From NCBI RefSeq assembly GCF_000374045.1, contig NZ_KB893314.1, positions 395,372 to 459,371 of the forward strand: a stretch of 64,000 bases of DNA, given 5' to 3'. Both the position numbers and the translations under genes were made by a program. The notes under the pieces are model-generated. The model was not told where the DNA came from. It did no database searches and worked only from the letters and a program-made list of their open reading frames with translations. The DNA comes from Segetibacter koreensis DSM 18137 (GTDB taxonomy: Bacteria; Bacteroidota; Bacteroidia; Chitinophagales; Chitinophagaceae). Shown piece by piece: positions 1 to 64,000 of the stretch (position 1 is the first letter of the stretch; each line of letters starts with the position of its first letter).

Positions 1-40
1 TCATTAAAAAAGCCCGGATAAAACCGGGCCTTTTTAATGA
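1..40. terminator. Intrinsic terminator 3' of ffh
   Basis: A long inverted repeat: the arms TCATTAAAAA(A)GCCCGG and CCGGGC(C)TTTTTAATGA enclose a short ATAAAA loop. The GC core is flanked by an A-run and a T-run, so it could work in both directions. It sits 31 bases past the ffh stop codon on the minus strand; any gene on the other side lies outside the window. Confidence 0.85.
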
Positions 41-71
41 AATATGCTAAGCGCGACAACTAATATTGAGA

Positions 72-1403
72 CTATCTCCTCATTCCCGGCATTTTACCCA
101 TGCCCATCCCCATTGGCATTTTATTCATCATTTTCATCATTTGGCGCATTTGGTCAAATTGCTTCATAAACGCGTTGACCTCGTTCATATCTTTACCTGA
201 GCCTTTTGCAATACGTTGTTTACGGCTTTGGTTTATTTCATCGGGGTTGCTTCTCTCATAAGGAGTCATACTTTTTATAATAGCCTCAACTCCTTTAAAA
301 GCATCGTCACTAATGTCTACATCTTTTATCGCTTTGCCTACACCGGGTATCATTGCCATCAAATCTTTTAGATTACCCATCTTTTTTATCTGCTGCAACT
401 GGTCTAAAAAGTCCTGGAAATCAAACTGATTTTTGCGAATTTTCTTTTCGAGTCTTTTAGCCTGTTCTTCATCGTATTGCAGTTGAGCCTTTTCTACCAA
501 CGTAGTGATGTCGCCCATACCAAGTATACGCTGAGCCATACGTTCAGGATAAAACACATCTAGAGTATCCAGCTTTTCGCCGCTGCTGACAAACTTAATA
601 GGTTTTTCAACAGTGTATTTAATAGATAAAGCTGCACCCCCGCGAGTATCACCATCCAGCTTGGTTAATACTACTCCACTAAAGTCAAGCCTGTCATTAA
701 ATGCTTTGGCTGTATTTACAGCATCCTGGCCGGTCATGCTATCAACAACAAACAAAATTTCCTGCGGATTAACTGCATTTTTAATATTTGCAACCTCAGT
801 CATCATTGCCTCATCTATCGCAAGACGGCCCGCGGTGTCTATAATGACAACATTTTTATTTTTGGCCTTTGCTTCTTTTATAGCGTTTTGAGCAATCTCA
901 ACAGGGTTTTTATTTTCTCTCTCACTATAAACATCTACTCCTATTTGTCCACCCAACACCATTAACTGATCGATTGCCGCAGGACGATATATATCTCCAG
1001 CAACCAGTAACGGGCTTTTCCCTTTTTGTGTTTTCAGGTAGTTGGCGAGCTTACCACTAAAAGTTGTTTTACCACTACCCTGCAAGCCTGCAATTAAAAT
1101 AACTGCGGGATTGCCTGTTATGTTAAATGTACTTTCTGTGCCACCCATTAACTCCGCCAGCTCGTCTTTTACAATTTTAGTCATCAACTGACCGGGGCTT
1201 ACTGCGTTTATCACCTTGGTGCCAAGTGCAATATCCTTTACTCTATCAGTAAAGTCTTTTGCTATTTTATAATTAACATCAGCATCTACCAATGCACGGC
1301 GTATTTCCTTTACTGTGGCGGCAATGTTTAATTCTGTTATCTTGGCTTCACCTTTCAGGTTTTTAAAGGCACCTTCGAGCCGTTCACTTAAACTTTCAAA
1401 CAT
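72..1403 (-). CDS. ffh: Signal recognition particle protein Ffh
   Basis: This is the SRP54 GTPase that, with 4.5S RNA, binds signal sequences of nascent membrane and secreted proteins and delivers ribosomes to FtsY at the inner membrane. The protein has an N-terminal helical bundle (about residues 1-90). A G domain follows, with the P-loop GLQGSGKTT at 106-114, DTAGRL near 190 and TKLDGD near 250. The C-terminal M domain ends in a methionine-rich tail (MRQMMKMMNKMPMGMG). At 443 residues it is normal length. It stands alone, with a strong terminator behind it. No SRP RNA gene is visible nearby. Identity is secure. Confidence 0.97.
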   Translation of the reverse strand: MFESLSERLEGAFKNLKGEAKITELNIAATVKEIRRALVDADVNYKIAKDFTDRVKDIALGTKVINAVSPGQLMTKIVKDELAELMGGTESTFNITGNPAVILIAGLQGSGKTTFSGKLANYLKTQKGKSPLLVAGDIYRPAAIDQLMVLGGQIGVDVYSERENKNPVEIAQNAIKEAKAKNKNVVIIDTAGRLAIDEAMMTEVANIKNAVNPQEILFVVDSMTGQDAVNTAKAFNDRLDFSGVVLTKLDGDTRGGAALSIKYTVEKPIKFVSSGEKLDTLDVFYPERMAQRILGMGDITTLVEKAQLQYDEEQAKRLEKKIRKNQFDFQDFLDQLQQIKKMGNLKDLMAMIPGVGKAIKDVDISDDAFKGVEAIIKSMTPYERSNPDEINQSRKQRIAKGSGKDMNEVNAFMKQFDQMRQMMKMMNKMPMGMGMGKMPGMRR

Positions 1404-2043
1404 ATTATCGCAGATTTATTTATATCAATTATTGACTTATCAAAAATCCATTTCAATTTGCTTCATCCAAAATTCAATGAATTATTACTGACTATTTTAA
1501 TTTTCATTACTACAGATCAATTATTTTAGGTACAGTTTTAAATAACCTTTTAAAAATTATTTTTTCGACCCCTTTTATTTTACGGCAATAGCCACTTCTT
1601 CAATTTAAAATCTTTCGCCTCATCGATTATTTCCAACATCTGCAAATTGTTACAGAAACACAAATTTACGTATCTCTTAAATTCTAACAGAACTACAAAT
1701 GTTAACGAATAGAGTTATTAAAGACACAAAAAAAGTGAACACAAGAAAATTGCATTCACTCTCCGGCAAATATATTTTAATTAAGCCGTATTGATGTGCC
1801 AGATTTTGCCTTTTGTCTTTACTAAAGATACATTAATACGCCAAAGGCGAAAAAAATGAACCAAAGCACCAAGCAAGGATGCTACATCCAGCAATTACAT
1901 TGCTTCATAAAAAATATGAGCAACCGACATTGAAGAATTATGTAGAATTTAAATATAAACGTTCTATACTTTTATATAATTATGGTTAAGAACCTTATAC
2001 AAATAATTATTGTACCTCACCTTATTTTTCTGGTGAAAAACAA
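1404..2043. other. 640-base intergenic region between ffh and the sigma gene
   Basis: No convincing reading frame, tRNA or known RNA. The half next to ffh is plain AT-rich sequence that should carry the ffh promoter, though I found no exact TAnnTTTG box. The half next to the sigma gene holds several small hairpins (for example 1839-1849 and 1871-1905) and ends in a minus-strand terminator at 1727-1760. The 280 bases after the sigma stop are therefore either a long 3' UTR or a separate small RNA. Confidence 0.5.
1727..1760 (-). terminator. Minus-strand intrinsic terminator, about 280 nt past the sigma gene
   Basis: Arms 1734-1744 and 1750-1760 form an 11-bp stem around a 5-nt loop, followed on the minus strand by a run of seven T. 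Two of the pairs are G-U wobbles only in the minus-strand RNA and become C-A mismatches in the plus-strand RNA, which fixes the direction. It would end either a long sigma-gene transcript or a short independent RNA. Confidence 0.7.
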
Positions 2044-2916
2044 TTATCCCAGGTATACTTTCAACTCTTTACACCGGGAAGTTGTTCGCAACTTTGTTAT
2101 AGCCTTGTCTTTTATTTGCCGAACTCTTTCGCGGGTAAGAGAATAGCGTTCACCAATGTCTTCAAGACTCATTGGATGATCCACTCCTATTCCGTAAAAA
2201 TAGCACAGAACATTTTTTTGCCTCTCAGTCAACGATTTAAGTGAACGTGCAATTTCTATTGACAGCGACTCAGTATGTACAAGTCTTTCATCTGTGGTAT
2301 CTGCATTTTCATTAACTAATACATCTATAAGTGTATTTTCTTCACCGTCCATTATTGGCCCATCAACACTTACATGACGGGTAGACATCATTAGTGAAGT
2401 AGCTACTTCCTCTGTGGTAATTTCAAGAAGATCGGCTAACTCCTCAGCGGTAGGTTCTCTTTCAAACTCCTGCTCCAGCATTTGGTAAGCCTTGCTGATC
2501 CGGTTTGTAAGACCAACCTTATTTAGAGGTAACCTTACAATGCGACTTTGCTCTGCAAGCGCTTGTAAAATACTTTGGCGTATCCACCAAACTGCGTAAG
2601 AAATAAATTTAAAACCCTTTGTTTCATCAAAACGTTGAGCAGCTTTAATGAGGCCAAGGTTGCCCTCATTTATAAGATCAGGCAAAGTCAATCCCTGGTT
2701 TTGATACTGCTTAGATACAGAAACAACAAATCTTAAATTTGCTTTCGTTAATCTTTCCAGGGCTTGTTGATCTCCTTTCTTAATTCTCACTGCCAAAGCC
2801 ACTTCTTCTTCCGGAGTAAGGAGCTCCACTTTTCCAATCTCCTGTAAATATTTTTCAAGACTTTGCGATTCACGATTGGTAATAGACTTCGTGATTTTGA
2901 GTTGACGCATACTCAT
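2044..2916 (-). CDS. rpoD: Primary-type RNA polymerase sigma factor (sigma-70 family)
   Basis: A sigma-70 protein of 290 residues with the compact Bacteroidota architecture: no region 1.1 and no large non-conserved region. Region 1.2 starts near residue 18 ([20 protein letters not shown]). Region 2 includes [20 protein letters not shown] and [10 protein letters not shown] (about 61-117). The region 4 helix-turn-helix ([20 protein letters not shown]) lies near 250-270. Factors of this group read the unusual TTTG/TAnnTTTG promoters found repeatedly in this window. Two start codons, at 2916 and 2910, are equally possible (MSMRQLK or MRQLK). Region 4 differs from the commonest Bacteroidota RpoD, so a second paralogue of the housekeeping factor is possible. 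Confidence 0.9.
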
Positions 2917-3213
2917 AATGCTGTTTAATTTTAAGGGTAACAGATAAATGTTTTACATAAAAGAATTTTAGAAGTGTATTGCGGGGGAGAATTCTAACAC
3001 CAAAATAAGAATGTTTTATGTAACAAAAAAAAAAATAATAAGTCAACGTTAAAACGTTATTTATTTAATTCATATTTTCCATAATTTGTATAAAATCTTT
3101 ATATTTTTTTTTAAACAGCCAGCTTTATTTTCTGTTATAGAAAAAAAATATTTTAGCTCTATTATTATTTTTATATTATTGCAAACTTTCGTTTCTACGA
3201 TAACTGATTATTT

Positions 3214-3597
3214 ATGAGCAAAAAACAATTGTACACCCTGGAGTATCCTGTGAGAAGTTCTCCAAGTATTTTATTTGAATTTTTATCAACACCGGCAGGT
3301 TTAGGCGAATGGTTTGCTGATAAGGTAGATGAGAACAAAGAACATGTATTTACTTTTACCTGGAATGATTCATCTGAGAAGGCCCAGCTTGTTGAAATGC
3401 AGGAAAACAAATTTGTGCGCTTTCAATGGCTGAAAGCACCAAAAGATGAATACTTTGAATTTGAAATTGACAAGTCTGAAGTGACAAATCAGACAATATT
3501 GATAATTAAAGATTTTGCAGAAAAAAAAGAAATTAAAGATCAAAGCCAGTTGTGGGAATACCAGGTAAAAGATTTATTTCATAGAATTGGAGCATAG
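3214..3597 (+). CDS. START-like (AHSA1/SRPBCC-type) domain protein
   Basis: A soluble 127-residue protein with the layout of the SRPBCC/START-like helix-grip fold: an N-terminal strand with VRSSPSILFEFLSTP, then GLGEWFADKVD, strands ending in VRFQWL, and a C-terminal helix (SQLWEYQVKDLFHRIGA). Such proteins hold small hydrophobic ligands or act as co-chaperones; the ligand is unknown here. The last 19 bases overlap tail to tail with the minus-strand gene behind it, and no terminator separates them. The ATG at 3214 is the natural start. The family is clear, the role is not. Confidence 0.75.
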   Translation: MSKKQLYTLEYPVRSSPSILFEFLSTPAGLGEWFADKVDENKEHVFTFTWNDSSEKAQLVEMQENKFVRFQWLKAPKDEYFEFEIDKSEVTNQTILIIKDFAEKKEIKDQSQLWEYQVKDLFHRIGA

Positions 3598-4178
3598 CTT
3601 TCAAGCATTTTAATTAACAAGCTAAAGTTTTCTGTAAAAAAAGTATTTGCTTCATCCCACTTAGATAGTGGGATTTTTTTTGCCATTTTTAAAAAAGGCA
3701 ATTTATCGATGTCATCGTTACGGGCTTCTGTAAGAGACAAATAATTATTTGTTTCAAAATGATGCTCCCACTGATTTTCACCGGTTGCGATATACCAGCC
3801 AGAAAATAAGTTATTAGAAATTGCATTGTAGATAACGGAAGAATATTGTTGTTGGTAGCAACCTGCAAGATGAAGAGTAATACTAAAAAAATTTCCCCAC
3901 CAAAAAAATGACCTGATAGCAAAAACATCTTCTTTACCAAATTGTCGGGGAAAGTCGAGGACAACATACGGCAATCCCTGGTAGTTTTCTCCTCGCGAAA
4001 TTTTTGGAGTAATAAAATCTTGCTTACTTAATATTGTAGAAGCTACCTCGTTTTTATATTCTTCTGAAAGTGTTCCGAAAAGTTGATATACTTTTTTAAT
4101 AATTGTATTTTTTGCTATCAGTATATGTGGGTCTGCAACCAATTGCCTTTCATAAGCCGTAAGAGAAGGAGTAATCAT
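3579..4178 (-). CDS. Conserved hypothetical protein (199 aa)
   Basis: No recognised family. The predicted protein is soluble and rich in aromatic residues, with the tryptophan-rich stretches RSFFWWGNFFSITLHLAGCY near the centre and GENQWEHHF further on. There is no signal peptide or clear membrane segment. It ends inside the 3' end of the START-like gene (19-bp overlap, tail to tail), so antisense effects on the shared mRNA ends are conceivable. An aspartate- and lysine-containing C-terminal half suggests a folded protein rather than chance coding, and codon use matches the neighbours. Confidence 0.6.
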   Translation of the reverse strand: MITPSLTAYERQLVADPHILIAKNTIIKKVYQLFGTLSEEYKNEVASTILSKQDFITPKISRGENYQGLPYVVLDFPRQFGKEDVFAIRSFFWWGNFFSITLHLAGCYQQQYSSVIYNAISNNLFSGWYIATGENQWEHHFETNNYLSLTEARNDDIDKLPFLKMAKKIPLSKWDEANTFFTENFSLLIKMLESYAPIL

Positions 4179-4298
4179 ATCTATTTATATAAATGATACA
4201 TGTTTGTTAATTAATAAGATATAAAGTTAGCGCCGTAGCCTGATGCCTGTAAAGCGTTAAATTTGTCCCATTGAGCAGGGATGTAAACTATTTGCAAA

Positions 4299-5744
4299 GT
4301 GATTAAAAAACTTGATGCCTTAATAATAAAATCTTTTATAGGACCATTTTTCGCCACATTCTTTATCGCCTTGTTTGTATTGGTGATGCAGTTTTTCTGG
4401 TTGTATATTGATGATCTTGTAGGAAAAGGACTCGACCTGCCAACGCTGGCACACTTAACCGGACTGGTTGCCGTTAACTGGGTACCCCTTGCTTTGCCCC
4501 TTGCTTTACTGCTTTCTTCCATCATGACTTTTGGTAACCTTGGCGAGAGCTTTGAGTTGGTCGCCATTAAATCCGCCGGCATTCCCCTGCTTCGTTTTAT
4601 GAGGCCGCTTTTTATTGTAGCTGTTCTTATTGCAGGTATTTCCTTTTTGTTTGCCAATAACATTATGCCTGTGGCCGTCTTAAAACTAAATACACTTAAG
4701 TATAATATAATAGTATCAAAGCCGGCATTTGATATTAAAGAAGGTGTTTTTTATAACAAAATAGACGGGTATGTAATAAAGATTGGCCAAAAATCAAAAG
4801 ATGGAAATATTATAAAAAATGTCGTGATCTACGAAAAGAATTATGGCTTGCAAGACAACAGCATAATTGCCGAAAGCGGCGTTATGAAAGTTGCGCCCGG
4901 CAACAAACTTGAGTTTGATTTGAAAAACGGCTGGCGCTACCAGGAAAAAGGAAGCCACATGACCACCAATACCGAGTTTATTAGGTTAGGCTTTAAAGAG
5001 TATAAAAAAATCCTTGATCTCAGCAGTTTTAAAATGAATAAAACATCTGACAGTGCCTTCAGCGATAATTATAAAATGCTTAGTGTACGCCAACTCGCTA
5101 AAACGATTGATTCCCTTGAAAACTTTGAAACCTATTTTCAGAAACGTTCGCAGGCAGAAGTTTCGCCTTACCTCACCTTTACAAAATACGCTGATACTGG
5201 TTTAATAGCTGTAGACCCAAAAAGCGTGGCCAATATAAAAGATATTAACCAAATTATTCCAGACTCTCTTAACAACAGCATTCTGCAACGACTGCAGATA
5301 CAACTAAATTCGCCAAAATCAAGTATTGAAATATTGGCAAATGAATATGCAGAAAAACAAAAAAACATTACCTCTCATCTTATAGAATTTCACAGAAAGT
5401 TTACGTTAGCGGTAGCGTGTATTGTGTTGTTTCTGATTGGCGCACCTTTGGGATCGATCATAAGAAAAGGTGGTCTTGGAACGCCTTTGGTTTTTGCCGT
5501 TATCTTCTTTGTCATTTTTCACCTGCTAAATACTTTCGGGGAAAAATTTGTGAAAGGAGGAGTGCTTTCCCCATTCGTCGGCATGTGGATGTCGAGCGGC
5601 GTCTTAATACCCGTAGGCATTTTTCTTACGTATAAAGCCATGAAGGACTCTCAATTATTTAACCAGGAGTATTATTATAGGGCAATTAAGAGGCTTCGGT
5701 TTTTTTTAGGTACTTTTATAAAACGAATAGAATCAACAACTTAA
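4299..5744 (+). CDS. LptF/LptG family permease (YjgP/YjgQ)
   Basis: An integral membrane component of the Lpt exporter, which together with LptB extracts lipopolysaccharide from the inner membrane and passes it to the periplasmic bridge. The 481-residue protein has three membrane segments at the N-terminus (about 12-32, 54-75, 99-120). A large beta-rich periplasmic domain follows (about 125-365), then three more segments near the C-terminus (LAVACIVLFLIGAPLG; VFAVIFFVIFHLLN; SSGVLIPVGIFL). This is the standard LptF/G layout, slightly longer than the E. coli proteins. The start is GTG. The superoxide dismutase gene begins 10 bases downstream, so they are probably co-transcribed. I cannot tell LptF from LptG. 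Confidence 0.88.
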   Translation: MIKKLDALIIKSFIGPFFATFFIALFVLVMQFFWLYIDDLVGKGLDLPTLAHLTGLVAVNWVPLALPLALLLSSIMTFGNLGESFELVAIKSAGIPLLRFMRPLFIVAVLIAGISFLFANNIMPVAVLKLNTLKYNIIVSKPAFDIKEGVFYNKIDGYVIKIGQKSKDGNIIKNVVIYEKNYGLQDNSIIAESGVMKVAPGNKLEFDLKNGWRYQEKGSHMTTNTEFIRLGFKEYKKILDLSSFKMNKTSDSAFSDNYKMLSVRQLAKTIDSLENFETYFQKRSQAEVSPYLTFTKYADTGLIAVDPKSVANIKDINQIIPDSLNNSILQRLQIQLNSPKSSIEILANEYAEKQKNITSHLIEFHRKFTLAVACIVLFLIGAPLGSIIRKGGLGTPLVFAVIFFVIFHLLNTFGEKFVKGGVLSPFVGMWMSSGVLIPVGIFLTYKAMKDSQLFNQEYYYRAIKRLRFFLGTFIKRIESTT

Positions 5745-5754
5745 ACGCTACTAC

Positions 5755-6513
5755 ATGAAAAATGATCAACTTTCGAGAAGAAATTTTATTGGGCAAACCG
5801 GGAAAGCCGGCCTTGCAGTCGGGCTCTCTGCAACAGTTCTACCTTCTATAATTTCATGTAACGCTCCGAAAGTATTGGCCTCAAATGTTTCTCCCACTCA
5901 TTATACGCAACAGCCCCTGCCGTATAGTTACAATGCTCTTGAGCCGTCTATAGATGCTTTGACAATGGAAATTCATTATTCCAAACATGCAGCCTCTTAT
6001 ACAAAAAATCTTGCTGAAGCAACAGCCGCAGAAGGAGTAAATACAAACAGCACAAGCCTTGAAAATCTGTTAGCCAACATTTCTAAATACAGTGTAAAGA
6101 TGCGGAATAACGCAGGCGGGCATTACAACCATGAATTGTTTTGGAAAACAATGTCTCCAAAATCAGATTCCAAACCAGAAGGCTCTTTAATGGATGCGAT
6201 ACAAAAGTCTTTTGGTTCTTATGAAGCTTTTATAACACAATTTAGTGATGCAGGTAAAAACCGGTTTGGCAGCGGATGGGCATGGTTAATATTAACACCT
6301 GACAAACAATTAAAGATCGGCTCCACTCCTAACCAGGATAATCCTTTGATGGATATTAGTGAGCTTAAAGGTTTTCCCGTTTTAGGCTTAGATGTTTGGG
6401 AACATGCATACTATCTAAAATATCAAAATAAAAGACCTGATTACATAACTAACTGGTGGAATGTTGTAAACTGGAAATTTATAAGCGACCGGTACGACAC
6501 AGCAATGAAATAG
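5755..6513 (+). CDS. Exported Fe/Mn superoxide dismutase
   Basis: Converts superoxide to oxygen and hydrogen peroxide. The N-terminus carries a twin-arginine motif (SRRNFIG), a hydrophobic stretch and then SIISC, which looks like a lipobox, so the enzyme is probably exported by Tat and perhaps lipid-anchored. The mature part has the family's metal ligands: His in IHYSKH, His in HYNHELFW, and Asp and His in DVWEHAYY. The usual KHHQTY reads KHAASY here, so the second His of that pair is Ala while Tyr34 is kept. At 252 residues it is a normal SOD plus a leader of about 45 residues. It follows the Lpt permease by 10 bases and has a terminator behind it. Iron or manganese use cannot be decided. 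Confidence 0.92.
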   Translation: MKNDQLSRRNFIGQTGKAGLAVGLSATVLPSIISCNAPKVLASNVSPTHYTQQPLPYSYNALEPSIDALTMEIHYSKHAASYTKNLAEATAAEGVNTNSTSLENLLANISKYSVKMRNNAGGHYNHELFWKTMSPKSDSKPEGSLMDAIQKSFGSYEAFITQFSDAGKNRFGSGWAWLILTPDKQLKIGSTPNQDNPLMDISELKGFPVLGLDVWEHAYYLKYQNKRPDYITNWWNVVNWKFISDRYDTAMK

Positions 6514-6815
6514 TTTTGCAAAAGGAGTCCATGAGACGAAAAGCACTGCATTATCTGCGGTGCTTTTCATTTTACAAAAATATATTCATTTAAAGCAAGA
6601 AGGTTATTGTTGAGAAGGCTAACAGAAATATAAATATTAGAAAAGAACATTCTATAATTGGCTCAGCCTCTGTAGAATCTTCTCAAACTAACCGAGAAAA
6701 AACTACAAAGGCTGATAGATGGCTTATTACCGCAATCGTGAGGCAAAACTAATAAAATACCTGAAACAGAAAAGACATTTTTATGTAATTTTTAAAACTT
6801 TAAGAAAATAGATAT
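6514..6815. other. Intergenic region after the SOD gene
   Basis: Apart from the terminator at 6538-6568 I see nothing convincing. A 20-codon frame from ATG 6531 overlaps the terminator, and a 30-codon frame runs from ATG 6719; neither looks like a gene. No repeat or promoter box is evident. Confidence 0.4.
6538..6572 (+). terminator. Terminator after the SOD gene
   Basis: Arms GAAAAGCACTGCA and TGCGGTGCTTTTC form a 13-bp stem (one G-U pair) around a 5-nt loop, followed by ATTTT. It lies 24 bases past the SOD stop codon and would close the permease-SOD transcript. The A-run on the other side may give some minus-strand activity. Confidence 0.8.
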
Positions 6816-7463
6816 TTACTTAATTTCGTAAGAAATCAATTCTTGCTTAGAGTTAAAACTTGCCCCTGATAATCCTACAGAAATTTGATTATCAATCAAA
6901 CCGATTCCCTGTGCATAATAAAAATCGCCGCCACCAATAGAGGATATTAAAACATTTATATCAAGATTGACATGTATAACATCATTGTATGTTTTTCCAT
7001 TGACAGTATGGGTTATTCCTTTTTCTTTAATTGTATAAGTAAGAGTAGCAGGAATAGATGTTCCTTGATATTTAAATGATGCAGTGTTAGTCCATGTACT
7101 ATTAACGGGACGATTATCTTTTAAATACAATTCTTCAAAACCATCTATTCCAAGTTGTGGAAATGAAGCATAGCGATAATAATTGCTGTCCTCTCTTGCC
7201 ATGTAAAGATTTCCTGTACCGTCTGAACTGCTTAAGACTTTATATGTTCGTCCATTGGCTGTAGTATCTTTACTGGTAACAGTGACAGTGTACGTAGATG
7301 CAGCCGAAGAGTCCTGCGTGTAATTATACGTCCAGTTACTTCCAACTGTCAAAGGGCTATAATTACTAGTTGACGTGGATGGAGAAGAATTATCTTTTGT
7401 ACACTGGGTAAATAAAAATAAAGATGATGCGACTAAACAAAAAGACAGGAAAGAAATTTTCAT
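6816..7463 (-). CDS. Putative lipoprotein of unknown function
   Basis: A 215-residue protein with a clear lipoprotein signal peptide: the start MKISFLSFCLVASSLF is followed by LFTQC at the expected lipobox position. A serine/threonine-rich linker follows (about 22-40). The rest is beta-rich, with a motif LTVGSNWTYNYTQDSS reminiscent of the many small Bacteroidota lipoproteins that carry one extracellular beta domain. No enzyme motif is seen. It is monocistronic, separated from the SOD gene by a terminator. A surface or periplasmic location is likely; the role is unknown. Confidence 0.7.
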   Translation of the reverse strand: MKISFLSFCLVASSLFLFTQCTKDNSSPSTSTSNYSPLTVGSNWTYNYTQDSSAASTYTVTVTSKDTTANGRTYKVLSSSDGTGNLYMAREDSNYYRYASFPQLGIDGFEELYLKDNRPVNSTWTNTASFKYQGTSIPATLTYTIKEKGITHTVNGKTYNDVIHVNLDINVLISSIGGGDFYYAQGIGLIDNQISVGLSGASFNSKQELISYEIK

Positions 7464-7839
7464 TAATGTTTTTTTAATATTGATAAATAATAGAACGAAA
7501 CGTTTAAACCCGTTAAAGATTTATTTTAATTATGGTTAGTTTAAATACGTATCCAACTTTTTATAGTACAAGACGCCACACTGGTAATTGGTTTATAAAA
7601 ACACGCTGATAGCTTTTGCAAATCTTAAAAATCTATCAGTCCGGCTTTCTAATCGTATAATTATCGCTCAAACTTCACTACTATCAAAAATAATCTCGTT
7701 AAAGATATTCATAAAACCAATTGCTCATTTATTCGCTTTATGTCTTGCACTATTTTTTCCAAATAAATATCACTTTGCATTTCTATATATATTCGACCAG
7801 CTATTTTAACTACTTTCGATAATCAAAATTTTTGTAGCT
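7464..7839. other. Divergent intergenic region, nothing recognised
   Basis: The region should hold promoters for the lipoprotein (leftward) and the M20 peptidase (rightward). A near-match to the -7 box, TACTTTCG, lies about 20 bases before the peptidase start. A 73-codon frame at 7588-7809 has skewed composition and I do not accept it as a gene. Confidence 0.4.
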
Positions 7840-9213
7840 ATGCAAGCATGGAAAGAATTTCAAAAAGACAATAAAGACCGTTTTTTAAATGAATTACTTG
7901 AGCTGCTACGCATACCAAGCATCAGCGCGCGCAGCGAGCACAGAGAGGACATGTCACGATGTGCAAATGCTGTAAAAGAAAGATTATTACAGGCAGGTGC
8001 AGATAAAGTAGAAATTTTTCCAACAGCCGGTTACCCTGTGGTCTATGCAGAAAAGATTACAGATCCATTAAAACCAACTGTTTTGGTATACGGACATTAC
8101 GACGTTCAACCACCCGATCCTTTAAACCTTTGGAACAGCCCACCTTTTGATCCGGTTATAAAAGATGAAAAAATTTTTGCAAGAGGTGCATGTGACGATA
8201 AAGGGCAGTTTTATATGCATATTAAAGCATTTGAAACTATGGTTAAAACAAACAGCCTTCCAGCTAATGTCAAGTTTATTATAGAAGGTGAAGAAGAAGT
8301 TGGCAGCCCTAACCTGGGTGCTTTTATTAAAGAAAAGAAAGACATGCTAAAAGCAGATGTTATTTTAATAAGTGATACTGCCATGCTAAGTCTTCAAAAT
8401 CCAAGCATTGATGTTGGTGTTCGCGGGCTTACTTATATAGAGGTAGAAGTTACAGGTCCAAACCGTGATTTACATAGCGGGGTATATGGAGGCGCAGTTG
8501 CCAATCCTATTACAATACTTGCAAAAATGATTGCGAGCCTTCATGATGAAAACAATCACATTACTATTCCTGGTTTTTATGATGATGTTTTAGAATCAAA
8601 TGAAGCGGAAAGAGCAGAAATGGGAAAGGCGCCCTACGATGAAGAGGAGTACAAGCAGGATCTTGGTGTGAAAGAATTATGGGGAGAGAAAGGGTATACG
8701 ACTAACGAAAGAACAGGCTTACGTCCAACACTTGAAGTAAATGGCATCTGGGGCGGTTACACGGGCGAAGGCGCTAAAACCGTATTGCCTTCTAAAGCTT
8801 TCGCTAAAATCAGTTGTCGCCTTGTTCCTAACCAGACAAGCGAAAAAATGACCAAACTTCTTATAGATCATATTGAGAGAATAGCGCCGCCTTACGTTAC
8901 TGTTAGGGCTAGTGAACATCATGGTGGAGATCCTTATTTAACGCCGGTAAAGAGTATTGAGTACCAGGCCGCATCTAAAGCGATTGAAGCAACTTTTGGC
9001 AAACCTCCCATACCCGTTCGAGGCGGCGGAAGCATTCCTATCACAGCCTTATTTGAAAGTGTATTGGGTTTGAAAACAGTCTTCCTTGGCTTTGGCTTAG
9101 ACAGTGATAACCTTCACAGTCCTAACGAAAAATTTGAACTTGCCAACTTTTACAGAGGCATAGAAACCATCCCTTACTTTTATAAATATTTTGCCGAATT
9201 AAAAGGCAAATAG
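7840..9213 (+). CDS. M20 family dipeptidase/carboxypeptidase
   Basis: A zinc-dependent peptidase of the M20 family (dipeptidase subgroup that includes mammalian CNDP and yeast Dug1), 457 residues, cytoplasmic with no signal peptide. Metal-ligand motifs are in place: VYGHYDVQPPDP (about 88-99), GACDDKGQFYMH (about 122-133), EGEEEVGSPNL (about 149-159) and a late LHSPNEKFEL. The dimerisation (lid) domain sits in the middle, with DLHSGVYGG typical of the group. It would cleave dipeptides or C-terminal residues from short peptides. It stands alone, with a short ATG leader. Confidence 0.9.
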   Translation: MQAWKEFQKDNKDRFLNELLELLRIPSISARSEHREDMSRCANAVKERLLQAGADKVEIFPTAGYPVVYAEKITDPLKPTVLVYGHYDVQPPDPLNLWNSPPFDPVIKDEKIFARGACDDKGQFYMHIKAFETMVKTNSLPANVKFIIEGEEEVGSPNLGAFIKEKKDMLKADVILISDTAMLSLQNPSIDVGVRGLTYIEVEVTGPNRDLHSGVYGGAVANPITILAKMIASLHDENNHITIPGFYDDVLESNEAERAEMGKAPYDEEEYKQDLGVKELWGEKGYTTNERTGLRPTLEVNGIWGGYTGEGAKTVLPSKAFAKISCRLVPNQTSEKMTKLLIDHIERIAPPYVTVRASEHHGGDPYLTPVKSIEYQAASKAIEATFGKPPIPVRGGGSIPITALFESVLGLKTVFLGFGLDSDNLHSPNEKFELANFYRGIETIPYFYKYFAELKGK

Positions 9214-9302
9214 GGATTAAGCCATTACAACATATTCTCATTAATACTAATAATGTAAACAGAGACTTTTTTTTGCCCGACTTTACAGCAGAATGAAACA
9301 TA

Positions 9303-9336
9303 GTTGCGACGCTCCGTTCATCTGTGGTAATGCTAT
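9303..9336 (-). repeat. Dispersed intergenic repeat, copy A
   Basis: Carries the core GTTGCGACGCTCCGTTCATC followed by a CTGTGGTAATGCTAT tail. The same core and tail recur at 30698-30763, and the core recurs at 14353-14403 and 32973-33024. The strand given is that of the GCGTCGCAAC reading. Confidence 0.65.
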
Positions 9337-9392
9337 TAAGCTTTTATATTGTGATTTTATTTTTGAATACGGGCAAAACTATTCAGCAAATA

Positions 9393-9427
9393 ATTATTGG
9401 GGATTATCAACATTAATCCCCAATAAT
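9393..9427. repeat. Perfect 14-bp inverted repeat
   Basis: ATTATTGGGGATTA and its exact complement TAATCCCCAATAAT flank a 7-nt loop. No T-run follows on either strand, so it is not a standard terminator. It could be a protein-binding site, an RNA-stabilising hairpin or part of a small repeat element. Confidence 0.6.
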
Positions 9428-9528
9428 CTCATAAATTATGAATCAGGCTACGAAAACTTGTTAACTTTTACCTCAGTCTGTTACTGATAAGTCAACAATC
9501 TGTATTTTTATCTTATAAATTTAAAAGA

Positions 9529-10065
9529 ATGCGCATCTTTATTTTTATTTCTTTTCTAATCATAACTGCAACTGCCGATTCCCAGGCTTTTCTACCCGGC
9601 AGCTTTATAGATAATAGCTACAGAGGCAGCCTTATGAATAATATGCATGTTAATGACAGCGCTTATAAAAAGAAATGGTTTGTCAGCAAATACACAGGCC
9701 TTTCTACCAGTTTTTCTTTTTTCAAGGGAGGAAATGCAACCGTTGTTTCTGCACCAATGGCATTGCAATTAAACCGAAGACTTAATAATAATTTGTTTGC
9801 CTTTGCAGGTATATCAGCAGCCCCATCTTATGTAAACTTCCGATCTTCATTTTTAAATTCTGATTTCAATAAATTTGGTCAGAACAATTCTTTTAACCAG
9901 GGGCGTTTGGGAATATATTCAAGAGCAGAACTGGGTTTGCAATATATAAACGATGATAGAACGTTTTCAATCTCAGGAAGTATTGGCGTAGAAAGAAGTG
10001 ATTTTGCTATGCCTTACTTTCCAGTAAATAATAGAGTAAATCAAAATACACCGATAAGGAGATAA
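9529..10065 (+). CDS. Hypothetical secreted protein (178 aa)
   Basis: The N-terminus MRIFIFISFLIITATADSQA is a cleavable signal peptide, so the protein is periplasmic or outer-membrane. The mature part has alternating aromatic and polar residues and ends in amphipathic strands (LGIYSRAELGLQYINDD; FSISGSIGVERSDF), which suggests a small beta-barrel or a truncated porin-like protein. It is short for an outer-membrane barrel. No family recognised. It lies tail to tail with the eIF1-like gene, 25 bases apart. Confidence 0.6.
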   Translation: MRIFIFISFLIITATADSQAFLPGSFIDNSYRGSLMNNMHVNDSAYKKKWFVSKYTGLSTSFSFFKGGNATVVSAPMALQLNRRLNNNLFAFAGISAAPSYVNFRSSFLNSDFNKFGQNNSFNQGRLGIYSRAELGLQYINDDRTFSISGSIGVERSDFAMPYFPVNNRVNQNTPIRR

Positions 10066-10090
10066 GGTAAGTTTCTAAGTTTTGAAAAAC

Positions 10091-10435
10091 TTATATTTTT
10101 TTTGTGTTTTTATACCCGTTTTTAATTAACCACTGTAATACCTTTTCTCTCTGGTCTCCCTGTATAATTATTTCCATGTCTTTTACGCTTCCACCCGTAC
10201 CGCAAAAATTCTTTAATTTTTTGCCTAAGTCTTCAACGTCTTCTTCTTTCCCAATGAAGTTTGCCACTAGAGTAACCGCTTTACCGGCTCTCTGCTTTGT
10301 ATCTAATCTTACTCTAAGCTTTTGTTGATTGGGAGGTAAAGTCTCCTGTATTTCATCCGGCTCTTCTTCGAATTTAAAATTAGGATCTGTGCTAAAAACG
10401 AAGCCGTGGTTATCGGGTTTATTCTTTTTACTCAT
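10091..10435 (-). CDS. SUI1/eIF1-like translation factor (YciH type)
   Basis: A 114-residue member of the SUI1 family, the bacterial relatives of eukaryotic eIF1, which in E. coli (YciH) influences start-site fidelity. The conserved C-terminal domain is visible: KAVTLVANFIGKEEDVEDLG, then KLKNFCGTGGSVKD and GDQREKVLQWLIKNGY (about 50-110). The N-terminal 40 residues are polar and probably disordered. The gene lies 34 bases downstream of nadC on the same strand, so the two may share a transcript. In a Bacteroidota genome with SD-independent initiation, this factor is of some extra interest. Confidence 0.9.
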   Translation of the reverse strand: MSKKNKPDNHGFVFSTDPNFKFEEEPDEIQETLPPNQQKLRVRLDTKQRAGKAVTLVANFIGKEEDVEDLGKKLKNFCGTGGSVKDMEIIIQGDQREKVLQWLIKNGYKNTKKI

Positions 10436-10469
10436 TGTCTAACGTTGCTGATTGTTAAGATATCAGAAA

Positions 10470-11327
10470 TTAAATTTCCGCCTTTAAACTTAAATCAAGA
10501 CTTTTTGCCTGGTGTATCAATGCGCCGATACTTACGTAATCAACACCTGTTTTTGCATATTCTTCTAAATTATCAATATTAATTCCGCCGCTTGCTTCAG
10601 TTTCAAATTTTCCTTCGATCAATTTCACAGCTTCAGTTATTTCTGCGGGAGGAAAATTATCCAACATTATTCTAAAAACTCTGCCGTTTCCCACCTGCAT
10701 AACTTTTTTTACATCTTCAAGCGTTCTTGTTTCAACTTCTATCAGTAATTCCGGCTTTGTATTTTGCACATACTCCCAGGCTCTGTTTATTGCATTTTCT
10801 ATACCACCTGCGAAATCAATATGATTGTCTTTAAGCATAATCATATCATATAGTCCAAACCTATGATTTATGCCTCCGCCAATTCTTACGGCGTCTTTTT
10901 CAAGTAACCTGAAATTTGGCGTTGTCTTTCGTGTATCTAAAATTTTTGTACGGTATCCTTGTAAGATTTCTGTGTATTGTTTTGTAAGGGTAGCTATTCC
11001 GCTCATTCGCTGCATGACATTTAAAACAAGCCTTTCACATTTTAAAATGGTGTGGACTGTAGCTACTACATCAAAAGCTTTTTCTCCAAAAAACATGTTT
11101 TCACCATCTTTTTTATAGGCAGAAAAATTCGCTTCCGGCTCTACTGTTTTAAATATGGTCTCAGCCACCTCAATACCGGCGATGATCCCCTCCTGTTTTA
11201 TTTTTAAAACAGCTTTGCCTCTTTTGTCGGCAGGAATACAGCTTAGCGTTGAATGATCTCCGTCACCCAGATCTTCATTCAATGCTTCTCTTATAAGATG
11301 ATGCAATTTTTTATGATAAGTAGTCAT
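10470..11327 (-). CDS. nadC: Nicotinate-nucleotide pyrophosphorylase (quinolinate phosphoribosyltransferase)
   Basis: Makes nicotinate mononucleotide from quinolinate and PRPP in de novo NAD synthesis. At 285 residues it is normal length. Family motifs: EDLGDGDHST near the start, ERLVLNVMQRMSGIAT (about 100-115), LDTRKTTPNFRLLEKDAVRIGGG (about 130-155, given here as the Arg/Lys substrate region), LKDNHI, EVETRTLEDV and ASGGINIDN. nadA and nadB are not in the window. A -7 promoter box lies only 5 bases before the start, so the mRNA may have almost no leader. Confidence 0.95.
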   Translation of the reverse strand: MTTYHKKLHHLIREALNEDLGDGDHSTLSCIPADKRGKAVLKIKQEGIIAGIEVAETIFKTVEPEANFSAYKKDGENMFFGEKAFDVVATVHTILKCERLVLNVMQRMSGIATLTKQYTEILQGYRTKILDTRKTTPNFRLLEKDAVRIGGGINHRFGLYDMIMLKDNHIDFAGGIENAINRAWEYVQNTKPELLIEVETRTLEDVKKVMQVGNGRVFRIMLDNFPPAEITEAVKLIEGKFETEASGGINIDNLEEYAKTGVDYVSIGALIHQAKSLDLSLKAEI

Positions 11328-11331
11328 AAAA

Positions 11332-11339
11332 CAAAGCTA
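11332..11339 (-). promoter_or_regulatory. Predicted -7 box of the nadC promoter
   Basis: On the minus strand it reads TAGCTTTG, an exact TAnnTTTG match. Only four bases separate it from the nadC ATG. No clear TTTG -33 box is seen at the expected distance, so support is from the -7 element alone. Confidence 0.45.
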
Positions 11340-11483
11340 CAAAATCACAGATAAGAACATGAGGTTAACGGAGTAGATACAGATTAAAAAATGAAAACAA
11401 TTACGGAGTTACTACAAAAAGAAGAAATAAAATAGCAGACCTCACAGATTAAATTTTGATTTTTTACTAAGCAATCCTCTAAT

Positions 11484-11517
11484 AAAAAAGCCTCAAAATT
11501 ATTTTTGAAGCTTTTTT
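11484..11517 (-). terminator. Terminator after the DUF4783 gene
   Basis: Arms AAAAAAGCCTCAAAA and TTTTGAAGCTTTTTT form a long stem with one mismatch around a 4-nt loop, with T-run on the minus strand. It lies about 35 bases past the stop of the minus-strand DUF4783 gene. Confidence 0.8.
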
Positions 11518-11551
11518 AATGAAACAAGTCTTAATACCCTGATTAAGATAA

Positions 11552-11929
11552 TTAACTTATTCTCACTGTTATTATTTGCGTGCGTCCTTCTTTGGTCCTC
11601 ATCATCATAGATAATTTATAGCCATCGCCACCATTTGTAAGCTTGCCCGCAATATACATTGTTCCTCCCATCTCTCTTTGAGAAGAAAGCTCGAATCCTT
11701 TTATCTTATTATTATCGTAAAAAGATTTCAAAGCAATACTTGCCTGATTTTTACCAATGCCTTTAATTTCGTCTTTCTCTGGAAACTTTATATCTAGAAT
11801 TTTGTCGAAATAATTTGAAACCTGGTCTGCATTGCCTGATTTTAAAGCATTTAAGATACCATTTGAGTCCTGAGCTTTTACACTAAACGCCGCAAAAACC
11901 ACAATTAATATAAATATAAACTTTTTCAT
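11552..11929 (-). CDS. DUF4783 family secreted protein
   Basis: A 125-residue protein whose N-terminus (MKKFIFILIVVFAAFSVKAQ) is a cleavable signal peptide. The mature part matches the DUF4783 family, small Bacteroidota proteins with an NTF2-like fold: LNALKSGNADQVSNYFD, DEIKGIGKNQA, LKSFYDNNKIKGFEL and a final strand pair with RTKEGRTQIITVRIS. The family has no established function. It is monocistronic with its own terminator and lies head to head with gpmI. Confidence 0.85.
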   Translation of the reverse strand: MKKFIFILIVVFAAFSVKAQDSNGILNALKSGNADQVSNYFDKILDIKFPEKDEIKGIGKNQASIALKSFYDNNKIKGFELSSQREMGGTMYIAGKLTNGGDGYKLSMMMRTKEGRTQIITVRIS

Positions 11930-12048
11930 TTCTTTTATTTTAAATAAATCGCAATCCTATTGGCGAAAAATATGCCAAACTAAGGAATTGTCAAAAGATA
12001 GTTTCATTTTTGCATCTTCTTTCAATTATCAAAAATTAGTTTTATAGT

Positions 12049-13578
12049 ATGGAAAATAAAAAAGTTATTTTAGTCATTATGGATGGTTGGGGACTTGGAA
12101 AAATTAAGTCTGCCGATGCAATACAAAATGCGAACGTCCCTTTCGTTACGTCCTTGTATACCAAATACCCCAACACTACATTGGTTACCTGTGGCGAAGC
12201 TGTGGGTTTGCCAGAAGGGCAAATGGGAAACAGTGAGGTGGGGCATATGAATATTGGCGCCGGTCGTGTCGTTTACCAGGAACTGCAACGAATAAACGTT
12301 GCTATCCGAGACGGGGATTTTTATAAAAATGAAGTTTTGCTTGAAACTATCAGGCGGGCAAGAGATCTTGAAAAACCATTGCATCTTATAGGTCTGGTTA
12401 GCGATGGAGGTGTGCATAGCCATATCAATCATTTAAAAGCTATTGTTTCTTTATGTAAAACTGAGAATGTAAAAGAGGTATACATTCATGCTTTTACTGA
12501 TGGAAGGGACACCGACCCTAAAAGCGGCATTCATTTTATAGATGACCTGCAGCAGCATCTGGATGCAACTGTTGGCAAAATTGCTTCTGTATCCGGCCGG
12601 TACTATGCTATGGACAGAGATAAGCGTTGGGAACGGGTGAAAGAAGCTTATGATGCAATGGTAAAGGGCGAAGGGCAAAAGGCTGCATCAGGAGTTGCCG
12701 CGGTACAGCAATCATACGAAAAGCATGAAACGGATGAATTTATAAAACCAACGGTTATTGTTGACGTTGCACAAAAACCGGTGGCAACCATAAAAGATGG
12801 AGATGTAGTGCTGTGCTTTAACTATCGCACTGACAGGTGCCGGGAAATTTCAGAGGCGCTTACCCAACAAGACTTTCCTGCTTATGATATGAAAAAGCTG
12901 GACATCTGGTACACTACTATGACAGAGTATGACAAAAGTTATAAAAATGTTCATGTCATTTTTGAAACTGACAATTTGAGTAATACGTTGGGTGAAGTTT
13001 TGGCTGCCAATCATAAAACGCAGATACGGATAGCAGAAACGGAAAAATACCCACATGTTACTTTCTTCTTTAGCGGCGGAAGAGAGGTACCGTTTGAAGG
13101 TGAAAAGCGAATAATGATACCATCGCCCAAAGTGGCAACATACGATCTGCAGCCCGAAATGAGCGCAGTAGGAGTTACAGATGCTATTGTTCCGGAAATT
13201 GAAAATAAAACTGCCGATTTCATTTGTCTCAATTATGCCAACGCTGATATGGTGGGGCACACCGGTTTTTTTCCCGCAGTAGTAAAAGCAGTTGAAACTG
13301 TTGATGCGTGTGTACAACGCGTGGTTACGGCAGCTTTAAAAAGTGATTATACAGTGTTTATAATAGCAGACCATGGAAATGCAGATTATATGGTTAATGA
13401 AGATGGCACACCTAATACTCAGCACTCACTTAACCTTGTACCCTTGTTTATTGTTGACAACGAATGGAGAGGCCACATTCAACCAGGCAAGTTGGGTGAT
13501 CTTGCTCCAACCATACTTACTATGATGCATATTCCTATTCCGCCTGAGATGAAAGGAAATGTTTTAATTACTGCATAA
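12049..13578 (+). CDS. gpmI: 2,3-bisphosphoglycerate-independent phosphoglycerate mutase
   Basis: Interconverts 3- and 2-phosphoglycerate in lower glycolysis. It is a manganese enzyme of the alkaline phosphatase superfamily, 509 residues, normal length. Seen: VIMDGWG with the first metal Asp (about 8-14), QMGNSEVGHMNIGAGR with the nucleophile Ser (about 58-73), TDGRDTDP near 150, CFNYRTDRCREI near 260, then NYANADMVGHTG and IIADHGNADYM for the second metal site. The haem-binding gene begins 9 bases downstream, so the pair is probably one operon. Eno, pfkA and pyk are elsewhere in the window. Confidence 0.97.
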   Translation: MENKKVILVIMDGWGLGKIKSADAIQNANVPFVTSLYTKYPNTTLVTCGEAVGLPEGQMGNSEVGHMNIGAGRVVYQELQRINVAIRDGDFYKNEVLLETIRRARDLEKPLHLIGLVSDGGVHSHINHLKAIVSLCKTENVKEVYIHAFTDGRDTDPKSGIHFIDDLQQHLDATVGKIASVSGRYYAMDRDKRWERVKEAYDAMVKGEGQKAASGVAAVQQSYEKHETDEFIKPTVIVDVAQKPVATIKDGDVVLCFNYRTDRCREISEALTQQDFPAYDMKKLDIWYTTMTEYDKSYKNVHVIFETDNLSNTLGEVLAANHKTQIRIAETEKYPHVTFFFSGGREVPFEGEKRIMIPSPKVATYDLQPEMSAVGVTDAIVPEIENKTADFICLNYANADMVGHTGFFPAVVKAVETVDACVQRVVTAALKSDYTVFIIADHGNADYMVNEDGTPNTQHSLNLVPLFIVDNEWRGHIQPGKLGDLAPTILTMMHIPIPPEMKGNVLITA

Positions 13579-13587
13579 AATCATTTA

Positions 13588-14079
13588 ATGAAAACATTCA
13601 AGATCGTTCTTATATCGCTGTTAGTAATTTTAATTGTTATTCAATTCTTTCATCCTGCAAAAAATATTTCGAACGCTCCGACTCCCAATGATATATCGGT
13701 TGCATATAATGAGCCGGAGAATGTTCGTACCATTTTAAAAAAAGCATGTAACGATTGCCATAGCAATAATACCCGGTATCCATGGTACAACAATATACAG
13801 CCTGTGGCATGGTGGTTAGACAATCATGTGCAGGAAGGAAAACATGGATTAAACTTTAATGAATTTACTACCTATCGTATCAGCAAACAGTACCACCGTA
13901 TGCAGGATATTATTGACGAGGTTAAAGAGGGCGACATGCCACTTGGTTCATACACTATTGTTCATACCGATGCGAGGCTTACTGACCAGGAAAAGGAAAC
14001 ATTGATCAACTGGGCAAAGTCAATACGAAGTGAGATGAAAGCCAAATATCCGGCGGATAGTCTTGTGCGGAAAAAGTAA
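13588..14079 (+). CDS. Haem-binding domain protein, membrane-anchored
   Basis: A 163-residue protein with one N-terminal membrane segment (IVLISLLVILIVIQFF) and a periplasmic domain of the haem_bd type. The c-type haem site is CNDCH near residue 52, followed by SNNTRYPWYNNIQPVAWWL, a signature of this family in Bacteroidota. EVKEGDMPLGSY and LTDQEKETLINW follow, the latter as in the C-terminal helix of cytochrome c. A small electron carrier is likely; its partner is unknown. It lies 9 bases behind gpmI, so it is probably co-transcribed, although the functions are not obviously related. Confidence 0.85.
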   Translation: MKTFKIVLISLLVILIVIQFFHPAKNISNAPTPNDISVAYNEPENVRTILKKACNDCHSNNTRYPWYNNIQPVAWWLDNHVQEGKHGLNFNEFTTYRISKQYHRMQDIIDEVKEGDMPLGSYTIVHTDARLTDQEKETLINWAKSIRSEMKAKYPADSLVRKK

Positions 14080-14452
14080 GTTTTTTGTTTGAATGAAGAA
14101 AGTTTCGATTAGAGTTACTTGCCGCGATACAAGGTTATCAGGATGCAAGAAGGTGGAATAGTAGACTCTGAGTTGGAGTCAAAAATTGCACAGGTTGAAG
14201 CTATTTGAGATTTTTTAATAACAAATAACTTTTAATGATTTATTTTATGAAGTCCTTCTAAGTTTTTATAGAATCGCAAGTTGCGTCGCGGAACGTAATT
14301 GAATTCGTGTGTAGAATTTTTATTAAAAACAACAGATACACAATGAGGTGCGGATGAACGAAATGCGACGCAACGATGATTTGGTAAGAACAAATGTTTG
14401 TACAAAAACAGTTTCTCAAACTTTTGTCAGAAAGCATTGTAAATAATACATC
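14080..14452. other. Intergenic region with repeat copy B and possible coding trace
   Basis: Holds a repeat copy at 14353-14403 and an inverted arm GTTGCGTCGC at 14280-14289. Between about 14100 and 14210 the sequence can be read as broken protein fragments (for example ELESKIAQVEAI before a stop), which may be a decayed gene. No tRNA or riboswitch is visible. Confidence 0.4.
14353..14403 (+). repeat. Dispersed intergenic repeat, copy B
   Basis: Reads GATGAACGAAATGCGACGCA then, 17 bases later, ACAAATGTTTGTAC. Copy D at 32973-33024 has the same two blocks at nearly the same spacing. An opposed arm GTTGCGTCGC at 14280 makes this the only copy seen with both orientations side by side. Confidence 0.65.
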
Positions 14453-15598
14453 GTGAATGATTACGACTATATAATTTCTGGTGCGGGTGCAGCAGGCTTA
14501 AGCCTGCTGATGCGGCTGATGCAAAACGAAGTTTTTGATAATAAGAAAATATTAGTAGTTGATAAAGCACAAAAAAATGAAAATGACCACACGTGGTGTT
14601 ACTGGGAACAGCAACCGGGCTTATTTGAACCGGTAGTGTATCACCAATGGGAACAGGTTATTTTTTACTCAAAACATTATTCCTCTCTCCTAAACCTATC
14701 TCCTTATAGTTACAAAATGATAAGGAGTATTGATTTTTATAATTATGTTTTGCAGGAAGCCGAAAAGCATCCTAACATCACTTTTAAATACGGAAGAGTC
14801 GAAGCGGCAGGTAACGAAGGCAGCAAGGGATTGGTGGTTGTAGATGGCGTACGTTATCTTGCTGACTATGTATTTAATAGTATACTTTTTGCAAAGCCGG
14901 TCGTTCCGGCAAATAAGCACTACCTGCTTCAACATTTTAAAGGTTTTACTATAGAAACAAAAGATGTAGCTTTTAACCCCTCTGAGGCCACCTTAATGGA
15001 TTTTCGAGTAAGTCAGCAGCATGGGACAACTTTCGTGTACGTATTGCCGGTTTCGCGAAACCGTGCCCTTGTTGAGTACACCCTGTTTACCAAAGAACTG
15101 CTGCCTGATGATGAATATACCTCTGCATTGCACAATTATATTTCATCTTATTTAAACATACATGATTATGTTATTACAGAGCAAGAGTTTGGAGTGATCC
15201 CCATGACGGATGTTACGTTCGTAAAGCAGGTAGGCCGGGTAATAAACATTGGTACAGCCGGCGGGCAAACCAAAGGAAGCACAGGTTACACTTTTCAATT
15301 TGTGCAGAAACATTCGGAAAAACTGGTAGCAGATCTTTTAAAATATGGTTATCCTAAAAACGAAGAATCGATCAGGGAAAAGAGGTTTAAAATTTACGAC
15401 AGCACATTACTACATATTTTAAGCAACAATAAGCTGCCGGGTGATAAAATATTTGCAGCCCTTTTTAAAAAAAATCCTGTTGACAGGGTTCTTCGTTTTC
15501 TCGATAATGAAACTACCCTCGAAGATGAAATTAATGTGATGGGTACTTTACCCCAGGTAACGTTTATGAAAGCGGCCTTACAAGCGTTATTTAAATAA
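14453..15598 (+). CDS. crtY: Lycopene beta-cyclase, CrtY type
   Basis: Forms the beta-ionone rings of beta-carotene from lycopene; a flavoprotein of 381 residues. The N-terminal Rossmann motif is YIISGAGAAGLSL (residues 5-17), followed by DHTWCYWE, a signature of CrtY cyclases, near residue 45. RVSQQHGTTFVYVLP, EYTLF and GVIPMTD in the middle and NIGTAGGQTKGSTGYTFQ near 275 also fit. The start is GTG. No other carotenoid gene lies nearby, so the pathway is scattered or clustered elsewhere. The organism is expected to be yellow to orange. Confidence 0.93.
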   Translation: MNDYDYIISGAGAAGLSLLMRLMQNEVFDNKKILVVDKAQKNENDHTWCYWEQQPGLFEPVVYHQWEQVIFYSKHYSSLLNLSPYSYKMIRSIDFYNYVLQEAEKHPNITFKYGRVEAAGNEGSKGLVVVDGVRYLADYVFNSILFAKPVVPANKHYLLQHFKGFTIETKDVAFNPSEATLMDFRVSQQHGTTFVYVLPVSRNRALVEYTLFTKELLPDDEYTSALHNYISSYLNIHDYVITEQEFGVIPMTDVTFVKQVGRVINIGTAGGQTKGSTGYTFQFVQKHSEKLVADLLKYGYPKNEESIREKRFKIYDSTLLHILSNNKLPGDKIFAALFKKNPVDRVLRFLDNETTLEDEINVMGTLPQVTFMKAALQALFK

Positions 15599-15760
15599 TT
15601 CTCCTTATACTTTTTCCTTTTTAATACAGCCCGAATACCGGTTTACGCTCCTAAAAAAACAGAGAGTTAATAGCATTTCTATAAAAAATACATTTATTTC
15701 AAAATCATATTCAATCAATTTAAACAAACTCTTTTATATTTATACTTTGCCATACCAACT

Positions 15761-17323
15761 ATGCATACTAACGAGAAAAAAAGCCTTTCTGCCATTATTG
15801 CTGCGTCATCGCTCGGTACTTTAATTGAATGGTATGACTTCTATATATTTGGAAGTCTTGCAACCATTATATCCACCAAATTTTTTCCTTCTGGTAACCC
15901 GACTGCTGCTTTATTAAGTACGCTTGCCACTTTTGCCGCAGGTTTTGTAGTACGCCCATTTGGAGCACTGTTTTTTGGAAGGCTTGGGGACCTAATCGGG
16001 AGAAAACATACTTTTTTGGTTACTCTTGTTATAATGGGCCTTTCCACATTTTTGATTGGCTGTGTTCCGTCTTATAATAGTATCGGTTTTTTAGCTCCTG
16101 TTTTAGTGCTTTTGCTGCGACTATTACAAGGGCTTGCATTAGGTGGAGAATACGGTGGAGCGGCCACTTACGTTGCTGAGCATTCGCCAGTACATCAAAG
16201 AGGTTTTTACACGTCATGGATACAAACCACGGCAACGCTGGGACTGTTCATTTCACTTTTTGTAATTATAATAACAAAAGGTTCAATGAATGAGAACTCC
16301 TTTAATCGATGGGGATGGAGAGTACCATTCTGGATCTCGATTTTAATGGTAATTATATCGGTGATGATAAGAATGAAAATGCGGGAATCGCCGGTTTTTG
16401 CAAAAGCAAAGTCTGAAGGAAAAACTTCAAAAAATCCTTTAAAGGAAAGTTTCGGCCACAAACTTAATTTCAAATTTGTATTGTTGGCTTTATTTGGGGC
16501 AACAATGGGCCAGGGAGTGGTTTGGTACACAGGACAATTTTATGCCCTTAGTTTTATACAAAACACTTTAAATATAGATATAACCCAAGGCAGTAAAATT
16601 ATTATGCTGGGCCTCGGCTTTGGTACTCCGTTCTTTTTGGTTTTTGGTGCCTTATCAGACAGAATTGGTCGAAAATGGATAATGCTTGCGGGGATGCTGG
16701 TAGCCGTTTTTAGTTATCGCCCTATTTACTCATCTATGTACGATGCAGGTAGCCTTAAAAATAAACAGGAAATACCTGCTAAGATGAAGATAGAGACAAG
16801 CGAAGCTCTGACAGGTGAAAGCATACAGAGAACTACTGTTACTACCAAAGAATACGAAGATGGAACTGTGTTTAAAGAATCTCAAAAAGAAACCATACAA
16901 GCGGGTGGAGTAAAGATAAATCCACCAATGGATGTAAAAATGACCAAAGCTGTCATACTTGATAACAGTTCGTTCTGGAAACTTGTCGGGCTTGTATTTG
17001 TACAGGTAATTTTCGTAACTATGGTGTACGGCCCAATTGCCGCATTTTTAGTTGAAATGTTTCCTGTTAAGATACGCTACACTTCTATGTCGCTTCCTTA
17101 TCACATTGGTAACGGTATTTTTGGAGGTTTACTTCCCGCCATAGCAACTTTTCTTGCAGCAAAAGCTACGCAGGCAAATGAGGCAGCTACCAAAGCAGGC
17201 ACTGCTCTACCTTACGATAAACCTTTTCTTGAAGGACTTTGGTATCCTATCATTATTGCCGCGGTTTGTTTTATTATAGGTGCCTTGTATATAAATGCAA
17301 AAGATAAAAATGCGTTCGATTAG
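15761..17323 (+). CDS. MFS transporter, metabolite:proton symporter (MHS) type
   Basis: A 12-helix transporter of 520 residues. MHS-subfamily marks: GTLIEWYDFYIFG in the first helix, RPFGALFFGRLGDLIGRK in the first cytoplasmic loop, GLALGGEYGGAATYVAEHSP in helices 4-5. Substrates of the subfamily include proline, betaine, alpha-ketoglutarate and shikimate; this one is not predictable. A polar insertion of about 75 residues (roughly 325-402) interrupts the C-terminal half and is far longer than the usual loop. The small DUF6814 membrane protein gene follows 26 bases later, a pairing I recall from other Bacteroidota. Confidence 0.9.
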   Translation: MHTNEKKSLSAIIAASSLGTLIEWYDFYIFGSLATIISTKFFPSGNPTAALLSTLATFAAGFVVRPFGALFFGRLGDLIGRKHTFLVTLVIMGLSTFLIGCVPSYNSIGFLAPVLVLLLRLLQGLALGGEYGGAATYVAEHSPVHQRGFYTSWIQTTATLGLFISLFVIIITKGSMNENSFNRWGWRVPFWISILMVIISVMIRMKMRESPVFAKAKSEGKTSKNPLKESFGHKLNFKFVLLALFGATMGQGVVWYTGQFYALSFIQNTLNIDITQGSKIIMLGLGFGTPFFLVFGALSDRIGRKWIMLAGMLVAVFSYRPIYSSMYDAGSLKNKQEIPAKMKIETSEALTGESIQRTTVTTKEYEDGTVFKESQKETIQAGGVKINPPMDVKMTKAVILDNSSFWKLVGLVFVQVIFVTMVYGPIAAFLVEMFPVKIRYTSMSLPYHIGNGIFGGLLPAIATFLAAKATQANEAATKAGTALPYDKPFLEGLWYPIIIAAVCFIIGALYINAKDKNAFD

Positions 17324-17349
17324 AATGTATACTTTTAAAAAAATCAAAA

Positions 17350-17574
17350 ATGAACAAGATTCGAAGAATGGCTGGAATTGTATGGATACTGCTGGGACTA
17401 GCTGGCGGTTATTACTTAATTATAAACCAGGCGATCCCGAAATTCGAAAGCAATAACGCGGAAGATATCATTCCTGCTATAATTTATGCTTTTATTTTAA
17501 CACCCATAATGGTTGGTGGCCTGCTGATTTTCGGCAAGTATGCTCTCCAGGGCGAATACGATAACAAGGCGTAA
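17350..17574 (+). CDS. DUF6814 small membrane protein
   Basis: A 74-residue protein with two membrane segments (AGIVWILLGLAGGYYLII at 8-25 and IIPAIIYAFILTPIMVGGLLIF at about 41-62) joined by a short charged loop. It matches the DUF6814 type of small Bacteroidota proteins encoded directly after MHS transporters. The 26-base gap and shared strand suggest one transcript. It may be an accessory subunit of the transporter; this is inference from position only. Confidence 0.8.
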   Translation: MNKIRRMAGIVWILLGLAGGYYLIINQAIPKFESNNAEDIIPAIIYAFILTPIMVGGLLIFGKYALQGEYDNKA

Positions 17575-17983
17575 GTTTTTAATGCTTTCCATATCGTAAA
17601 TAAAATTACTCCTACCATTCTTGTCAAACCTTTTATACAAATACATTTAAAATGTGTAAAATATATTTCTTGTAAATATTTTACCAAATCCACTCCTGGC
17701 ATAACGGTGTCCTGGCTTGTATTATCGCTCAACAAAAAGACCATTTGCAATTTTAAAACATGTTGCAAATAATGCTACAGGTATATCAGGTATCTGTAAA
17801 GGAAAGGCGTGACTCATCGACACACCATGGTTCGCAGAGAGAAAACTTATTGTAAACCCTTTAAATAATCTAAGAATATTTTATTAAATACCTCATAAGT
17901 TATTAAACAGTAATTTTGCGACTGGTTATAGTTTGTTATGTACATTCATTCCAGTTATAAAATCAGTAATAACAGCCAGTATA
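17575..17983. other. Intergenic region upstream of gldA
   Basis: Contains a -7 box for gldA (17911-17918). On the minus strand a stop-free run of about 52 codons (17722-17880) reads like protein (for example HGVSMSHAFPLQIPDIPVAL) but has no family match and no ATG at its head. I see no terminator or RNA gene. Confidence 0.4.
17911..17918 (+). promoter_or_regulatory. Predicted -7 box of the gldA promoter
   Basis: Reads TAATTTTG, an exact TAnnTTTG match, 65 bases before the preferred gldA start. No good -33 box is seen. Confidence 0.35.
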
Positions 17984-18895
17984 ATGTCAATTGTTGTAAA
18001 TGAATTAATGAAGGTATATGGTGAACAAATAGCTGTTAATAAAATTTCATTTTCAGCTCAAAGGGGTGAGATTGTTGGTTTCCTGGGGCCAAACGGTGCA
18101 GGAAAATCAACCACAATGAAAATGATAACGGGCTATCTTGCTCCAGATAGTGGTGTTGCAACTGTCAGTAACATAAATGTAGCTGCCGCTCCTATTGAAG
18201 CCAAAAAAAAGATCGGTTATCTGCCTGAGGCCAATCCTTTATACACTGATATGTACGTGAAAGAATATCTGGATTTTGTATCGGACGTGCATGAGATAAA
18301 AAATAAGAAGCAACGGATAAAAGATGTAATTGAGCTTACAGGACTAGTTGTAGAGCAAAAGAAAAAAATAAACCAGTTGTCAAAAGGTTACAGGCAAAGA
18401 ACAGGGTTAGCTGCTGCCCTTATTCACGACCCCGAAGTTTTAATATTAGATGAGCCGACCAGCGGTCTTGACCCTAATCAGATAATTGAAATAAGAAACG
18501 TAATAAAAAACCAGGGAAAAGATAAAACAGTTCTTTTTTCATCGCATATATTACAAGAAGTAGAAGCTATTTGCGACAGGGTGATAATTATAAATAAAGG
18601 AATGCTGGTAGCCGATGATAAGCTTGCAAACCTGCAACAAAAAGGAACTACAAATTTTGTAAAGGTTACTTTTAAAGAACCTCTGGAAACAGAATGGCTT
18701 AACAGGTTAAACGGTGTGATAGGAGTAAATAAACTTGACACCTATAGCTGGCAGATAAAATCATCTGATGCAAATGAAGTAAAAAAGCAATTGCTGGAAA
18801 TGAGTTTGCAACATAATCTTAATATCGTTTCTTTGCAAACTGAAGGCGGAAGCCTGGAAGAAATTTTTAGGAGGTTAACCTCAGCAGCAAAATAG
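17984..18895 (+). CDS. gldA: ABC transporter ATP-binding protein GldA
   Basis: The ATPase of the GldA-GldF-GldG transporter, required for gliding motility in Flavobacterium. The protein has 303 residues when started at the ATG 17984 (MSIVVNELMKVYGE); 17 in-frame codons upstream are less likely coding. Walker A is GPNGAGKST, the signature is LSKGYRQRTGLAAALIHDPE, Walker B is VLILDEPTSGLDP, and the switch His lies in VLFSSHILQEVE. The C-terminal 80 residues form the usual extension ending EGGSLEEIFRRLT. Its membrane partners gldF and gldG are at 36.8-39.3 kb, so the complex is encoded at two loci. Eno follows 56 bases later. Confidence 0.92.
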   Translation: MSIVVNELMKVYGEQIAVNKISFSAQRGEIVGFLGPNGAGKSTTMKMITGYLAPDSGVATVSNINVAAAPIEAKKKIGYLPEANPLYTDMYVKEYLDFVSDVHEIKNKKQRIKDVIELTGLVVEQKKKINQLSKGYRQRTGLAAALIHDPEVLILDEPTSGLDPNQIIEIRNVIKNQGKDKTVLFSSHILQEVEAICDRVIIINKGMLVADDKLANLQQKGTTNFVKVTFKEPLETEWLNRLNGVIGVNKLDTYSWQIKSSDANEVKKQLLEMSLQHNLNIVSLQTEGGSLEEIFRRLTSAAK

Positions 18896-18939
18896 TTGCC
18901 GCATAAATTACCACTTTCAAAAAATATAATAAAACATAA

Positions 18940-20235
<1,296 letters not shown>

Positions 20236-20306
20236 GATATTATATTTATTTTTCTAATATTATATTTTTCTTTTAATTTTACTGTTAACGATTTTATTTA
20301 TTGTGA

Positions 20307-20618
20307 ATGAACAGGTTTTCCTTTCTTTTTAAGATTTTAAAAAACAAATACGCAGTATCCCTGATAGTATTTATTGTATGGATCTTATTTTTTGACAGGA
20401 ATGATCTTTTTACCCAGTGGGATAGAAAGCAAGAATTGCAGAAACTGGAAACCAGCACTTCTTTTTATGAAAAAGAAATAGCAAATACTAAAAAAGATCT
20501 GATGGATTTAAATAATAAACCTGCTATTCTTGAAAAATTTGCAAGGGAAAAATTTTATCTGAAGAGAGCAAACGAGGACCTGTTTCTAATCAATGATAGT
20601 GCTGATCAAAAAAATTAA
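20307..20618 (+). CDS. Septum formation initiator, DivIC/FtsB-like
   Basis: A 103-residue bitopic membrane protein: a short cytoplasmic head, one membrane segment (YAVSLIVFIVWILFF, about 15-29), then a periplasmic coiled coil (KQELQKLETSTSFYEKEIAN) and the short conserved tail KFAREKFYLKRANEDLFLI. This is the DivIC/FtsB layout; such proteins bridge FtsL and FtsQ in the divisome. It follows eno by 70 bases, a frequent neighbourhood for this family in other bacteria too. An ATG start directly after GTG (GTGAATG) gives two nearly identical options. Confidence 0.88.
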   Translation: MNRFSFLFKILKNKYAVSLIVFIVWILFFDRNDLFTQWDRKQELQKLETSTSFYEKEIANTKKDLMDLNNKPAILEKFAREKFYLKRANEDLFLINDSADQKN

Positions 20619-20705
20619 GCGCACATTTACAATATTTTACATCGCACAGCGTTCTTATTGCACGAGCTAATTTATAAAACCTAATAAAAAACACTTCTTT
20701 TAGCT

Positions 20706-20939
20706 ATGGCAAATTATACAAGCGAAGATTTGATACAGTACTTGTATCATGAAACTTCTGAAGCAGAGACAAAAGCTATTGAGAAGGCTTTACAAGCAGA
20801 TTGGAATCTTAAAGAAGAATTCGAAGCTCTAAAAGCTACGAAACAAGGATTGGGTAGAATACTATCTAGTCCCAGGCGTCAATCTATAATGGCTATACTT
20901 AATTATGCAAAATCCTCAAGTGAGGTTGCACAGCGGTAA
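20706..20939 (+). CDS. Small conserved protein, anti-sigma-factor-like N-terminus
   Basis: A soluble 77-residue protein. Its first half (SEDLIQYLYHETSEAETKAI) has the sequence style of the small N-terminal domain of Bacteroidota anti-sigma factors, but the zinc-binding residues and the membrane segment of a full anti-sigma factor are absent. The rest is helical and basic. It sits alone between the divisome gene and nth. A role as a stand-alone regulator of a sigma factor or kinase is only a guess. Confidence 0.65.
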   Translation: MANYTSEDLIQYLYHETSEAETKAIEKALQADWNLKEEFEALKATKQGLGRILSSPRRQSIMAILNYAKSSSEVAQR

Positions 20940-20989
20940 GTGAACGCTGGATAAAGTCATCTTCAACCCGTATCTTCGATTTATAGTTT

Positions 20990-21655
20990 ATGACTAAAAA
21001 AGAAAGATACGGGTTTGTTATTTCCTGGTTTCAGGAACATGCCCCTGATGCTGAAACTGAACTTATTTTTGATGATACCTATCAATTGTTGGTTGCAGTA
21101 ATACTTTCTGCCCAATGCACTGATAAGCGTGTAAACATGACTACACCTGCACTTTTTGCCAAATATCCTTCTATTAAAGATTTAGCAAATGCGGAGTATG
21201 AAACGCTTTTTGACATAATAAAAAGTATTTCCTTTCCCGGAAATAAAACCAGGCATTTGATTGGGATGGCACAGATGGTGGAGGAAAAGTTTAATGGCCA
21301 GATACCACTGCGGGTAGAAGAATTAATACAATTACCCGGCGTTGGACGAAAAACTGCTAATGTAATTACATCTGTTGTCGATAATCAACCTAATATGGCT
21401 GTAGACACCCATGTTTTCCGGGTGGCAGCCCGCATAGGTCTCACTACCAATGCAAAAACGCCTTTAGCAGCAGAAAAACAATTGGTTAAACATTTGCCTA
21501 CTAATTTAATCTATATTGCTCATCATTGGCTAATATTGCATGGAAGATACATATGTGTAGCCAGAAATCCAAAGTGTTTTGAATGTGGTTTAAAACCAGC
21601 ATGCAAATTCTATTCTATTAGAAATAATAATTTAAAAATTCTGGAAAAGCCTTAA
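20990..21655 (+). CDS. nth: Endonuclease III
   Basis: A DNA glycosylase/AP lyase that removes oxidised pyrimidines. It has 221 residues, normal length. Seen: LLVAVILSAQCTDKRVN (about 30-46), the helix-hairpin-helix with the catalytic Lys in LPGVGRKTANVI, the catalytic Asp in AVDTHVFRVAAR, and a complete 4Fe-4S motif, C-x6-C-x2-C-x5-C (CVARNPKCFECGLKPAC), near the C-terminus. The gene starts 50 bases after the small anti-sigma-like gene. Nothing unusual. Confidence 0.96.
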   Translation: MTKKERYGFVISWFQEHAPDAETELIFDDTYQLLVAVILSAQCTDKRVNMTTPALFAKYPSIKDLANAEYETLFDIIKSISFPGNKTRHLIGMAQMVEEKFNGQIPLRVEELIQLPGVGRKTANVITSVVDNQPNMAVDTHVFRVAARIGLTTNAKTPLAAEKQLVKHLPTNLIYIAHHWLILHGRYICVARNPKCFECGLKPACKFYSIRNNNLKILEKP

Positions 21656-21692
21656 ATTATATTTTAAAGAATATTTAGCTGAAATTATTTTT

Positions 21693-22592
21693 ATGCAAAA
21701 AGTAAAGGTTATTCTATTTCTTACACTATCCTGCTGCTTTTCAAAAATTTATAGCCAGTTTTTTCAAACTGAATATTACAGTACCAGTCCTTTTTATTAT
21801 GAAGTGGGTGGAGGAATAGGCGCAATGAATTGTATAACTGACTTAGGGGGCGCTAATGGCGATAAAAAATACTACATTAATGAAATTAAAGCAAAAAATT
21901 TCAGGCCTTCTGTTGACATTTTTGCCGGAGTTGTATATCACAATTATTTAGGAATGCGGTTGCAGGGGAGCCGGGGACAAATACGCTCTTCTGATGCTGA
22001 TATTAAAGGAAACACTATTATTGCCAATTATAAAAGAAACAGAAACCAGAGTTTTAGAACCAACATAACTGAAGTTGCATTGATATTTGAATTTCGTCCC
22101 TTAGTATTATTTGATCTACAGCCTCGAAAGTGGGCTCCCGAACCTTATATAGATGCTGGTTTTGGCTGGTTTTCCTTTAACCCGCAAACGCAATATAACG
22201 GGCACTGGCTAGATCTAAAACCGTTACATACAGAAGGTGAAGGGTTTCCGGAATATCCTTCTGTATCTAATTATAAACTTCACCAGTACAATGTTCCTAT
22301 AGGGATAGGCCTTCGGTATAAATTATCTTCCAGGCTTAATATACGGTTGGAATATATGCATCGCATACTTTTTACTGATTACCTTGATGACGCAAGCAGT
22401 CAAAAATATATAGATCCCTCTGCATTTGATAAAAACCTGTCTCCCGAGGCAGCTGCAGATGCCAAAGCTTTATACCTCAGAAGTATAAACGGAACAATTC
22501 CTCCAAGACGGGGAAATCCGAATAATAATGATACTTATATGTCATTAACTTTAAAATTAGGAGTAATATTAGGAAGGGAAAGTATAGATTAA
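21693..22592 (+). CDS. DUF6089 family outer-membrane beta-barrel protein
   Basis: A 299-residue protein with a signal peptide (MQKVKVILFLTLSCCFSKIYSQ) and a beta-barrel-like body typical of the DUF6089 family: YEVGGGIGAMNCITDLGG near residue 30, FRPSVDIFAGVVYHNYLGMRL, NITEVALIFEFRPLV, then PEPYIDAGFGWFSF and GIGLRYKLSSRLNIRLEYMHRI. The C-terminus ends in alternating hydrophobic residues (MSLTLKLGVILG). A structural outer-membrane role is likely; no enzymatic motif. A terminator follows. Confidence 0.85.
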   Translation: MQKVKVILFLTLSCCFSKIYSQFFQTEYYSTSPFYYEVGGGIGAMNCITDLGGANGDKKYYINEIKAKNFRPSVDIFAGVVYHNYLGMRLQGSRGQIRSSDADIKGNTIIANYKRNRNQSFRTNITEVALIFEFRPLVLFDLQPRKWAPEPYIDAGFGWFSFNPQTQYNGHWLDLKPLHTEGEGFPEYPSVSNYKLHQYNVPIGIGLRYKLSSRLNIRLEYMHRILFTDYLDDASSQKYIDPSAFDKNLSPEAAADAKALYLRSINGTIPPRRGNPNNNDTYMSLTLKLGVILGRESID

Positions 22593-22616
22593 TATTATTA
22601 CTTCCAGGTTTAACAC

Positions 22617-22649
22617 GGTGATCCTAAAAGATCGCCATTTTGTTTTTTT
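22617..22649 (+). terminator. Terminator after the DUF6089 gene
   Basis: GGTGATC and GATCGCC pair (one G-U) around a 6-nt loop, followed by ATTTTG and a run of seven T. It lies 25 bases past the stop. Confidence 0.75.
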
Positions 22650-22729
22650 AGAGGTTCATTTTATTTTTCTGAAAAATATGTCTTAACGTTAGACGTGCTA
22701 ACTTTAGAAAACAACCGATTTTAAAAGAT

Positions 22730-24979
22730 TTGGATTATTTAAAAACATATAAAAGTTTTATAAACAGCCAACATCTGAGCGAAGGGGTGAGAATAACTAC
22801 AGGAGTATTGCTTCCTGCATTTATTATGAGTTATTTCCACATGCTTTCTACAGGCATTTCTATCTCTTTAGGTGCCTTATTTGTCAGTATCACTGATAGT
22901 GCCGGCCCTATTCATCACCGTAAAAATGGAATGATCGTTTGTATTGTTTCCATTTTTTTAGTCTCCCTATGTGCCGGTTTTTTTACAAATTATCCTGTAG
23001 TATTGGCACTTTTTCTTTTCGCCTGCTGCTTCTTTTTCTCGATGATTGGTATTTATGGTACAAGAGCGTCCTCAATAGGCACAGCCACGCTTATAGTTCT
23101 TACACTTTCAACCGACAACCGCCTTAACCTTACAACAGCTACACAGATAATACAGCATTCTTTCCTCATAGCTTCAGGCGGATTGTGGTACATGTGTTTT
23201 AGTATGCTCTTGTATAGTTTTCGCCCTTACCGGCTTGCACAGCAGGCACTCGGAGATTGCATACAGTCTATTGCTGAATACCTGGAAATCCGATCAGAAC
23301 TTTATAACAAGCACATAAACTACAAAAGCACATACCGCCAGTTGCTGCTTCAACAGGCAATCGTGCAACATAAACAGACCGAAATAACCGAATTACTGTT
23401 CAAAACAAGAAGTATTGTTAAAGAATCGACTAATATAGGCCGCCGACTTGTCATGATATACCTAGATGCTGCTGATATTTTTGAAAGAATAATGATGTCT
23501 CACCAGGAATACGCACGACTACACCAATATTTTGATGAGACCGACATTCTAAACGATTATTACCTACTGGCAAAGGAACTGGCCAAAAATCTTAATGAAG
23601 TTGGTATTGCTGTGAAAAGTGGCGATCGTTATAATTCTGATAATGACCTGCGAGAGCAGATAGTTACAACAAGGGAAAAGCTTGATAATTTGCGCCTAAC
23701 CTATCTTAAACCTGATAATATTGACGGTTTTATTAGTCTCAGGCGCATTCTTGAAAATATTCAGGATTTGTCTGACCGCCTGACTACCCTTGAAAAATAT
23801 ACTTACTCAGAAAATAGGTTAAAAAAAAGAATTGTAACGGACTCAGGGTACGAAAAAATGATTTCTTCACAGGAAATTACTTCACGTATCTTTTTTGATA
23901 ACCTTACGTTTAAATCAGATACTTTTCGCCATTCCATGCGGGTGAGCATAGCAGTAATGGCAGGATTTCTGGTAACACAACTTTTTAAAATAGGACATAG
24001 CTATTGGATTCTTCTCACCATAATTGTTATTTTAAAGCCAGCTTTTAGTCTTACAAAGAAAAGGAACAGAGACAGAATTGCTGGAACTCTAGCAGGAATT
24101 ATTATTGGCGTCGCCATTTTACTTACTACTAATAACAGTGTCGTCTTACTTGTATTGCTTATACTGTTTATGACAGCTAGCTATACTTTTATGAGAACTA
24201 ATTATTTTGTAAGCGTTTTATTAATGACACCATACCTCTTGCTATTTTATCATTTACTAAACCCTTTAGATTTTAAAATTTTACTTAAAGACCGCCTGCT
24301 AGATACACTGATTGGATCTTCGATTGCTTTTATTGCCAGCATCTTTCTATTTCCTTCATGGGAAAGAAAAAAAATTAAACCTGTAATGACGGATATGCTT
24401 TTAGAAGCTAAAGAATATTTTTCTGTTATTGCAGCCGAGTTTAGCGGTAAAACAATAACGCCGTCAGCGCAAAAAGTTGCAAGAAAGAATGCATTGGTTG
24501 CATTGGCTAATTTGTCCGATGCATTTAACCGAATGTTATCTGAGCCTAAAACCCAGCAGAAAGGAGTTGAAATGCTACACCAGTTTGTAGTGCTTACCCA
24601 CACACTCACATCCTACATTGCTACATTGTCTTATTACATACAAATGCAAATCATACCTTATAACTCTGATGACTTTGAAAAAGTGATAGAAGATATAGAA
24701 GATAATTTTACGAATGCTATAAACTGTCTCAATAATAAAGATGTAACTATCAAAAACATAAATGAGCATGACTCACTCAGGATACTAAATGAACGAGCCA
24801 ACGCATTACTACAGAAAAGAAGAAATGAATTGGAACAAGGGTTTCTGGAAACCTCTACGCGCAAGCAGTTGTTTGACCTGAAATCGTTTGTAGACCAGTT
24901 TAACCTTATTTATAACGTCGCCGCTGATCTGAATAAAACTACACAAAAACTAGCTCCAAGCCTAAAAAGTGAAGAGTAA
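22730..24979 (+). CDS. FUSC family inner-membrane protein (YccS/YhfK type)
   Basis: A 749-residue membrane protein of the FUSC group (related to aromatic acid exporter subunit AaeB). It has two clusters of membrane segments, about 25-160 and 405-545, each followed by a large cytoplasmic helical domain. The second cluster begins with the FUSC hallmark SVAVMAGFLVTQ-like stretch (here SIAVMAGFLVTQLF) and continues with HSYWILLTIIVILKP. The start is a TTG codon (TTGGATTATTTA); no ATG lies nearby. The function of YccS-like members is not established. It lies tail to tail with the GGGP synthase gene. Confidence 0.85.
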   Translation: MDYLKTYKSFINSQHLSEGVRITTGVLLPAFIMSYFHMLSTGISISLGALFVSITDSAGPIHHRKNGMIVCIVSIFLVSLCAGFFTNYPVVLALFLFACCFFFSMIGIYGTRASSIGTATLIVLTLSTDNRLNLTTATQIIQHSFLIASGGLWYMCFSMLLYSFRPYRLAQQALGDCIQSIAEYLEIRSELYNKHINYKSTYRQLLLQQAIVQHKQTEITELLFKTRSIVKESTNIGRRLVMIYLDAADIFERIMMSHQEYARLHQYFDETDILNDYYLLAKELAKNLNEVGIAVKSGDRYNSDNDLREQIVTTREKLDNLRLTYLKPDNIDGFISLRRILENIQDLSDRLTTLEKYTYSENRLKKRIVTDSGYEKMISSQEITSRIFFDNLTFKSDTFRHSMRVSIAVMAGFLVTQLFKIGHSYWILLTIIVILKPAFSLTKKRNRDRIAGTLAGIIIGVAILLTTNNSVVLLVLLILFMTASYTFMRTNYFVSVLLMTPYLLLFYHLLNPLDFKILLKDRLLDTLIGSSIAFIASIFLFPSWERKKIKPVMTDMLLEAKEYFSVIAAEFSGKTITPSAQKVARKNALVALANLSDAFNRMLSEPKTQQKGVEMLHQFVVLTHTLTSYIATLSYYIQMQIIPYNSDDFEKVIEDIEDNFTNAINCLNNKDVTIKNINEHDSLRILNERANALLQKRRNELEQGFLETSTRKQLFDLKSFVDQFNLIYNVAADLNKTTQKLAPSLKSEE

Positions 24980-25007
24980 GTTCTTACAGCTTACGCATTA
25001 TTATTGC

Positions 25008-25763
25008 TTAAACAGGCACAGCAAGGCTATGAATAGCAGCTGCCATCTCTTTAATCAATGATGGATCTTTTTCTATTGCATTTCCAATAACAATTACGTC
25101 AGCGCCTGCTTTACAGTTTAAATAAGCTTTCTCAGGATAGGTTATTCCTCCACCAATAATAAGAGGCGCCTCTATATGACTCGATACCATCTCAATCATA
25201 CTTTCCGTGATAGGCCTTTTCGCTCCACTGCCGGCATCCATATAAATCAGTTTCATCCCCAGCATTTCACTGGCCATAGCGGTACAAAGAGCAATCTCAT
25301 TTTTATCTGAGGGTATTGGGGTGGCATTTGATATGTATGAAACAGTAGTTGGTGCACCACCGTCTATTACCATATAACCGGTTGGCATTATTTCAAGGCC
25401 ACTCTTGCGAACAAAAGGTGCGCTTACGACATGCTGGCCTATAAGTAACTCCGGATTACGACCCGAAACAAGTGAAAGATATAACAGGGCATCTGCATAC
25501 TTACTAACCTGTGCGGGACTCCCCGGAAAGAGGATCACAGGTATGTGACATGAAGATTTAATCTGTTGAATACATTCATCGAGATCGTTTGAGATAATTA
25601 GGCTTCCTCCTACAAACAAATAATCAACTTTTGAATCAACTGCAAGCGTAACTAACTTCTCGATCTTATACTTATCAACCTTATCCGGGTCAATTAATAC
25701 AGCAAGAGATTTTTGACCTTGCTGTTTATTTTTCACAAAATGCTGGTAAAGCTTATTCTTCAT
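25008..25763 (-). CDS. Geranylgeranylglyceryl phosphate synthase (GGGPS/PcrB family)
   Basis: A TIM-barrel prenyltransferase of 251 residues that joins sn-glycerol-1-phosphate to a polyprenyl diphosphate. This is the first step of ether-lipid synthesis in archaea and is also known in Bacteroidota. Motifs: LAVLIDPDKV at strand 1 (about 20-29), YLFVGGSLI, ILFPGSPAQVS, EIMPTGYMVIDGG, LIYMDAGSGAKRPI (about 174-187) and PLIIGGGITYPEKA (about 200-213) for phosphate binding. Length and motifs agree with the group that makes long-chain products. What the Bacteroidota do with the product is unsettled. Confidence 0.92.
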   Translation of the reverse strand: MKNKLYQHFVKNKQQGQKSLAVLIDPDKVDKYKIEKLVTLAVDSKVDYLFVGGSLIISNDLDECIQQIKSSCHIPVILFPGSPAQVSKYADALLYLSLVSGRNPELLIGQHVVSAPFVRKSGLEIMPTGYMVIDGGAPTTVSYISNATPIPSDKNEIALCTAMASEMLGMKLIYMDAGSGAKRPITESMIEMVSSHIEAPLIIGGGITYPEKAYLNCKAGADVIVIGNAIEKDPSLIKEMAAAIHSLAVPV

Positions 25764-25956
25764 GCAACTGATTGTCGTGTGCTTGCAAAAATGCTGATTT
25801 TTTTGTTTAATAACGTATTTTTTTCCATTATAATCATCTCATCACTCCTAAATATAATTGAAAGAGTATGATTTAAGACAAAACTTTCCACCAATTCTAT
25901 TAATGAATGGAGGCAAATGCTATAAAACTTGCATTGCAAATAGCATTCCTAATAAC

Positions 25957-27018
25957 TTATCCCCACCAAAAAGCCGCTGCTATTAAACAATAGAGTCCTA
26001 CCAAAGCTAAACCTTCGAGCCAGATTGATTCGCCGTCAAAGACAATAAAGGCGCTTACAATTACAGCTAAAGCAAAACAAGCCAGCAAGAGAGGTGTTAA
26101 CACAAAAGACAAAATTGCTCCTCCCAAAATAAATGACAGTAGTACCAGCAACGGAAACAAGCCCAGTGCAATTTGTAAAGAGCTATTTAAAATAACACTG
26201 ACAGCATAATCTGCCTGGTTGCGGTAAGACAACTGGATACCTACGAGATTTTCAATAGCATTACCGGCGAGAGCGACAATTACGAGACCTGCAAAAGTAT
26301 CATTAATACCAAGCGTCTTCATTGCAGGCTTAAGCGCCTCCACAAACCAGTCGGAAACAAATGCTGCTCCCAGGCCAGCCATTGCTAGCACCGCAATCGT
26401 AAGACCAAGAGACCATGCAGCATGAGGCTTTTCTTTTCCCTCTTTTTGTGAAACCACTGATTTGTCTCCTTTCAAAGAAAAATAAAGACTTGCAACAAAA
26501 ATGAGAAGTAAAATAATGGCCACGAAAATATCTAATGCATTGATATGAGCATCTGCAGAAGTATGCAAATAATGGGTTAGTGTAGGAATTGCCAAAGCAG
26601 CAAAAGCGAGTATCATTAAAGTAGCGATCATTCGTGGGGGTTCCGTTTTAAAATGCTGTGTGCCATTTTTAAGACCACCAATAAATATGGCTAAACCAAA
26701 AACCAATAATGAATTTCCTAAAATAGAACCTATCAGGGCTGCCTGAACAACTTTATCAAGCCCTGCCCTTAGAGCAAAAATGCACACAAACAATTCAGGA
26801 AGATTGCCAAGTGCAGATTGCAAAATACCTGTAGCACCAGGGCCCATGCGGCTACCAAGTTGTTCTGTAGCATCACCTACAATCATAGCTAACAGCGCAA
26901 GCGCACCTGCAGTTACTGTAAAACCTACTACGGCATTTGCATGAGAATAATGTAAAAAGCCTGCTATAGCAGTAGTAATAATACAGGCAATAATTATTGT
27001 TTTTTCTTTTTTATCCAT
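25957..27018 (-). CDS. Calcium/cation:proton antiporter (CAX/ChaA family)
   Basis: An 11-helix exchanger of the CaCA superfamily, 353 residues from the ATG at 27018 (MDKKEKTIIIACI); an upstream GTG at 27042 is less likely. The two family repeats are visible: GDATEQLGSRMGPGATGILQSALGNLPELFVCIFAL (about 53-88; here given as the alpha-1 region with GN-PE) and, in the second half, LVIVALAGNAIENLVGIQLSYRNQ for alpha-2. The central loop is charged (GDKSVVSQKEGKEK). It would export calcium in exchange for protons. Monocistronic on the minus strand. Confidence 0.92.
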   Translation of the reverse strand: MDKKEKTIIIACIITTAIAGFLHYSHANAVVGFTVTAGALALLAMIVGDATEQLGSRMGPGATGILQSALGNLPELFVCIFALRAGLDKVVQAALIGSILGNSLLVFGLAIFIGGLKNGTQHFKTEPPRMIATLMILAFAALAIPTLTHYLHTSADAHINALDIFVAIILLLIFVASLYFSLKGDKSVVSQKEGKEKPHAAWSLGLTIAVLAMAGLGAAFVSDWFVEALKPAMKTLGINDTFAGLVIVALAGNAIENLVGIQLSYRNQADYAVSVILNSSLQIALGLFPLLVLLSFILGGAILSFVLTPLLLACFALAVIVSAFIVFDGESIWLEGLALVGLYCLIAAAFWWG

Positions 27019-27234
27019 TCGCCATAATAGTTTTAACAGCACTCATTATTTTTAATCTCATATAATCTTATTTCGTATTTCTGCTACCAATTACCCTGCT
27101 GGATAAAGAATGGGAGAATCAAGATAGGATACATGTAGAAAATAACTACTGAAGTTATCTTTCGTTTTTAAAAAATTATATCCTTTTTATTAATATAAAT
27201 CCTGTAAAAACTTCATTATCAGATTTCAGGCGGG

Positions 27235-27825
27235 CTATTGTTCAGGCGGATTAATCATAATATGAGCGGCATGAGTTCCGGGATTCATCATCCATGGCAT
27301 GCCAGGCGCTTCTGGTTTCAGTGGCAATCCGGTACTCTTTGTAGTTGCATAAGGAATATAAATAACAGACCTGAGGTAGCCTTTTTTTACCTCGCCCGTT
27401 GTATCGTTATATTCTTCTTTCGATGCAGAGTACACATATAATGTTGAGGGCTGTTTAGGCATTTGCAATTTGCCGGCTTTTACTTCGTTTTCCCTTGTAT
27501 CAAAGATTTCTTTAAAAGTTTTACCAAGTTTTCTTAGTTCGCGGCCCCGTTGCATAAACGGCTCTAGATCTTTATGATAACAGGCGACAGACAGACCCGG
27601 TTGATTAGGATCATCAGCCAGGCAAATCAACTCATTAGTGCCTTTTCGTAATAAGACAAGTTCTTTATTAGCTGAATAACCATACACTGCAGCACTATCT
27701 TTCTTTTCTGCCGGGGCGCTTAGCAACGCAAGTTTTATTTGTACCTCTGCAGGAAGCACATTGTTTTGAGCAAAAGCACAAAAGGAAATTTGTGAGAGAA
27801 TAAGTAATGAGAAAAGTTTGTTCAT
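27235..27825 (-). CDS. Hypothetical secreted protein (196 aa)
   Basis: A signal peptide (MNKLFSLLILSQISFCAFAQ) precedes a 175-residue mature domain that I cannot place in a known family. Visible features are a hydrophobic start LPAEVQIKLALLSAP, ELVLLRKGTNELICLADDP, a helical middle (RELRKLGKTFKEIFDTR), and a C-terminal half with RSVIYIPYATTKSTG followed by a histidine-containing tail (PGTHAAHIMINPPEQ). There is no lipobox. It stands alone; codon use fits the neighbours. Periplasmic and of unknown function. Confidence 0.65.
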   Translation of the reverse strand: MNKLFSLLILSQISFCAFAQNNVLPAEVQIKLALLSAPAEKKDSAAVYGYSANKELVLLRKGTNELICLADDPNQPGLSVACYHKDLEPFMQRGRELRKLGKTFKEIFDTRENEVKAGKLQMPKQPSTLYVYSASKEEYNDTTGEVKKGYLRSVIYIPYATTKSTGLPLKPEAPGMPWMMNPGTHAAHIMINPPEQ

Positions 27826-28032
27826 ATGACTTCTTTTAAAGCGTGGTAAAGAATAAATGAATAAATTATTAAAATGTAAAAAAGATGCTGCAAAAATGCT
27901 TACTGGCTAGCAGCGACTTAAGTTAAAGATAGGAAGCTTAATTGAAAATTAAAGCACAGAATCTGGCTGTTGTTGAGAGGCCTTGCCATCATCATGTACG
28001 TTAGGATATTAAGGCTGGCCACTTTGCATGTG

Positions 28033-28611
28033 TTATACAAGATTTTGAAGTTTAGCGTATTGAAGTAACATAATTGTTTTGCCGTCTTTAATTTCTCCAC
28101 ACTCAATCATTTTCAAAGCTTCATCAAGGGTAATCTCCAAAACTTCAATATCCTCTTGTTCATGTTCTATGCCACCTCCATCGTTTACTTTCATTTGCCC
28201 GGAGTATTCCGCTACAAAAAAATACAAAATTTCAGTTACTGATCCCGGAGACATATATGCCTCAAAAATTTTTCTTACATCAGTAACTTTGTATCCTGTT
28301 TCTTCTTCTGTCTCACGCCTTATACAATCTTCGGGATTGTCTTTGTCTAAAAGTCCTGCGCATGCTTCAATCAGCATACCGCCCGGGTTTCCGTTTATAA
28401 ATGTCGGCATTCTAAATTGCCGGGTTAGAATTACTGTTTTATATTCTTTATTATAAAGAAGTATTGTGGCTCCATTACCACGGTCATAAGCTTCACGGCT
28501 TTGCGTCTGCCAGACACCATCTTTCTTTAAATATTCATAAGTAACTTTTCTTAACGTATACCAATTGTCGGAAAGAACTTCTATCTTTAAAATTTTTACA
28601 GTTGTGTTCAT
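28033..28611 (-). CDS. Nudix hydrolase, NudK-like (GDP-mannose pyrophosphatase family)
   Basis: A 192-residue Nudix protein. The Nudix box is GLLDKDNPEDCIRRETEEETGY (G-x5-E-x7-REUxEExGU, with an Asp-Asn at the first part; about 88-109). Upstream lie DRGNGATILLYN and VILTRQFRMPTF, and downstream EAYMSPGSVTEILYFFVAEY; both are typical of NudK/ADP-ribose pyrophosphatase relatives. NudK splits GDP-mannose and other sugar nucleotides. Substrate choice here is not provable from sequence. It lies head to head with hscA. Confidence 0.88.
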   Translation of the reverse strand: MNTTVKILKIEVLSDNWYTLRKVTYEYLKKDGVWQTQSREAYDRGNGATILLYNKEYKTVILTRQFRMPTFINGNPGGMLIEACAGLLDKDNPEDCIRRETEEETGYKVTDVRKIFEAYMSPGSVTEILYFFVAEYSGQMKVNDGGGIEHEQEDIEVLEITLDEALKMIECGEIKDGKTIMLLQYAKLQNLV

Positions 28612-28811
28612 TAGAAGAGATAAATTATGGATGAGAGAACTTTATTATAGCAGGCGCCAGATACCCGATGCATCAGGGCCGGCTAAAGATATAAAAGGTA
28701 ATTGGAAAAACTATTATTCCTACATCCTATCTTCTTCCATCCTACTCTTATTCCCGTTTCAAAAAACCATAGCCCTGCTTTATGCTACATTTGCAGCAAA
28801 TTATTATTGTA

Positions 28812-30668
28812 ATGGCCAAAATAGGAATCAATATAGCTACCGGAAGTTTACAAAAAGAAGAGATGATCGTGGGAATTGACCTGGGAACTACAAACAGTCT
28901 TGTAGCAATTATTCATCCTGAAAACAGGCAGCCTGTTGCACTTAAAGAACATAACAGCAGTAGCCTTGTGCCCAGTATTGTGCACTTTGATAAAACTGGT
29001 AATATAACTGTGGGTGAAGAAGCAAAGCAATACCTTGTAACAGAACCGCATAACACAATTTTTAGCGCCAAACGGTTGATGGGTAAAAGCTATAACGATA
29101 TTAAAGACAACGCCTCTTTTTTTACCTTTAAAGTAATTGACGACAACACCGAAAGTCTTGTAAAAGTACAGGTGGGCGACAAGTTTTATTCTCCTATAGA
29201 TTTGTCTTCTTTTATTTTAAAAGAGCTGAAGCAGCGGGCAGAGCATATTCTGAAAACTCCCGTAACAAAAGCGGTAATTACAGTGCCTGCTTACTTTAAT
29301 GATGCACAGCGCCAGGCTACACGCGATGCCGGAAAGTTAGCGGGCCTTGATGTGCTGCGAATTATTAATGAACCAACAGCTGCAAGCCTTGCTTACGGTC
29401 TGGGTCTGGGCAAAGAGGAAATAAAAACAATTGCTGTATATGATTTAGGAGGTGGCACTTTTGATATTTCTATATTACAAATAACAAATGGAATATTTGA
29501 AGTGTTAAGTACAAATGGGGATACCTACCTCGGTGGAGACGATTTTGACCGCCTGATTGTTCATTATTGGATGAAACAATCAGGCATTTCAGAAACTGAG
29601 ATTTCTGCTAATAAAGAACTTTCGCAGGCCCTTAGATTAAAAGCTGAAGAAGCAAAAAAATACTTGAGCAGCAATGAGAACTTTGAAGCTAAAGTCGAAA
29701 ATATATCTCTAAAACTATCAAAGCAAGAATTTGAAAGCCTTGCAGCGCCATTGATAGAACGAACAATACAAAGTTGCCGCAACGCAATAGCCGACGCAAA
29801 GGTTGATGTACAGCAAATCGACAGCGTGGTAATGGTAGGTGGCAGCACCAGGGTGCCCGCGGTAAAAAAAGCAGTGAGCGATTTTTTTGGAAGCCCGGTA
29901 AATGATACTGTAAACCCTGATGAAGTAGTCGCTTTAGGCGCTGCAGTACAGGCAGACATACTTGCCGGAAATAACAAAGAATTTTTGTTGCTTGATATTA
30001 CTCCCCTTAGTCTTGGCATTGAGACAATGGGAGGTTTAATGGATGTATTAATTCCACGTAATTCAAAAATACCAACCAAAGCGGGAAGACAATACACCAC
30101 CCATAAAGATGGCCAAAGTAGCATGCGCATCACTGTCTTCCAGGGAGAAAGGGATCTGGTGCAGGACAACCGCAAACTGGCTGAATTAAATTTATCAGGC
30201 ATACCCGGCATGCCTGCCGGGTTACCAAAAGTGGAAGTCTCCTTTTTAATCAATGCTGATGGAATTTTAGTAGTAAAAGCAAAGGAACTGCGCAGCGGTG
30301 TTGAGCAAAGCGTCGAAGTGAAACCTCAGTATGGACTAAGTGACATGGAGGTAGAAAAAATGTTGCTTGACAGTCTGACTCACGCAAAAGACGATATTGC
30401 AAAACGTGCACTTGTCGAGGCAAGAACAGAAGGTGAGCAATTGCTTCAAACCACAGAAAAATTTATTGGCAAAAATGCGTCTTTACTGACCCAGCACGAA
30501 CTCATACAAACAGCAGAGGCCATGCAGGCGCTGCAACTTGCGCTTACTATGGAAGATAAAGATCTTATTCATAAAAAAGTGGAAGAGTTGAATGACATCA
30601 GTCGTCCCTATGCAGAGCGAGCTATGGACCAGGCAGTAAGCTCAGCTATGAAGGGAAGAGCTATTTGA
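28812..30668 (+). CDS. hscA: Hsp70-type iron-sulfur cluster assembly chaperone HscA
   Basis: A specialised DnaK homologue that, with HscB, helps transfer Fe-S clusters from the IscU scaffold. From the ATG at 28812 the protein has 618 residues; ten in-frame codons upstream do not align with the family. Markers: an N-terminal extension ending EEM then [44 protein letters not shown] in the ATPase domain, and [13 protein letters not shown] opening the substrate domain. No hscB, iscS, iscU or fdx is in the window, so the gene is separated from its usual partners. Distinguishing it from DnaK relies on the N-terminal extension and length. Confidence 0.88.
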
Positions 30669-30697
30669 GATAGTATTTGAAATAATATTAAATTTTG

Positions 30698-30763
30698 GAC
30701 GCAGGCATTTGTAGTCACATGAAGCTTCGGTTGCGACGCTCCATTCCACTGTTGTAATGCTAT
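30698..30763 (-). repeat. Dispersed intergenic repeat, copy C
   Basis: Contains both blocks in the reverse orientation: GCAGGCATTTGT, then GGTTGCGACGCTCCATTCC, then the TAATGCTAT tail seen in copy A. It lies in the 3' region between two convergent genes (hscA and the YfhO-like gene), where no terminator hairpin was found. Confidence 0.65.
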
Positions 30764-30809
30764 ATATCTTTTTCTATAAATATTAGAAAAATGAAGTCTT
30801 AACAACGAA

Positions 30810-32879
30810 CTAACGATATAATTGGCTCACGAGTGGTTTACGAAGCAGGTATATTATAAGAGTTATAAAGGTGCTGATACTTAAAATAACAAATACAATG
30901 AGCCATCTATCTTCATAATAAAATTCTACAAGATGTCTTCCTTTATCTACTGGTACAGACATAAAGGTGATGAAAGATTTGTTTACAGGAGCCGGTCGTC
31001 CATCTACCTTAGCTTTCCAAAATTTATAATGATTTTGAAGAAATACAAGAGAATCTGGTTGAGATACATTAACTGTAATATGTATTTTCTGCGGTGAAAA
31101 AAAATCAACGGCTATAGGTGTATCAAAATGGTTTTCGGTATTTATATGGTCAGCAATATTCTTTTTTAAAAAAACATAAGGCAGATTGTTTATAGTATCA
31201 GCAAAACCGCTTTTAAAATAATTCTCCGTGTTTGAGAAATAAGATGGATAATCTGTAAGGCGTGTTATGCCAATTTTTTTGTTGTAAAATGAGGAACTTC
31301 CGACAAGACCTGTTTTTTGTCCTGAAAAGGTATCAATGTTCTTTACAGAAACCAGGGGAGGAATAATTACCCCTTTTTTACTGGTATTATAGGCTTCCTG
31401 AATTTTTGATAGAGTAACGGTTCCAACACCGGTAAATGGCAGATAAGCAATACTATTGATAACCAGGTCAGCAATAATAATAAAAGCAATCTTTTTGGTA
31501 TTTGTTTTTGCAGAAAGTAAAAGTAAAACGACAATAAATTGGACTACAGCACTTATTAGAAGTGTATTATAAAAAGTCAGTTTAGTAATAAAAGCTTTTA
31601 TTGCTGTTATAGGCGATCTATCATTTATCGAAAATAAATGCGGTAGGGTTTCGAAGCTTTTAGCTGAGGTAAATAAAATCACCGATAAACTAATTACGAG
31701 AAATATCATTATAATACTTCTATACCTTACGTAAATTTTTCCCGGATTTATCTCTAACTCATTTAGCCCAAAGCCTGCTATGCAACAAAAGCAGAGGATA
31801 GAAAATATTCGAAATTCACCATTGGTTCTGATATACTGTAGCAACGGTAAGCATGAATACAATACACCTTTTATATACCCACCACTGCTTAAGATCAACA
31901 TAACAATGGCAGATAGCAATAACGAACGAACCAGGTAGTTTTTGTTTTTTAACTGGCATAAGACAAAAGCAAATCCTGCAAGAGAAAAAAATACATTTCT
32001 CATAGACAGGTCATCAGTTAAAAAAGAAGCATCTTTTACGGTGGAAAAAGGAAAAAGAAAAGATAAGTATGAAGCAGGAGAAAACCCATAAGCCGTTTCA
32101 CCAAACTGAGCTAAAGCAGCGCCCCTCCTATACTCGTTGATAATACTTCCAATACTATAAATGGCAGGTGAATAAAGCAGGATAAAAATGAAGATAGAAA
32201 GAAGATAATATTGCAAGAATACCTTCACGCTTTCCCTTTTCATTTTACTAAAAATGATGACTACAGCAATAGTTAAGGTGACTAAAAAATAAACTGTTCC
32301 AATAGGCATGGCAGGATGCCCGCCTGCAAAAGTCATATAGATGGCAAGAGAAAAAAGAATTGCATTTTGAAGGTTTGGCTTATTAAACAGAACAAGAAAC
32401 TGCTGTAAAAGGAACGGAAGAAAAGCAGCAGCAGTTAAGAAATTGATATGTTGCAATTCTCCCGAAAAGAACCCACTACACATATACGTACATGCAAGGG
32501 TAATTGCTATCGGGCAAGTAAAATTAAAATACTTACCTAGGCGGTACATACTTATTCCTGCTATATAAATATATAATAAAACCTCAATAGTAAGGGTATA
32601 GGCATTATAACCGACAACAACACCAAAAAACCAGGTGATTGGATTCCAAAATGCAAAACCAGGGTCAGCGTAAATTGGAAATCCAAAGTTGAGGTATGGG
32701 TTCCATAATGGTAAGAAGCCTGAATGAATTGCCTCCGTAAAAAAATATTTATTGGGGAAATTATCACTGAAAGCATCATTCTTCATTCCGAAATAAAAAG
32801 TGCTTACAGGAAGAAATGCTAATAACAGAATAACCAGCAGAAGGAAGTAAGGCTTTAGTTTTGCCGGTTGTAAGGTCAT
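30810..32879 (-). CDS. YfhO-like multi-pass membrane protein
   Basis: A 689-residue integral membrane protein with a dozen or so hydrophobic segments and a C-terminal periplasmic domain (about 540-660) that ends in a last membrane helix. The N-terminal half has the arrangement of GT-C glycosyltransferases: FSDNFPNKYFFTEAIHSGFLPLWNPYLNFG in the first loop (acidic-aromatic, here the D/N-rich equivalent), and FPIYADPGFAFWNPITWFF. Related YfhO proteins take part in lipoteichoic acid glycosylation in Firmicutes. A family 2 glycosyltransferase and ribE lie upstream on the same strand. Probably a lipid-linked sugar transferase for the envelope; the substrate is unknown. Confidence 0.8.
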   Translation of the reverse strand: MTLQPAKLKPYFLLLVILLLAFLPVSTFYFGMKNDAFSDNFPNKYFFTEAIHSGFLPLWNPYLNFGFPIYADPGFAFWNPITWFFGVVVGYNAYTLTIEVLLYIYIAGISMYRLGKYFNFTCPIAITLACTYMCSGFFSGELQHINFLTAAAFLPFLLQQFLVLFNKPNLQNAILFSLAIYMTFAGGHPAMPIGTVYFLVTLTIAVVIIFSKMKRESVKVFLQYYLLSIFIFILLYSPAIYSIGSIINEYRRGAALAQFGETAYGFSPASYLSFLFPFSTVKDASFLTDDLSMRNVFFSLAGFAFVLCQLKNKNYLVRSLLLSAIVMLILSSGGYIKGVLYSCLPLLQYIRTNGEFRIFSILCFCCIAGFGLNELEINPGKIYVRYRSIIMIFLVISLSVILFTSAKSFETLPHLFSINDRSPITAIKAFITKLTFYNTLLISAVVQFIVVLLLLSAKTNTKKIAFIIIADLVINSIAYLPFTGVGTVTLSKIQEAYNTSKKGVIIPPLVSVKNIDTFSGQKTGLVGSSSFYNKKIGITRLTDYPSYFSNTENYFKSGFADTINNLPYVFLKKNIADHINTENHFDTPIAVDFFSPQKIHITVNVSQPDSLVFLQNHYKFWKAKVDGRPAPVNKSFITFMSVPVDKGRHLVEFYYEDRWLIVFVILSISTFITLIIYLLRKPLVSQLYR

Positions 32880-32972
32880 AGGTTGCGAAATATGTTTTAC
32901 TTACATTTTATCATTAATTCAAAAGATGTCAACTTATTATAATAAAATGAAATGGTTGCTTAAAGATATAAA

Positions 32973-33024
32973 GATGAACGAAATGCGTCGCAACAAATGA
33001 AGCAATAAAAACAAATGCCTGTAC
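32973..33024 (+). repeat. Dispersed intergenic repeat, copy D
   Basis: Reads GATGAACGAAATGCGTCGCA, then after 18 bases ACAAATGCCTGTAC. It is the closest to a consensus and aligns with copy B almost base for base in both blocks. Confidence 0.65.
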
Positions 33025-33110
33025 CCAAATTTTCTTTTACAAAATAAAACAAGTAAAAAAGTTAAAAGAAGTGCAAGAAAGTTTATTTTCTATTTTAAGA
33101 AAATGTTTCA

Positions 33111-34136
33111 TCACCTTTTTATCTTGCTATAGTATTTGTTCTTTTTAATATAATATTCCCACACAATCGATTTTTTCAATACCGTAGGGATAGATAAAAG
33201 AGATTTTTTATTTGCAGGAAATTTATTCTTTTCATTTACGAGCCATTTCATAAAATCGAGGTAAGCTCTGAAAACTGCTTTGCAATTGCTCTTGTCGCCC
33301 TCTGCAAGAAACTTAAACGATGCTATTGTATCTAAAACAATTCTAACTGGCAACAACCAGGTGAGAACATACCAGGGAGAATTTCGAAAACACATAATGA
33401 TATTGTTCCTGAAATTAAGATACGTTTTTCGAGGAGATTGATAAGCTAACGAGCCACCACCCAAATGATAGATATAAGAAGTCGGGCAATACTGTATTTT
33501 ATATCCTGTTGTTATCAACCGCCAGCACATGTCTATCTCTTCGGAATGCATAAAAAAAAATTCGTACATACCATTTATCTTCCAATAGGCGTCTTTTCGT
33601 ACCAAGCAGCAGGCTCCGCTTGCCCAAAAAATGTCAGCAGAAGTGCTGTACTGCTGATTGTCTGGCTCACTTGTGTCGAATATTCTTCCACGACAAAAAG
33701 GGTAACCTAAAAAATCAATCATGCCTCCTGCCGCACCTCCATGCTCGAGCATTTGAGGGTTTGTGAGCGAAAGGAGCTTGGGCTGACAAATTGCAATATT
33801 GATGTCTTCCTCCATCATTTCAACCAATGGCTTGATGAAGCCGGCAGGCACTTCCACATCAGAATTAAGCATGAGGTAGTACTCTTCAGGCATATGTGCA
33901 AATCCCCTGTTATAGCCCGCTGCAAAACCGTAATTTTTATCGAGGGCAATAACTTTTACATTAGGATGATATTTGCTGATATAAGCAATAGAATCATCGC
34001 TGCTGGTATTGTCTATGACATAAATGTTGTAATTGGGATAAGTTAGATTATTAAGCTGTGGCAGTAAGGCTTCTAAAAATTTTTTACCGTTCCAGTTTAA
34101 TATACCTATACCAACCGAAGGAGCCACTTTATTCAT
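33111..34136 (-). CDS. Family 2 glycosyltransferase
   Basis: A GT-A fold glycosyltransferase of 341 residues. The start SVGIGILNWNGKKFLEALLP is typical of rhamnosyltransferase-like GT2 enzymes. The DDxD-like nucleotide-sugar/metal site is LNSDVEVP (about 92-99), the acceptor region includes FWASGACCLVRKDAYW, and the catalytic base lies in FFMHSEEIDMCWRL. It is soluble or peripherally bound. The gene starts one base after the ribE stop, so translation is probably coupled although the functions differ. Likely builds O-antigen or exopolysaccharide. Confidence 0.9.
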   Translation of the reverse strand: MNKVAPSVGIGILNWNGKKFLEALLPQLNNLTYPNYNIYVIDNTSSDDSIAYISKYHPNVKVIALDKNYGFAAGYNRGFAHMPEEYYLMLNSDVEVPAGFIKPLVEMMEEDINIAICQPKLLSLTNPQMLEHGGAAGGMIDFLGYPFCRGRIFDTSEPDNQQYSTSADIFWASGACCLVRKDAYWKINGMYEFFFMHSEEIDMCWRLITTGYKIQYCPTSYIYHLGGGSLAYQSPRKTYLNFRNNIIMCFRNSPWYVLTWLLPVRIVLDTIASFKFLAEGDKSNCKAVFRAYLDFMKWLVNEKNKFPANKKSLLSIPTVLKKSIVWEYYIKKNKYYSKIKR

Positions 34137-34137
34137 A

Positions 34138-34728
34138 TTATTTGGGTAACGCTAACATTCTGTTTACATATTTTCCGATCATATCAAATTCTATATTTAC
34201 AGTGCTGCCTTCTTTTACCTGTTGTATATTGGTGTGAGTGTAAGTGTAAGGAATAATGGCTACAGAAAAAGAATTACCATCTACATTAAAAACCGTAAGA
34301 CTTATTCCGTTTAAGCTGACAGATCCTTTTTCAATTATAAGCGCTGCAAACTCCGAGGGAAATTCAAACCGGAATTCCCAACTTCCATCCGCATCTTTTT
34401 TTTCAATGCAAACAGCAGTTGTATCAACATGACCTTGCACGATATGCCCATCAATGCGTCCGTTCATCATCATGCACCTTTCAAGATTTACTAAAGTTCC
34501 TTGCTGCCATACGGAAAGGTTTGTTTTTTTTAACGTTTCTTCTATTGCAGTCACGCGGTGCAAACCTTCTTTTACTTCCTCGACAGTCAGGCAAACGCCA
34601 TTATGCGAAACGCTCTGATCAATTTTTAATTCGTGAGAAATAGGTGACGATATCCAAAAAGTAGCATTAGTTCCTTGCTTATCAATAGATTGTATAATTC
34701 CAAATGCTTCAATAATTCCTGTAAACAT
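34138..34728 (-). CDS. ribE: Riboflavin synthase, alpha chain
   Basis: Dismutates two molecules of 6,7-dimethyl-8-ribityllumazine to riboflavin and a pyrimidine by-product. The 196-residue protein has the twin lumazine-binding domains: MFTGIIEAFGII starts the first (1-95), with SVSHNGVCLTV, and GRIDGHIVQGHVDTTAV opens the second (about 97 on), with GSVSLNGISLTV. Normal length. No FMN riboswitch is visible upstream and no other rib gene lies nearby. The leader is very short (TAATTTGC box about 7 bases before ATG). The GT2 gene follows immediately. Confidence 0.96.
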   Translation of the reverse strand: MFTGIIEAFGIIQSIDKQGTNATFWISSPISHELKIDQSVSHNGVCLTVEEVKEGLHRVTAIEETLKKTNLSVWQQGTLVNLERCMMMNGRIDGHIVQGHVDTTAVCIEKKDADGSWEFRFEFPSEFAALIIEKGSVSLNGISLTVFNVDGNSFSVAIIPYTYTHTNIQQVKEGSTVNIEFDMIGKYVNRMLALPK

Positions 34729-34767
34729 ATCTGCAAATTACCGTTCTTTTTAAATTTTATTGAGTTT

Positions 34768-34798
34768 TTTGGAAATTTCAAAGCTTCCCTTACCTTTG
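34768..34798 (+). promoter_or_regulatory. rpsU promoter
   Basis: TTTG at 34768-34771 and TACCTTTG at 34791-34798, 19 bases apart, match the Bacteroidota -33/-7 consensus. Transcription would start near 34803, giving a leader of about 30 nt that contains the SD. Confidence 0.75.
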
Positions 34799-34815
34799 CT
34801 CTCCAAAAATCTATC

Positions 34816-34823
34816 AAAGGAGA
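34816..34823 (+). promoter_or_regulatory. Strong Shine-Dalgarno sequence of rpsU
   Basis: AAAGGAGA, nine bases before the rpsU ATG, complementary to the 16S tail. I checked the 15-20 bases before each of the other starts by eye, and none has AAGGAG at good spacing; only gldG has AAAGGA. The SD also decides the rpsU start at 34832. Confidence 0.85.
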
Positions 34824-34831
34824 TATTTATT

Positions 34832-35029
34832 ATGTTGATTATTGATTCAAAAGATTGCGAAAATATAGACAAAGCACTCAAAAAGTATAAAAAGAAGTTT
34901 GAAAAATCAAAAATCTTGTTGCAATTAAGAGCGCGCCAGTCTTTCATGAAACCTTCTGTTGAACGCAGAACGCAAGTGCTGAAAGCAGTTTACCGTCAAA
35001 AGATGGCAAACGGTGATTTTGAAGATTAA
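34832..35029 (+). CDS. rpsU: 30S ribosomal protein bS21
   Basis: A small-subunit protein of 65 residues, very basic: NIDKALKKYKKKFEKS, LLQLRARQSFMKPS and VERRTQVLKAVYRQKM are typical of bS21. The ATG at 34832 is chosen because the SD and the family N-terminus (MLIIDSKDCENIDKAL) agree; 24 in-frame codons upstream are not part of the gene. In Bacteroidota ribosomes bS21 helps hide the anti-SD, so the strong SD here invites autoregulation. The promoter is strong and a terminator follows directly. Confidence 0.95.
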   Translation: MLIIDSKDCENIDKALKKYKKKFEKSKILLQLRARQSFMKPSVERRTQVLKAVYRQKMANGDFED

Positions 35030-35053
35030 TTTCAGTGTTTTATTAACATATTT

Positions 35054-35098
35054 AACTGATAGCGTAAAGTAAGTTAGCTTTATGCTATCAGTTTTTTT
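35054..35098 (+). terminator. Terminator between rpsU and the Xer gene
   Basis: AACTGATAGCGTAAAG and CTTTATGCTATCAGTT pair (one G-U) around an 8-nt loop, followed by a T-run to 35097. The Xer start codon begins at 35099, so the hairpin and T-run fill the whole gene leader. Confidence 0.85.
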
Positions 35099-36001
35099 AT
35101 GAATTCCACCAAGTATCCTCAAGTACAGTCGTTTCTGGAATATTTGCAGTTTGAAAAGCGATATTCACAGCACACTATTATATCTTACCAGACTGATCTT
35201 GAGCAGTTTTTTGCCTTTCTGGAAAGTCAATATGATAGTCCACTGGTTGCTGCTATCGCTCCCGGTTTTATACGCTCGTGGCTTGCAGAAATGCGAAATG
35301 ATGCTATGACTCCCAAAAGTCTAAACCGCAAAATATCTTCGCTTAAGTCTTTTTTTAAGTACCAGATGAAAATGGGTGAGGTAAAGCAAAGTCCCATGAC
35401 TACTATTGCTGCCCCAAAAGTTGGTAAGCGACTTCCTTCTTTTGTAGCGCAGAATGACATGGATACTTTACAACAGTATGTTGAGTTTCCTGATACCTGG
35501 AAAGGCCTGACTGATAAATTATTGTTGGATTTATTTTATGCTACCGGCATGCGTTTAAGTGAACTGATAAACCTGAAAGACAGCCAAATAGATTTTGCGA
35601 ACTGCCAGGTTAAAGTTTTGGGTAAAGGAAATAAAGAAAGAATAATACCAATATCAAAAGATCTTATTACTCAATTAACCCAATATATTGACAGTAAAAA
35701 GAAATTGGTTTTCGAAACGGCGTGTTCTACCTTTTTTATAAATGAAAAAGGGAAGCCTTTATATCCAAAATACGTGTATAATGTCGTGAAAGCAAACCTT
35801 TCGCAGGTAACTACGGTGAAGAAGAAAAGTCCTCACGTACTGAGGCACACATTTGCAACCCATCTGACTAATAATGGAGCTGACCTTAATGCAGTAAAAG
35901 AGTTGCTTGGCCACAGCAGCCTGGCGGCTACCCAAATTTATACGCACAATACAATTGAAAAATTAAAGGATATCTATAAGAAGGCCCATCCCAAGGCATA
36001 A
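35099..36001 (+). CDS. Tyrosine recombinase, XerC/XerD type
   Basis: A 300-residue site-specific recombinase that resolves chromosome dimers at dif. The N-terminal SAM-like domain covers about 1-95 (YSQHTIISYQTDLEQF); the catalytic domain holds Arg in ATGMRLSEL, Lys in VLGKGNKERIIP, HVLRHTFATHL, LLGHSSLAATQIY with the nucleophile Tyr. Full length and intact. A gene of this kind after rpsU is a known Bacteroidota neighbourhood, normally called XerC; XerD cannot be excluded. There is no phage or integron context, so this is the housekeeping enzyme. It starts directly at the end of the rpsU terminator. Confidence 0.9.
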   Translation: MNSTKYPQVQSFLEYLQFEKRYSQHTIISYQTDLEQFFAFLESQYDSPLVAAIAPGFIRSWLAEMRNDAMTPKSLNRKISSLKSFFKYQMKMGEVKQSPMTTIAAPKVGKRLPSFVAQNDMDTLQQYVEFPDTWKGLTDKLLLDLFYATGMRLSELINLKDSQIDFANCQVKVLGKGNKERIIPISKDLITQLTQYIDSKKKLVFETACSTFFINEKGKPLYPKYVYNVVKANLSQVTTVKKKSPHVLRHTFATHLTNNGADLNAVKELLGHSSLAATQIYTHNTIEKLKDIYKKAHPKA

Positions 36002-36091
36002 TGTAGCTCCTTTTTCGCGCTTTTCTTAATGAACGTCAACAGATAAAATTATTGAAGTTAAGAGCGGAAAATTTTACCGTTGATGCAGGTA

Positions 36092-36125
36092 AAAAAAATG
36101 GTCACTCCGTAGAAACGGAGCGACC
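36092..36125 (-). terminator. Terminator after the repeat lipoprotein
   Basis: On the minus strand GGTCGCTCCGT and ACGGAGTGACC form a stem (one mismatch) around a 4-nt loop, followed by A and eight T. It lies 100 bases past the stop of the minus-strand lipoprotein gene. Confidence 0.8.
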
Positions 36126-36225
36126 TCTAACGATTGCTTGCCATATGAAAATCTTAATCAGCTATTACATTGTCTGCAAGCCTAGACATTCTACACCTCA
36201 ATTTCTTTAGCTGAGGAAATATTTC

Positions 36226-36507
36226 TTAGTCTTTTTTAGCTTTCTGTACCTCTTTTGAAGTTTTTGCAGCCTCTTTCTTCATATCAGCTGAAGAATCAAC
36301 CATAGCCTTTTTAACATCAGCAGCTGAATCAACATTTTCTTTTGTAGCAGAAGCAGAAGAGTCAATTGCGTCTTTAGAAGCATTTGCAGAAGAATCAACC
36401 ATATCTTTAGTAGCATCAGCACTTGAATCTACTGTGCTTTCAGTTGAAGAGCCACTATTACAAGCTACAAAAGAACCAAAAGCTAATACAACAAATAATT
36501 TTTTCAT
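36226..36507 (-). CDS. Small lipoprotein with five 11-residue repeats
   Basis: A 93-residue protein: signal peptide MKKLFVVLAFGSFVAC with the lipobox Cys at 16, a short Ser/Thr linker, then five tandem 11-residue units (26-80) of the pattern V-D-S-S-A-D-A-T-K-D-x, and a Lys-rich tail (AKTSKEVQKAKKD). Eleven-residue amphipathic repeats of this composition are the hallmark of group 3 LEA-like and similar stress proteins. The lipid anchor would place it on the periplasmic or outer side of a membrane. No family name can be assigned. It has its own terminator. Confidence 0.7.
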   Translation of the reverse strand: MKKLFVVLAFGSFVACNSGSSTESTVDSSADATKDMVDSSANASKDAIDSSASATKENVDSAADVKKAMVDSSADMKKEAAKTSKEVQKAKKD

Positions 36508-36783
36508 TTTAAACGTTTTTATGATTTAAACTTTAATACCAGAAAAAATAATAGGTAACCCACATCAGTCAAGAAATTTTTTAGCCATCCTGGTGCCGAG
36601 CTAATTAATGTTATCTGCATTCCCGGTATTCTTACACATTTTTTTAAAAGCACCTATTTAGATTGGCAGAAGAACTAAGAAAAGTTTAATGATGTTTTAA
36701 AGATTTAAATATTTGAAGCGTGATTGCCTATTTTATCTTTTCTCTTTCAATCTATTGCTAATATTATTCTTAGTTTTGATTTT

Positions 36784-37506
36784 ATGTGGATTATTTGCCT
36801 GAAAGAGTGGCGGCAGTTTTTTAGCAGCCTTACCGGTTATATCGCCGTCATTATTTTTCTCTTATTAATGGGTTTGTTTCTATTTGTATTTCCCGACTCC
36901 AGCATACTCGATTTTGGTTATGCTTCTCTTGACAATTTTTTCAGTCTTGCACCTTATATCCTGCTTTTTTTAGTGCCTACTATTACCATGCGCAGCATAG
37001 CTGATGAATACAGAAGCGGAACTTTTGAAATTTTAAAAACACTGCCTTTAAGCTCTGCCAAAATTGTATGGGGTAAATACCTTGGTTGCCTTCTTATAGT
37101 AACAATAGCTTTAATACCTACCCTTATTTATGCTATTAGCATACAACAATTAAGTTCAAAAGGCGGTATAGATGTAGGAGCAACTGCAGGAAGTTATCTT
37201 GGGCTCTTGATGCTTGCCGCTGTATATACAGCTGTCGGTATTTGCACCAGCAGCTTTACAAACAACACAGTTGTTGCATTTATACTGGCAGCTTTTGTTT
37301 GCTTTTTACTGTATAGCGGCTTTACTGCTGTAAGCAAACTGCCTGTATTTGCTGCAGGAGTCGATTATTACATTCAAATGCTGGGCATAGATTTTCATTA
37401 TCGCAGTATTAGTCGTGGAGTAATTGATACAAGAGATGTTTTGTATTTTTTAGCAATGATTGTTCTGTTCTTAACAATAACACAAAGGAATCTAACAACG
37501 AAATAA
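36784..37506 (+). CDS. gldF: ABC transporter permease GldF
   Basis: Membrane subunit of the GldA-GldF-GldG transporter needed for gliding in Flavobacterium. From ATG 36784 (MWIICLKEWRQFFSSLTGYIA) the protein has 240 residues and six predicted membrane segments; twenty in-frame codons upstream lack an ATG and are less likely coding. Family features: KEWRQFFSS at the start, LVPTITMRSIADEYRSGTFEILKTLPLSS (given in shortened form as TMRSIADEYRSGT-LKTLP, about 75-95) and IVWGKYLG. gldG follows 89 bases downstream. gldA is 18 kb away. Confidence 0.88.
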   Translation: MWIICLKEWRQFFSSLTGYIAVIIFLLLMGLFLFVFPDSSILDFGYASLDNFFSLAPYILLFLVPTITMRSIADEYRSGTFEILKTLPLSSAKIVWGKYLGCLLIVTIALIPTLIYAISIQQLSSKGGIDVGATAGSYLGLLMLAAVYTAVGICTSSFTNNTVVAFILAAFVCFLLYSGFTAVSKLPVFAAGVDYYIQMLGIDFHYRSISRGVIDTRDVLYFLAMIVLFLTITQRNLTTK

Positions 37507-37595
37507 TTTGCCGGGTAAGTACCTTAAACATTCTACTTTTTGTAAAGAACAATTAAAAGTAAAAAGCTGATTTATATAAGAAAGGAATAAAGAAT

Positions 37596-39308
37596 ATGAA
37601 TTTATTTGAGAGGATATTGAGAAATAAGTTTTGGTGGCTCTGGCTCTCCCTACTTTTTGTAGTGATTATATATATCGCTTCGGCAACTCATTTTAGAATT
37701 GACCTTACAAAAGAAAAACGTTTCTCACTAAGCCCGTCAACAAAAAAAGTGCTCGAAGGTTTAGAAGGACAGGTGCAAATTGATGTGTACCTGACAGGTG
37801 ATTTAAGCGCAGGGTTTAAAAAGTTAAGCGTAGCAAGCGATGAATTATTAAATGAATTTAAAGAATATGGAAAAGGAAATCTTCAATACCATTTTGTACG
37901 GCCGGGCGAGGGATTGCCAGATAGTTTAAGATACCAGGTATATGACAGCCTTAAGAAAATGGGTGTAAAGACGTTTAATAACCAGGTAACAGCCAAAGAA
38001 GGAGAAGAAAAAACAGAGAGGCTCATTTTTCCTGCGGCAATGGTTACTTATCAAGGGCGAAAAATGCCTGTTGATTTAATAAGTGGCAAAAGCGGAATGG
38101 ATGAAGAAAGTTCTCTCAACTATAGCGAGGCTTTGCTTGAATTTAAATTTGCAGATGCAATAGATAAACTTACACGGAAACACCTCCCCATTGTAGCTTA
38201 TGCTGCCGGAAATGGTGAACCGCTTAATCCAACTGTTCGTGACCTGTTTGATGCAATGCGAAATAATTACCGTTTTGGTGTTATTGACATTAAAACCGGT
38301 ATTCTTGACCCGGATACAATTAATGCTTTGCTGATTGTTAAGCCGTCTCAGCCCTTTACAGAAACTGAAAAGCTAAAAATAGACCAATACGTGATGCAGG
38401 GTGGAAAAGTCATTTGGTTTATAGATAAACTATATGCGGAAATGGATAGCCTGTTAAGAGCGCAAACTGATTTTGTAGCTTTTGACAAAAATTTAAACCT
38501 TGATGATATTTTATTTAAATATGGCGCGCGCATCAACGGGGACCTGCTCCAGGATTTGAAGTGTGCAAAACAGCCTTTAGTAGTTGGCCAGATGGGAAAC
38601 CAGCCCCAGATTGAGCGGCTTCCTTTTCCTTATTATCCTTTATTAAGTTCTCCATCAAATCATCCGATATCAAGAAATCTTGATGACGTATTAAGCATAT
38701 TTCCGAGTTCGATAGATACAGTAAAAGCTCCGGGAATTACTAAAACGGTCGTACTGGCGAGTGACACGAGCAGCCGCACCCTCAGCACACCTGCAATTGT
38801 TAGTTTACAATCTGTAAAAACAGAAGAAGACTTTAGAAATTTTACTAAGAGTTATGTCCCTGTCGCCGTTTTGCTCGAAGGCAGATTTACTTCATTATTT
38901 GCCAATAGGCTTACTACGGATTTAAAAGATTCGCTTGCAAAATATTCTAACCGGCCTTTTGCATCTGCAGGTTTAAAAGAAAGCAGACAAATTGTGGTAA
39001 GTGATGGAGATATTGTAACAAATATAGTTTCTGAAAGCCAGGGTGCTTTGCCAATGGGGATGCAGCAATACGAAAATTACCAGTTTGCCAACAGGGAATT
39101 TTTAATGAACGCAGTTGATTTTATGGTTAATCCTAATGGTGTACTAGAGGCAAGAAATAAAGACTTTACGTTGCGCTTGCTTGACAAACAAAAAATACTT
39201 ACGCAAAAAAGCATGTGGCAATTGGTAAATATTGCACTACCAATTTTGCTTGTACTGCTTTTTGGATGGTTATTTCAAATAAAAAGGAAAAGGGAATTTG
39301 CAGTGTAA
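37596..39308 (+). CDS. gldG: Gliding motility ABC auxiliary protein GldG
   Basis: The substrate-binding-like partner of GldF, 570 residues, with one N-terminal membrane helix (WLSLLFVVIIYIASA), a large periplasmic GldG domain starting RIDLTKEKRFSLSPSTKKVL (about 34-53), and one C-terminal helix (LVNIALPILLVLLFGWLF). This agrees with the ABC_transp_aux family. An SD-like AAAGGA lies nine bases before the ATG, the only start besides rpsU with such a sequence. It is cotranscribed with gldF. The transported substrate is unknown. Confidence 0.9.
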   Translation: MNLFERILRNKFWWLWLSLLFVVIIYIASATHFRIDLTKEKRFSLSPSTKKVLEGLEGQVQIDVYLTGDLSAGFKKLSVASDELLNEFKEYGKGNLQYHFVRPGEGLPDSLRYQVYDSLKKMGVKTFNNQVTAKEGEEKTERLIFPAAMVTYQGRKMPVDLISGKSGMDEESSLNYSEALLEFKFADAIDKLTRKHLPIVAYAAGNGEPLNPTVRDLFDAMRNNYRFGVIDIKTGILDPDTINALLIVKPSQPFTETEKLKIDQYVMQGGKVIWFIDKLYAEMDSLLRAQTDFVAFDKNLNLDDILFKYGARINGDLLQDLKCAKQPLVVGQMGNQPQIERLPFPYYPLLSSPSNHPISRNLDDVLSIFPSSIDTVKAPGITKTVVLASDTSSRTLSTPAIVSLQSVKTEEDFRNFTKSYVPVAVLLEGRFTSLFANRLTTDLKDSLAKYSNRPFASAGLKESRQIVVSDGDIVTNIVSESQGALPMGMQQYENYQFANREFLMNAVDFMVNPNGVLEARNKDFTLRLLDKQKILTQKSMWQLVNIALPILLVLLFGWLFQIKRKREFAV

Positions 39309-39531
39309 TGTAGCCAGCAAAGAGAAGATGTTCGATTCTTTTTAAAAAGTAAGAAAGTTAAATTGTATTACCTCAACAGCGTATGACTCTTCTTCGAATT
39401 TAATTTATATAATTCAAGCTCTCTCTTTATATTTTAAACGCACTATATGATTTGATATCATTATATTGGTCTTGTTTCAACAACCATTGCTCATTTTGTG
39501 TGTACTTTTGCCGCCACTATACTTAATACGA

Positions 39532-40500
39532 ATGTCAGTTGACCAAATAACATATTTAACTTTCGGATTGGTATTAATTGCCGCTTTAGTTGTTGACCTT
39601 GGTCTGTTAAGTAAAAAGAACACGGCGATAACTATAAGAAAGGCCTTGTTTCAAACTACTTTCTGGATCACATTATCGCTTGCTTTTTTTAGTTTTTTAT
39701 GGTTAGAAAAAGGAAGTGTAGTTGCTACAAAATACCTCACGGCTTACTTAATGGAGTGGAGCCTTAGTATTGATAATATTTTTGTTTTTATTCTTATTTT
39801 TTCTTTTTTCAGGGTAAGAGAGGCAAGTGCGGGCAGGGCATTATTAATAGGCATCCTGCTTGCTATTGTATTTAGAATCGTATTTATCGCCTTAGGTATT
39901 GAACTTATTAACAGGTTTCATTGGATAATGTACGTTTTTGGCTTTTTCTTAATATACACGGGGTTTAAGTTATTTTTTCAAAAGGAAGAAGAAGAATACA
40001 ATCCCGGGAAGAGCAAGATTTACCAACTCGTCAGCAAATTGTTCAGGGTTACTGATATTGAACCAAATGGAAGGTTTATCATAAGTGTTAAAGGAAAAAT
40101 TTTCTTCACATCGCTTAGCATGGTAGTACTTATGCTTGCCGCTACTGATATTGTTTTTGCACTTGACAGCATCCCAACAGTAGTATCCCTTGTAAGAGAA
40201 AGTCCGAAAATTCCCTTTTCTTCTGATGATATACTGGTAATTTATTCATCTAACATTTTTGCTGTTTTAGGTTTAAGAAGTTTATTCTTTCTGTTGAGAG
40301 GTGCAGTAGATGCATTTAAATATTTGCAGCAAGGCATTGCTGTAGTATTGGTATTTATTGGAGTCAAAATGCTTCTCGAATTTTTTGAAATACATATCTC
40401 CATTTACCTTTCACTTCTTGTAATAGTGATATGCCTCGTCGCCGCTATACTTTTTTCGGTGTACAAAAAACGAAAAGAAAAAGTACTAACGGAGCCATAA
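39532..40500 (+). CDS. TerC family integral membrane protein
   Basis: A multi-pass protein of the TerC family, 322 residues from ATG 39532 (MSVDQITYLTFGL); a TTG at 39466 would add 22 residues. About nine membrane segments. Conserved acidic metal-site motifs are YLMEWSLSIDNIFVFILI (about 65-82) and AATDIVFALDSIPTVV (about 202-217), and the cytoplasmic loop between them carries FFQKEEEEYNP. Several TerC proteins export manganese or deliver it to exported enzymes; others belong to tellurite resistance. It precedes murF-alr by 33 bases and may be its operon partner. Confidence 0.88.
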   Translation: MSVDQITYLTFGLVLIAALVVDLGLLSKKNTAITIRKALFQTTFWITLSLAFFSFLWLEKGSVVATKYLTAYLMEWSLSIDNIFVFILIFSFFRVREASAGRALLIGILLAIVFRIVFIALGIELINRFHWIMYVFGFFLIYTGFKLFFQKEEEEYNPGKSKIYQLVSKLFRVTDIEPNGRFIISVKGKIFFTSLSMVVLMLAATDIVFALDSIPTVVSLVRESPKIPFSSDDILVIYSSNIFAVLGLRSLFFLLRGAVDAFKYLQQGIAVVLVFIGVKMLLEFFEIHISIYLSLLVIVICLVAAILFSVYKKRKEKVLTEP

Positions 40501-40533
40501 CTTTATTATCTAACTATTTTTTCCAAATTCCGC

Positions 40534-42999
40534 TTGCATTACTCAATAAAAGATATTTCCGGCATTATAAGCGAAGACGCTATAATAGTTGAGCCTTCAC
40601 TTATAATTGACAACCTGCTTATCGATAGCAGGCGATTAATATTTCCATCTACAACACTTTTTTTTGCTCTGCAAAGCGAAAGAAGAAACGGTGAAGATTT
40701 TATAGAAGAGTTATACAAAGCAGGTTTGCAAAGTTTTGTTGTTACAAAAAATTTTGACCATTCTAAATATCCTCAGGCAAATTTTCTTAAAGTTGAAGAC
40801 ACGTTAAGAGCATTGCAAAAATTATCTGCTTACCATCGCAAACAATTTCAAATCCCTGTTATTGGCATTACTGGCAGCAACGGAAAAACAATTGTTAAAG
40901 AGTGGCTTTACCAATTATTACATACAAAATATAGTATAGTTAGAAGTCCTAAAAGTTATAATTCGCAAATCGGTGTCCCATTGAGCGTGTGGCAGATGAA
41001 TGAAACACATACATTAGCCATCTTCGAAGCTGGCATTTCACAACCAGGTGAAATGGATTTTCTTGAAAATATTATTCAACCTACGGTTGGCGTACTTACC
41101 AACGTTGGTGCAGCACACAGTGCGGGTTTTATAAATAAAGAGCAAAAGGTTCGTGAAAAATGGAAATTATTCAAAAACGCTCATATTATTATTAGTAACA
41201 ACCAAGACCCGGTTATAACATCTGCCATTGAAACAGAAAAAAAAGACCGCCTTTTTATCTGGGGAGACAATGATGCAGACCTGCAGATAAAAAAAGTAGA
41301 AAAATTCGTAAGTAGCACTAATATTACTGCTACTTACAAGAACCAGGTTGTTTCTGTTTCCATCCCATTTACCGATAATGCTTCTGTAGAAAATGCTATA
41401 ACCTGCTGGTCAGTATTGCTATTTTTAGGAATAGAGAACACGTGGATAGTACAACAGATGAAGGTACTGCAACCCGTGGAAATGCGGTTGCAACTTAAAA
41501 AAGCCATCAATAATTGTTCGCTAATAAATGATAGTTACAGCAATGATTTGAGCAGCCTCAGAATTGCCCTCGACTTTTTGCACCAACAATCTGGCATACA
41601 ACCAACAACAGTTATCCTTTCAGATTTAGGAGAGGTTTTTAGTTCGGATGAGCAGTATAAGAAAGTGTTGCAATCTTTGATACAACACAAGATTAATAAA
41701 TTTATAGGCATCGGGCCGCGCTTGGGTGCCTTACAAGCTGATTTCAAACAAGCTCTTCCGCAATCTTTCTTTTATCCTTCTGTTGAAGATTTTTTAAAGG
41801 TTTTTACAAATATTAGATTCAGGGATGAAGTTATCCTATTGAAAGGTGCGCGCTCATTTGAGTTCGAGCAGATTAATTTGTTGTTTGAACAAAAGATACA
41901 TCAAACAGTATTGGAAGTTAACCTGACTGCCATGGCGCATAATCTCAAAGAATACCAGCATTACTTACAACCTGGCACTAAAGTAATGGCAATGGTAAAA
42001 GCATTTAGTTATGGCAGCGGTAGTGCGGAGGTGGCGAGTGTGCTCCAGTTCCATAAAGTCGATTACCTGGCTGTAGCATATGCAGACGAAGGTGTAGAGC
42101 TTCGCAAATCAGGAATAAATATGCCCGTAATGGTTATGAATCCTGAAACAATTACTTTTCAGTCTCTTGTCGATTATAACCTTGAGCCCGAGATGTATTC
42201 TTTTGCTATATTGAAGGAATTCAATGAATATCTTGAAAATGAGGGATTGCAGCAATTTCCTGTCCATATAAAAATTGATACCGGTATGCATCGTCTCGGC
42301 TTTGAAGAAGGTGATTTTAATGATCTCGGCAGCTTCCTGAAAGCGAATCCAAGACTTGTCGTTAAGAGTGTTTTTAGTCATTTAGTGGCAAGTGAAAGTT
42401 CCACTCATGATGAGTTTACGAAAATGCAGGTGCAGCAGTTTACGGTTGCGTGCGAGGTTATAAAAAATGCAACGGGATATTCTTTTATCAGGCACATTTC
42501 TAATTCAGCAGCTATTTTCCGCCATCCGCAATTTCACTTTGATATGGTAAGATTGGGTATTGGTCTATACGGAGTTGATAGCATTGCGGAAAGCCAATTA
42601 TCACTGCATCCGGTGGCGACCTTGCGGTCAACGATAGCGCAAATCAGGAAAGTAAAAAAGGGAGATACAGTTGGTTACAGTCGTAAAGGTATTATGCAGA
42701 GAGATAGCCTTATTGCAACCATTAGGATTGGATACGCCGATGGATTTAACCGCCGGCTTGGAAACGGAGTTGGACAGGTATATTTAAAAGGAAAACTTGC
42801 GCCCGTTGTTGGAAACGTTTGCATGGACATGACTATGTTAGACATTACAGCTATAGAAAATGTGGCTGAAGGAGACGTCGTGGAAATATTTGGCGCTAAT
42901 CTTCCTGTAGAACAAGTCGCAAAATGGTGTGAAACCATTCCTTATGAAATAATGACGAGCGTAAGCCAACGCGTAAAGCGGGAATATTATGAAGAATAA
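40534..42999 (+). CDS. murF-alr: Bifunctional MurF ligase / alanine racemase
   Basis: One 821-residue protein with two enzymes of peptidoglycan precursor synthesis. The N-terminal half (about 1-455) is MurF, which adds D-Ala-D-Ala to the UDP-MurNAc-tripeptide; the ATP loop is GITGSNGKTIVKEW near residue 110. The C-terminal part (about 460-820) is alanine racemase, which makes the D-Ala; PLP Lys lies in AMVKAFSYGSGSAE and the catalytic Tyr in VGYSRKG. In the C-terminal half of MurF the substrate-release region reads NDSYSNDLSS. The fusion is characteristic of Bacteroidota. The start is TTG at 40534. lspA follows after its own promoter. Confidence 0.95.
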   Translation: MHYSIKDISGIISEDAIIVEPSLIIDNLLIDSRRLIFPSTTLFFALQSERRNGEDFIEELYKAGLQSFVVTKNFDHSKYPQANFLKVEDTLRALQKLSAYHRKQFQIPVIGITGSNGKTIVKEWLYQLLHTKYSIVRSPKSYNSQIGVPLSVWQMNETHTLAIFEAGISQPGEMDFLENIIQPTVGVLTNVGAAHSAGFINKEQKVREKWKLFKNAHIIISNNQDPVITSAIETEKKDRLFIWGDNDADLQIKKVEKFVSSTNITATYKNQVVSVSIPFTDNASVENAITCWSVLLFLGIENTWIVQQMKVLQPVEMRLQLKKAINNCSLINDSYSNDLSSLRIALDFLHQQSGIQPTTVILSDLGEVFSSDEQYKKVLQSLIQHKINKFIGIGPRLGALQADFKQALPQSFFYPSVEDFLKVFTNIRFRDEVILLKGARSFEFEQINLLFEQKIHQTVLEVNLTAMAHNLKEYQHYLQPGTKVMAMVKAFSYGSGSAEVASVLQFHKVDYLAVAYADEGVELRKSGINMPVMVMNPETITFQSLVDYNLEPEMYSFAILKEFNEYLENEGLQQFPVHIKIDTGMHRLGFEEGDFNDLGSFLKANPRLVVKSVFSHLVASESSTHDEFTKMQVQQFTVACEVIKNATGYSFIRHISNSAAIFRHPQFHFDMVRLGIGLYGVDSIAESQLSLHPVATLRSTIAQIRKVKKGDTVGYSRKGIMQRDSLIATIRIGYADGFNRRLGNGVGQVYLKGKLAPVVGNVCMDMTMLDITAIENVAEGDVVEIFGANLPVEQVAKWCETIPYEIMTSVSQRVKREYYEE

Positions 43000-43199
43000 T
43001 TCTTTTTAAAGGCTTTGGAATTATAGTACGCATCCTCGAATCTCTTGCTTATCGTACAAGAACTTTTAACCACATTAAGGCATTAATCAGAATTTTGTTG
43101 AAAAAAGTGTATAAATGGTTTAATTGTTATTAAACCGTGCTTTATTATCAAAAATTGTTATAACCAATATAATTCCCCATAATGTGAATTGGGTTTTAC

Positions 43200-43207
43200 T
43201 ATCTTTG
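43200..43207 (+). promoter_or_regulatory. Predicted -7 box of the lspA promoter
   Basis: TATCTTTG, an exact TAnnTTTG. It lies downstream of a possible TTG start at 43189 and 17 bases before the GTG at 43225, which argues for the GTG as the true lspA start. Confidence 0.45.
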
Positions 43208-43224
43208 GCCGAAAATTTTTTACT

Positions 43225-43905
43225 GTGAAGTCACGGAACATTGTTTTGCTAATTCTTTTAATCTTAATAATAGACCAATCTATTAAATTTTATATAAAAA
43301 CAAATTTTTATATAGGTCATGAAGTAAAAGTTTTAGGAATGAATTGGTTTCGTCTTCATTTTGTTGAAAATGAAGGTATGGCATGGGGATGGAAAATGGG
43401 AGGAGACTGGGGGAAAGTAGCGCTGACGCTTTTTCGCCTTATTGCTGTTATTGCAGGTGTTTTTATCATTCGTGATTTTATCCGGAAAAAATATCATCCT
43501 GGTTTTATTTATTGCAGTGCCTTAATTTTTGCAGGTGCTTTGGGTAATTTAATTGACAGTATGTTTTATGGTCTTATTTTCAACGATAGTGATCCCTACG
43601 TTCAGAATATAGCAAAATTATTTCCAAAGGGTGGAGGATATGCAGGTTTTCTGCATGGAAAAGTTGTAGACATGTTTTATTTTCCAATAATTACCAATAC
43701 CAGGTTTCCTTCCTGGTTTCCTTTTTGGAACGGCCAGGAATTCGAATTTTTCAGACCGGTATTTAATATTGCTGACGCCTCAATATCTATCGGCGTAATT
43801 GCAATTCTCTTATTTCAAAATCGCTTTTTTAAAAAGCATAACGAACAAAAAAACCTGTCTACTGAAAGTAGTATACAGGTTGATGATAATGTTACGGTGA
43901 TTTAA
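43225..43905 (+). CDS. lspA: Lipoprotein signal peptidase (signal peptidase II)
   Basis: The aspartyl protease that removes signal peptides from diacylated prolipoproteins. From GTG 43225 (MKSRNIVLLILLILIID) the protein has 226 residues and four membrane helices. Catalytic Asp motifs are GNLIDSMFYG (about 111-120) and FNIADASISIG (about 184-194), with ENEGMAWGW the family NxG-like loop. An insertion between the two Asp motifs (FPKGGGYAGFLHGKVVDMFYFP region) makes it longer than the E. coli protein, as is usual in this phylum. Several lipoproteins of this window would be its substrates. Confidence 0.95.
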   Translation: MKSRNIVLLILLILIIDQSIKFYIKTNFYIGHEVKVLGMNWFRLHFVENEGMAWGWKMGGDWGKVALTLFRLIAVIAGVFIIRDFIRKKYHPGFIYCSALIFAGALGNLIDSMFYGLIFNDSDPYVQNIAKLFPKGGGYAGFLHGKVVDMFYFPIITNTRFPSWFPFWNGQEFEFFRPVFNIADASISIGVIAILLFQNRFFKKHNEQKNLSTESSIQVDDNVTVI

Positions 43906-43956
43906 ATTGGAAGCTTGCTACTTCAGCTATTACTAAACTTCTTCGGCTATTTAATT

Positions 43957-44802
43957 TTATCGAAGGCTTGGGTCATCAAAGGTGTCGCCTTGTTTTATAT
44001 CTCCCGTTTCATAACCTTTTTTAAACCAATACATTCTTTGCGCAGAAGTTCCATGTGTAAAAGCATCGGGTACTACACGGCCTTGAGTTTCCTCTTGCAG
44101 GCGATCGTCTCCAATTGCGTTTGCAGCTCTTAGCGCTTCTTCAATATCGCCGGGTTGTAATATATTTTTCATTTTTTGGGCATGATTTGCCCATACCCCT
44201 GCAAGGAAATCAGCCTGCAGTTCTAATTTTACTGATAGCTTATTGCCCTCCCTCTCGCCTGCTTGTTGTTGCAATGCCCGCACTTTATCTGAAGTACCTA
44301 ACAAATTTTGTATATGATGCCCTACCTCATGCGCCACGACATAAGCCATGGCAAAATCTCCGGGAGCACCAAACCTTTCCTTAAGCTCTCTGAAAAATGA
44401 TAGGTCTATATATACTTTTTCATCTCCGGGACAGTAAAATGGACCAGTTGCAGCACTTGCAGAGCCACACGCTGACTGTACAGCATCAGAAAATAAAACG
44501 AGTTTAGGTTGCTGATAATTTTTCATCAGGTCTCCCCATACATCTTCCGTGTCATGCAACACAACCGAGACAAACTGGGCTAAAGTGTCATCTGCCGGAT
44601 TTTGTTGTGGATCATATTGTTTGCCTTGCTCCGCATGCTGACCTGGTAAAAGAACAGGGGCATCAGAAGGGTTACCACCCAACAGCATATAAAGAAGGCC
44701 TATTATAAGCCCGCCAATACCGCCCCCCACGGCAAGACCACCACCTGAAATACCACGACGATCTTCAACATTTGAACTTCCTTCCCTGCCACGCCAAAGC
44801 AT
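43957..44802 (-). CDS. Neutral zinc metallopeptidase, YpfJ family
   Basis: A 281-residue membrane-anchored protease. From ATG 44802 the start MLWRGREGSSNVEDRRG is the family hallmark; 16 in-frame codons upstream are excluded. A Gly-rich membrane segment follows (GGGLAVGGGIGGLIIGLLYM), then the catalytic domain with VVAHEVGHHIQNLLG (His-Glu-x2-His, about 164-178) and LELQADFLAGVWA supplying the third ligand. Its substrates are unknown in any organism I know. It lies 82 bases behind the mannosyltransferase gene, and tail to tail with lspA. Confidence 0.9.
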   Translation of the reverse strand: MLWRGREGSSNVEDRRGISGGGLAVGGGIGGLIIGLLYMLLGGNPSDAPVLLPGQHAEQGKQYDPQQNPADDTLAQFVSVVLHDTEDVWGDLMKNYQQPKLVLFSDAVQSACGSASAATGPFYCPGDEKVYIDLSFFRELKERFGAPGDFAMAYVVAHEVGHHIQNLLGTSDKVRALQQQAGEREGNKLSVKLELQADFLAGVWANHAQKMKNILQPGDIEEALRAANAIGDDRLQEETQGRVVPDAFTHGTSAQRMYWFKKGYETGDIKQGDTFDDPSLR

Positions 44803-44884
44803 AATTAATCGTTTTAATTTAATGAATAATAACTGCAAAGTTTCGTTCAATTGTTATGCCACGTCATTTTTTAGAAAATTCCTT

Positions 44885-46453
44885 TTAAAAATGTATGACG
44901 CCTGACGTTTTGCCTTTTTGATATTGCGAACTATTAGTATACAACGTTTTCCTTACATCATTATAGGTCTGACAAATCCACAAGTCGGGGACAATTATAT
45001 CATATTTGACTGCTAACCACTTTGCAAGCTTCCAAATAAAAGAAGAGGCAACAACTGCATTTCTGTTTTCTAATAAATACTCTAAATTGTTTTGCCTTGC
45101 ATCAGCCAACAAAATACAATATTTAAAATATGGATGTTGTTGCAAAACTTGTATAAACCTTTCTTTATTATCGATTACATGAATACGGGAAGCATATTTG
45201 TTTTCTGACAAAAAAGTATAGCGCAGTCCACTTTCTGTTTCATAGGGATGTTGTTTAAAACTGATTACCTCCTGGTTGCTCAATGGTTGACTGTTGAACT
45301 TTTTTATAAACATAACGGGCTGTTTATATGTCTCGAAACTTAGAAGAATTATTAGCATAATATTTAAAACAAAAGAAAAATAACAAGCACCACGAACTAA
45401 CCAGCCAAAATAGGAATGAGTCACCGCAGCTTTTAATTTAGCAGCCAACGAGGGAGATTTATCATAGGCTTCTGCCGCTAAGTATACCATAACGAGTATG
45501 ACCGGGAAAATAAATCTCTCTTCTTTGTGCCCGACTAAACTGTGTGCAACAATAAAAAAGAGACTGCCTAAAGCATAAGGATTTTTATAAATAGTAAGGC
45601 CCTTTACAAATAATAAAAACAAAAGAAAGCTGGCAAAGGGAATTGCTGCCAGCATAAGCAAAACGATATATGTCCACCAGGGTGAAATTCCAAATGAATT
45701 GGCTTTTCCTTCTATTATATTAACATAAAAGTAGCGGTACGGTGTAAATACCCACTGACCATAATACAACTTGTCCAGAACAATATTAAACGCAATACCC
45801 GCTACAAAACCCGAAAATACAATACCTGCTTTTTTCCATTCTTTTTTATAGTTTATAAAAAACCAGATCGCCAAACCTATAAGTGCAAAAATTATTTGAA
45901 ACCGGCAATAAAAAGAAATAGAAAAAATAATTCCTGTTAAGAATAAAAAGAATGCGTTTAAATAGTTACTGTGTTTAGCTAATAACTTCTCAAGGATTAT
46001 AACACCTGAAATCCAGAAAAAAGCACTGACAACCTCAGCCGAAAACCGGCATCTCAGATAAGGCACAAGCCAAAAAAAATTATTTACCCATAATAATTTT
46101 ACCAGGAATTGTTTGGTTTTAAAGTTATCAACAATGAGATAATTGCTTACGGTAAAAAAAGCTACCCCTGTTAGTGTACTCAGTATTGATACAATTAAAA
46201 ATCTGTCTTGAATGCCGATAGCTGTTAAACATTTATAAAGCAAGGCAAAAAAATGTATTTGGAGAGTCGGGCGAATTTTGGCCGCATATTCCCATGGTAA
46301 ATTTGCAACAGGAGCGATATTATATTTGTATGCAGCAAATTCAACAATCTGAAAGTATTCATCAGAATGGTAAAAAAACGAATTCCACCCAGTAAATACC
46401 TGGATGATAAAACCAGCGAATAAAGGAATATAAATAGATTTGCTTGTACGCAT
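44885..46453 (-). CDS. GT22-like (PIG-B/Alg9 type) mannosyltransferase
   Basis: A multi-pass GT-C enzyme of 522 residues. The first extracytoplasmic loop has HSDEYFQIVEFAAYKY, close to the HPDE-FQ motif of eukaryotic Alg9, Alg12 and PIG-B mannosyltransferases; PTLQIHFFALLYKCLT and the RCRFSAEVVSAFFWISG segment fit as well. About ten membrane segments, ending near residue 380; the C-terminal 140 residues form a soluble domain with a KYCILLADARQNNLE stretch. It would transfer mannose from a polyprenyl-phosphate donor to a glycan or protein outside the membrane. Acceptor unknown. Upstream of the YpfJ gene on one strand. Confidence 0.82.
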   Translation of the reverse strand: MRTSKSIYIPLFAGFIIQVFTGWNSFFYHSDEYFQIVEFAAYKYNIAPVANLPWEYAAKIRPTLQIHFFALLYKCLTAIGIQDRFLIVSILSTLTGVAFFTVSNYLIVDNFKTKQFLVKLLWVNNFFWLVPYLRCRFSAEVVSAFFWISGVIILEKLLAKHSNYLNAFFLFLTGIIFSISFYCRFQIIFALIGLAIWFFINYKKEWKKAGIVFSGFVAGIAFNIVLDKLYYGQWVFTPYRYFYVNIIEGKANSFGISPWWTYIVLLMLAAIPFASFLLFLLFVKGLTIYKNPYALGSLFFIVAHSLVGHKEERFIFPVILVMVYLAAEAYDKSPSLAAKLKAAVTHSYFGWLVRGACYFSFVLNIMLIILLSFETYKQPVMFIKKFNSQPLSNQEVISFKQHPYETESGLRYTFLSENKYASRIHVIDNKERFIQVLQQHPYFKYCILLADARQNNLEYLLENRNAVVASSFIWKLAKWLAVKYDIIVPDLWICQTYNDVRKTLYTNSSQYQKGKTSGVIHF

Positions 46454-46586
46454 CTACCAGGTAAGTGTTGGCGACTTCATGTCATCCATTGAATTTAAAG
46501 GAAGCACAGAACAAGATATTAATAAAAAATTAATTTGTATAATTAATATTAATATAGAAAGAATTATTGCTCACTTTTAATCACCT

Positions 46587-46618
46587 TTTGCCTTTTCCCT
46601 TCCCATCCCTTACCTTTG
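46587..46618 (+). promoter_or_regulatory. atpG promoter
   Basis: TTTG at 46587-46590 and TACCTTTG at 46611-46618, 20 bases apart. This is one of the two best promoters of the window. It gives atpG its own transcript with a leader of about 85 nt. Confidence 0.75.
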
Positions 46619-46707
46619 CAGCCGACTAAACAACGTTATTACTTTTTTATATTATAAGTAGTATTCCAATTTGGAATTTTACCAGATAAAATATCTAAAC
46701 TGACAAC

Positions 46708-47589
46708 ATGAGTGGACAATTAAAAGAGGTTCGTAACAGGATTAAGAGTGTTCAAAGCACCCAGCAGATTACCAAAGCTATGAAAATGGTAAGTGCTGCA
46801 AAGTTGCGCCGTGCCCAGGATGCTATCACCCAAATGCGCCCTTATGCTAAAAAACTGCAGGAAATGTTAAGCAACATTGTAAGCAGTGTTGAGGGTGAGG
46901 TTGGTGGAAGCCTGGCTACAGAAAGAGCTAAAGAGCGTATTCTTTTAATTGTTATCACGAGTGACCGCGGCTTAGCAGGTGGTTATAATGCCAACATCAT
47001 AAAACTTGCAAAAGAAACAATTGCTACAAAATACGCCGATCAAAATAAAAAGGGTAACGTCACTATCTGGAATATTGGCAAAAAAGGCTACGAAAGTTTA
47101 AGCAAATCAAATTATAAAACAAATGCAGATTATAAAGACGTATTTCTAAACCTGCATTTTGAGACCGTTCAGGCAGCGTCACAAGCGGCTGTAAAAGCAT
47201 TTGAAAATAAAGAATTCGACGTCGTGGAGTTAGTATACAGTGAATTTAAAAATGCCGCAACACAAAAATTTGTTCTTGAAAGATTTTTACCAATTCCCAA
47301 AGTTGAAAGAAAGGAAGGACTGAAAAAAGCCGATTTTATATTTGAACCTGCAAAGGAACAGTTGATTGCAGAGCTAATGCCTAAAATACTTAACACACAA
47401 TTGTATAAAGCAGTATTAGACGCTCACGCAAGTGAGCATGGCGCTCGTATGACCGCAATGGATAAAGCAAGTGAAAATGCGAATGAGCTTCTAAAAGCAT
47501 TAAAAATATCTTATAACCGTGCTCGCCAGGCAGCTATCACTACTGAGCTTACAGAGATTGTAAGTGGAGCAGCAGCCTTAAACGGGTAA
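46708..47589 (+). CDS. atpG: ATP synthase subunit gamma
   Basis: The rotor shaft of F1 ATPase, 293 residues. The N-terminal helix SGQLKEVRNRIKSVQSTQQITKAMKMVSAAKLRRAQ and the C-terminal helix NANELLKALKISYNRARQAAITTELTEIVSGA (each longer than quoted motifs in other entries; key parts are RIKSVQSTQQITKAMKMVS and YNRARQAAITTELTEIV) form the coiled-coil shaft; the central Rossmann-like domain begins ILLIVITSDRGLAGGYNAN. Normal length. In most Bacteroidota it follows atpA, but here it is alone with its own promoter, followed by scpB. Confidence 0.96.
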   Translation: MSGQLKEVRNRIKSVQSTQQITKAMKMVSAAKLRRAQDAITQMRPYAKKLQEMLSNIVSSVEGEVGGSLATERAKERILLIVITSDRGLAGGYNANIIKLAKETIATKYADQNKKGNVTIWNIGKKGYESLSKSNYKTNADYKDVFLNLHFETVQAASQAAVKAFENKEFDVVELVYSEFKNAATQKFVLERFLPIPKVERKEGLKKADFIFEPAKEQLIAELMPKILNTQLYKAVLDAHASEHGARMTAMDKASENANELLKALKISYNRARQAAITTELTEIVSGAAALNG

Positions 47590-47656
47590 GACAGAAACTA
47601 AAAAAGTTAAAAATTACTTACATCAATTAATATTCAAGCCCTTGAGGGTTTGAGGT

Positions 47657-48529
47657 ATGGAACTTTCACAAATTATTCCTCATATCGAAGCATTGATTTT
47701 CGCCAGCGACAAACCGCTGACAACATTAGATATTGTTGAGCTTATCAATAATGCTTTTGCTTTTTTGGAAGAAAGAATATCTCTTGATCAGGTTGAGGCG
47801 TCAGTTGACGGTATACGCGAAAAATATAGTACTGATTTTTATCCATTCGAGGTAAGAGAAAGTGGTGGCGGATGGCAGTTTTTAACTAAAAAAGTCTTTC
47901 ATAAAACAATTGCACAGTTAAACGGAGACAAATTTTTAAAACGCCTTTCTAATGCAGCTTTAGAGACCCTTGCTATCATTGCATATAAACAACCTATAAC
48001 AAAAGGTGAAGTAGAGGCTATACGCGGCGTAAACAGTGATTACTCTATTCAAAAATTATTAGAAAAGGACTTGATAATCATTTCCGGACGCAATGAAGAA
48101 CTTCCGGGTAAGCCGCTTGTATATTCTACCTCTAAATCCTTTATGGATTATTTTGGCATAAATTCTACTGATGACCTTCCTAAAATAAAAGAAGTGCTTG
48201 CAGAACAATCTGTTACGCAGGGAACTTTAATACACGATGCTGTAAATAGTCATGGCGAGGACGAAGAATTATCTGAAGGTAACGTAACAGAAGATTCTCG
48301 AAAAGAAGAAGCTACTGAAGATGCAACTTCGAGTTTAATTGTGGGTGATAACGGAGAACTTATTGAGCAGCAAGAAAATATTACAAATGAAGAATCATTG
48401 GAGAATGAAATTGCAGCAGATGAAGTTTCTGATAAATCAACTTCAGCCGACCAAGAAATAAAACCAGAAGATGAAAATAAGGGCAATGAAAGTTCTGACC
48501 CCTTGCCTGGAGACGCAAAAGATGAATAA
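47657..48529 (+). CDS. scpB: Chromosome segregation and condensation protein ScpB
   Basis: A kleisin-associated winged-helix protein of the SMC-ScpAB condensin. The two winged helices occupy about residues 1-180: IEALIFASDKPLTTLDIVE, GGWQFLTKK, AALETLAIIAYKQPITKGEVEAIRG (key part LAIIAYKQPITKGEVE), and GRNEELPGKPLVYSTSK near 155. The remaining 110 residues are a low-complexity, strongly acidic tail (Glu/Asp/Ser), longer than in the E. coli-type family. scpA and smc are absent here. It lies 67 bases after atpG and before lysA. Confidence 0.92.
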   Translation: MELSQIIPHIEALIFASDKPLTTLDIVELINNAFAFLEERISLDQVEASVDGIREKYSTDFYPFEVRESGGGWQFLTKKVFHKTIAQLNGDKFLKRLSNAALETLAIIAYKQPITKGEVEAIRGVNSDYSIQKLLEKDLIIISGRNEELPGKPLVYSTSKSFMDYFGINSTDDLPKIKEVLAEQSVTQGTLIHDAVNSHGEDEELSEGNVTEDSRKEEATEDATSSLIVGDNGELIEQQENITNEESLENEIAADEVSDKSTSADQEIKPEDENKGNESSDPLPGDAKDE

Positions 48530-48566
48530 TAACTTCTATTTACTTTTCCCCTGATTTTTTTCCCGC

Positions 48567-48574
48567 TATTTTTG
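48567..48574 (+). promoter_or_regulatory. Predicted -7 box of the lysA promoter
   Basis: TATTTTTG, exact TAnnTTTG, only seven bases before the lysA ATG. If used, the mRNA would start at or next to the start codon. A -33 box is not clear. Confidence 0.4.
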
Positions 48575-48581
48575 CAACCTT

Positions 48582-49796
48582 ATGCCTGAACAACTATCTC
48601 GTAAACAACTAATTAATATTGCCACCGATTTTGGCACACCTGTATATATTTACCATGCAGAAAAAATTGCAGAGCAATATCATAAGCTAAAACATGCTTT
48701 TAAAAAATGCGACTCAAGATTCTTTTATGCATGCAAGTCACTAACAAACATTAATATCCTTAAATGGATGAAACAAATTGGTACTTCCCTTGATTGTGTT
48801 AGTATCAACGAAGTAATGCTGGGTTTGAAAGCAGGTTTTGAGCCCCAAGAAATTTTGTTTACACCCAATTGTGTAGATTTTGAAGAAATAGAAGCAGGAA
48901 AAAACCTTGGTGTTATTGTAAACATAGACAATATATCTATTCTGGAACAGTTTGGCAATCGCTATGGCAATTCTTATCCTGTTTGCATCCGATTGAACCC
49001 GCATATTATGGCGGGTGGCAATTATAAGATTTCGACCGGACATGTCGATAGCAAATTTGGTATTTCCATTCATCAGCTTCGTCATATTGAGCGCCTCGTT
49101 AAATCCACCAACCTAAACGTTACAGGTTTGCACATGCACACAGGCAGCGAAATAAAAGATGTAAATGTGTTTTTGCAAGGCCTGGAAGTGATGTTTGAAA
49201 TAGCCCGTCATTTTGATAATCTTGAATTTATTGATCTCGGAAGCGGTTTCAAAGTTCCTTATCAGGAAGGTGACACTGAAACAGATGTAAATCAGTTAGG
49301 CGAAAAAGTTGCTGAAGCTTTTGAAGAATTTGAAAAAGAAACAGGCAAAAATCTGCAGATATGGTTCGAGCCGGGAAAGTATCTTGTAAGTGAAGCCGGT
49401 TATTTTGTGGTAAAAGCAAACGTAGTTAAGCAAACAACTGCGACAGTTTTTGCGGGTGTAAATAGTGGCTTCAACCATCTCATCCGGCCTATGTTTTACG
49501 ATTCGTTTCATCGCATCGAAAACATCAGCAACCCAAAAGGTGCTGAAAGAATATATACTGTGGTCGGCAACATTTGTGAGACAGACACTTTTGCGTGGGA
49601 TAGAAAGCTAAATGAAGTTCGTGAAGGAGATTTTCTTGTTTTCTACAATGCAGGGGCTTATGGATTTGAAATGTCTAGCAATTTCAACTCGCGGTTAAAG
49701 CCGGCGGAAGTGCTGGTAAAAGGCGGTGAAGCAAAGCTTATTCGAAGCAGAGATGTTTTTGAAGACCTGCTAAGAAACCAGATCGAAGTATTATAA
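48582..49796 (+). CDS. lysA: Diaminopimelate decarboxylase
   Basis: A PLP enzyme that turns meso-diaminopimelate into lysine, the last step of that pathway. The 404 residues are normal. Fold-type III barrel: the PLP Lys is in FFYACKSLTN (about 46-55), glycine-rich phosphate motif in FIDLGSGFKVPY, GLHMHTGSEIKD (about 182-193), EPGKYLVSEAGYF (about 264-276) and the C-terminal active-site segment GNICETDTFAWDR with YNAGAYGFEMSSNFN. It stands in a run with atpG and scpB but probably has its own promoter and terminator. Confidence 0.96.
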   Translation: MPEQLSRKQLINIATDFGTPVYIYHAEKIAEQYHKLKHAFKKCDSRFFYACKSLTNINILKWMKQIGTSLDCVSINEVMLGLKAGFEPQEILFTPNCVDFEEIEAGKNLGVIVNIDNISILEQFGNRYGNSYPVCIRLNPHIMAGGNYKISTGHVDSKFGISIHQLRHIERLVKSTNLNVTGLHMHTGSEIKDVNVFLQGLEVMFEIARHFDNLEFIDLGSGFKVPYQEGDTETDVNQLGEKVAEAFEEFEKETGKNLQIWFEPGKYLVSEAGYFVVKANVVKQTTATVFAGVNSGFNHLIRPMFYDSFHRIENISNPKGAERIYTVVGNICETDTFAWDRKLNEVREGDFLVFYNAGAYGFEMSSNFNSRLKPAEVLVKGGEAKLIRSRDVFEDLLRNQIEVL

Positions 49797-49807
49797 CGCT
49801 TAATATC

Positions 49808-49834
49808 AAAACCACATGTTTATGTGGTTTTTTA
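49808..49834 (+). terminator. Terminator after lysA
   Basis: AAACCACAT and ATGTGGTTT pair around a 4-nt loop, followed by TTTAATTT, 13 bases past the lysA stop. Confidence 0.8.
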
Positions 49835-49890
49835 ATTTAAAAATGTGGCTTAATCTTGTATCAATTATAGAAGAGTTTTAGGGGGATTCT

Positions 49891-49923
49891 AAAAAGTTGC
49901 AGTTTCTACTGCAACTTTTTTTA
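49891..49923 (+). terminator. Second, stronger terminator with no gene before it
   Basis: AAAAAGTTGCAGT and ACTGCAACTTTTT form a perfect 13-bp stem around a 4-nt loop, followed by TTT. It could be a back-up for lysA or the 3' end of a small RNA starting inside or after the first terminator. The A-run also allows the minus direction. Confidence 0.75.
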
Positions 49924-50252
49924 TAACTCCAGGTCAACCAAACATTTATATGCTTTTAAAATAAAATATTTGATTTTCGTCATCATCAAATCACTTGAGC
50001 TTTTCGTTTTGAAAGTCTTACAAAAAGTCGCGAATAGTAATTATATTCCTTCTATGTTATTGTCAGATTTTTTTATTAAGAAGCTACCGATAAAATTACA
50101 AATATGAAAATCTGCATCAGTATAATTTGTTGCTGCAGCAGCTGCTACGACATTTTATTTCTGCCGCCTTTGTTACTCACGCTTTTTCTTTAAATCATAT
50201 TTATAATAGTCCTTGTAGCTTTTCTTTCACATAAAAGCACCCGCGGTTTCCC

Positions 50253-50260
50253 TAACTTTG
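50253..50260 (+). promoter_or_regulatory. Predicted -7 box of the ileS promoter
   Basis: TAACTTTG, exact TAnnTTTG, 34 bases before the preferred ATG at 50295. The leader would be about 30 nt, too short for a T-box riboswitch. Confidence 0.5.
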
Positions 50261-50294
50261 CACACTTTTTACAATATACCGAGCTTTGACAATT

Positions 50295-53200
50295 ATGAAA
50301 GTAAAATACAAAGAGTTTTCAGGTTTAAACCTTCCCGCAATAGAAAAAGAGATTTTAACTAAGTGGGAAGAAAATGATGCTTTCGAAAAAAGTGTGATGT
50401 TAAGAGAAGGAGCAACCCCGTTCGTCTTTTACGAAGGTCCTCCCAGTGCCAATGGCATGCCCGGTATTCATCACGTTATTTCACGTACACTTAAAGACTT
50501 GGTTTGCCGGTATAAAACAATGCAAGGCTTCCAGGTAAAACGAAAAGGCGGCTGGGATACCCATGGCCTGCCTGTTGAGCTGGGAGTAGAAAAAATGTTA
50601 GGAATCACTAAGGAAGACATCGGCAAAAAAATCTCTGTTGCCGAGTACAATGAGACCTGCAGAAAAGAAGTATTAAAATACAAAGACAAGTGGGATGAGA
50701 TTACTACAAAAATGGGGTATTGGGTTGACTTAAATGACCCTTATATCACCTTTGATAATAAATATATAGAAACTTTATGGTGGTTGCTAAAGCGATTGTA
50801 CGATAAAGGATTGTTATACGAAAGCGTTAGCATACAGCCTTATAGCCCGGCTGCAGGGACAGGCTTAAGTTCTCATGAACTTAACCAGCCGGGCACTTAT
50901 AAAAATGTAAAAGACACTTCGGCGGTGGCCATGTTTAAGGCAGTAGAAAATGAAAAAAGCCAGTTTCTTTTTAATTCTGTTATCAACCAGCCTTCACCCG
51001 ATATTTACTTCCTCGCCTGGACAACCACACCATGGACTCTGCCATCAAACCTCGGCCTGACGGCCGGACCGAATATTGATTATGTTTTGGTAAAGACGTA
51101 TAATCCTTATACCCATCTTCCGGTAAATGTTATTCTTGCAAAAGCGTTAATTAGCAAGTATTTTAAACCTGAAGGAGAAAACGGAGAATTTGAAAATTAT
51201 ACAGAAAATAATAAAATCTTACCATGGAAAATATTAGCTGAATTCAAAGGTTCTGAATTAGAGGGAATTCAGTATGAGCAGCTCCTCTCCTACCCTGCAA
51301 ACAGCCTTAAAAATATTTTGCCTTTGGCAGATGAAGTGCCTGAACCATTCAGGGTACTTTTAGCAGATTTTGTAACAACTGAAGATGGTACAGGTATCGT
51401 ACACACTGCTCCTGCATTTGGTGCTGATGACTATAAAGTTGGCAAAAAGTATAATATTGGCATTCTCACTATGGTTGACCGCCAGGGCAAGTTTGTAGAC
51501 GGACTTGGAGAATTCAGCAACCGTTTTGTAAAAAATTACAAGGACGAAAAAGGGTATGAAGATGTTAATGTAGATATATCAGTAAAGCTAAAAAAAGAAA
51601 ATAAGGCTTTTAAAGTTGAAAAATACGAACATAGCTATCCCCATTGCTGGCGTACCGATAAGCCAATTCTCTATTATCCTTTAGATGCATGGTTTATAAA
51701 AACCACCGCTTTAAAAGACAGGATGGTTGAATTAAATAAGACGATCAACTGGAAACCAAAATCAACCGGTGAAGGGCGTTTTGGCAACTGGCTTGAAAAT
51801 ATGGTAGACTGGAATCTAAGTCGTAGCCGTTATTGGGGAACGCCTTTACCTGTCTGGAAAACAGCTGATGGAAGCGAAGAAAAATGCATCGGTAGCATTG
51901 AAGAACTGATATCGGCAGCAGAAGAAGCAAAAAAATTACTGGGTGAAGCTGTTAATCAGCATTTGTCAACCGCAGACTTAGATCTGCATAAGCCTTTTGT
52001 TGATGAGATCGTGCTTGTAAGTGAAAGCGGAAAGCCTATGAAACGAGTGCCCGATTTAGTTGACGTTTGGTTTGACAGCGGCGCAATGCCTTATGCTCAA
52101 TTGCATTATCCTTTTGAAAATAAAGATCTGATTGATGCGGGCAAAGCTTTCCCTGCTGATTTTATAGCTGAAGGCGTAGACCAGACACGCGGATGGTTTT
52201 ATACTTTACATGCCCTTTGTGTATTATTATTTGACAGTGTTGCTTACAAAACCGTAGTGTCAAATGGGCTGGTTCTCGATAAGAATGGCAACAAGATGAG
52301 TAAGCGCCTGGGCAATGTGGTAGATCCGTTTCAGACAATTGAAAAATTTGGAGCAGATGCCACCCGCTGGTACCTCATCACCAACGCCAGCCCCTGGGAT
52401 AATTTGAAATTTGATATCGGCGGTATACAGGAAGTACAACGTAAATTTTTCGGCACCTTATACAACACGTACCAGTTTTTTGCGCTTTATAGCAACCTTG
52501 ACGGGTTTGCATTTAAAGAAGCATATATACCGTTAGATCAACGGCCTGAAATTGACCGTTGGATCTTGTCTTCTCTAAACAGCCTGGTGATACGAGTTAC
52601 CGAAAGTATGAATGATTATGAACCGACACAGGCGGGCAGAGCTATTGAAGAATTTGTAGATGAGCATTTAAGTAACTGGTATGTACGTCTCTGTCGTCGC
52701 CGTTTCTGGAAAGGTGAATACGGGCAGGATAAAATTTGTGCGTATCAAACGTTATACGAATGCCTGGAAACGGTTGTAAGATTAATGGCACCAATTTCAC
52801 CTTTTTTCAGTGATGCAGTTTTTCATAATCTCAATGCAGTAACCGGTCGTTTTAATGTTGAGAGTGTTCACCATACTGATTTTCCAAAAGAAAACAAAGC
52901 AGCGGTTGATACATTACTCGAAGAAAGAATGCAACTGGCACAAGATGCTTCTTCCTTAATATTAAGCATCCGCAAAAAAGTAAATATTAAAGTTCGCCAG
53001 CCTCTGCAAAAAGTACTTATACCCGTGCTAAATCCACAGATGAAAGAGCAACTTTTAAAGGTTGAGGATTTAATTAAAAGCGAAGTAAATGTAAAAGAAA
53101 TTGAATATATAACCGAAACGGAGGGATTTATTAATAAAAAAATAAAGCCCAATTTTATTGCATTAGGGAAAAAACTGGGGTCAAAAATGAAAGCTGTCAC

Positions 53201-53660
53201 CGCAGCGTTAACAGCTTTTACACAAAACGACATTTCTAAATTTGAAAAAGAAGGAAATTTTATTTTGCAGATTAATGGTGAACCTTTAACTTTAAATTTA
53301 ACAGAAGTAGAAATTTCCGCAGAAGATATTCCAGGGTGGAGTGTGGCATCTAAAGGGAGTTTGACAGTGGCCCTCGACATTACAGTTTCTGACCAGTTGA
53401 GAAAAGAAGGGGAAGCGCGCGAGTTTGTAAATCGTATCCAAAATTTAAGAAAAGACAGTGGTTTTGAAGTTACTGACCGAATTAACATTAATATAGAGGA
53501 AAATGAACGGCTGGTAAATTCAATAAATGAATATAAAAACTATATTTGCGCCGAAATTTTGGCAGATTCTATTGATTTTGTACCGCAAATACTGGATGGA
53601 GGAACTGAAATAGAAATAAATGATATTCCGTTACATGTTAGTGTAATTAAAAAATCATAA
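50295..53660 (+). CDS. ileS: Isoleucyl-tRNA synthetase
   Basis: Charges tRNA-Ile; class I synthetase of 1121 residues from ATG 50295 (MKVKYKEFSGLNLPAIE); the TTG nine bases upstream is less likely. HIGH signature is GIHHVISRTLKD (about 57-68), the editing domain runs about 185-430, and KMSKR is GNKMSKRLGNVVDP near residue 665. WFDSGAMPYAQLHYP lies before it. It belongs to the longer eukaryote/archaeal-like type common in Bacteroidota rather than the 940-residue E. coli type, judged by length and the C-terminal 250 residues. This group is often linked with mupirocin resistance; not testable here. The DksA-like gene begins 4 bases later. Confidence 0.96.
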   Translation: MKVKYKEFSGLNLPAIEKEILTKWEENDAFEKSVMLREGATPFVFYEGPPSANGMPGIHHVISRTLKDLVCRYKTMQGFQVKRKGGWDTHGLPVELGVEKMLGITKEDIGKKISVAEYNETCRKEVLKYKDKWDEITTKMGYWVDLNDPYITFDNKYIETLWWLLKRLYDKGLLYESVSIQPYSPAAGTGLSSHELNQPGTYKNVKDTSAVAMFKAVENEKSQFLFNSVINQPSPDIYFLAWTTTPWTLPSNLGLTAGPNIDYVLVKTYNPYTHLPVNVILAKALISKYFKPEGENGEFENYTENNKILPWKILAEFKGSELEGIQYEQLLSYPANSLKNILPLADEVPEPFRVLLADFVTTEDGTGIVHTAPAFGADDYKVGKKYNIGILTMVDRQGKFVDGLGEFSNRFVKNYKDEKGYEDVNVDISVKLKKENKAFKVEKYEHSYPHCWRTDKPILYYPLDAWFIKTTALKDRMVELNKTINWKPKSTGEGRFGNWLENMVDWNLSRSRYWGTPLPVWKTADGSEEKCIGSIEELISAAEEAKKLLGEAVNQHLSTADLDLHKPFVDEIVLVSESGKPMKRVPDLVDVWFDSGAMPYAQLHYPFENKDLIDAGKAFPADFIAEGVDQTRGWFYTLHALCVLLFDSVAYKTVVSNGLVLDKNGNKMSKRLGNVVDPFQTIEKFGADATRWYLITNASPWDNLKFDIGGIQEVQRKFFGTLYNTYQFFALYSNLDGFAFKEAYIPLDQRPEIDRWILSSLNSLVIRVTESMNDYEPTQAGRAIEEFVDEHLSNWYVRLCRRRFWKGEYGQDKICAYQTLYECLETVVRLMAPISPFFSDAVFHNLNAVTGRFNVESVHHTDFPKENKAAVDTLLEERMQLAQDASSLILSIRKKVNIKVRQPLQKVLIPVLNPQMKEQLLKVEDLIKSEVNVKEIEYITETEGFINKKIKPNFIALGKKLGSKMKAVTAALTAFTQNDISKFEKEGNFILQINGEPLTLNLTEVEISAEDIPGWSVASKGSLTVALDITVSDQLRKEGEAREFVNRIQNLRKDSGFEVTDRININIEENERLVNSINEYKNYICAEILADSIDFVPQILDGGTEIEINDIPLHVSVIKKS

Positions 53661-53664
53661 TATA

Positions 53665-54567
53665 ATGGCTGCAAAAAAACCTTTAAAAGGAGCAAAGCCT
53701 GCTTCTGATGCCAGTGAATTTTTAAAAAAAGCTGGAACAACAAAAGTTACCTCTGGAAAAAGGGAACCTGTAGTGCCATTAAAACCAACAAAACAAACAT
53801 TTGACAAGCAGGAAAATAAGTTAGCAACACGTACAAAATCTGAGTTTGTTGCAGATAAATTTACTAAATCAACGACCGGAGAATCTAGAGAAACAGATTT
53901 AGACAAACCGGTTACTAAAAAATCGAAAGCCCCAGTGAAAAAAACACCAATAGAAAATTCGAAGGATAGCAAAGAAGTCGCTTCAACAAAAAAAGAAGTA
54001 TCTGAAAAAAAGTCTAAAGCAACTGTTGAGGTAGAAAAAGAAATAAAAACTCCCAAAGCATCTTCAAAGGCTGCAAAATCAGCAGAAAATAACCATGTGG
54101 TTATTCCAAAAACATCTACAGATAAAAAAGTAGATTATGAACCTGATTTTATGAAAAGTGTTTTAGACACTCCAGCCTCTGCTCCAGCTAATCCCACTAT
54201 GCGGTATAGCGATGCGGAATTACAGGAGTTTAGAGATCTGATTGGAAAAAAATTAGATGCTGCAAAAAAAGAGCTGGCATACCTTCAGGGTCTGATAACA
54301 CGCCGTGATGAAATGGGAGGAGATGAGACAGACAATCGGTACATGACCATGGAAGATGGTGGAATGAGTATGGAAAGGGAACAACTGAGCCAAATGGCAA
54401 GCCGCCAGATCACTTTTATCGATCATCTTGAAAAAGCCCTTATGCGTATTGAAAACAAGACGTATGGTATTTGTCGTGTTACTGGTAAGCTCATAGATAA
54501 AGCGCGCCTCCGTGCCGTACCACATGCCACCTTGAGCATGGAAGCTAAAATGGGAACTACAAAATAA
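53665..54567 (+). CDS. DksA/TraR-family protein with long basic N-terminal extension
   Basis: A 300-residue protein. The last 120 residues form the DksA/TraR part: a coiled-coil (ELQEFRDLIGKKLDAAKKEL, about 185-204) and the degenerate zinc-finger region TYGICRVTGKLIDKARLRA (about 268-286), which has one Cys where DksA has four. Residues 1-165 are a low-complexity Lys/Ser/Thr/Glu-rich stretch without structure. DksA relatives bind the RNA polymerase secondary channel and modulate transcription with ppGpp. The gene follows ileS by 4 bases. Loss of the zinc Cys residues is common among Bacteroidota homologues as I recall them. Confidence 0.85.
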   Translation: MAAKKPLKGAKPASDASEFLKKAGTTKVTSGKREPVVPLKPTKQTFDKQENKLATRTKSEFVADKFTKSTTGESRETDLDKPVTKKSKAPVKKTPIENSKDSKEVASTKKEVSEKKSKATVEVEKEIKTPKASSKAAKSAENNHVVIPKTSTDKKVDYEPDFMKSVLDTPASAPANPTMRYSDAELQEFRDLIGKKLDAAKKELAYLQGLITRRDEMGGDETDNRYMTMEDGGMSMEREQLSQMASRQITFIDHLEKALMRIENKTYGICRVTGKLIDKARLRAVPHATLSMEAKMGTTK

Positions 54568-54610
54568 TCAAAAAAATTGTTTCAGCATCGAAGACGTTTA
54601 CATTATCAAT

Positions 54611-54645
54611 GAAAAACTCCCTCAATAAAGGGAGTTTTTCATTTT
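54611..54645. terminator. Bidirectional terminator between the DksA-like and DUF2911 genes
   Basis: GAAAAACTCCCT and AGGGAGTTTTTC form a 12-bp stem around a 6-nt loop, with T-run on the plus strand and A-run before the stem. It sits between two convergent genes and can serve both. Confidence 0.9.
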
Positions 54646-54663
54646 CAACCTTAAAAGAACGAG

Positions 54664-55506
54664 TTAAAGCTGCTTCAATAATTTATTTCCAAAATTTTCG
54701 TAATCTGCATTTTTTGCTTCTTTAGCAAGCTCAATTGTTTTCATCGCACTTGCTTTTGCACCAGCCTTGTCTCCCATGTCTTTCTGAATTCTTGCTTTTT
54801 GTAAATACATAAAATACGCTTTCGGGTTTTCAGCTATTGCCTTATCAATATACTCTAAAGCCTTTTGATAGTTTTTGTCATACTCATAATAAAAAGTTGC
54901 GGCTTGGCTGTAAGGTTTTTTGTCGCCTTGTAGAGCTGCTTCTAATTGAGTGCGGATACGGTCTTTTATATTGGTTGTAATGGGAACAGCTACATCACTA
55001 TTACCCCACCTTAAATGCAGTTCGCAGCTTTCATTTTTTACATTTGCAAACTGCATTGTAAAAGTTTCAATTTTTTCTTTAATAGTAGTAACAGGTGCTT
55101 TCAAACGAACAACATCGTCACTTTCTTTAAAACCCTCTGAACCGGGATACGCTGTGCCTTTACTGAAAACAACATCCCATTGCCCCTGGTTTGGAACAGT
55201 ATAAATGACATAACTTCCAGAGTCAAGGTTTTTTCCGCCAATAGTAACATTGTCTGAAAAATGGATTTTTGTCGCTGCATTTGCGCCTGTTCTCCAAGGC
55301 CTACCATAAGGAGCAAGCTCACTGCCGGCACCAAAAACCTGGCGACCTTTTATGCCGGGACGGCTGTAAGTTAATTCTATTTTACCCATACCAAAATCCT
55401 GTATAATTGTCTGGGTAGTGCTGGGAGCTGGCATTGTTACCTGGGCATTTGCGGTAGCGGCAAATAACGCAACAGAAGTAAAAACAATTGAAAATACTTT
55501 TTTCAT
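54664..55506 (-). CDS. DUF2911 family secreted protein with TPR-like tail
   Basis: A signal peptide (MKKVFSIVFTSVALFAATANAQ) leads a 280-residue periplasmic protein. The DUF2911 domain covers about 25-165: IIQDFGMGKIELTYSRPGIKGRQ, PYGRPWRTGANAATKIHFSDN, GSYVIYTVPNQGQWDVVFSKG. The C-terminal 90 residues are helical and look like two tetratricopeptide-type repeats (QKALEYIDKAIAENPKAYFM; KARIQKDMGDKAGAKASAMK). No function is established for DUF2911. The promoter box lies 15 bases before the start. Confidence 0.85.
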   Translation of the reverse strand: MKKVFSIVFTSVALFAATANAQVTMPAPSTTQTIIQDFGMGKIELTYSRPGIKGRQVFGAGSELAPYGRPWRTGANAATKIHFSDNVTIGGKNLDSGSYVIYTVPNQGQWDVVFSKGTAYPGSEGFKESDDVVRLKAPVTTIKEKIETFTMQFANVKNESCELHLRWGNSDVAVPITTNIKDRIRTQLEAALQGDKKPYSQAATFYYEYDKNYQKALEYIDKAIAENPKAYFMYLQKARIQKDMGDKAGAKASAMKTIELAKEAKNADYENFGNKLLKQL

Positions 55507-55520
55507 AAATCTAATTTCTG

Positions 55521-55528
55521 CAAACGTA
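55521..55528 (-). promoter_or_regulatory. Predicted -7 box of the DUF2911 gene
   Basis: On the minus strand TACGTTTG, exact TAnnTTTG, 14 bases before the ATG at 55506. Confidence 0.45.
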
Positions 55529-55743
55529 CAGCAAGAAGTATAAAAACGTGATATTATAATGCGAGTAATTATAAGGTTGTTTTCAACAAGAAAAAAGCGG
55601 TATATGAAAAGTAGTTTTAAATAAGACTATTCTTACTTCTGGCAATACAAGTTTCACCATCAATTAAAAATAAATTCATCGAATGAATATATTTTATTTA
55701 AGTTTGTTAAAATAAAAATTTAGACAAGGCTAAATAGAAATCA

Positions 55744-58029
55744 ATGAAATATCTCTTCTTAAGCTTTTTAGTATTGTTGACAGCTTTCGTTACTCCGGCT
55801 CAGCAGACAGTACCAATAAAAGAAAACACTTTACAAGGAAAGGTTACATCGAACGGCCGCCCCTTATCTAACGTCACTGTTATTGAAGAAAGCAATAGAA
55901 AAGGGGCGATTACAAATGCGGAAGGGTTGTTTATTTTAAAAAATATACCACCTGGTAAAATAAAACTTCATCTTTCAAGAATCGGCTACGTGCACCAGGT
56001 AAAAGAAGTTGTGATTAAAGAAGGTGAAAACCTTGACAGCATTGATGTAAAGCCAGCCGAAACTGTAATGGAAGAAGTTGTGGTTAGCGGAACAATGAAG
56101 GCCATCTCAAAAATGGAAAGCCCGATTCCAGTTGAAGTATATTCCCCGGTATTATTTAAAAAAAATCCTTCGCCCAATATATTTGAAAGCCTTCAAATGG
56201 TCAATGGTATTCAACCACAGCTTAATTGCAGTGTATGCAACACTGGAGATATACATATAAATGGAATGGAAGGACCGTACACTATGATTCTGATCGATGG
56301 CATGCCAATAGTAAGTAGCTTATCAACAGTGTATGGTTTAGCAGGTATACCAAATAGTATGGTAAAAAGAATTGAAGTGGTAAAAGGCCCCGCCTCAACA
56401 TTATATGGAAGTGAAGCTATAGGAGGGTTAATAAATATTATTACTAAAGACCCGTTAACTGCAGACAAATATAAAACAGATATATCGGTAACCAGCATTG
56501 GAGAGTATAATGTAGATGTAAATACAAAGCTTAAAAGCGGTGATAATGTCTCCATTTTGGGGATGAACTATTTTAACTATTGGAGGAAAAGGGATATTAA
56601 CCATGACAACTTTACGGATGTAACACTACAAAACCGCTTTTCATTATTTAATAAATGGAACTTCAAAAGGAAGAATAATAAGTTGTTTACCCTGGCGTGG
56701 AGATATGTGTTTGAAAACCGCTGGGGCGGAGAATTAGAATGGAATAAAACCTATCGTGGCTCCGACAGTATCTACGGTGAAAGTATTTATACAAACCGTT
56801 ATGAACTTATTGGGAATTACGAATTGGCAAAAAACTTATTTGTCGATTTTTCATACAATTACCATCACCAGGATAGTTATTATGGCATCACGTCTTACAA
56901 CGCTTCACAACATGTGGCTTTTGGACAATTACGCTATAACAGAAATTTCAACAAGCACGAAGTTCTTTTTGGCATGCCTTTTCGATTCACCCGGTATGAC
57001 GATAATTCTCCTGCAACTGCAAAAGCAGACGGCAAAAATCTTCCTTATGTAACTTATTTACCCGGTATTTTTATTCAAGACGAATGGAAATTTGATGAAA
57101 AGCTGACGACATTAATGGGAGTACGTTATGATTATAATAACAATCATGGCAGCATAATTACGCCGCGTATAAGCTTTAAATATTCTCGTGGTAAATTAAG
57201 CACCATAAGATTAAGTTCGGGCAACGGTTATCGTGTCGTAAATCTTTTTACCGAGGATCATGCAGCATTAACAGGTGCAAGAAAGGTTATAATAACTGAA
57301 ACATTGAAGCCCGAAAAAAGCTGGAACATAAATCTCAATTACTCTGCTCAAATTAGTTTGCCAAAAGGGTTTGCCGTATTTGATGCAAGTGCTTTTTATA
57401 CTTATTTCACAAATAAAATTGTGGGTGATTTCATTACGGACCCAACTAAAATTATTTATGAAAATTTAAAAGGTCATGCTATCTCAAAGGGAATTACAAT
57501 AAACGCAGATCTGTCTTTTATCAACGGAATTAAAGCGAATGCAGGCATTACTTATATGGATGTTTATGAAATAGATATAAACATTTCGGGAAACAAAACA
57601 AAAGTACCTCAATTATTCGCTCCAAAATTTTCGGGCACATATGCTGTAAGCTATTCGATACCTAAAACAGGCTTATCGGTTGATTGGACAGGAAGAATAA
57701 ATGGATCAATGTATTTGCCGGTACAACCAAAAGATTTCCGGCGGCAGAAATCGCCTCTGTATTGCATTATGAATTTGCAGCTAACAAAGACATTAAAAAA
57801 AAGCTGGGAAATATATGCAGGAATCAAAAATCTTCTAAACTTTGTTCCGGTTGATGTCTTTATTCATTCCGATGATCCATTCAACAAAGCAGGAGGAAAA
57901 TACTTTGATAACAATGGAAATGCAAGAGCTGATACCAATCCCAATGGCTATACTTTTGACCCCAGTTATAATTATGCATCGGTACAGGGGGCAAAAGGAT
58001 TTTTAGGCCTTCGATGGACAATAAAATAG
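55744..58029 (+). CDS. TonB-dependent outer-membrane receptor
   Basis: A 761-residue TonB-dependent transporter. Signal peptide (about 1-20), a carboxypeptidase-regulatory-like beta domain (KVTSNGRPLSNVTVIEESNRKGAITNAEG style, about 30-110), a plug domain (about 125-235) with VLIDGMPIV-type signature (here MILIDGMPIVSSLSTVYG) and the usual VKGPASTLYGSEAIGGLINIITK, then a 22-strand barrel. Two Cys form a C-x2-C pair in the plug (NCSVCNTGD). No SusD partner or transporter genes follow, so the ligand (metal chelate or vitamin rather than glycan) is only a guess. Confidence 0.93.
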   Translation: MKYLFLSFLVLLTAFVTPAQQTVPIKENTLQGKVTSNGRPLSNVTVIEESNRKGAITNAEGLFILKNIPPGKIKLHLSRIGYVHQVKEVVIKEGENLDSIDVKPAETVMEEVVVSGTMKAISKMESPIPVEVYSPVLFKKNPSPNIFESLQMVNGIQPQLNCSVCNTGDIHINGMEGPYTMILIDGMPIVSSLSTVYGLAGIPNSMVKRIEVVKGPASTLYGSEAIGGLINIITKDPLTADKYKTDISVTSIGEYNVDVNTKLKSGDNVSILGMNYFNYWRKRDINHDNFTDVTLQNRFSLFNKWNFKRKNNKLFTLAWRYVFENRWGGELEWNKTYRGSDSIYGESIYTNRYELIGNYELAKNLFVDFSYNYHHQDSYYGITSYNASQHVAFGQLRYNRNFNKHEVLFGMPFRFTRYDDNSPATAKADGKNLPYVTYLPGIFIQDEWKFDEKLTTLMGVRYDYNNNHGSIITPRISFKYSRGKLSTIRLSSGNGYRVVNLFTEDHAALTGARKVIITETLKPEKSWNINLNYSAQISLPKGFAVFDASAFYTYFTNKIVGDFITDPTKIIYENLKGHAISKGITINADLSFINGIKANAGITYMDVYEIDINISGNKTKVPQLFAPKFSGTYAVSYSIPKTGLSVDWTGRINGSMYLPVQPKDFRRQKSPLYCIMNLQLTKTLKKSWEIYAGIKNLLNFVPVDVFIHSDDPFNKAGGKYFDNNGNARADTNPNGYTFDPSYNYASVQGAKGFLGLRWTIK

Positions 58030-58108
58030 GATTTAAAAAAAGTATTGTTAACTGACTAATTTAGAGCTTTAAATTCCATCTTTAAGATTATCAATAAACT
58101 AAAAGTGG

Positions 58109-58627
58109 ATGACAGAAATGAATAAGCCTGAAGTATGGCTACGAGGCCCGGTTGCAAATATTCCTGTGCTGCTACAACCTGTTGCACACGCATTGTTGCA
58201 GGCAAGGGAAGAAGTAAATAAAATTCTTGTAAATTTCCCCGAAAACCATCTTTGGAGTAAACCTGCGGGTGTTGCATCAGTAGGTTTTCATTTACAACAC
58301 TTGAAGGGGGTATTGGAGAGGTTATTCACCTATGCGCAGGGCCAGGCGCTTAATGAACAACAACTGAATGCACTTTCATTAGAAGGAAAGCCTGGAGAAA
58401 ACAACATAATGCTTCAAGAGCTTGTACAATTATTTAACCAACAGGTTGATAAAGCCCTGGAACAACTACATTTTACAAACGAACAGATATTAAATGAGCC
58501 ACGAGGTGTTGGAAGAGCAAAGCTTCCATCGACAGTATTAGGGCTATTGGTACATGCTGCCGAGCACACCATGAGGCATGTCGGACAATTATCTGTGACT
58601 GTGAGGGTTATTAAAAGCAGTCTTTAG
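58109..58627 (+). CDS. DinB-like metal-binding protein
   Basis: A four-helix-bundle protein of the DinB/YfiT type, 172 residues. The three His ligands are in FHLQHLKG (about 53-60), HAAEHTMRH (about 150-158), and helices with VLLQPVAHALLQAREEVNKI and LFNQQVDKALEQLH give the bundle. Such proteins include thiol-dependent transferases and damage-inducible proteins; the role of this one is unknown. It follows the TonB receptor by 79 bases and is probably independent. Confidence 0.85.
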   Translation: MTEMNKPEVWLRGPVANIPVLLQPVAHALLQAREEVNKILVNFPENHLWSKPAGVASVGFHLQHLKGVLERLFTYAQGQALNEQQLNALSLEGKPGENNIMLQELVQLFNQQVDKALEQLHFTNEQILNEPRGVGRAKLPSTVLGLLVHAAEHTMRHVGQLSVTVRVIKSSL

Positions 58628-58730
58628 ATTTAGATTTAAGCAAACTCAATTTTTCCAAGCTGATGATGGCGTAAATACGATACAACCGGCAGTTTCAATT
58701 ACATTTTTTGATGAAAAAATATTTAGACAA

Positions 58731-58758
58731 AGAATGCTTATTTTTTAATAAGCATTCT
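58731..58758 (-). terminator. Terminator overlapping the end of the sugar transferase gene
   Basis: GAATGCTTATT and AATAAGCATTC pair around a short T-rich loop. The hairpin includes the last codons and the stop of the minus-strand gene. The T-run after it on the minus strand is weak, so efficiency is uncertain; it also lies 100 bases after the DinB gene. Confidence 0.55.
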
Positions 58759-60136
58759 TCTCTCCTTTCAATACATTGAAAACTGTTAGAAATACAATTT
58801 TTATATCTAAAAGCAGGCTCCAGTTCTCGAGGTACCAGATATCGTAGTAGACCCTGTTTTTTATTTCTGAAGTCTCAGTAATTTCTCCCCTATAGCCATT
58901 TACCTGCGCCCAGCCAGTGATACCAGGTTTTGAAAAATGGCGTACCATGTATTGATCCACTATTTTAGAATAATCATCTGTATGTTTAATCATGTGAGGT
59001 CTCGGACCGACAATACTCATGTTACCAATTAAGACATTAATAAACTGAGGAAATTCATCAAGACTTGTACGCCTAAGAAACCTGCCAATCTTAGTAACCC
59101 TGTCGTCATTTTTAGTAGCTTGCTGCAAATCGGCATTTTTATTAATTTTCATGCTTCTAAACTTATAGCATAAAAAGCTTTTTTTATTTTTTCCGGTACG
59201 AAACTGCGAAAAGAAAACCGGCCCTGGAGACTCAATAAAAATAAGTAAACTGAGTAGCGGAATTAGCCAGGAAAGAATAAACAGAATAACAAAAGAACTC
59301 ATAACAATATCAAAAATTCTCTTTTTTACCCTATTATTAAAATCGTCTAATGCTACACTCCTTACCGTTAATATAGGCATATCGTTGAGATACGAGACAA
59401 AAAAGGGTCCTTTGATAAAAACAGAGAAGTCAGGTACAATTCTAAACCTGATACATTCATGTTCTGCCTGTTGTATTATTGTGTACAGCTGAGAATTTTG
59501 TTCAGGAGTTATAGAAGAAAATATTTCATCTACCTTATGGTGCTTGGATATCTCTACTGTTGATTTAATATCGCTTAGTATCGGATAATGAGAAAGCTCG
59601 GTTACATTATCTTCATTTTCTGTAAAACCTACAATTTCTGTATTAATCCCTTCCTGTTCTAAATAAGAAGCTAATTTTTTAGCGGTGTTATTATAACCAA
59701 TAATAAGAATGCGTTTTACATATTTATTTCCTTTTTTAACATACAATTTTAAACCTATATAGGCAAAACGATTAAGAACAAGACCGAAGCCAAAGGCAAA
59801 AATCAATGAAAATATAAATAACCTGGAGAGTAAAAATTGCCCGGTAAAGAATTCATATAAAATTAAAAAGGAAAACCAAAAAAGATAAACTTTGATTGTT
59901 CTGCCAAAAAAAAGCTCAAAAGATAGTATTGTCTTTTCTCCATATATACCACCTAACCAAACGCATATTATCCAAATAACGTTTATCCATATCCAATATT
60001 GAAAATAATAATTTAAGTATTCATTAGGTATTCGGTCTCTGAAAAATAAGTGAGATATAATAAAAACAAGATTTAGCATTGCTATATCCAAACCGAAAAG
60101 TGTTGTCTGCAGGAAACGTAAAAATTGCTTGTTCAT
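58745..60136 (-). CDS. Undecaprenyl-phosphate sugar phosphotransferase (WcaJ/WbaP type)
   Basis: Starts exopolysaccharide or capsule repeat units by moving a sugar-1-phosphate from a nucleotide sugar to undecaprenyl phosphate. It has 463 residues: four N-terminal membrane helices (about 15-125), a Rossmann-like CoA_binding_3 domain (ILIIGYNNTAKKLASYLEQEG, about 143-163), a fifth helix near 280, and the catalytic bacterial sugar-transferase domain with SPGPVFFSQFRTGKN, CYKFRSM, RRTSLDEFPQF and IVGPRPHM (about 305-385). Full length. No other polysaccharide gene is adjacent on this strand; two possible gene remnants lie upstream. Confidence 0.93.
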   Translation of the reverse strand: MNKQFLRFLQTTLFGLDIAMLNLVFIISHLFFRDRIPNEYLNYYFQYWIWINVIWIICVWLGGIYGEKTILSFELFFGRTIKVYLFWFSFLILYEFFTGQFLLSRLFIFSLIFAFGFGLVLNRFAYIGLKLYVKKGNKYVKRILIIGYNNTAKKLASYLEQEGINTEIVGFTENEDNVTELSHYPILSDIKSTVEISKHHKVDEIFSSITPEQNSQLYTIIQQAEHECIRFRIVPDFSVFIKGPFFVSYLNDMPILTVRSVALDDFNNRVKKRIFDIVMSSFVILFILSWLIPLLSLLIFIESPGPVFFSQFRTGKNKKSFLCYKFRSMKINKNADLQQATKNDDRVTKIGRFLRRTSLDEFPQFINVLIGNMSIVGPRPHMIKHTDDYSKIVDQYMVRHFSKPGITGWAQVNGYRGEITETSEIKNRVYYDIWYLENWSLLLDIKIVFLTVFNVLKGEKNAY

Positions 60137-60349
60137 GGTTTTTAAAAGAATTCTGCTGCGATATTAATGATTTTAGATGAACTGGTTCTATCAAAGGTTG
60201 CAATGCAGAGGTGGACTGTTTAGATAAATAGTAATATGGCAGCAAATTTCCCAATGTTCTTATACAATACAAACAAATATTAATAATTAAAAAACAACTA
60301 CAAAAAATCTCAAACTTCGGGTAATAAAAATCAATCTTAATATATATTT

Positions 60350-60508
60350 CTATAAGATCGTAATATGCCCAGATAAAATTTTATACTGCTGCTCCTTCAA
60401 CCTTTCCAACACCTTATCTATTTGAAACTGTCGTTGTTTATTCGGGCGGCGTACAACTAATAAGACGATCGACTGCAGGTGTTTATTTATAGAGGCACTT
60501 GATTTCAA
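60350..60508 (-). pseudogene. Possible small protein or C-terminal remnant (52 codons)
   Basis: A run of 52 codons from a TTG, preceded directly by a stop. The composition is protein-like, with a charged helical part (IDKVLERLKEQQYKILSG) and a basic RRPNKQRQ. It has no family match that I recognise. It may be an intact small gene or the remains of one. Confidence 0.25.
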
Positions 60509-60698
60509 TTATGACAAGAATCAATAGACCCCACTTTTGGCAGGGTCTATATCTTGAATAGGCAGTTAGTGTTGGTTATTTAAACTATAAATAACTGTAA
60601 AAAAGAAAAAACTAAACTTTATAACACTTAAACAGACAGAAAAGGTGGAAAAAAAGCTGCATGAAAATTATTTTTTTTAAAGCAATTATCCAATGCTG

Positions 60699-60785
60699 CT
60701 ATAAAGAAGGAAGATACGTGCTGGCAACAAATTCCTCCGTCTTATAATTTTCGTAAATCGCTTTATTTAGCGTTCCTATATCTTT
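60699..60785 (-). pseudogene. Possible C-terminal gene remnant (28 codons)
   Basis: A 28-codon stretch with normal codon use and residue pattern (NKAIYENYKTEEFVAST) that ends in TAG and is cut off upstream by another TAG. It looks like the tail of a degraded gene on the same strand as the sugar transferase. Confidence 0.25.
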
Positions 60786-60835
60786 CTAATATTGACTGAT
60801 TCTAGAAATTAGAAGAAATAACTTATTTCTAATTC

Positions 60836-60843
60836 TATATTTG
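60836..60843 (+). promoter_or_regulatory. Predicted -7 box of the CDGSH gene
   Basis: TATATTTG, exact TAnnTTTG, 24 bases before the ATG at 60868. A TTG inside the box is an unlikely start. Confidence 0.45.
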
Positions 60844-60867
60844 CGCCAATTAATTTATAAAACACAT

Positions 60868-61095
60868 ATGGCGTCAACTAAAATTACAGTAAACAACAAC
60901 GGTTCTTTATTAGTAGAAGGTGATTTTGAAATTGTAGATAAAAACGGAAATATTTATGACCTGGGCGGAAGGGAAAAAGTTTCCATCTGTCGTTGTGGCC
61001 TTTCTAAAAATAAGCCTTTTTGCGATGCTTCTCATAAGGGCCATTTTGAACATGAGGCCATTGCCTTTGCTCTGCCCCCAAAAAAAGTTAGCTAA
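60868..61095 (+). CDS. CDGSH iron-sulfur domain protein
   Basis: A 75-residue protein of the mitoNEET-like family, which binds a redox-active 2Fe-2S cluster through three Cys and one His. The motif CRCGLSKNKPFCDASHKGHF (about 42-61) has all ligands, with Ala at the place of Gly in CDGSH. The N-terminal half (VNNNGSLLVEGDFEIVDKNG) forms the beta part. Start at ATG 60868; nine codons upstream would lie in the promoter. Cytoplasmic, probably electron or cluster transfer. prfB lies tail to tail, 20 bases away. Confidence 0.92.
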   Translation: MASTKITVNNNGSLLVEGDFEIVDKNGNIYDLGGREKVSICRCGLSKNKPFCDASHKGHFEHEAIAFALPPKKVS

Positions 61096-61115
61096 AGATC
61101 GAATCGCAAGGAGGA

Positions 61116-62211
61116 TTAAGCTGCTTCTTCCTCCTTTTGCATCATCAGGTAAGCCTTAATGAAGCCATCCAGTTCTCCATCCATCACTGGTTGCACGTTA
61201 CCCACTTCATAATCGGTTCTATGGTCTTTGATCATTTTGTACGGGTGGAAAACATACGAGCGTATCTGGCTGCCCCACTCTATTTTTTTCTTACTGGCAT
61301 TGTTGGCATTTTTAATCTCTTCACGTTTGCGCATTTCTTCTTCATGCAGCCGGCTTTTAAGCATTTTCATAGCCTTCTCACGGTTCTCACCCTGTGTTCT
61401 TGCCTGTTGACACTCCACTATAATTCCAGAGGGCTTGTGTGTTAAGCGAACAGCTGTTTCAACTTTGTTTACATTTTGTCCGCCTGCTCCTCCACTTCTA
61501 AAGAAAGCCCATTCCACATCTGCGGGATTTACTTCAATTTCGATTGTATCATCAATCAAGGGATAAACATAAACACTGGCAAAGGAAGTGTGCCGACGCG
61601 CGTTACTATCAAATGGAGAAATGCGAACAAGTCTATGCACACCACTTTCTGCTCTTAAAAACCCGTAAGCAAACGGACCCTCAAACTGAAGTGTGGCACT
61701 CTTAATACCCGCTCCATCACCTTCCTGCAGGTCGAGCTCGGTTACGTTCCAGCCTTGTTTCTGCCCATACATCCTGTACATACGCATAAGCATTTCTGCC
61801 CAGTCCTGGCTTTCTGTTCCGCCTGCCCCTGGGTTAATCTGCATAACGGCAGTAAGCTCATCTTCGGGCTGGTTAAGTGTGCTTTTAAACTCTGCTTCTT
61901 CTATAGCTGCAATAGCGTGATCGTATGCTTCCTTTGCCTCCTCTTCAGTAGCCTCCCCCCCTTTCCAAAAATCAAACAGCACAGCAAAGTCTTCAACCGC
62001 TGTTTCTACTGCATGGTACAGCTTTGTCCAAAACTCATTTAGTTTAATTTCTTTAAGAATGCCGGTGGCTCTTTCATTATCATCCCAAAATCCCGGCGAA
62101 AGCGAAAGTTGCTTATCATTATCTATTTTAGCCTGACGATTATCGACGTCAAAGAAACCTCCTTAGGACAACTACGCGGTCCCTCATTTCCTTAATTTGT
62201 TCCTGTGTCAT
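61116..62211 (-). CDS. prfB: Peptide chain release factor 2, made by programmed +1 frameshift
   Basis: Terminates translation at UGA and UAA. Frame 1 begins with ATG 62211 ([12 protein letters not shown]) and stops after 20 codons at an in-frame TGA (62149-62151). A +1 shift at CTT-TGA-C continues as [12 protein letters not shown] and gives a 364-residue protein, the normal length. The stop-recognition SPF motif (RISPFDSN) and the catalytic GGQ ([11 protein letters not shown]) are present. An AAGGAGG stimulator stands three bases before CTT. The UGA itself senses RF2 supply. The -7 box is six bases before the ATG, so the mRNA is nearly leaderless. Confidence 0.97.
62148..62163 (-). promoter_or_regulatory. 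prfB +1 frameshift signal
   Basis: On the minus strand AGGAGG-TTT-CTT-TGA-C: SD-like element, 3-nt spacer, slippery CTT, in-frame UGA stop and the C that weakens it. The layout matches the E. coli signal (AGGGGG-TAT-CTT-TGA-C) in every spacing. Ribosomes that pause at UGA when RF2 is scarce slip into the +1 frame. Confidence 0.95.
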
Positions 62212-62217
62212 AGGTTG

Positions 62218-62225
62218 CAAAAGTA
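62218..62225 (-). promoter_or_regulatory. Predicted -7 box of the prfB promoter
   Basis: On the minus strand TACTTTTG, exact TAnnTTTG, six bases before the prfB ATG. A -33 box is not evident. Confidence 0.45.
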
Positions 62226-62668
62226 AGGGAAAATTATTTGAAGGGCGTTTTGCAGAAAATGGATAAATTTTGTAGTCCCAATCTCAAAAATCAACCTGTT
62301 TTTTTCAATTGCAACGGAAATTTTTAGATGAACGATTAAAAAACTTGTTTACGTTTATACATTCTTTAAAAGTTGTAAGGAATAGATAAAGTTTGCAACA
62401 AAAAACTGAAATTTGTGGTGCCATTTTCTACAAATTAGGTGACTAATATGCAATTGTTTGCGTCGGTGCCGCCAACCTTGTTATAAAGGTTAAAAGATAT
62501 ATGATTGTAGTATCAGATTAATCATAAATTTTATATTGTCGATAGGAAAAACGATTCCGGGTGACTTGAATCCTAAACATTTTCAAAATTATTTACAGTT
62601 TTACACCTAGATATTTTTTAAAAGGCTGTAATATTAAAAGAGTGCTTACCGTTTTACATGTAATTTCT

Positions 62669-62676
62669 TAGTTTTG
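62669..62676 (+). promoter_or_regulatory. Predicted -7 box of the pfkA promoter
   Basis: TAGTTTTG, exact TAnnTTTG, 75 bases before the ATG. The -33 region is poor. Confidence 0.4.
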
Positions 62677-62751
62677 CGCCTTCATTTAAATTACACTGCA
62701 ATAATTATAAATACTGCTTAAAGAAAATTTAAAGAACCTATAGCAATTATC

Positions 62752-63735
62752 ATGGCGACAAAAGTTACAAAACTGGCTGTTTTAACCTCGGGGGGAGATA
62801 GTCCCGGTATGAATGCGGCAATACGAGCAGTAGTGAGAACTGGCATTTATCACGGACTTGAGGTGTACGGCGTAATGAGGGGGTATAACGGAATGATAGA
62901 AGATGATATTTTTAAAATGGAAAGTCGTAGTGTTGCAAACATTATTCAACGTGGCGGAACTATTTTAAAATGTGCGAGAAGTAAAGAATTCAGGGAATAT
63001 GCCGGAAGGGAGATCGCTTATCAAAACCTGAAAAAAAGAGGCATAAATGGATTAGTAGTAATTGGTGGAGATGGCAGTTTTAAAGGTGCACAAATATTTA
63101 GCAACGAATTTGACATTCCGTGTATAGGACTGCCTGGCACTATAGATAAAGATATAGCGGGTACAGATTTTACCATTGGTTTTGATACTGCGGTTAACAC
63201 AGCTGTTGAAGCAATAGATAAAATAAGAGATACTGCAGACGCGCACGACCGCCTCTTTGTGGTAGAGGTAATGGGACGTGATGCAGGATATATTGCGCTA
63301 CACAGCGGCATTGCAACAGGTGCAGAAAATATTTTAATTCCTGAAACGAAGACAGATATTGAGGAACTCGTAAACTCTCTTTCTGAAAAAGAAAAAAGAA
63401 GAAAGCTGGTAAACCTGGTAGTAGTGGCCGAGGGCGACGAGTTTGGAGGTGGAAATGAAATAGCACGAATCGTTAAAAGAAGATTGCCAAATATTGATAC
63501 CAGGGTTTGCATACTTGGTCATATACAACGCGGAGGATCACCAAGCTGTCTTGATCGCTTAATCGCAAGCCGTATGGGATATCATGCTGTAGAAAGCTTA
63601 ATACAAGGCAGGTTTAATGTGATGGTAGGAATAGTAAATAACAAAATGTATTATACACCTCTTGATCATGCCATAAAAGCAAAACAAAAGATGAGTAACC
63701 AGTGGCTTAAAATCGTTAAGATTTTAGCCAGCTAA
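62752..63735 (+). CDS. pfkA: ATP-dependent 6-phosphofructokinase
   Basis: Phosphorylates fructose-6-phosphate, the committed step of glycolysis. It has 327 residues, normal length. Seen: the nucleotide loop TSGGDSPGMNAAIRAVV (about 12-28), GGDGSFKGA with Gly at the ATP position (so ATP- rather than pyrophosphate-type), the active site GTIDKDIAGTDFTIGFDTA (about 128-146) and EVMGRDAGYIA. In most homologues the fourth residue of TIDN-D is Asn; here it is Lys. The catalytic Asp residues on both sides are kept. pyk follows 72 bases later and may be co-transcribed. Confidence 0.96.
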   Translation: MATKVTKLAVLTSGGDSPGMNAAIRAVVRTGIYHGLEVYGVMRGYNGMIEDDIFKMESRSVANIIQRGGTILKCARSKEFREYAGREIAYQNLKKRGINGLVVIGGDGSFKGAQIFSNEFDIPCIGLPGTIDKDIAGTDFTIGFDTAVNTAVEAIDKIRDTADAHDRLFVVEVMGRDAGYIALHSGIATGAENILIPETKTDIEELVNSLSEKEKRRKLVNLVVVAEGDEFGGGNEIARIVKRRLPNIDTRVCILGHIQRGGSPSCLDRLIASRMGYHAVESLIQGRFNVMVGIVNNKMYYTPLDHAIKAKQKMSNQWLKIVKILAS

Positions 63736-63807
63736 ATTAAAAGGAGTATTTTTAAAAATTATTCTAATAAGATTTCAAAGATTAATACAATATTATAATT
63801 ATAACCA

Positions 63808-64000
63808 ATGTCAAAAGAAATTTCGCAATATCTGAACAAGCAAACGGACCGAAAGATCAATTTAGATACTTTAACACACCGCACAAAAATTGTCGCCACT
63901 GTTGGTCCTGCATGTGATACATACGAAAAGTTAGTTGAACTTGTACAGGCAGGTGTAAATGTTTTTCGTCTGAATTTTTCACATGGTTCTCATGAAGATA
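63808..64000 (+). CDS. pyk: Pyruvate kinase, N-terminal part (cut by the window end)
   Basis: The first 64 codons of pyruvate kinase, which makes pyruvate and ATP from phosphoenolpyruvate. The diagnostic N-terminal motifs are visible: [15 protein letters not shown] (about 23-37) and [16 protein letters not shown] (about 49-64) with the substrate-binding Arg. The ATG at 63808 follows pfkA by 72 bases, so a pfkA-pyk unit is likely. The gene is simply cut off at the window edge, not broken. Confidence 0.93.

Follow-up and report, generated by a model that had tools for sequence, protein, structure and literature searches.

The gene for ribosomal protein bS21 (rpsU) of Segetibacter koreensis DSM 18137 is preceded by a strong Shine-Dalgarno (SD) sequence in a region whose other genes seem to lack one. 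This raises the question whether, as a sequence-only reading had proposed, the motif belongs to a feedback loop in which ribosomes without bS21 have a free anti-SD and translate rpsU best. The window analyzed here is the whole stretch of 64,000 nt, G000:C1:395372-459371, from a genome of 6.1 Mb in 73 contigs. We find that the observation at rpsU is confirmed, that the mechanism is known, and that the site in S. koreensis is a weakened variant lying outside the published criteria for such loops.

In the window sequence, AAAGGAGA occupies 34816-34823 and the rpsU start codon 34832-34834. The core SD AAAGGAG (34816..34822, + strand) was therefore placed correctly at nine nt before the ATG, counted from the last G of GGAG at 34822; counted from the final A, the gap is eight. 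rpsU itself (34832..35029, +) has a single match in the genome and encodes bS21 of 65 aa (Pfam Ribosomal_S21, E 6.2e-15) with Tyr54 present, and its leader sequence reads TCCAAAAATCTATCAAAGGAGATATTTATT-ATG. Upstream, TACCTTTG (34791..34798, +) is a putative −7 element by its fit to TAnnTTTG, which we take to be the Bacteroidota −7 consensus. It would give rpsU a leader of about 30 nt, and similar −7-like elements were seen by eye upstream of rpsU in many relatives. TTTG at 34768..34771 (+), 19 nt upstream of the −7 element, is a candidate −33 element, TTTG presumably being the −33 consensus. When the leader was folded, the best structure paired part of the SD but was no better than those of shuffled sequences (z 0.40). 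A terminator-like hairpin of 17 pairs with a T-run follows rpsU (35054..35093, +; one found versus a shuffle mean of 0.3). Its position between rpsU and a tyrosine recombinase gene without an SD (xerC/xerD-like, named by eye; 35099..36001, +) suggests that rpsU is transcribed alone. The divergent neighbor on the other side, a riboflavin synthase gene (named by eye; 34138..34728, −), has no strong SD.

The partner of this SD was read from the only 16S match in the genome, with the rRNA 3′ end GGCUGGAAUACCUCCUUUUUAG and the tail GGAAUACCUCCUUUUUAG. Its CCUCC anti-SD is intact and A1534, by our numbering the A preceding CCUCC, is present. The core AAAGGAG forms seven pairs with CUCCUUU of this tail, followed by an A.C mismatch in which the A at 34823 (34823..34823, +) faces C1535; among relatives, leaders whose helix is unbroken (32 + 35 of 110 in the family) have a G at this position. 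Beyond the mismatch the extension UAUU(U) is retained (34824..34828, +), able to pair with AAUA and then possibly through a U.G pair with the tail GGAAUACC. However, it brings no gain in computed duplex energy; ViennaRNA leaves the UAU part unpaired. The duplex amounts to −9.2 kcal/mol including the initiation term (ViennaRNA, 13-nt tail), and the stacks of the seven contiguous pairs add up to −11.6 kcal/mol, compared to −19.6 for the unbroken AAAGGAGGUAU.

Scored against the organism's own 16S tail, rpsU (−9.2 kcal/mol) is the only one of 55 predicted window genes at ≤ −7 and one of three at ≤ −5, in agreement with the earlier claim that the region holds no other strong SD. Three further AAGGAG-N5-11-ATG strings occur in the window (24561 +, 36012 − and 58767 −); the latter two open frames of only 23 and 5 codons, and the first opens a frame of 135 codons for which a start further in seems more likely. 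On contig C1, a pair of 11-codon ORFs with AAAGGAGGUUAUU was considered as small SD genes and dropped, their surroundings apparently being long, near-identical and coding-like in another frame.

Within the window the rpsU SD exceeds chance, but over the genome it does not. A simple codon-pair caller predicted 1605 genes in a sample of 2.02 of the 6.10 Mb (window included), of which 1603 starts were scored, with two upstream mock windows as control. Energies of ≤ −9.2 were found at 21 of 1603 starts versus 8 and 20 in the mock windows, so that for a named gene the chance expectation of such an SD is about 1%. Hardly different were the counts at ≤ −9 (21 versus 9 and 22, no clear excess), and only at ≤ −13 was there a small excess (6 versus 1 and 1, or 6 versus 2 and 2 when a 16-nt tail is used). 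Weak SD-like pairing is depleted (≤ −3 in 288 versus 387 and 448), as the literature has it for Flavobacteriales. Across the whole genome, AAGGAG-N5-11-ATG occurs 382 times and its backwards control 361 times; thus, SDs are not in general use. For comparison, PMC10783764 gives SDs in 1–2% of genes in Chitinophagia named as examples. In a first, smaller run, the sequence before predicted starts was rich in A from −10 to −13, a feature that the F. johnsoniae paper describes for −12 and −13 (PMC9976891).

A genome-wide scan had been named in advance as a way to refute the proposal, should many genes have equally strong, well-spaced SDs. The outcome is divided: of the 1603 sampled genes, 18 surpass rpsU, which ranks 19 in a tie extending to the 21st place with two others, yet one of the two mock windows yields about as many hits at this strength. 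Among the stronger genes are rplE (−14.1), rpsR (−13.2), rplX (−10.6) and rplI (−10.2, against −9.2 for rpsU), further an hsp20 gene and, both named by eye, a tyrosine integrase and a dehydrogenase-like subunit. In the large ribosomal-protein operon (G000:C1:56479-57404, −), a clear SD is seen only at rplX and rplE among the listed genes, and rplE overlaps the end of rplX.

The feedback mechanism is not new, as genetic and biochemical work on F. johnsoniae has already described it (McNutt 2023, PMC9976891), including the hiding of the anti-SD by bS21, bS18 and bS6 and the autogenous control of rpsU that the sequence-only reading had mentioned for Flavobacterium. According to that paper, initiation on rpsU mRNA is faster when the ribosomes have no bS21, and strong-SD reporters go up in Y54A, C-terminal-deletion and depletion strains. 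F. johnsoniae rpsU stands out by an extended SD, which is held necessary, a weak SD (AGGA) being without effect; a seven-base SD (AGGAGGU) in a tuf reporter already responds to bS21 mutation (PMC9976891). The loop, a demonstrated bacterial case of specialized ribosomes, is described there as limited to rpsU in F. johnsoniae and many Flavobacteriales. Two criteria define the class there: rpsU has the strongest SD of all ribosomal-protein genes, and its pairing lies below −13 kcal/mol; about half of Chitinophagales satisfy both (PMC9976891).

In S. koreensis the ingredients of the loop are present, namely an intact CCUCC anti-SD, A1534, bS21 with Tyr54 and a short leader; the proposed interpretation is supported to this extent and by the published loop, but its premise that rpsU alone has a strong SD fails. 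Tyr54 and A1534 both occur as residues, and their stacking is predicted. The organism's bS21 aligns without gaps to bS21 of PDB 7jil, which we take to be the F. johnsoniae ribosome, with Tyr54 on Tyr54, and the two best PDB matches of bS18 as well as of bS6 are chains of 9i5v and 7jil. In the sampled third of the genome, at least four ribosomal-protein genes rank above rpsU, whose pairing is −11.6 kcal/mol contiguous or −9.2 as a duplex with initiation, on a scale only approximately that of the paper's free_scan. Falling short on both counts, the site is read as a weakened member of the class by descent, with a likely function.

We consider it fairly probable that the site is a regulatory rpsU SD of the F. 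johnsoniae kind, weakened here. In complete ribosomes, the 16S 3′ tail would be hidden in the pocket of bS21, bS18 and bS6; in ribosomes without bS21, the free tail would pair with the rpsU SD and more bS21 would be made. A single G-to-A difference, found in our Segetibacter and in Chitinophagales bacterium 62-2 (independently or by shared descent), breaks the otherwise continuous helix, so that the loop should be weaker. We infer that the SD probably continues to regulate rpsU in S. koreensis.

As a sequence-based argument for a real rpsU site, the comparison with relatives is stronger than the window statistics. Ten Segetibacter genomes were searched and nine gave a match, our own included. 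In six of the nine leaders the helix runs unbroken (AAGGAGGUAU, −14.2 to −15.8); two carry GGAGAUAU (−9.2 and −9.1), and one is decayed (−7.5, congener 3557_3). In a family set of 110 leaders (80 named plus 30 more, one identical leader left out), 67 reach ≤ −13 and 43 are weaker. The form AAGGAGGUAU accounts for 32 and the G-rich AAGGGGGUAU, seen in Flavipsychrobacter, Taibaiella and others, for 35 when several registers of the sorting key are taken together; the rest are weakened or lost, and in named Chitinophaga mostly so. The rpsU site is thus evolutionarily labile in Chitinophagaceae, being strong, weakened or lost. Tyr54 of bS21 is found in 80 of 80 named family members, and its retention in several Chitinophagaceae, notably Chitinophaga, whose site is absent or weakened indicates that the loop is dispensable.

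The most probable rival is that the site is a decaying relic, an ancestral regulatory SD no longer selected in this lineage, and that bS21 synthesis has become constitutive, which also seems to hold for Chitinophaga. The site is one substitution away from the form of its congeners, congener 3557_3 has decayed further, and weak forms recur in the 43 family leaders above −13. On the other hand, neither the core nor the UAUU extension is damaged, and 6 of 110 family leaders (GGAGA-UAU in three, GGGGA-UAU in three; L004, G000, G143, L019, L052 and L069) share the state of having an A in place of the G opposite C1535 while retaining UAU, a recurrence that plain decay need not produce. We regard a relic as possible, though clearly less probable than a weakened regulatory site.

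A transfer of the SD duty from rpsU to rpsR, whose product bS18 also forms the pocket, was suggested by the two genomes with GGAGAUAU, since they have the strongest rpsR SD (GGAGGUAU; −13.2 and −13.0, compared to −9.3 to −10.6 in the other seven). In addition, rpsR reaches ≤ −9 in 40 of 71 family genomes, 6–11 nt from the ATG, and in a FastTree phylogeny of six proteins our genome clusters with three congeners that show the opposite state (support 0.99), although its place inside that group is weakly supported (0.62). However, the pattern was spotted after the fact in two genomes, and the trade-off, striking within Segetibacter, is gone over 71 family genomes: rpsU and rpsR are not associated (rank correlation 0.10, p 0.40), and a strong rpsR SD occurs in 2 of 20 genomes whose rpsU SD is weak and in 4 of 51 where it is strong (Fisher p 1.0). 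Such a hand-over is therefore rejected as a trade-off and is quite improbable as an explanation of our site. Least credible of all is a chance resemblance, because the six congeners with stronger SDs at the same place already contradict it, even if about 1% of sampled genes and mock windows reach the rpsU energy.

Some further observations concern the genes around rpsR and other carriers of bS21. The rpsR SD sits in the last codons of rpsF (L143, rpsF-rpsR junction). The junction has the form GA[AG]-G[CT]N-TA in 42 of 71 genomes and uses GAG in 33 of these 42, compared to a share of GAG of 24.5% among the Glu codons of our genome. Within the nine Segetibacter genomes, none of xerC, ribE and rpsF reaches −9 (lowest values −2.8, −6.9 and −4.7), and rplI is at ≤ −10.2 in seven. 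In viral bS21 genes from IMG/VR contigs (L377-L380; four loci, two distinct sequences), Tyr54 is kept and no SD was found before the gene, so that such copies would escape the feedback. For phages, PMC9723584 reports an aromatic residue at position 54 of bS21 and, in 127 published genomes, Hsp20 genes in the vicinity of bS21.

The 16S tails of the family are nearly uniform, with AUACCUCC in 80 of 84 genomes with a tail match; 310 of 394 family genomes gave none, probably mostly due to missing 16S genes or a diverged pattern. Class-wide, the types AUA, ACA, UCA, UUA, CCA and ACAUCUC were found (51 of 149 genomes matched). Outside the family, 30 of 37 rpsU leaders have no SD of ≤ −13 and seven have one (one further genome gave no rpsU match). 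Taking the part after CCUCC as UUU, six of these seven SDs pair better with the tail of their own genome than with any other of seven variants, the margin over the next being 0.4 to 4 kcal/mol (two ACA, two AUA, one UUA and one UCUCA type); the exception is G447 (ACA), which fits two other variants better. The UCUCA-type case is already described in PMC9976891. The remaining own-tail fits suggest a covariation of SD and tail at nt 1532–1534. A change of the core anti-SD matching AAAAGGGGGUAU leaders was also considered; the search obtained a tail from 5 of 49 genomes, and the idea was rejected on one of them, Flavipsychrobacter stenotrophus, whose tail is AUACCUCCUUUUU and whose SD therefore pairs with an internal G.U.

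Strong SDs recur in Chitinophagales on a second gene class, hsp20, and this pattern is a new lead. Our hsp20 gene with a strong SD (G000:C1:235492-235944, +, outside the window; Pfam HSP20, E 3.1e-25) has the leader AAAAAGGAGGAATT-ATG with −13.5 kcal/mol; the genome has seven hsp20 genes, two of them with an SD. Thirty-nine relatives were searched, 36 of them with a match, and 71 of the 83 matches listed, the best taken first, were scored, using an assumed AUA tail outside the family. Among these 71, 23 have an SD of ≤ −9 versus two in mock windows of the same leaders, and 15 of 63 when eight congeneric orthologs are removed. The comparison with genes in general (21 of 1603, window two bases shorter) gives a Fisher p of 6e-22, which is nominal as the rows are related. 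Such an SD occurs in 11 of 27 genera with a match, or 12 with the upstream ATG as the start in G592. The other 48 of the 71 have none at ≤ −9, most being near 0 with A-rich leaders. In Segetibacter, the ortholog is at −12.9 to −13.6 in all nine genomes having it (L327-L335), the leaders being otherwise diverged and the SD spacing shifting by one base; the tenth genome (71% complete) gave distant hsp20 matches only. As rplI is strong in seven of nine Segetibacter genomes, hsp20 is not the sole other gene with a repeated SD. Of five plasmid hsp20 genes among the eight Bacteroidota matches listed, three are preceded by GGAGG or something close to it (−7.5 to −10.7) and two are not. Upstream of the SD, L327-L335 share a conserved TGGCATTTTnnTTGATTT-like stretch, resembling what we take to be the sigma-54 −24/−12 promoter motif.

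What might the hsp20 SDs do? PMC9976891 gives an activation energy for initiation on rpsU mRNA of 42.9 kcal/mol for wild-type and 18.3 for bS21 C-terminal-deletion ribosomes, and suspects release of the tail from the pocket behind this steep temperature dependence. Between 30 and 40°C these values correspond to about 9.7-fold and 2.6-fold, and hence a strong SD could give hsp20 a heat-gated translation. Heat would open the pocket and ribosomes would then reach the strong hsp20 SDs, the ribosome itself being the thermosensor, in a reversal of the RNA thermometer principle. In this way, hsp20 translation could be favored by heat or by a loss of bS21. That the hidden anti-SD of Chitinophagales is a general switch rather than one reserved for rpsU, by which heat or loss of bS21 routes ribosomes to hsp20, is nevertheless a speculative and rather unlikely proposal. 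The registers differ, with an SD spacing of 4–6 nt at hsp20 (20 genes with GGAGG) and 7–11 nt, once 16, at rpsU (51 genomes). Forty-eight of the 71 scored hsp20 genes (of 83 matches listed) lack an SD of ≤ −9, and in F. johnsoniae the published work finds rpsU only (PMC9976891). Five other heat-shock-type genes, found by motif in the sample (FtsH, one; DnaJ-type, three; DnaK-type, one, its start uncertain), have no strong SD, and a general heat-shock SD regulon was rejected; GroEL, ClpB and HtpG were not recognized in the sample. Plain high expression or a horizontal origin could also account for the hsp20 SDs. We recognized no description of hsp20 SDs or of anti-SD heat control in Bacteroidota in the portions of the open-licence literature covered. 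Should a heat-opened pocket indeed drive hsp20, the puzzling persistence of an intact anti-SD in SD-blind bacteria would have a second, testable answer.

RNA thermometers of hsp20 genes are known from Proteobacteria (ROSE and relatives). Provided the heat switch is real, the hsp20 case would resemble them in that synthesis of a small heat-shock protein is controlled at the SD. It would differ in that the masked partner is the anti-SD of the ribosome; neither our hsp20 nor the rpsU or rpsR locus has an Rfam match at the gathering threshold, and no shared SD-hiding hairpin was seen by eye in nine predicted hsp20 folds. For rpsR, GGAGG before the gene is reported from Bacteroidales, Cytophagales and Sphingobacteriales (Jha et al. 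2021, as cited in PMC9976891), to which Chitinophagaceae can be added, their order being unnamed for rpsR in that passage. The closest known system is the F. johnsoniae loop, which the S. koreensis site matches in the gene, the position of the SD, the CCUCC anti-SD, Tyr54, the short leader and the probable transcription of rpsU alone. Unlike in F. johnsoniae, the Segetibacter helix is interrupted by A.C and yields −11.6 kcal/mol of contiguous pairing instead of about −20, the rpsU SD is not the strongest of the genome, and the tail is of the AUA variant.
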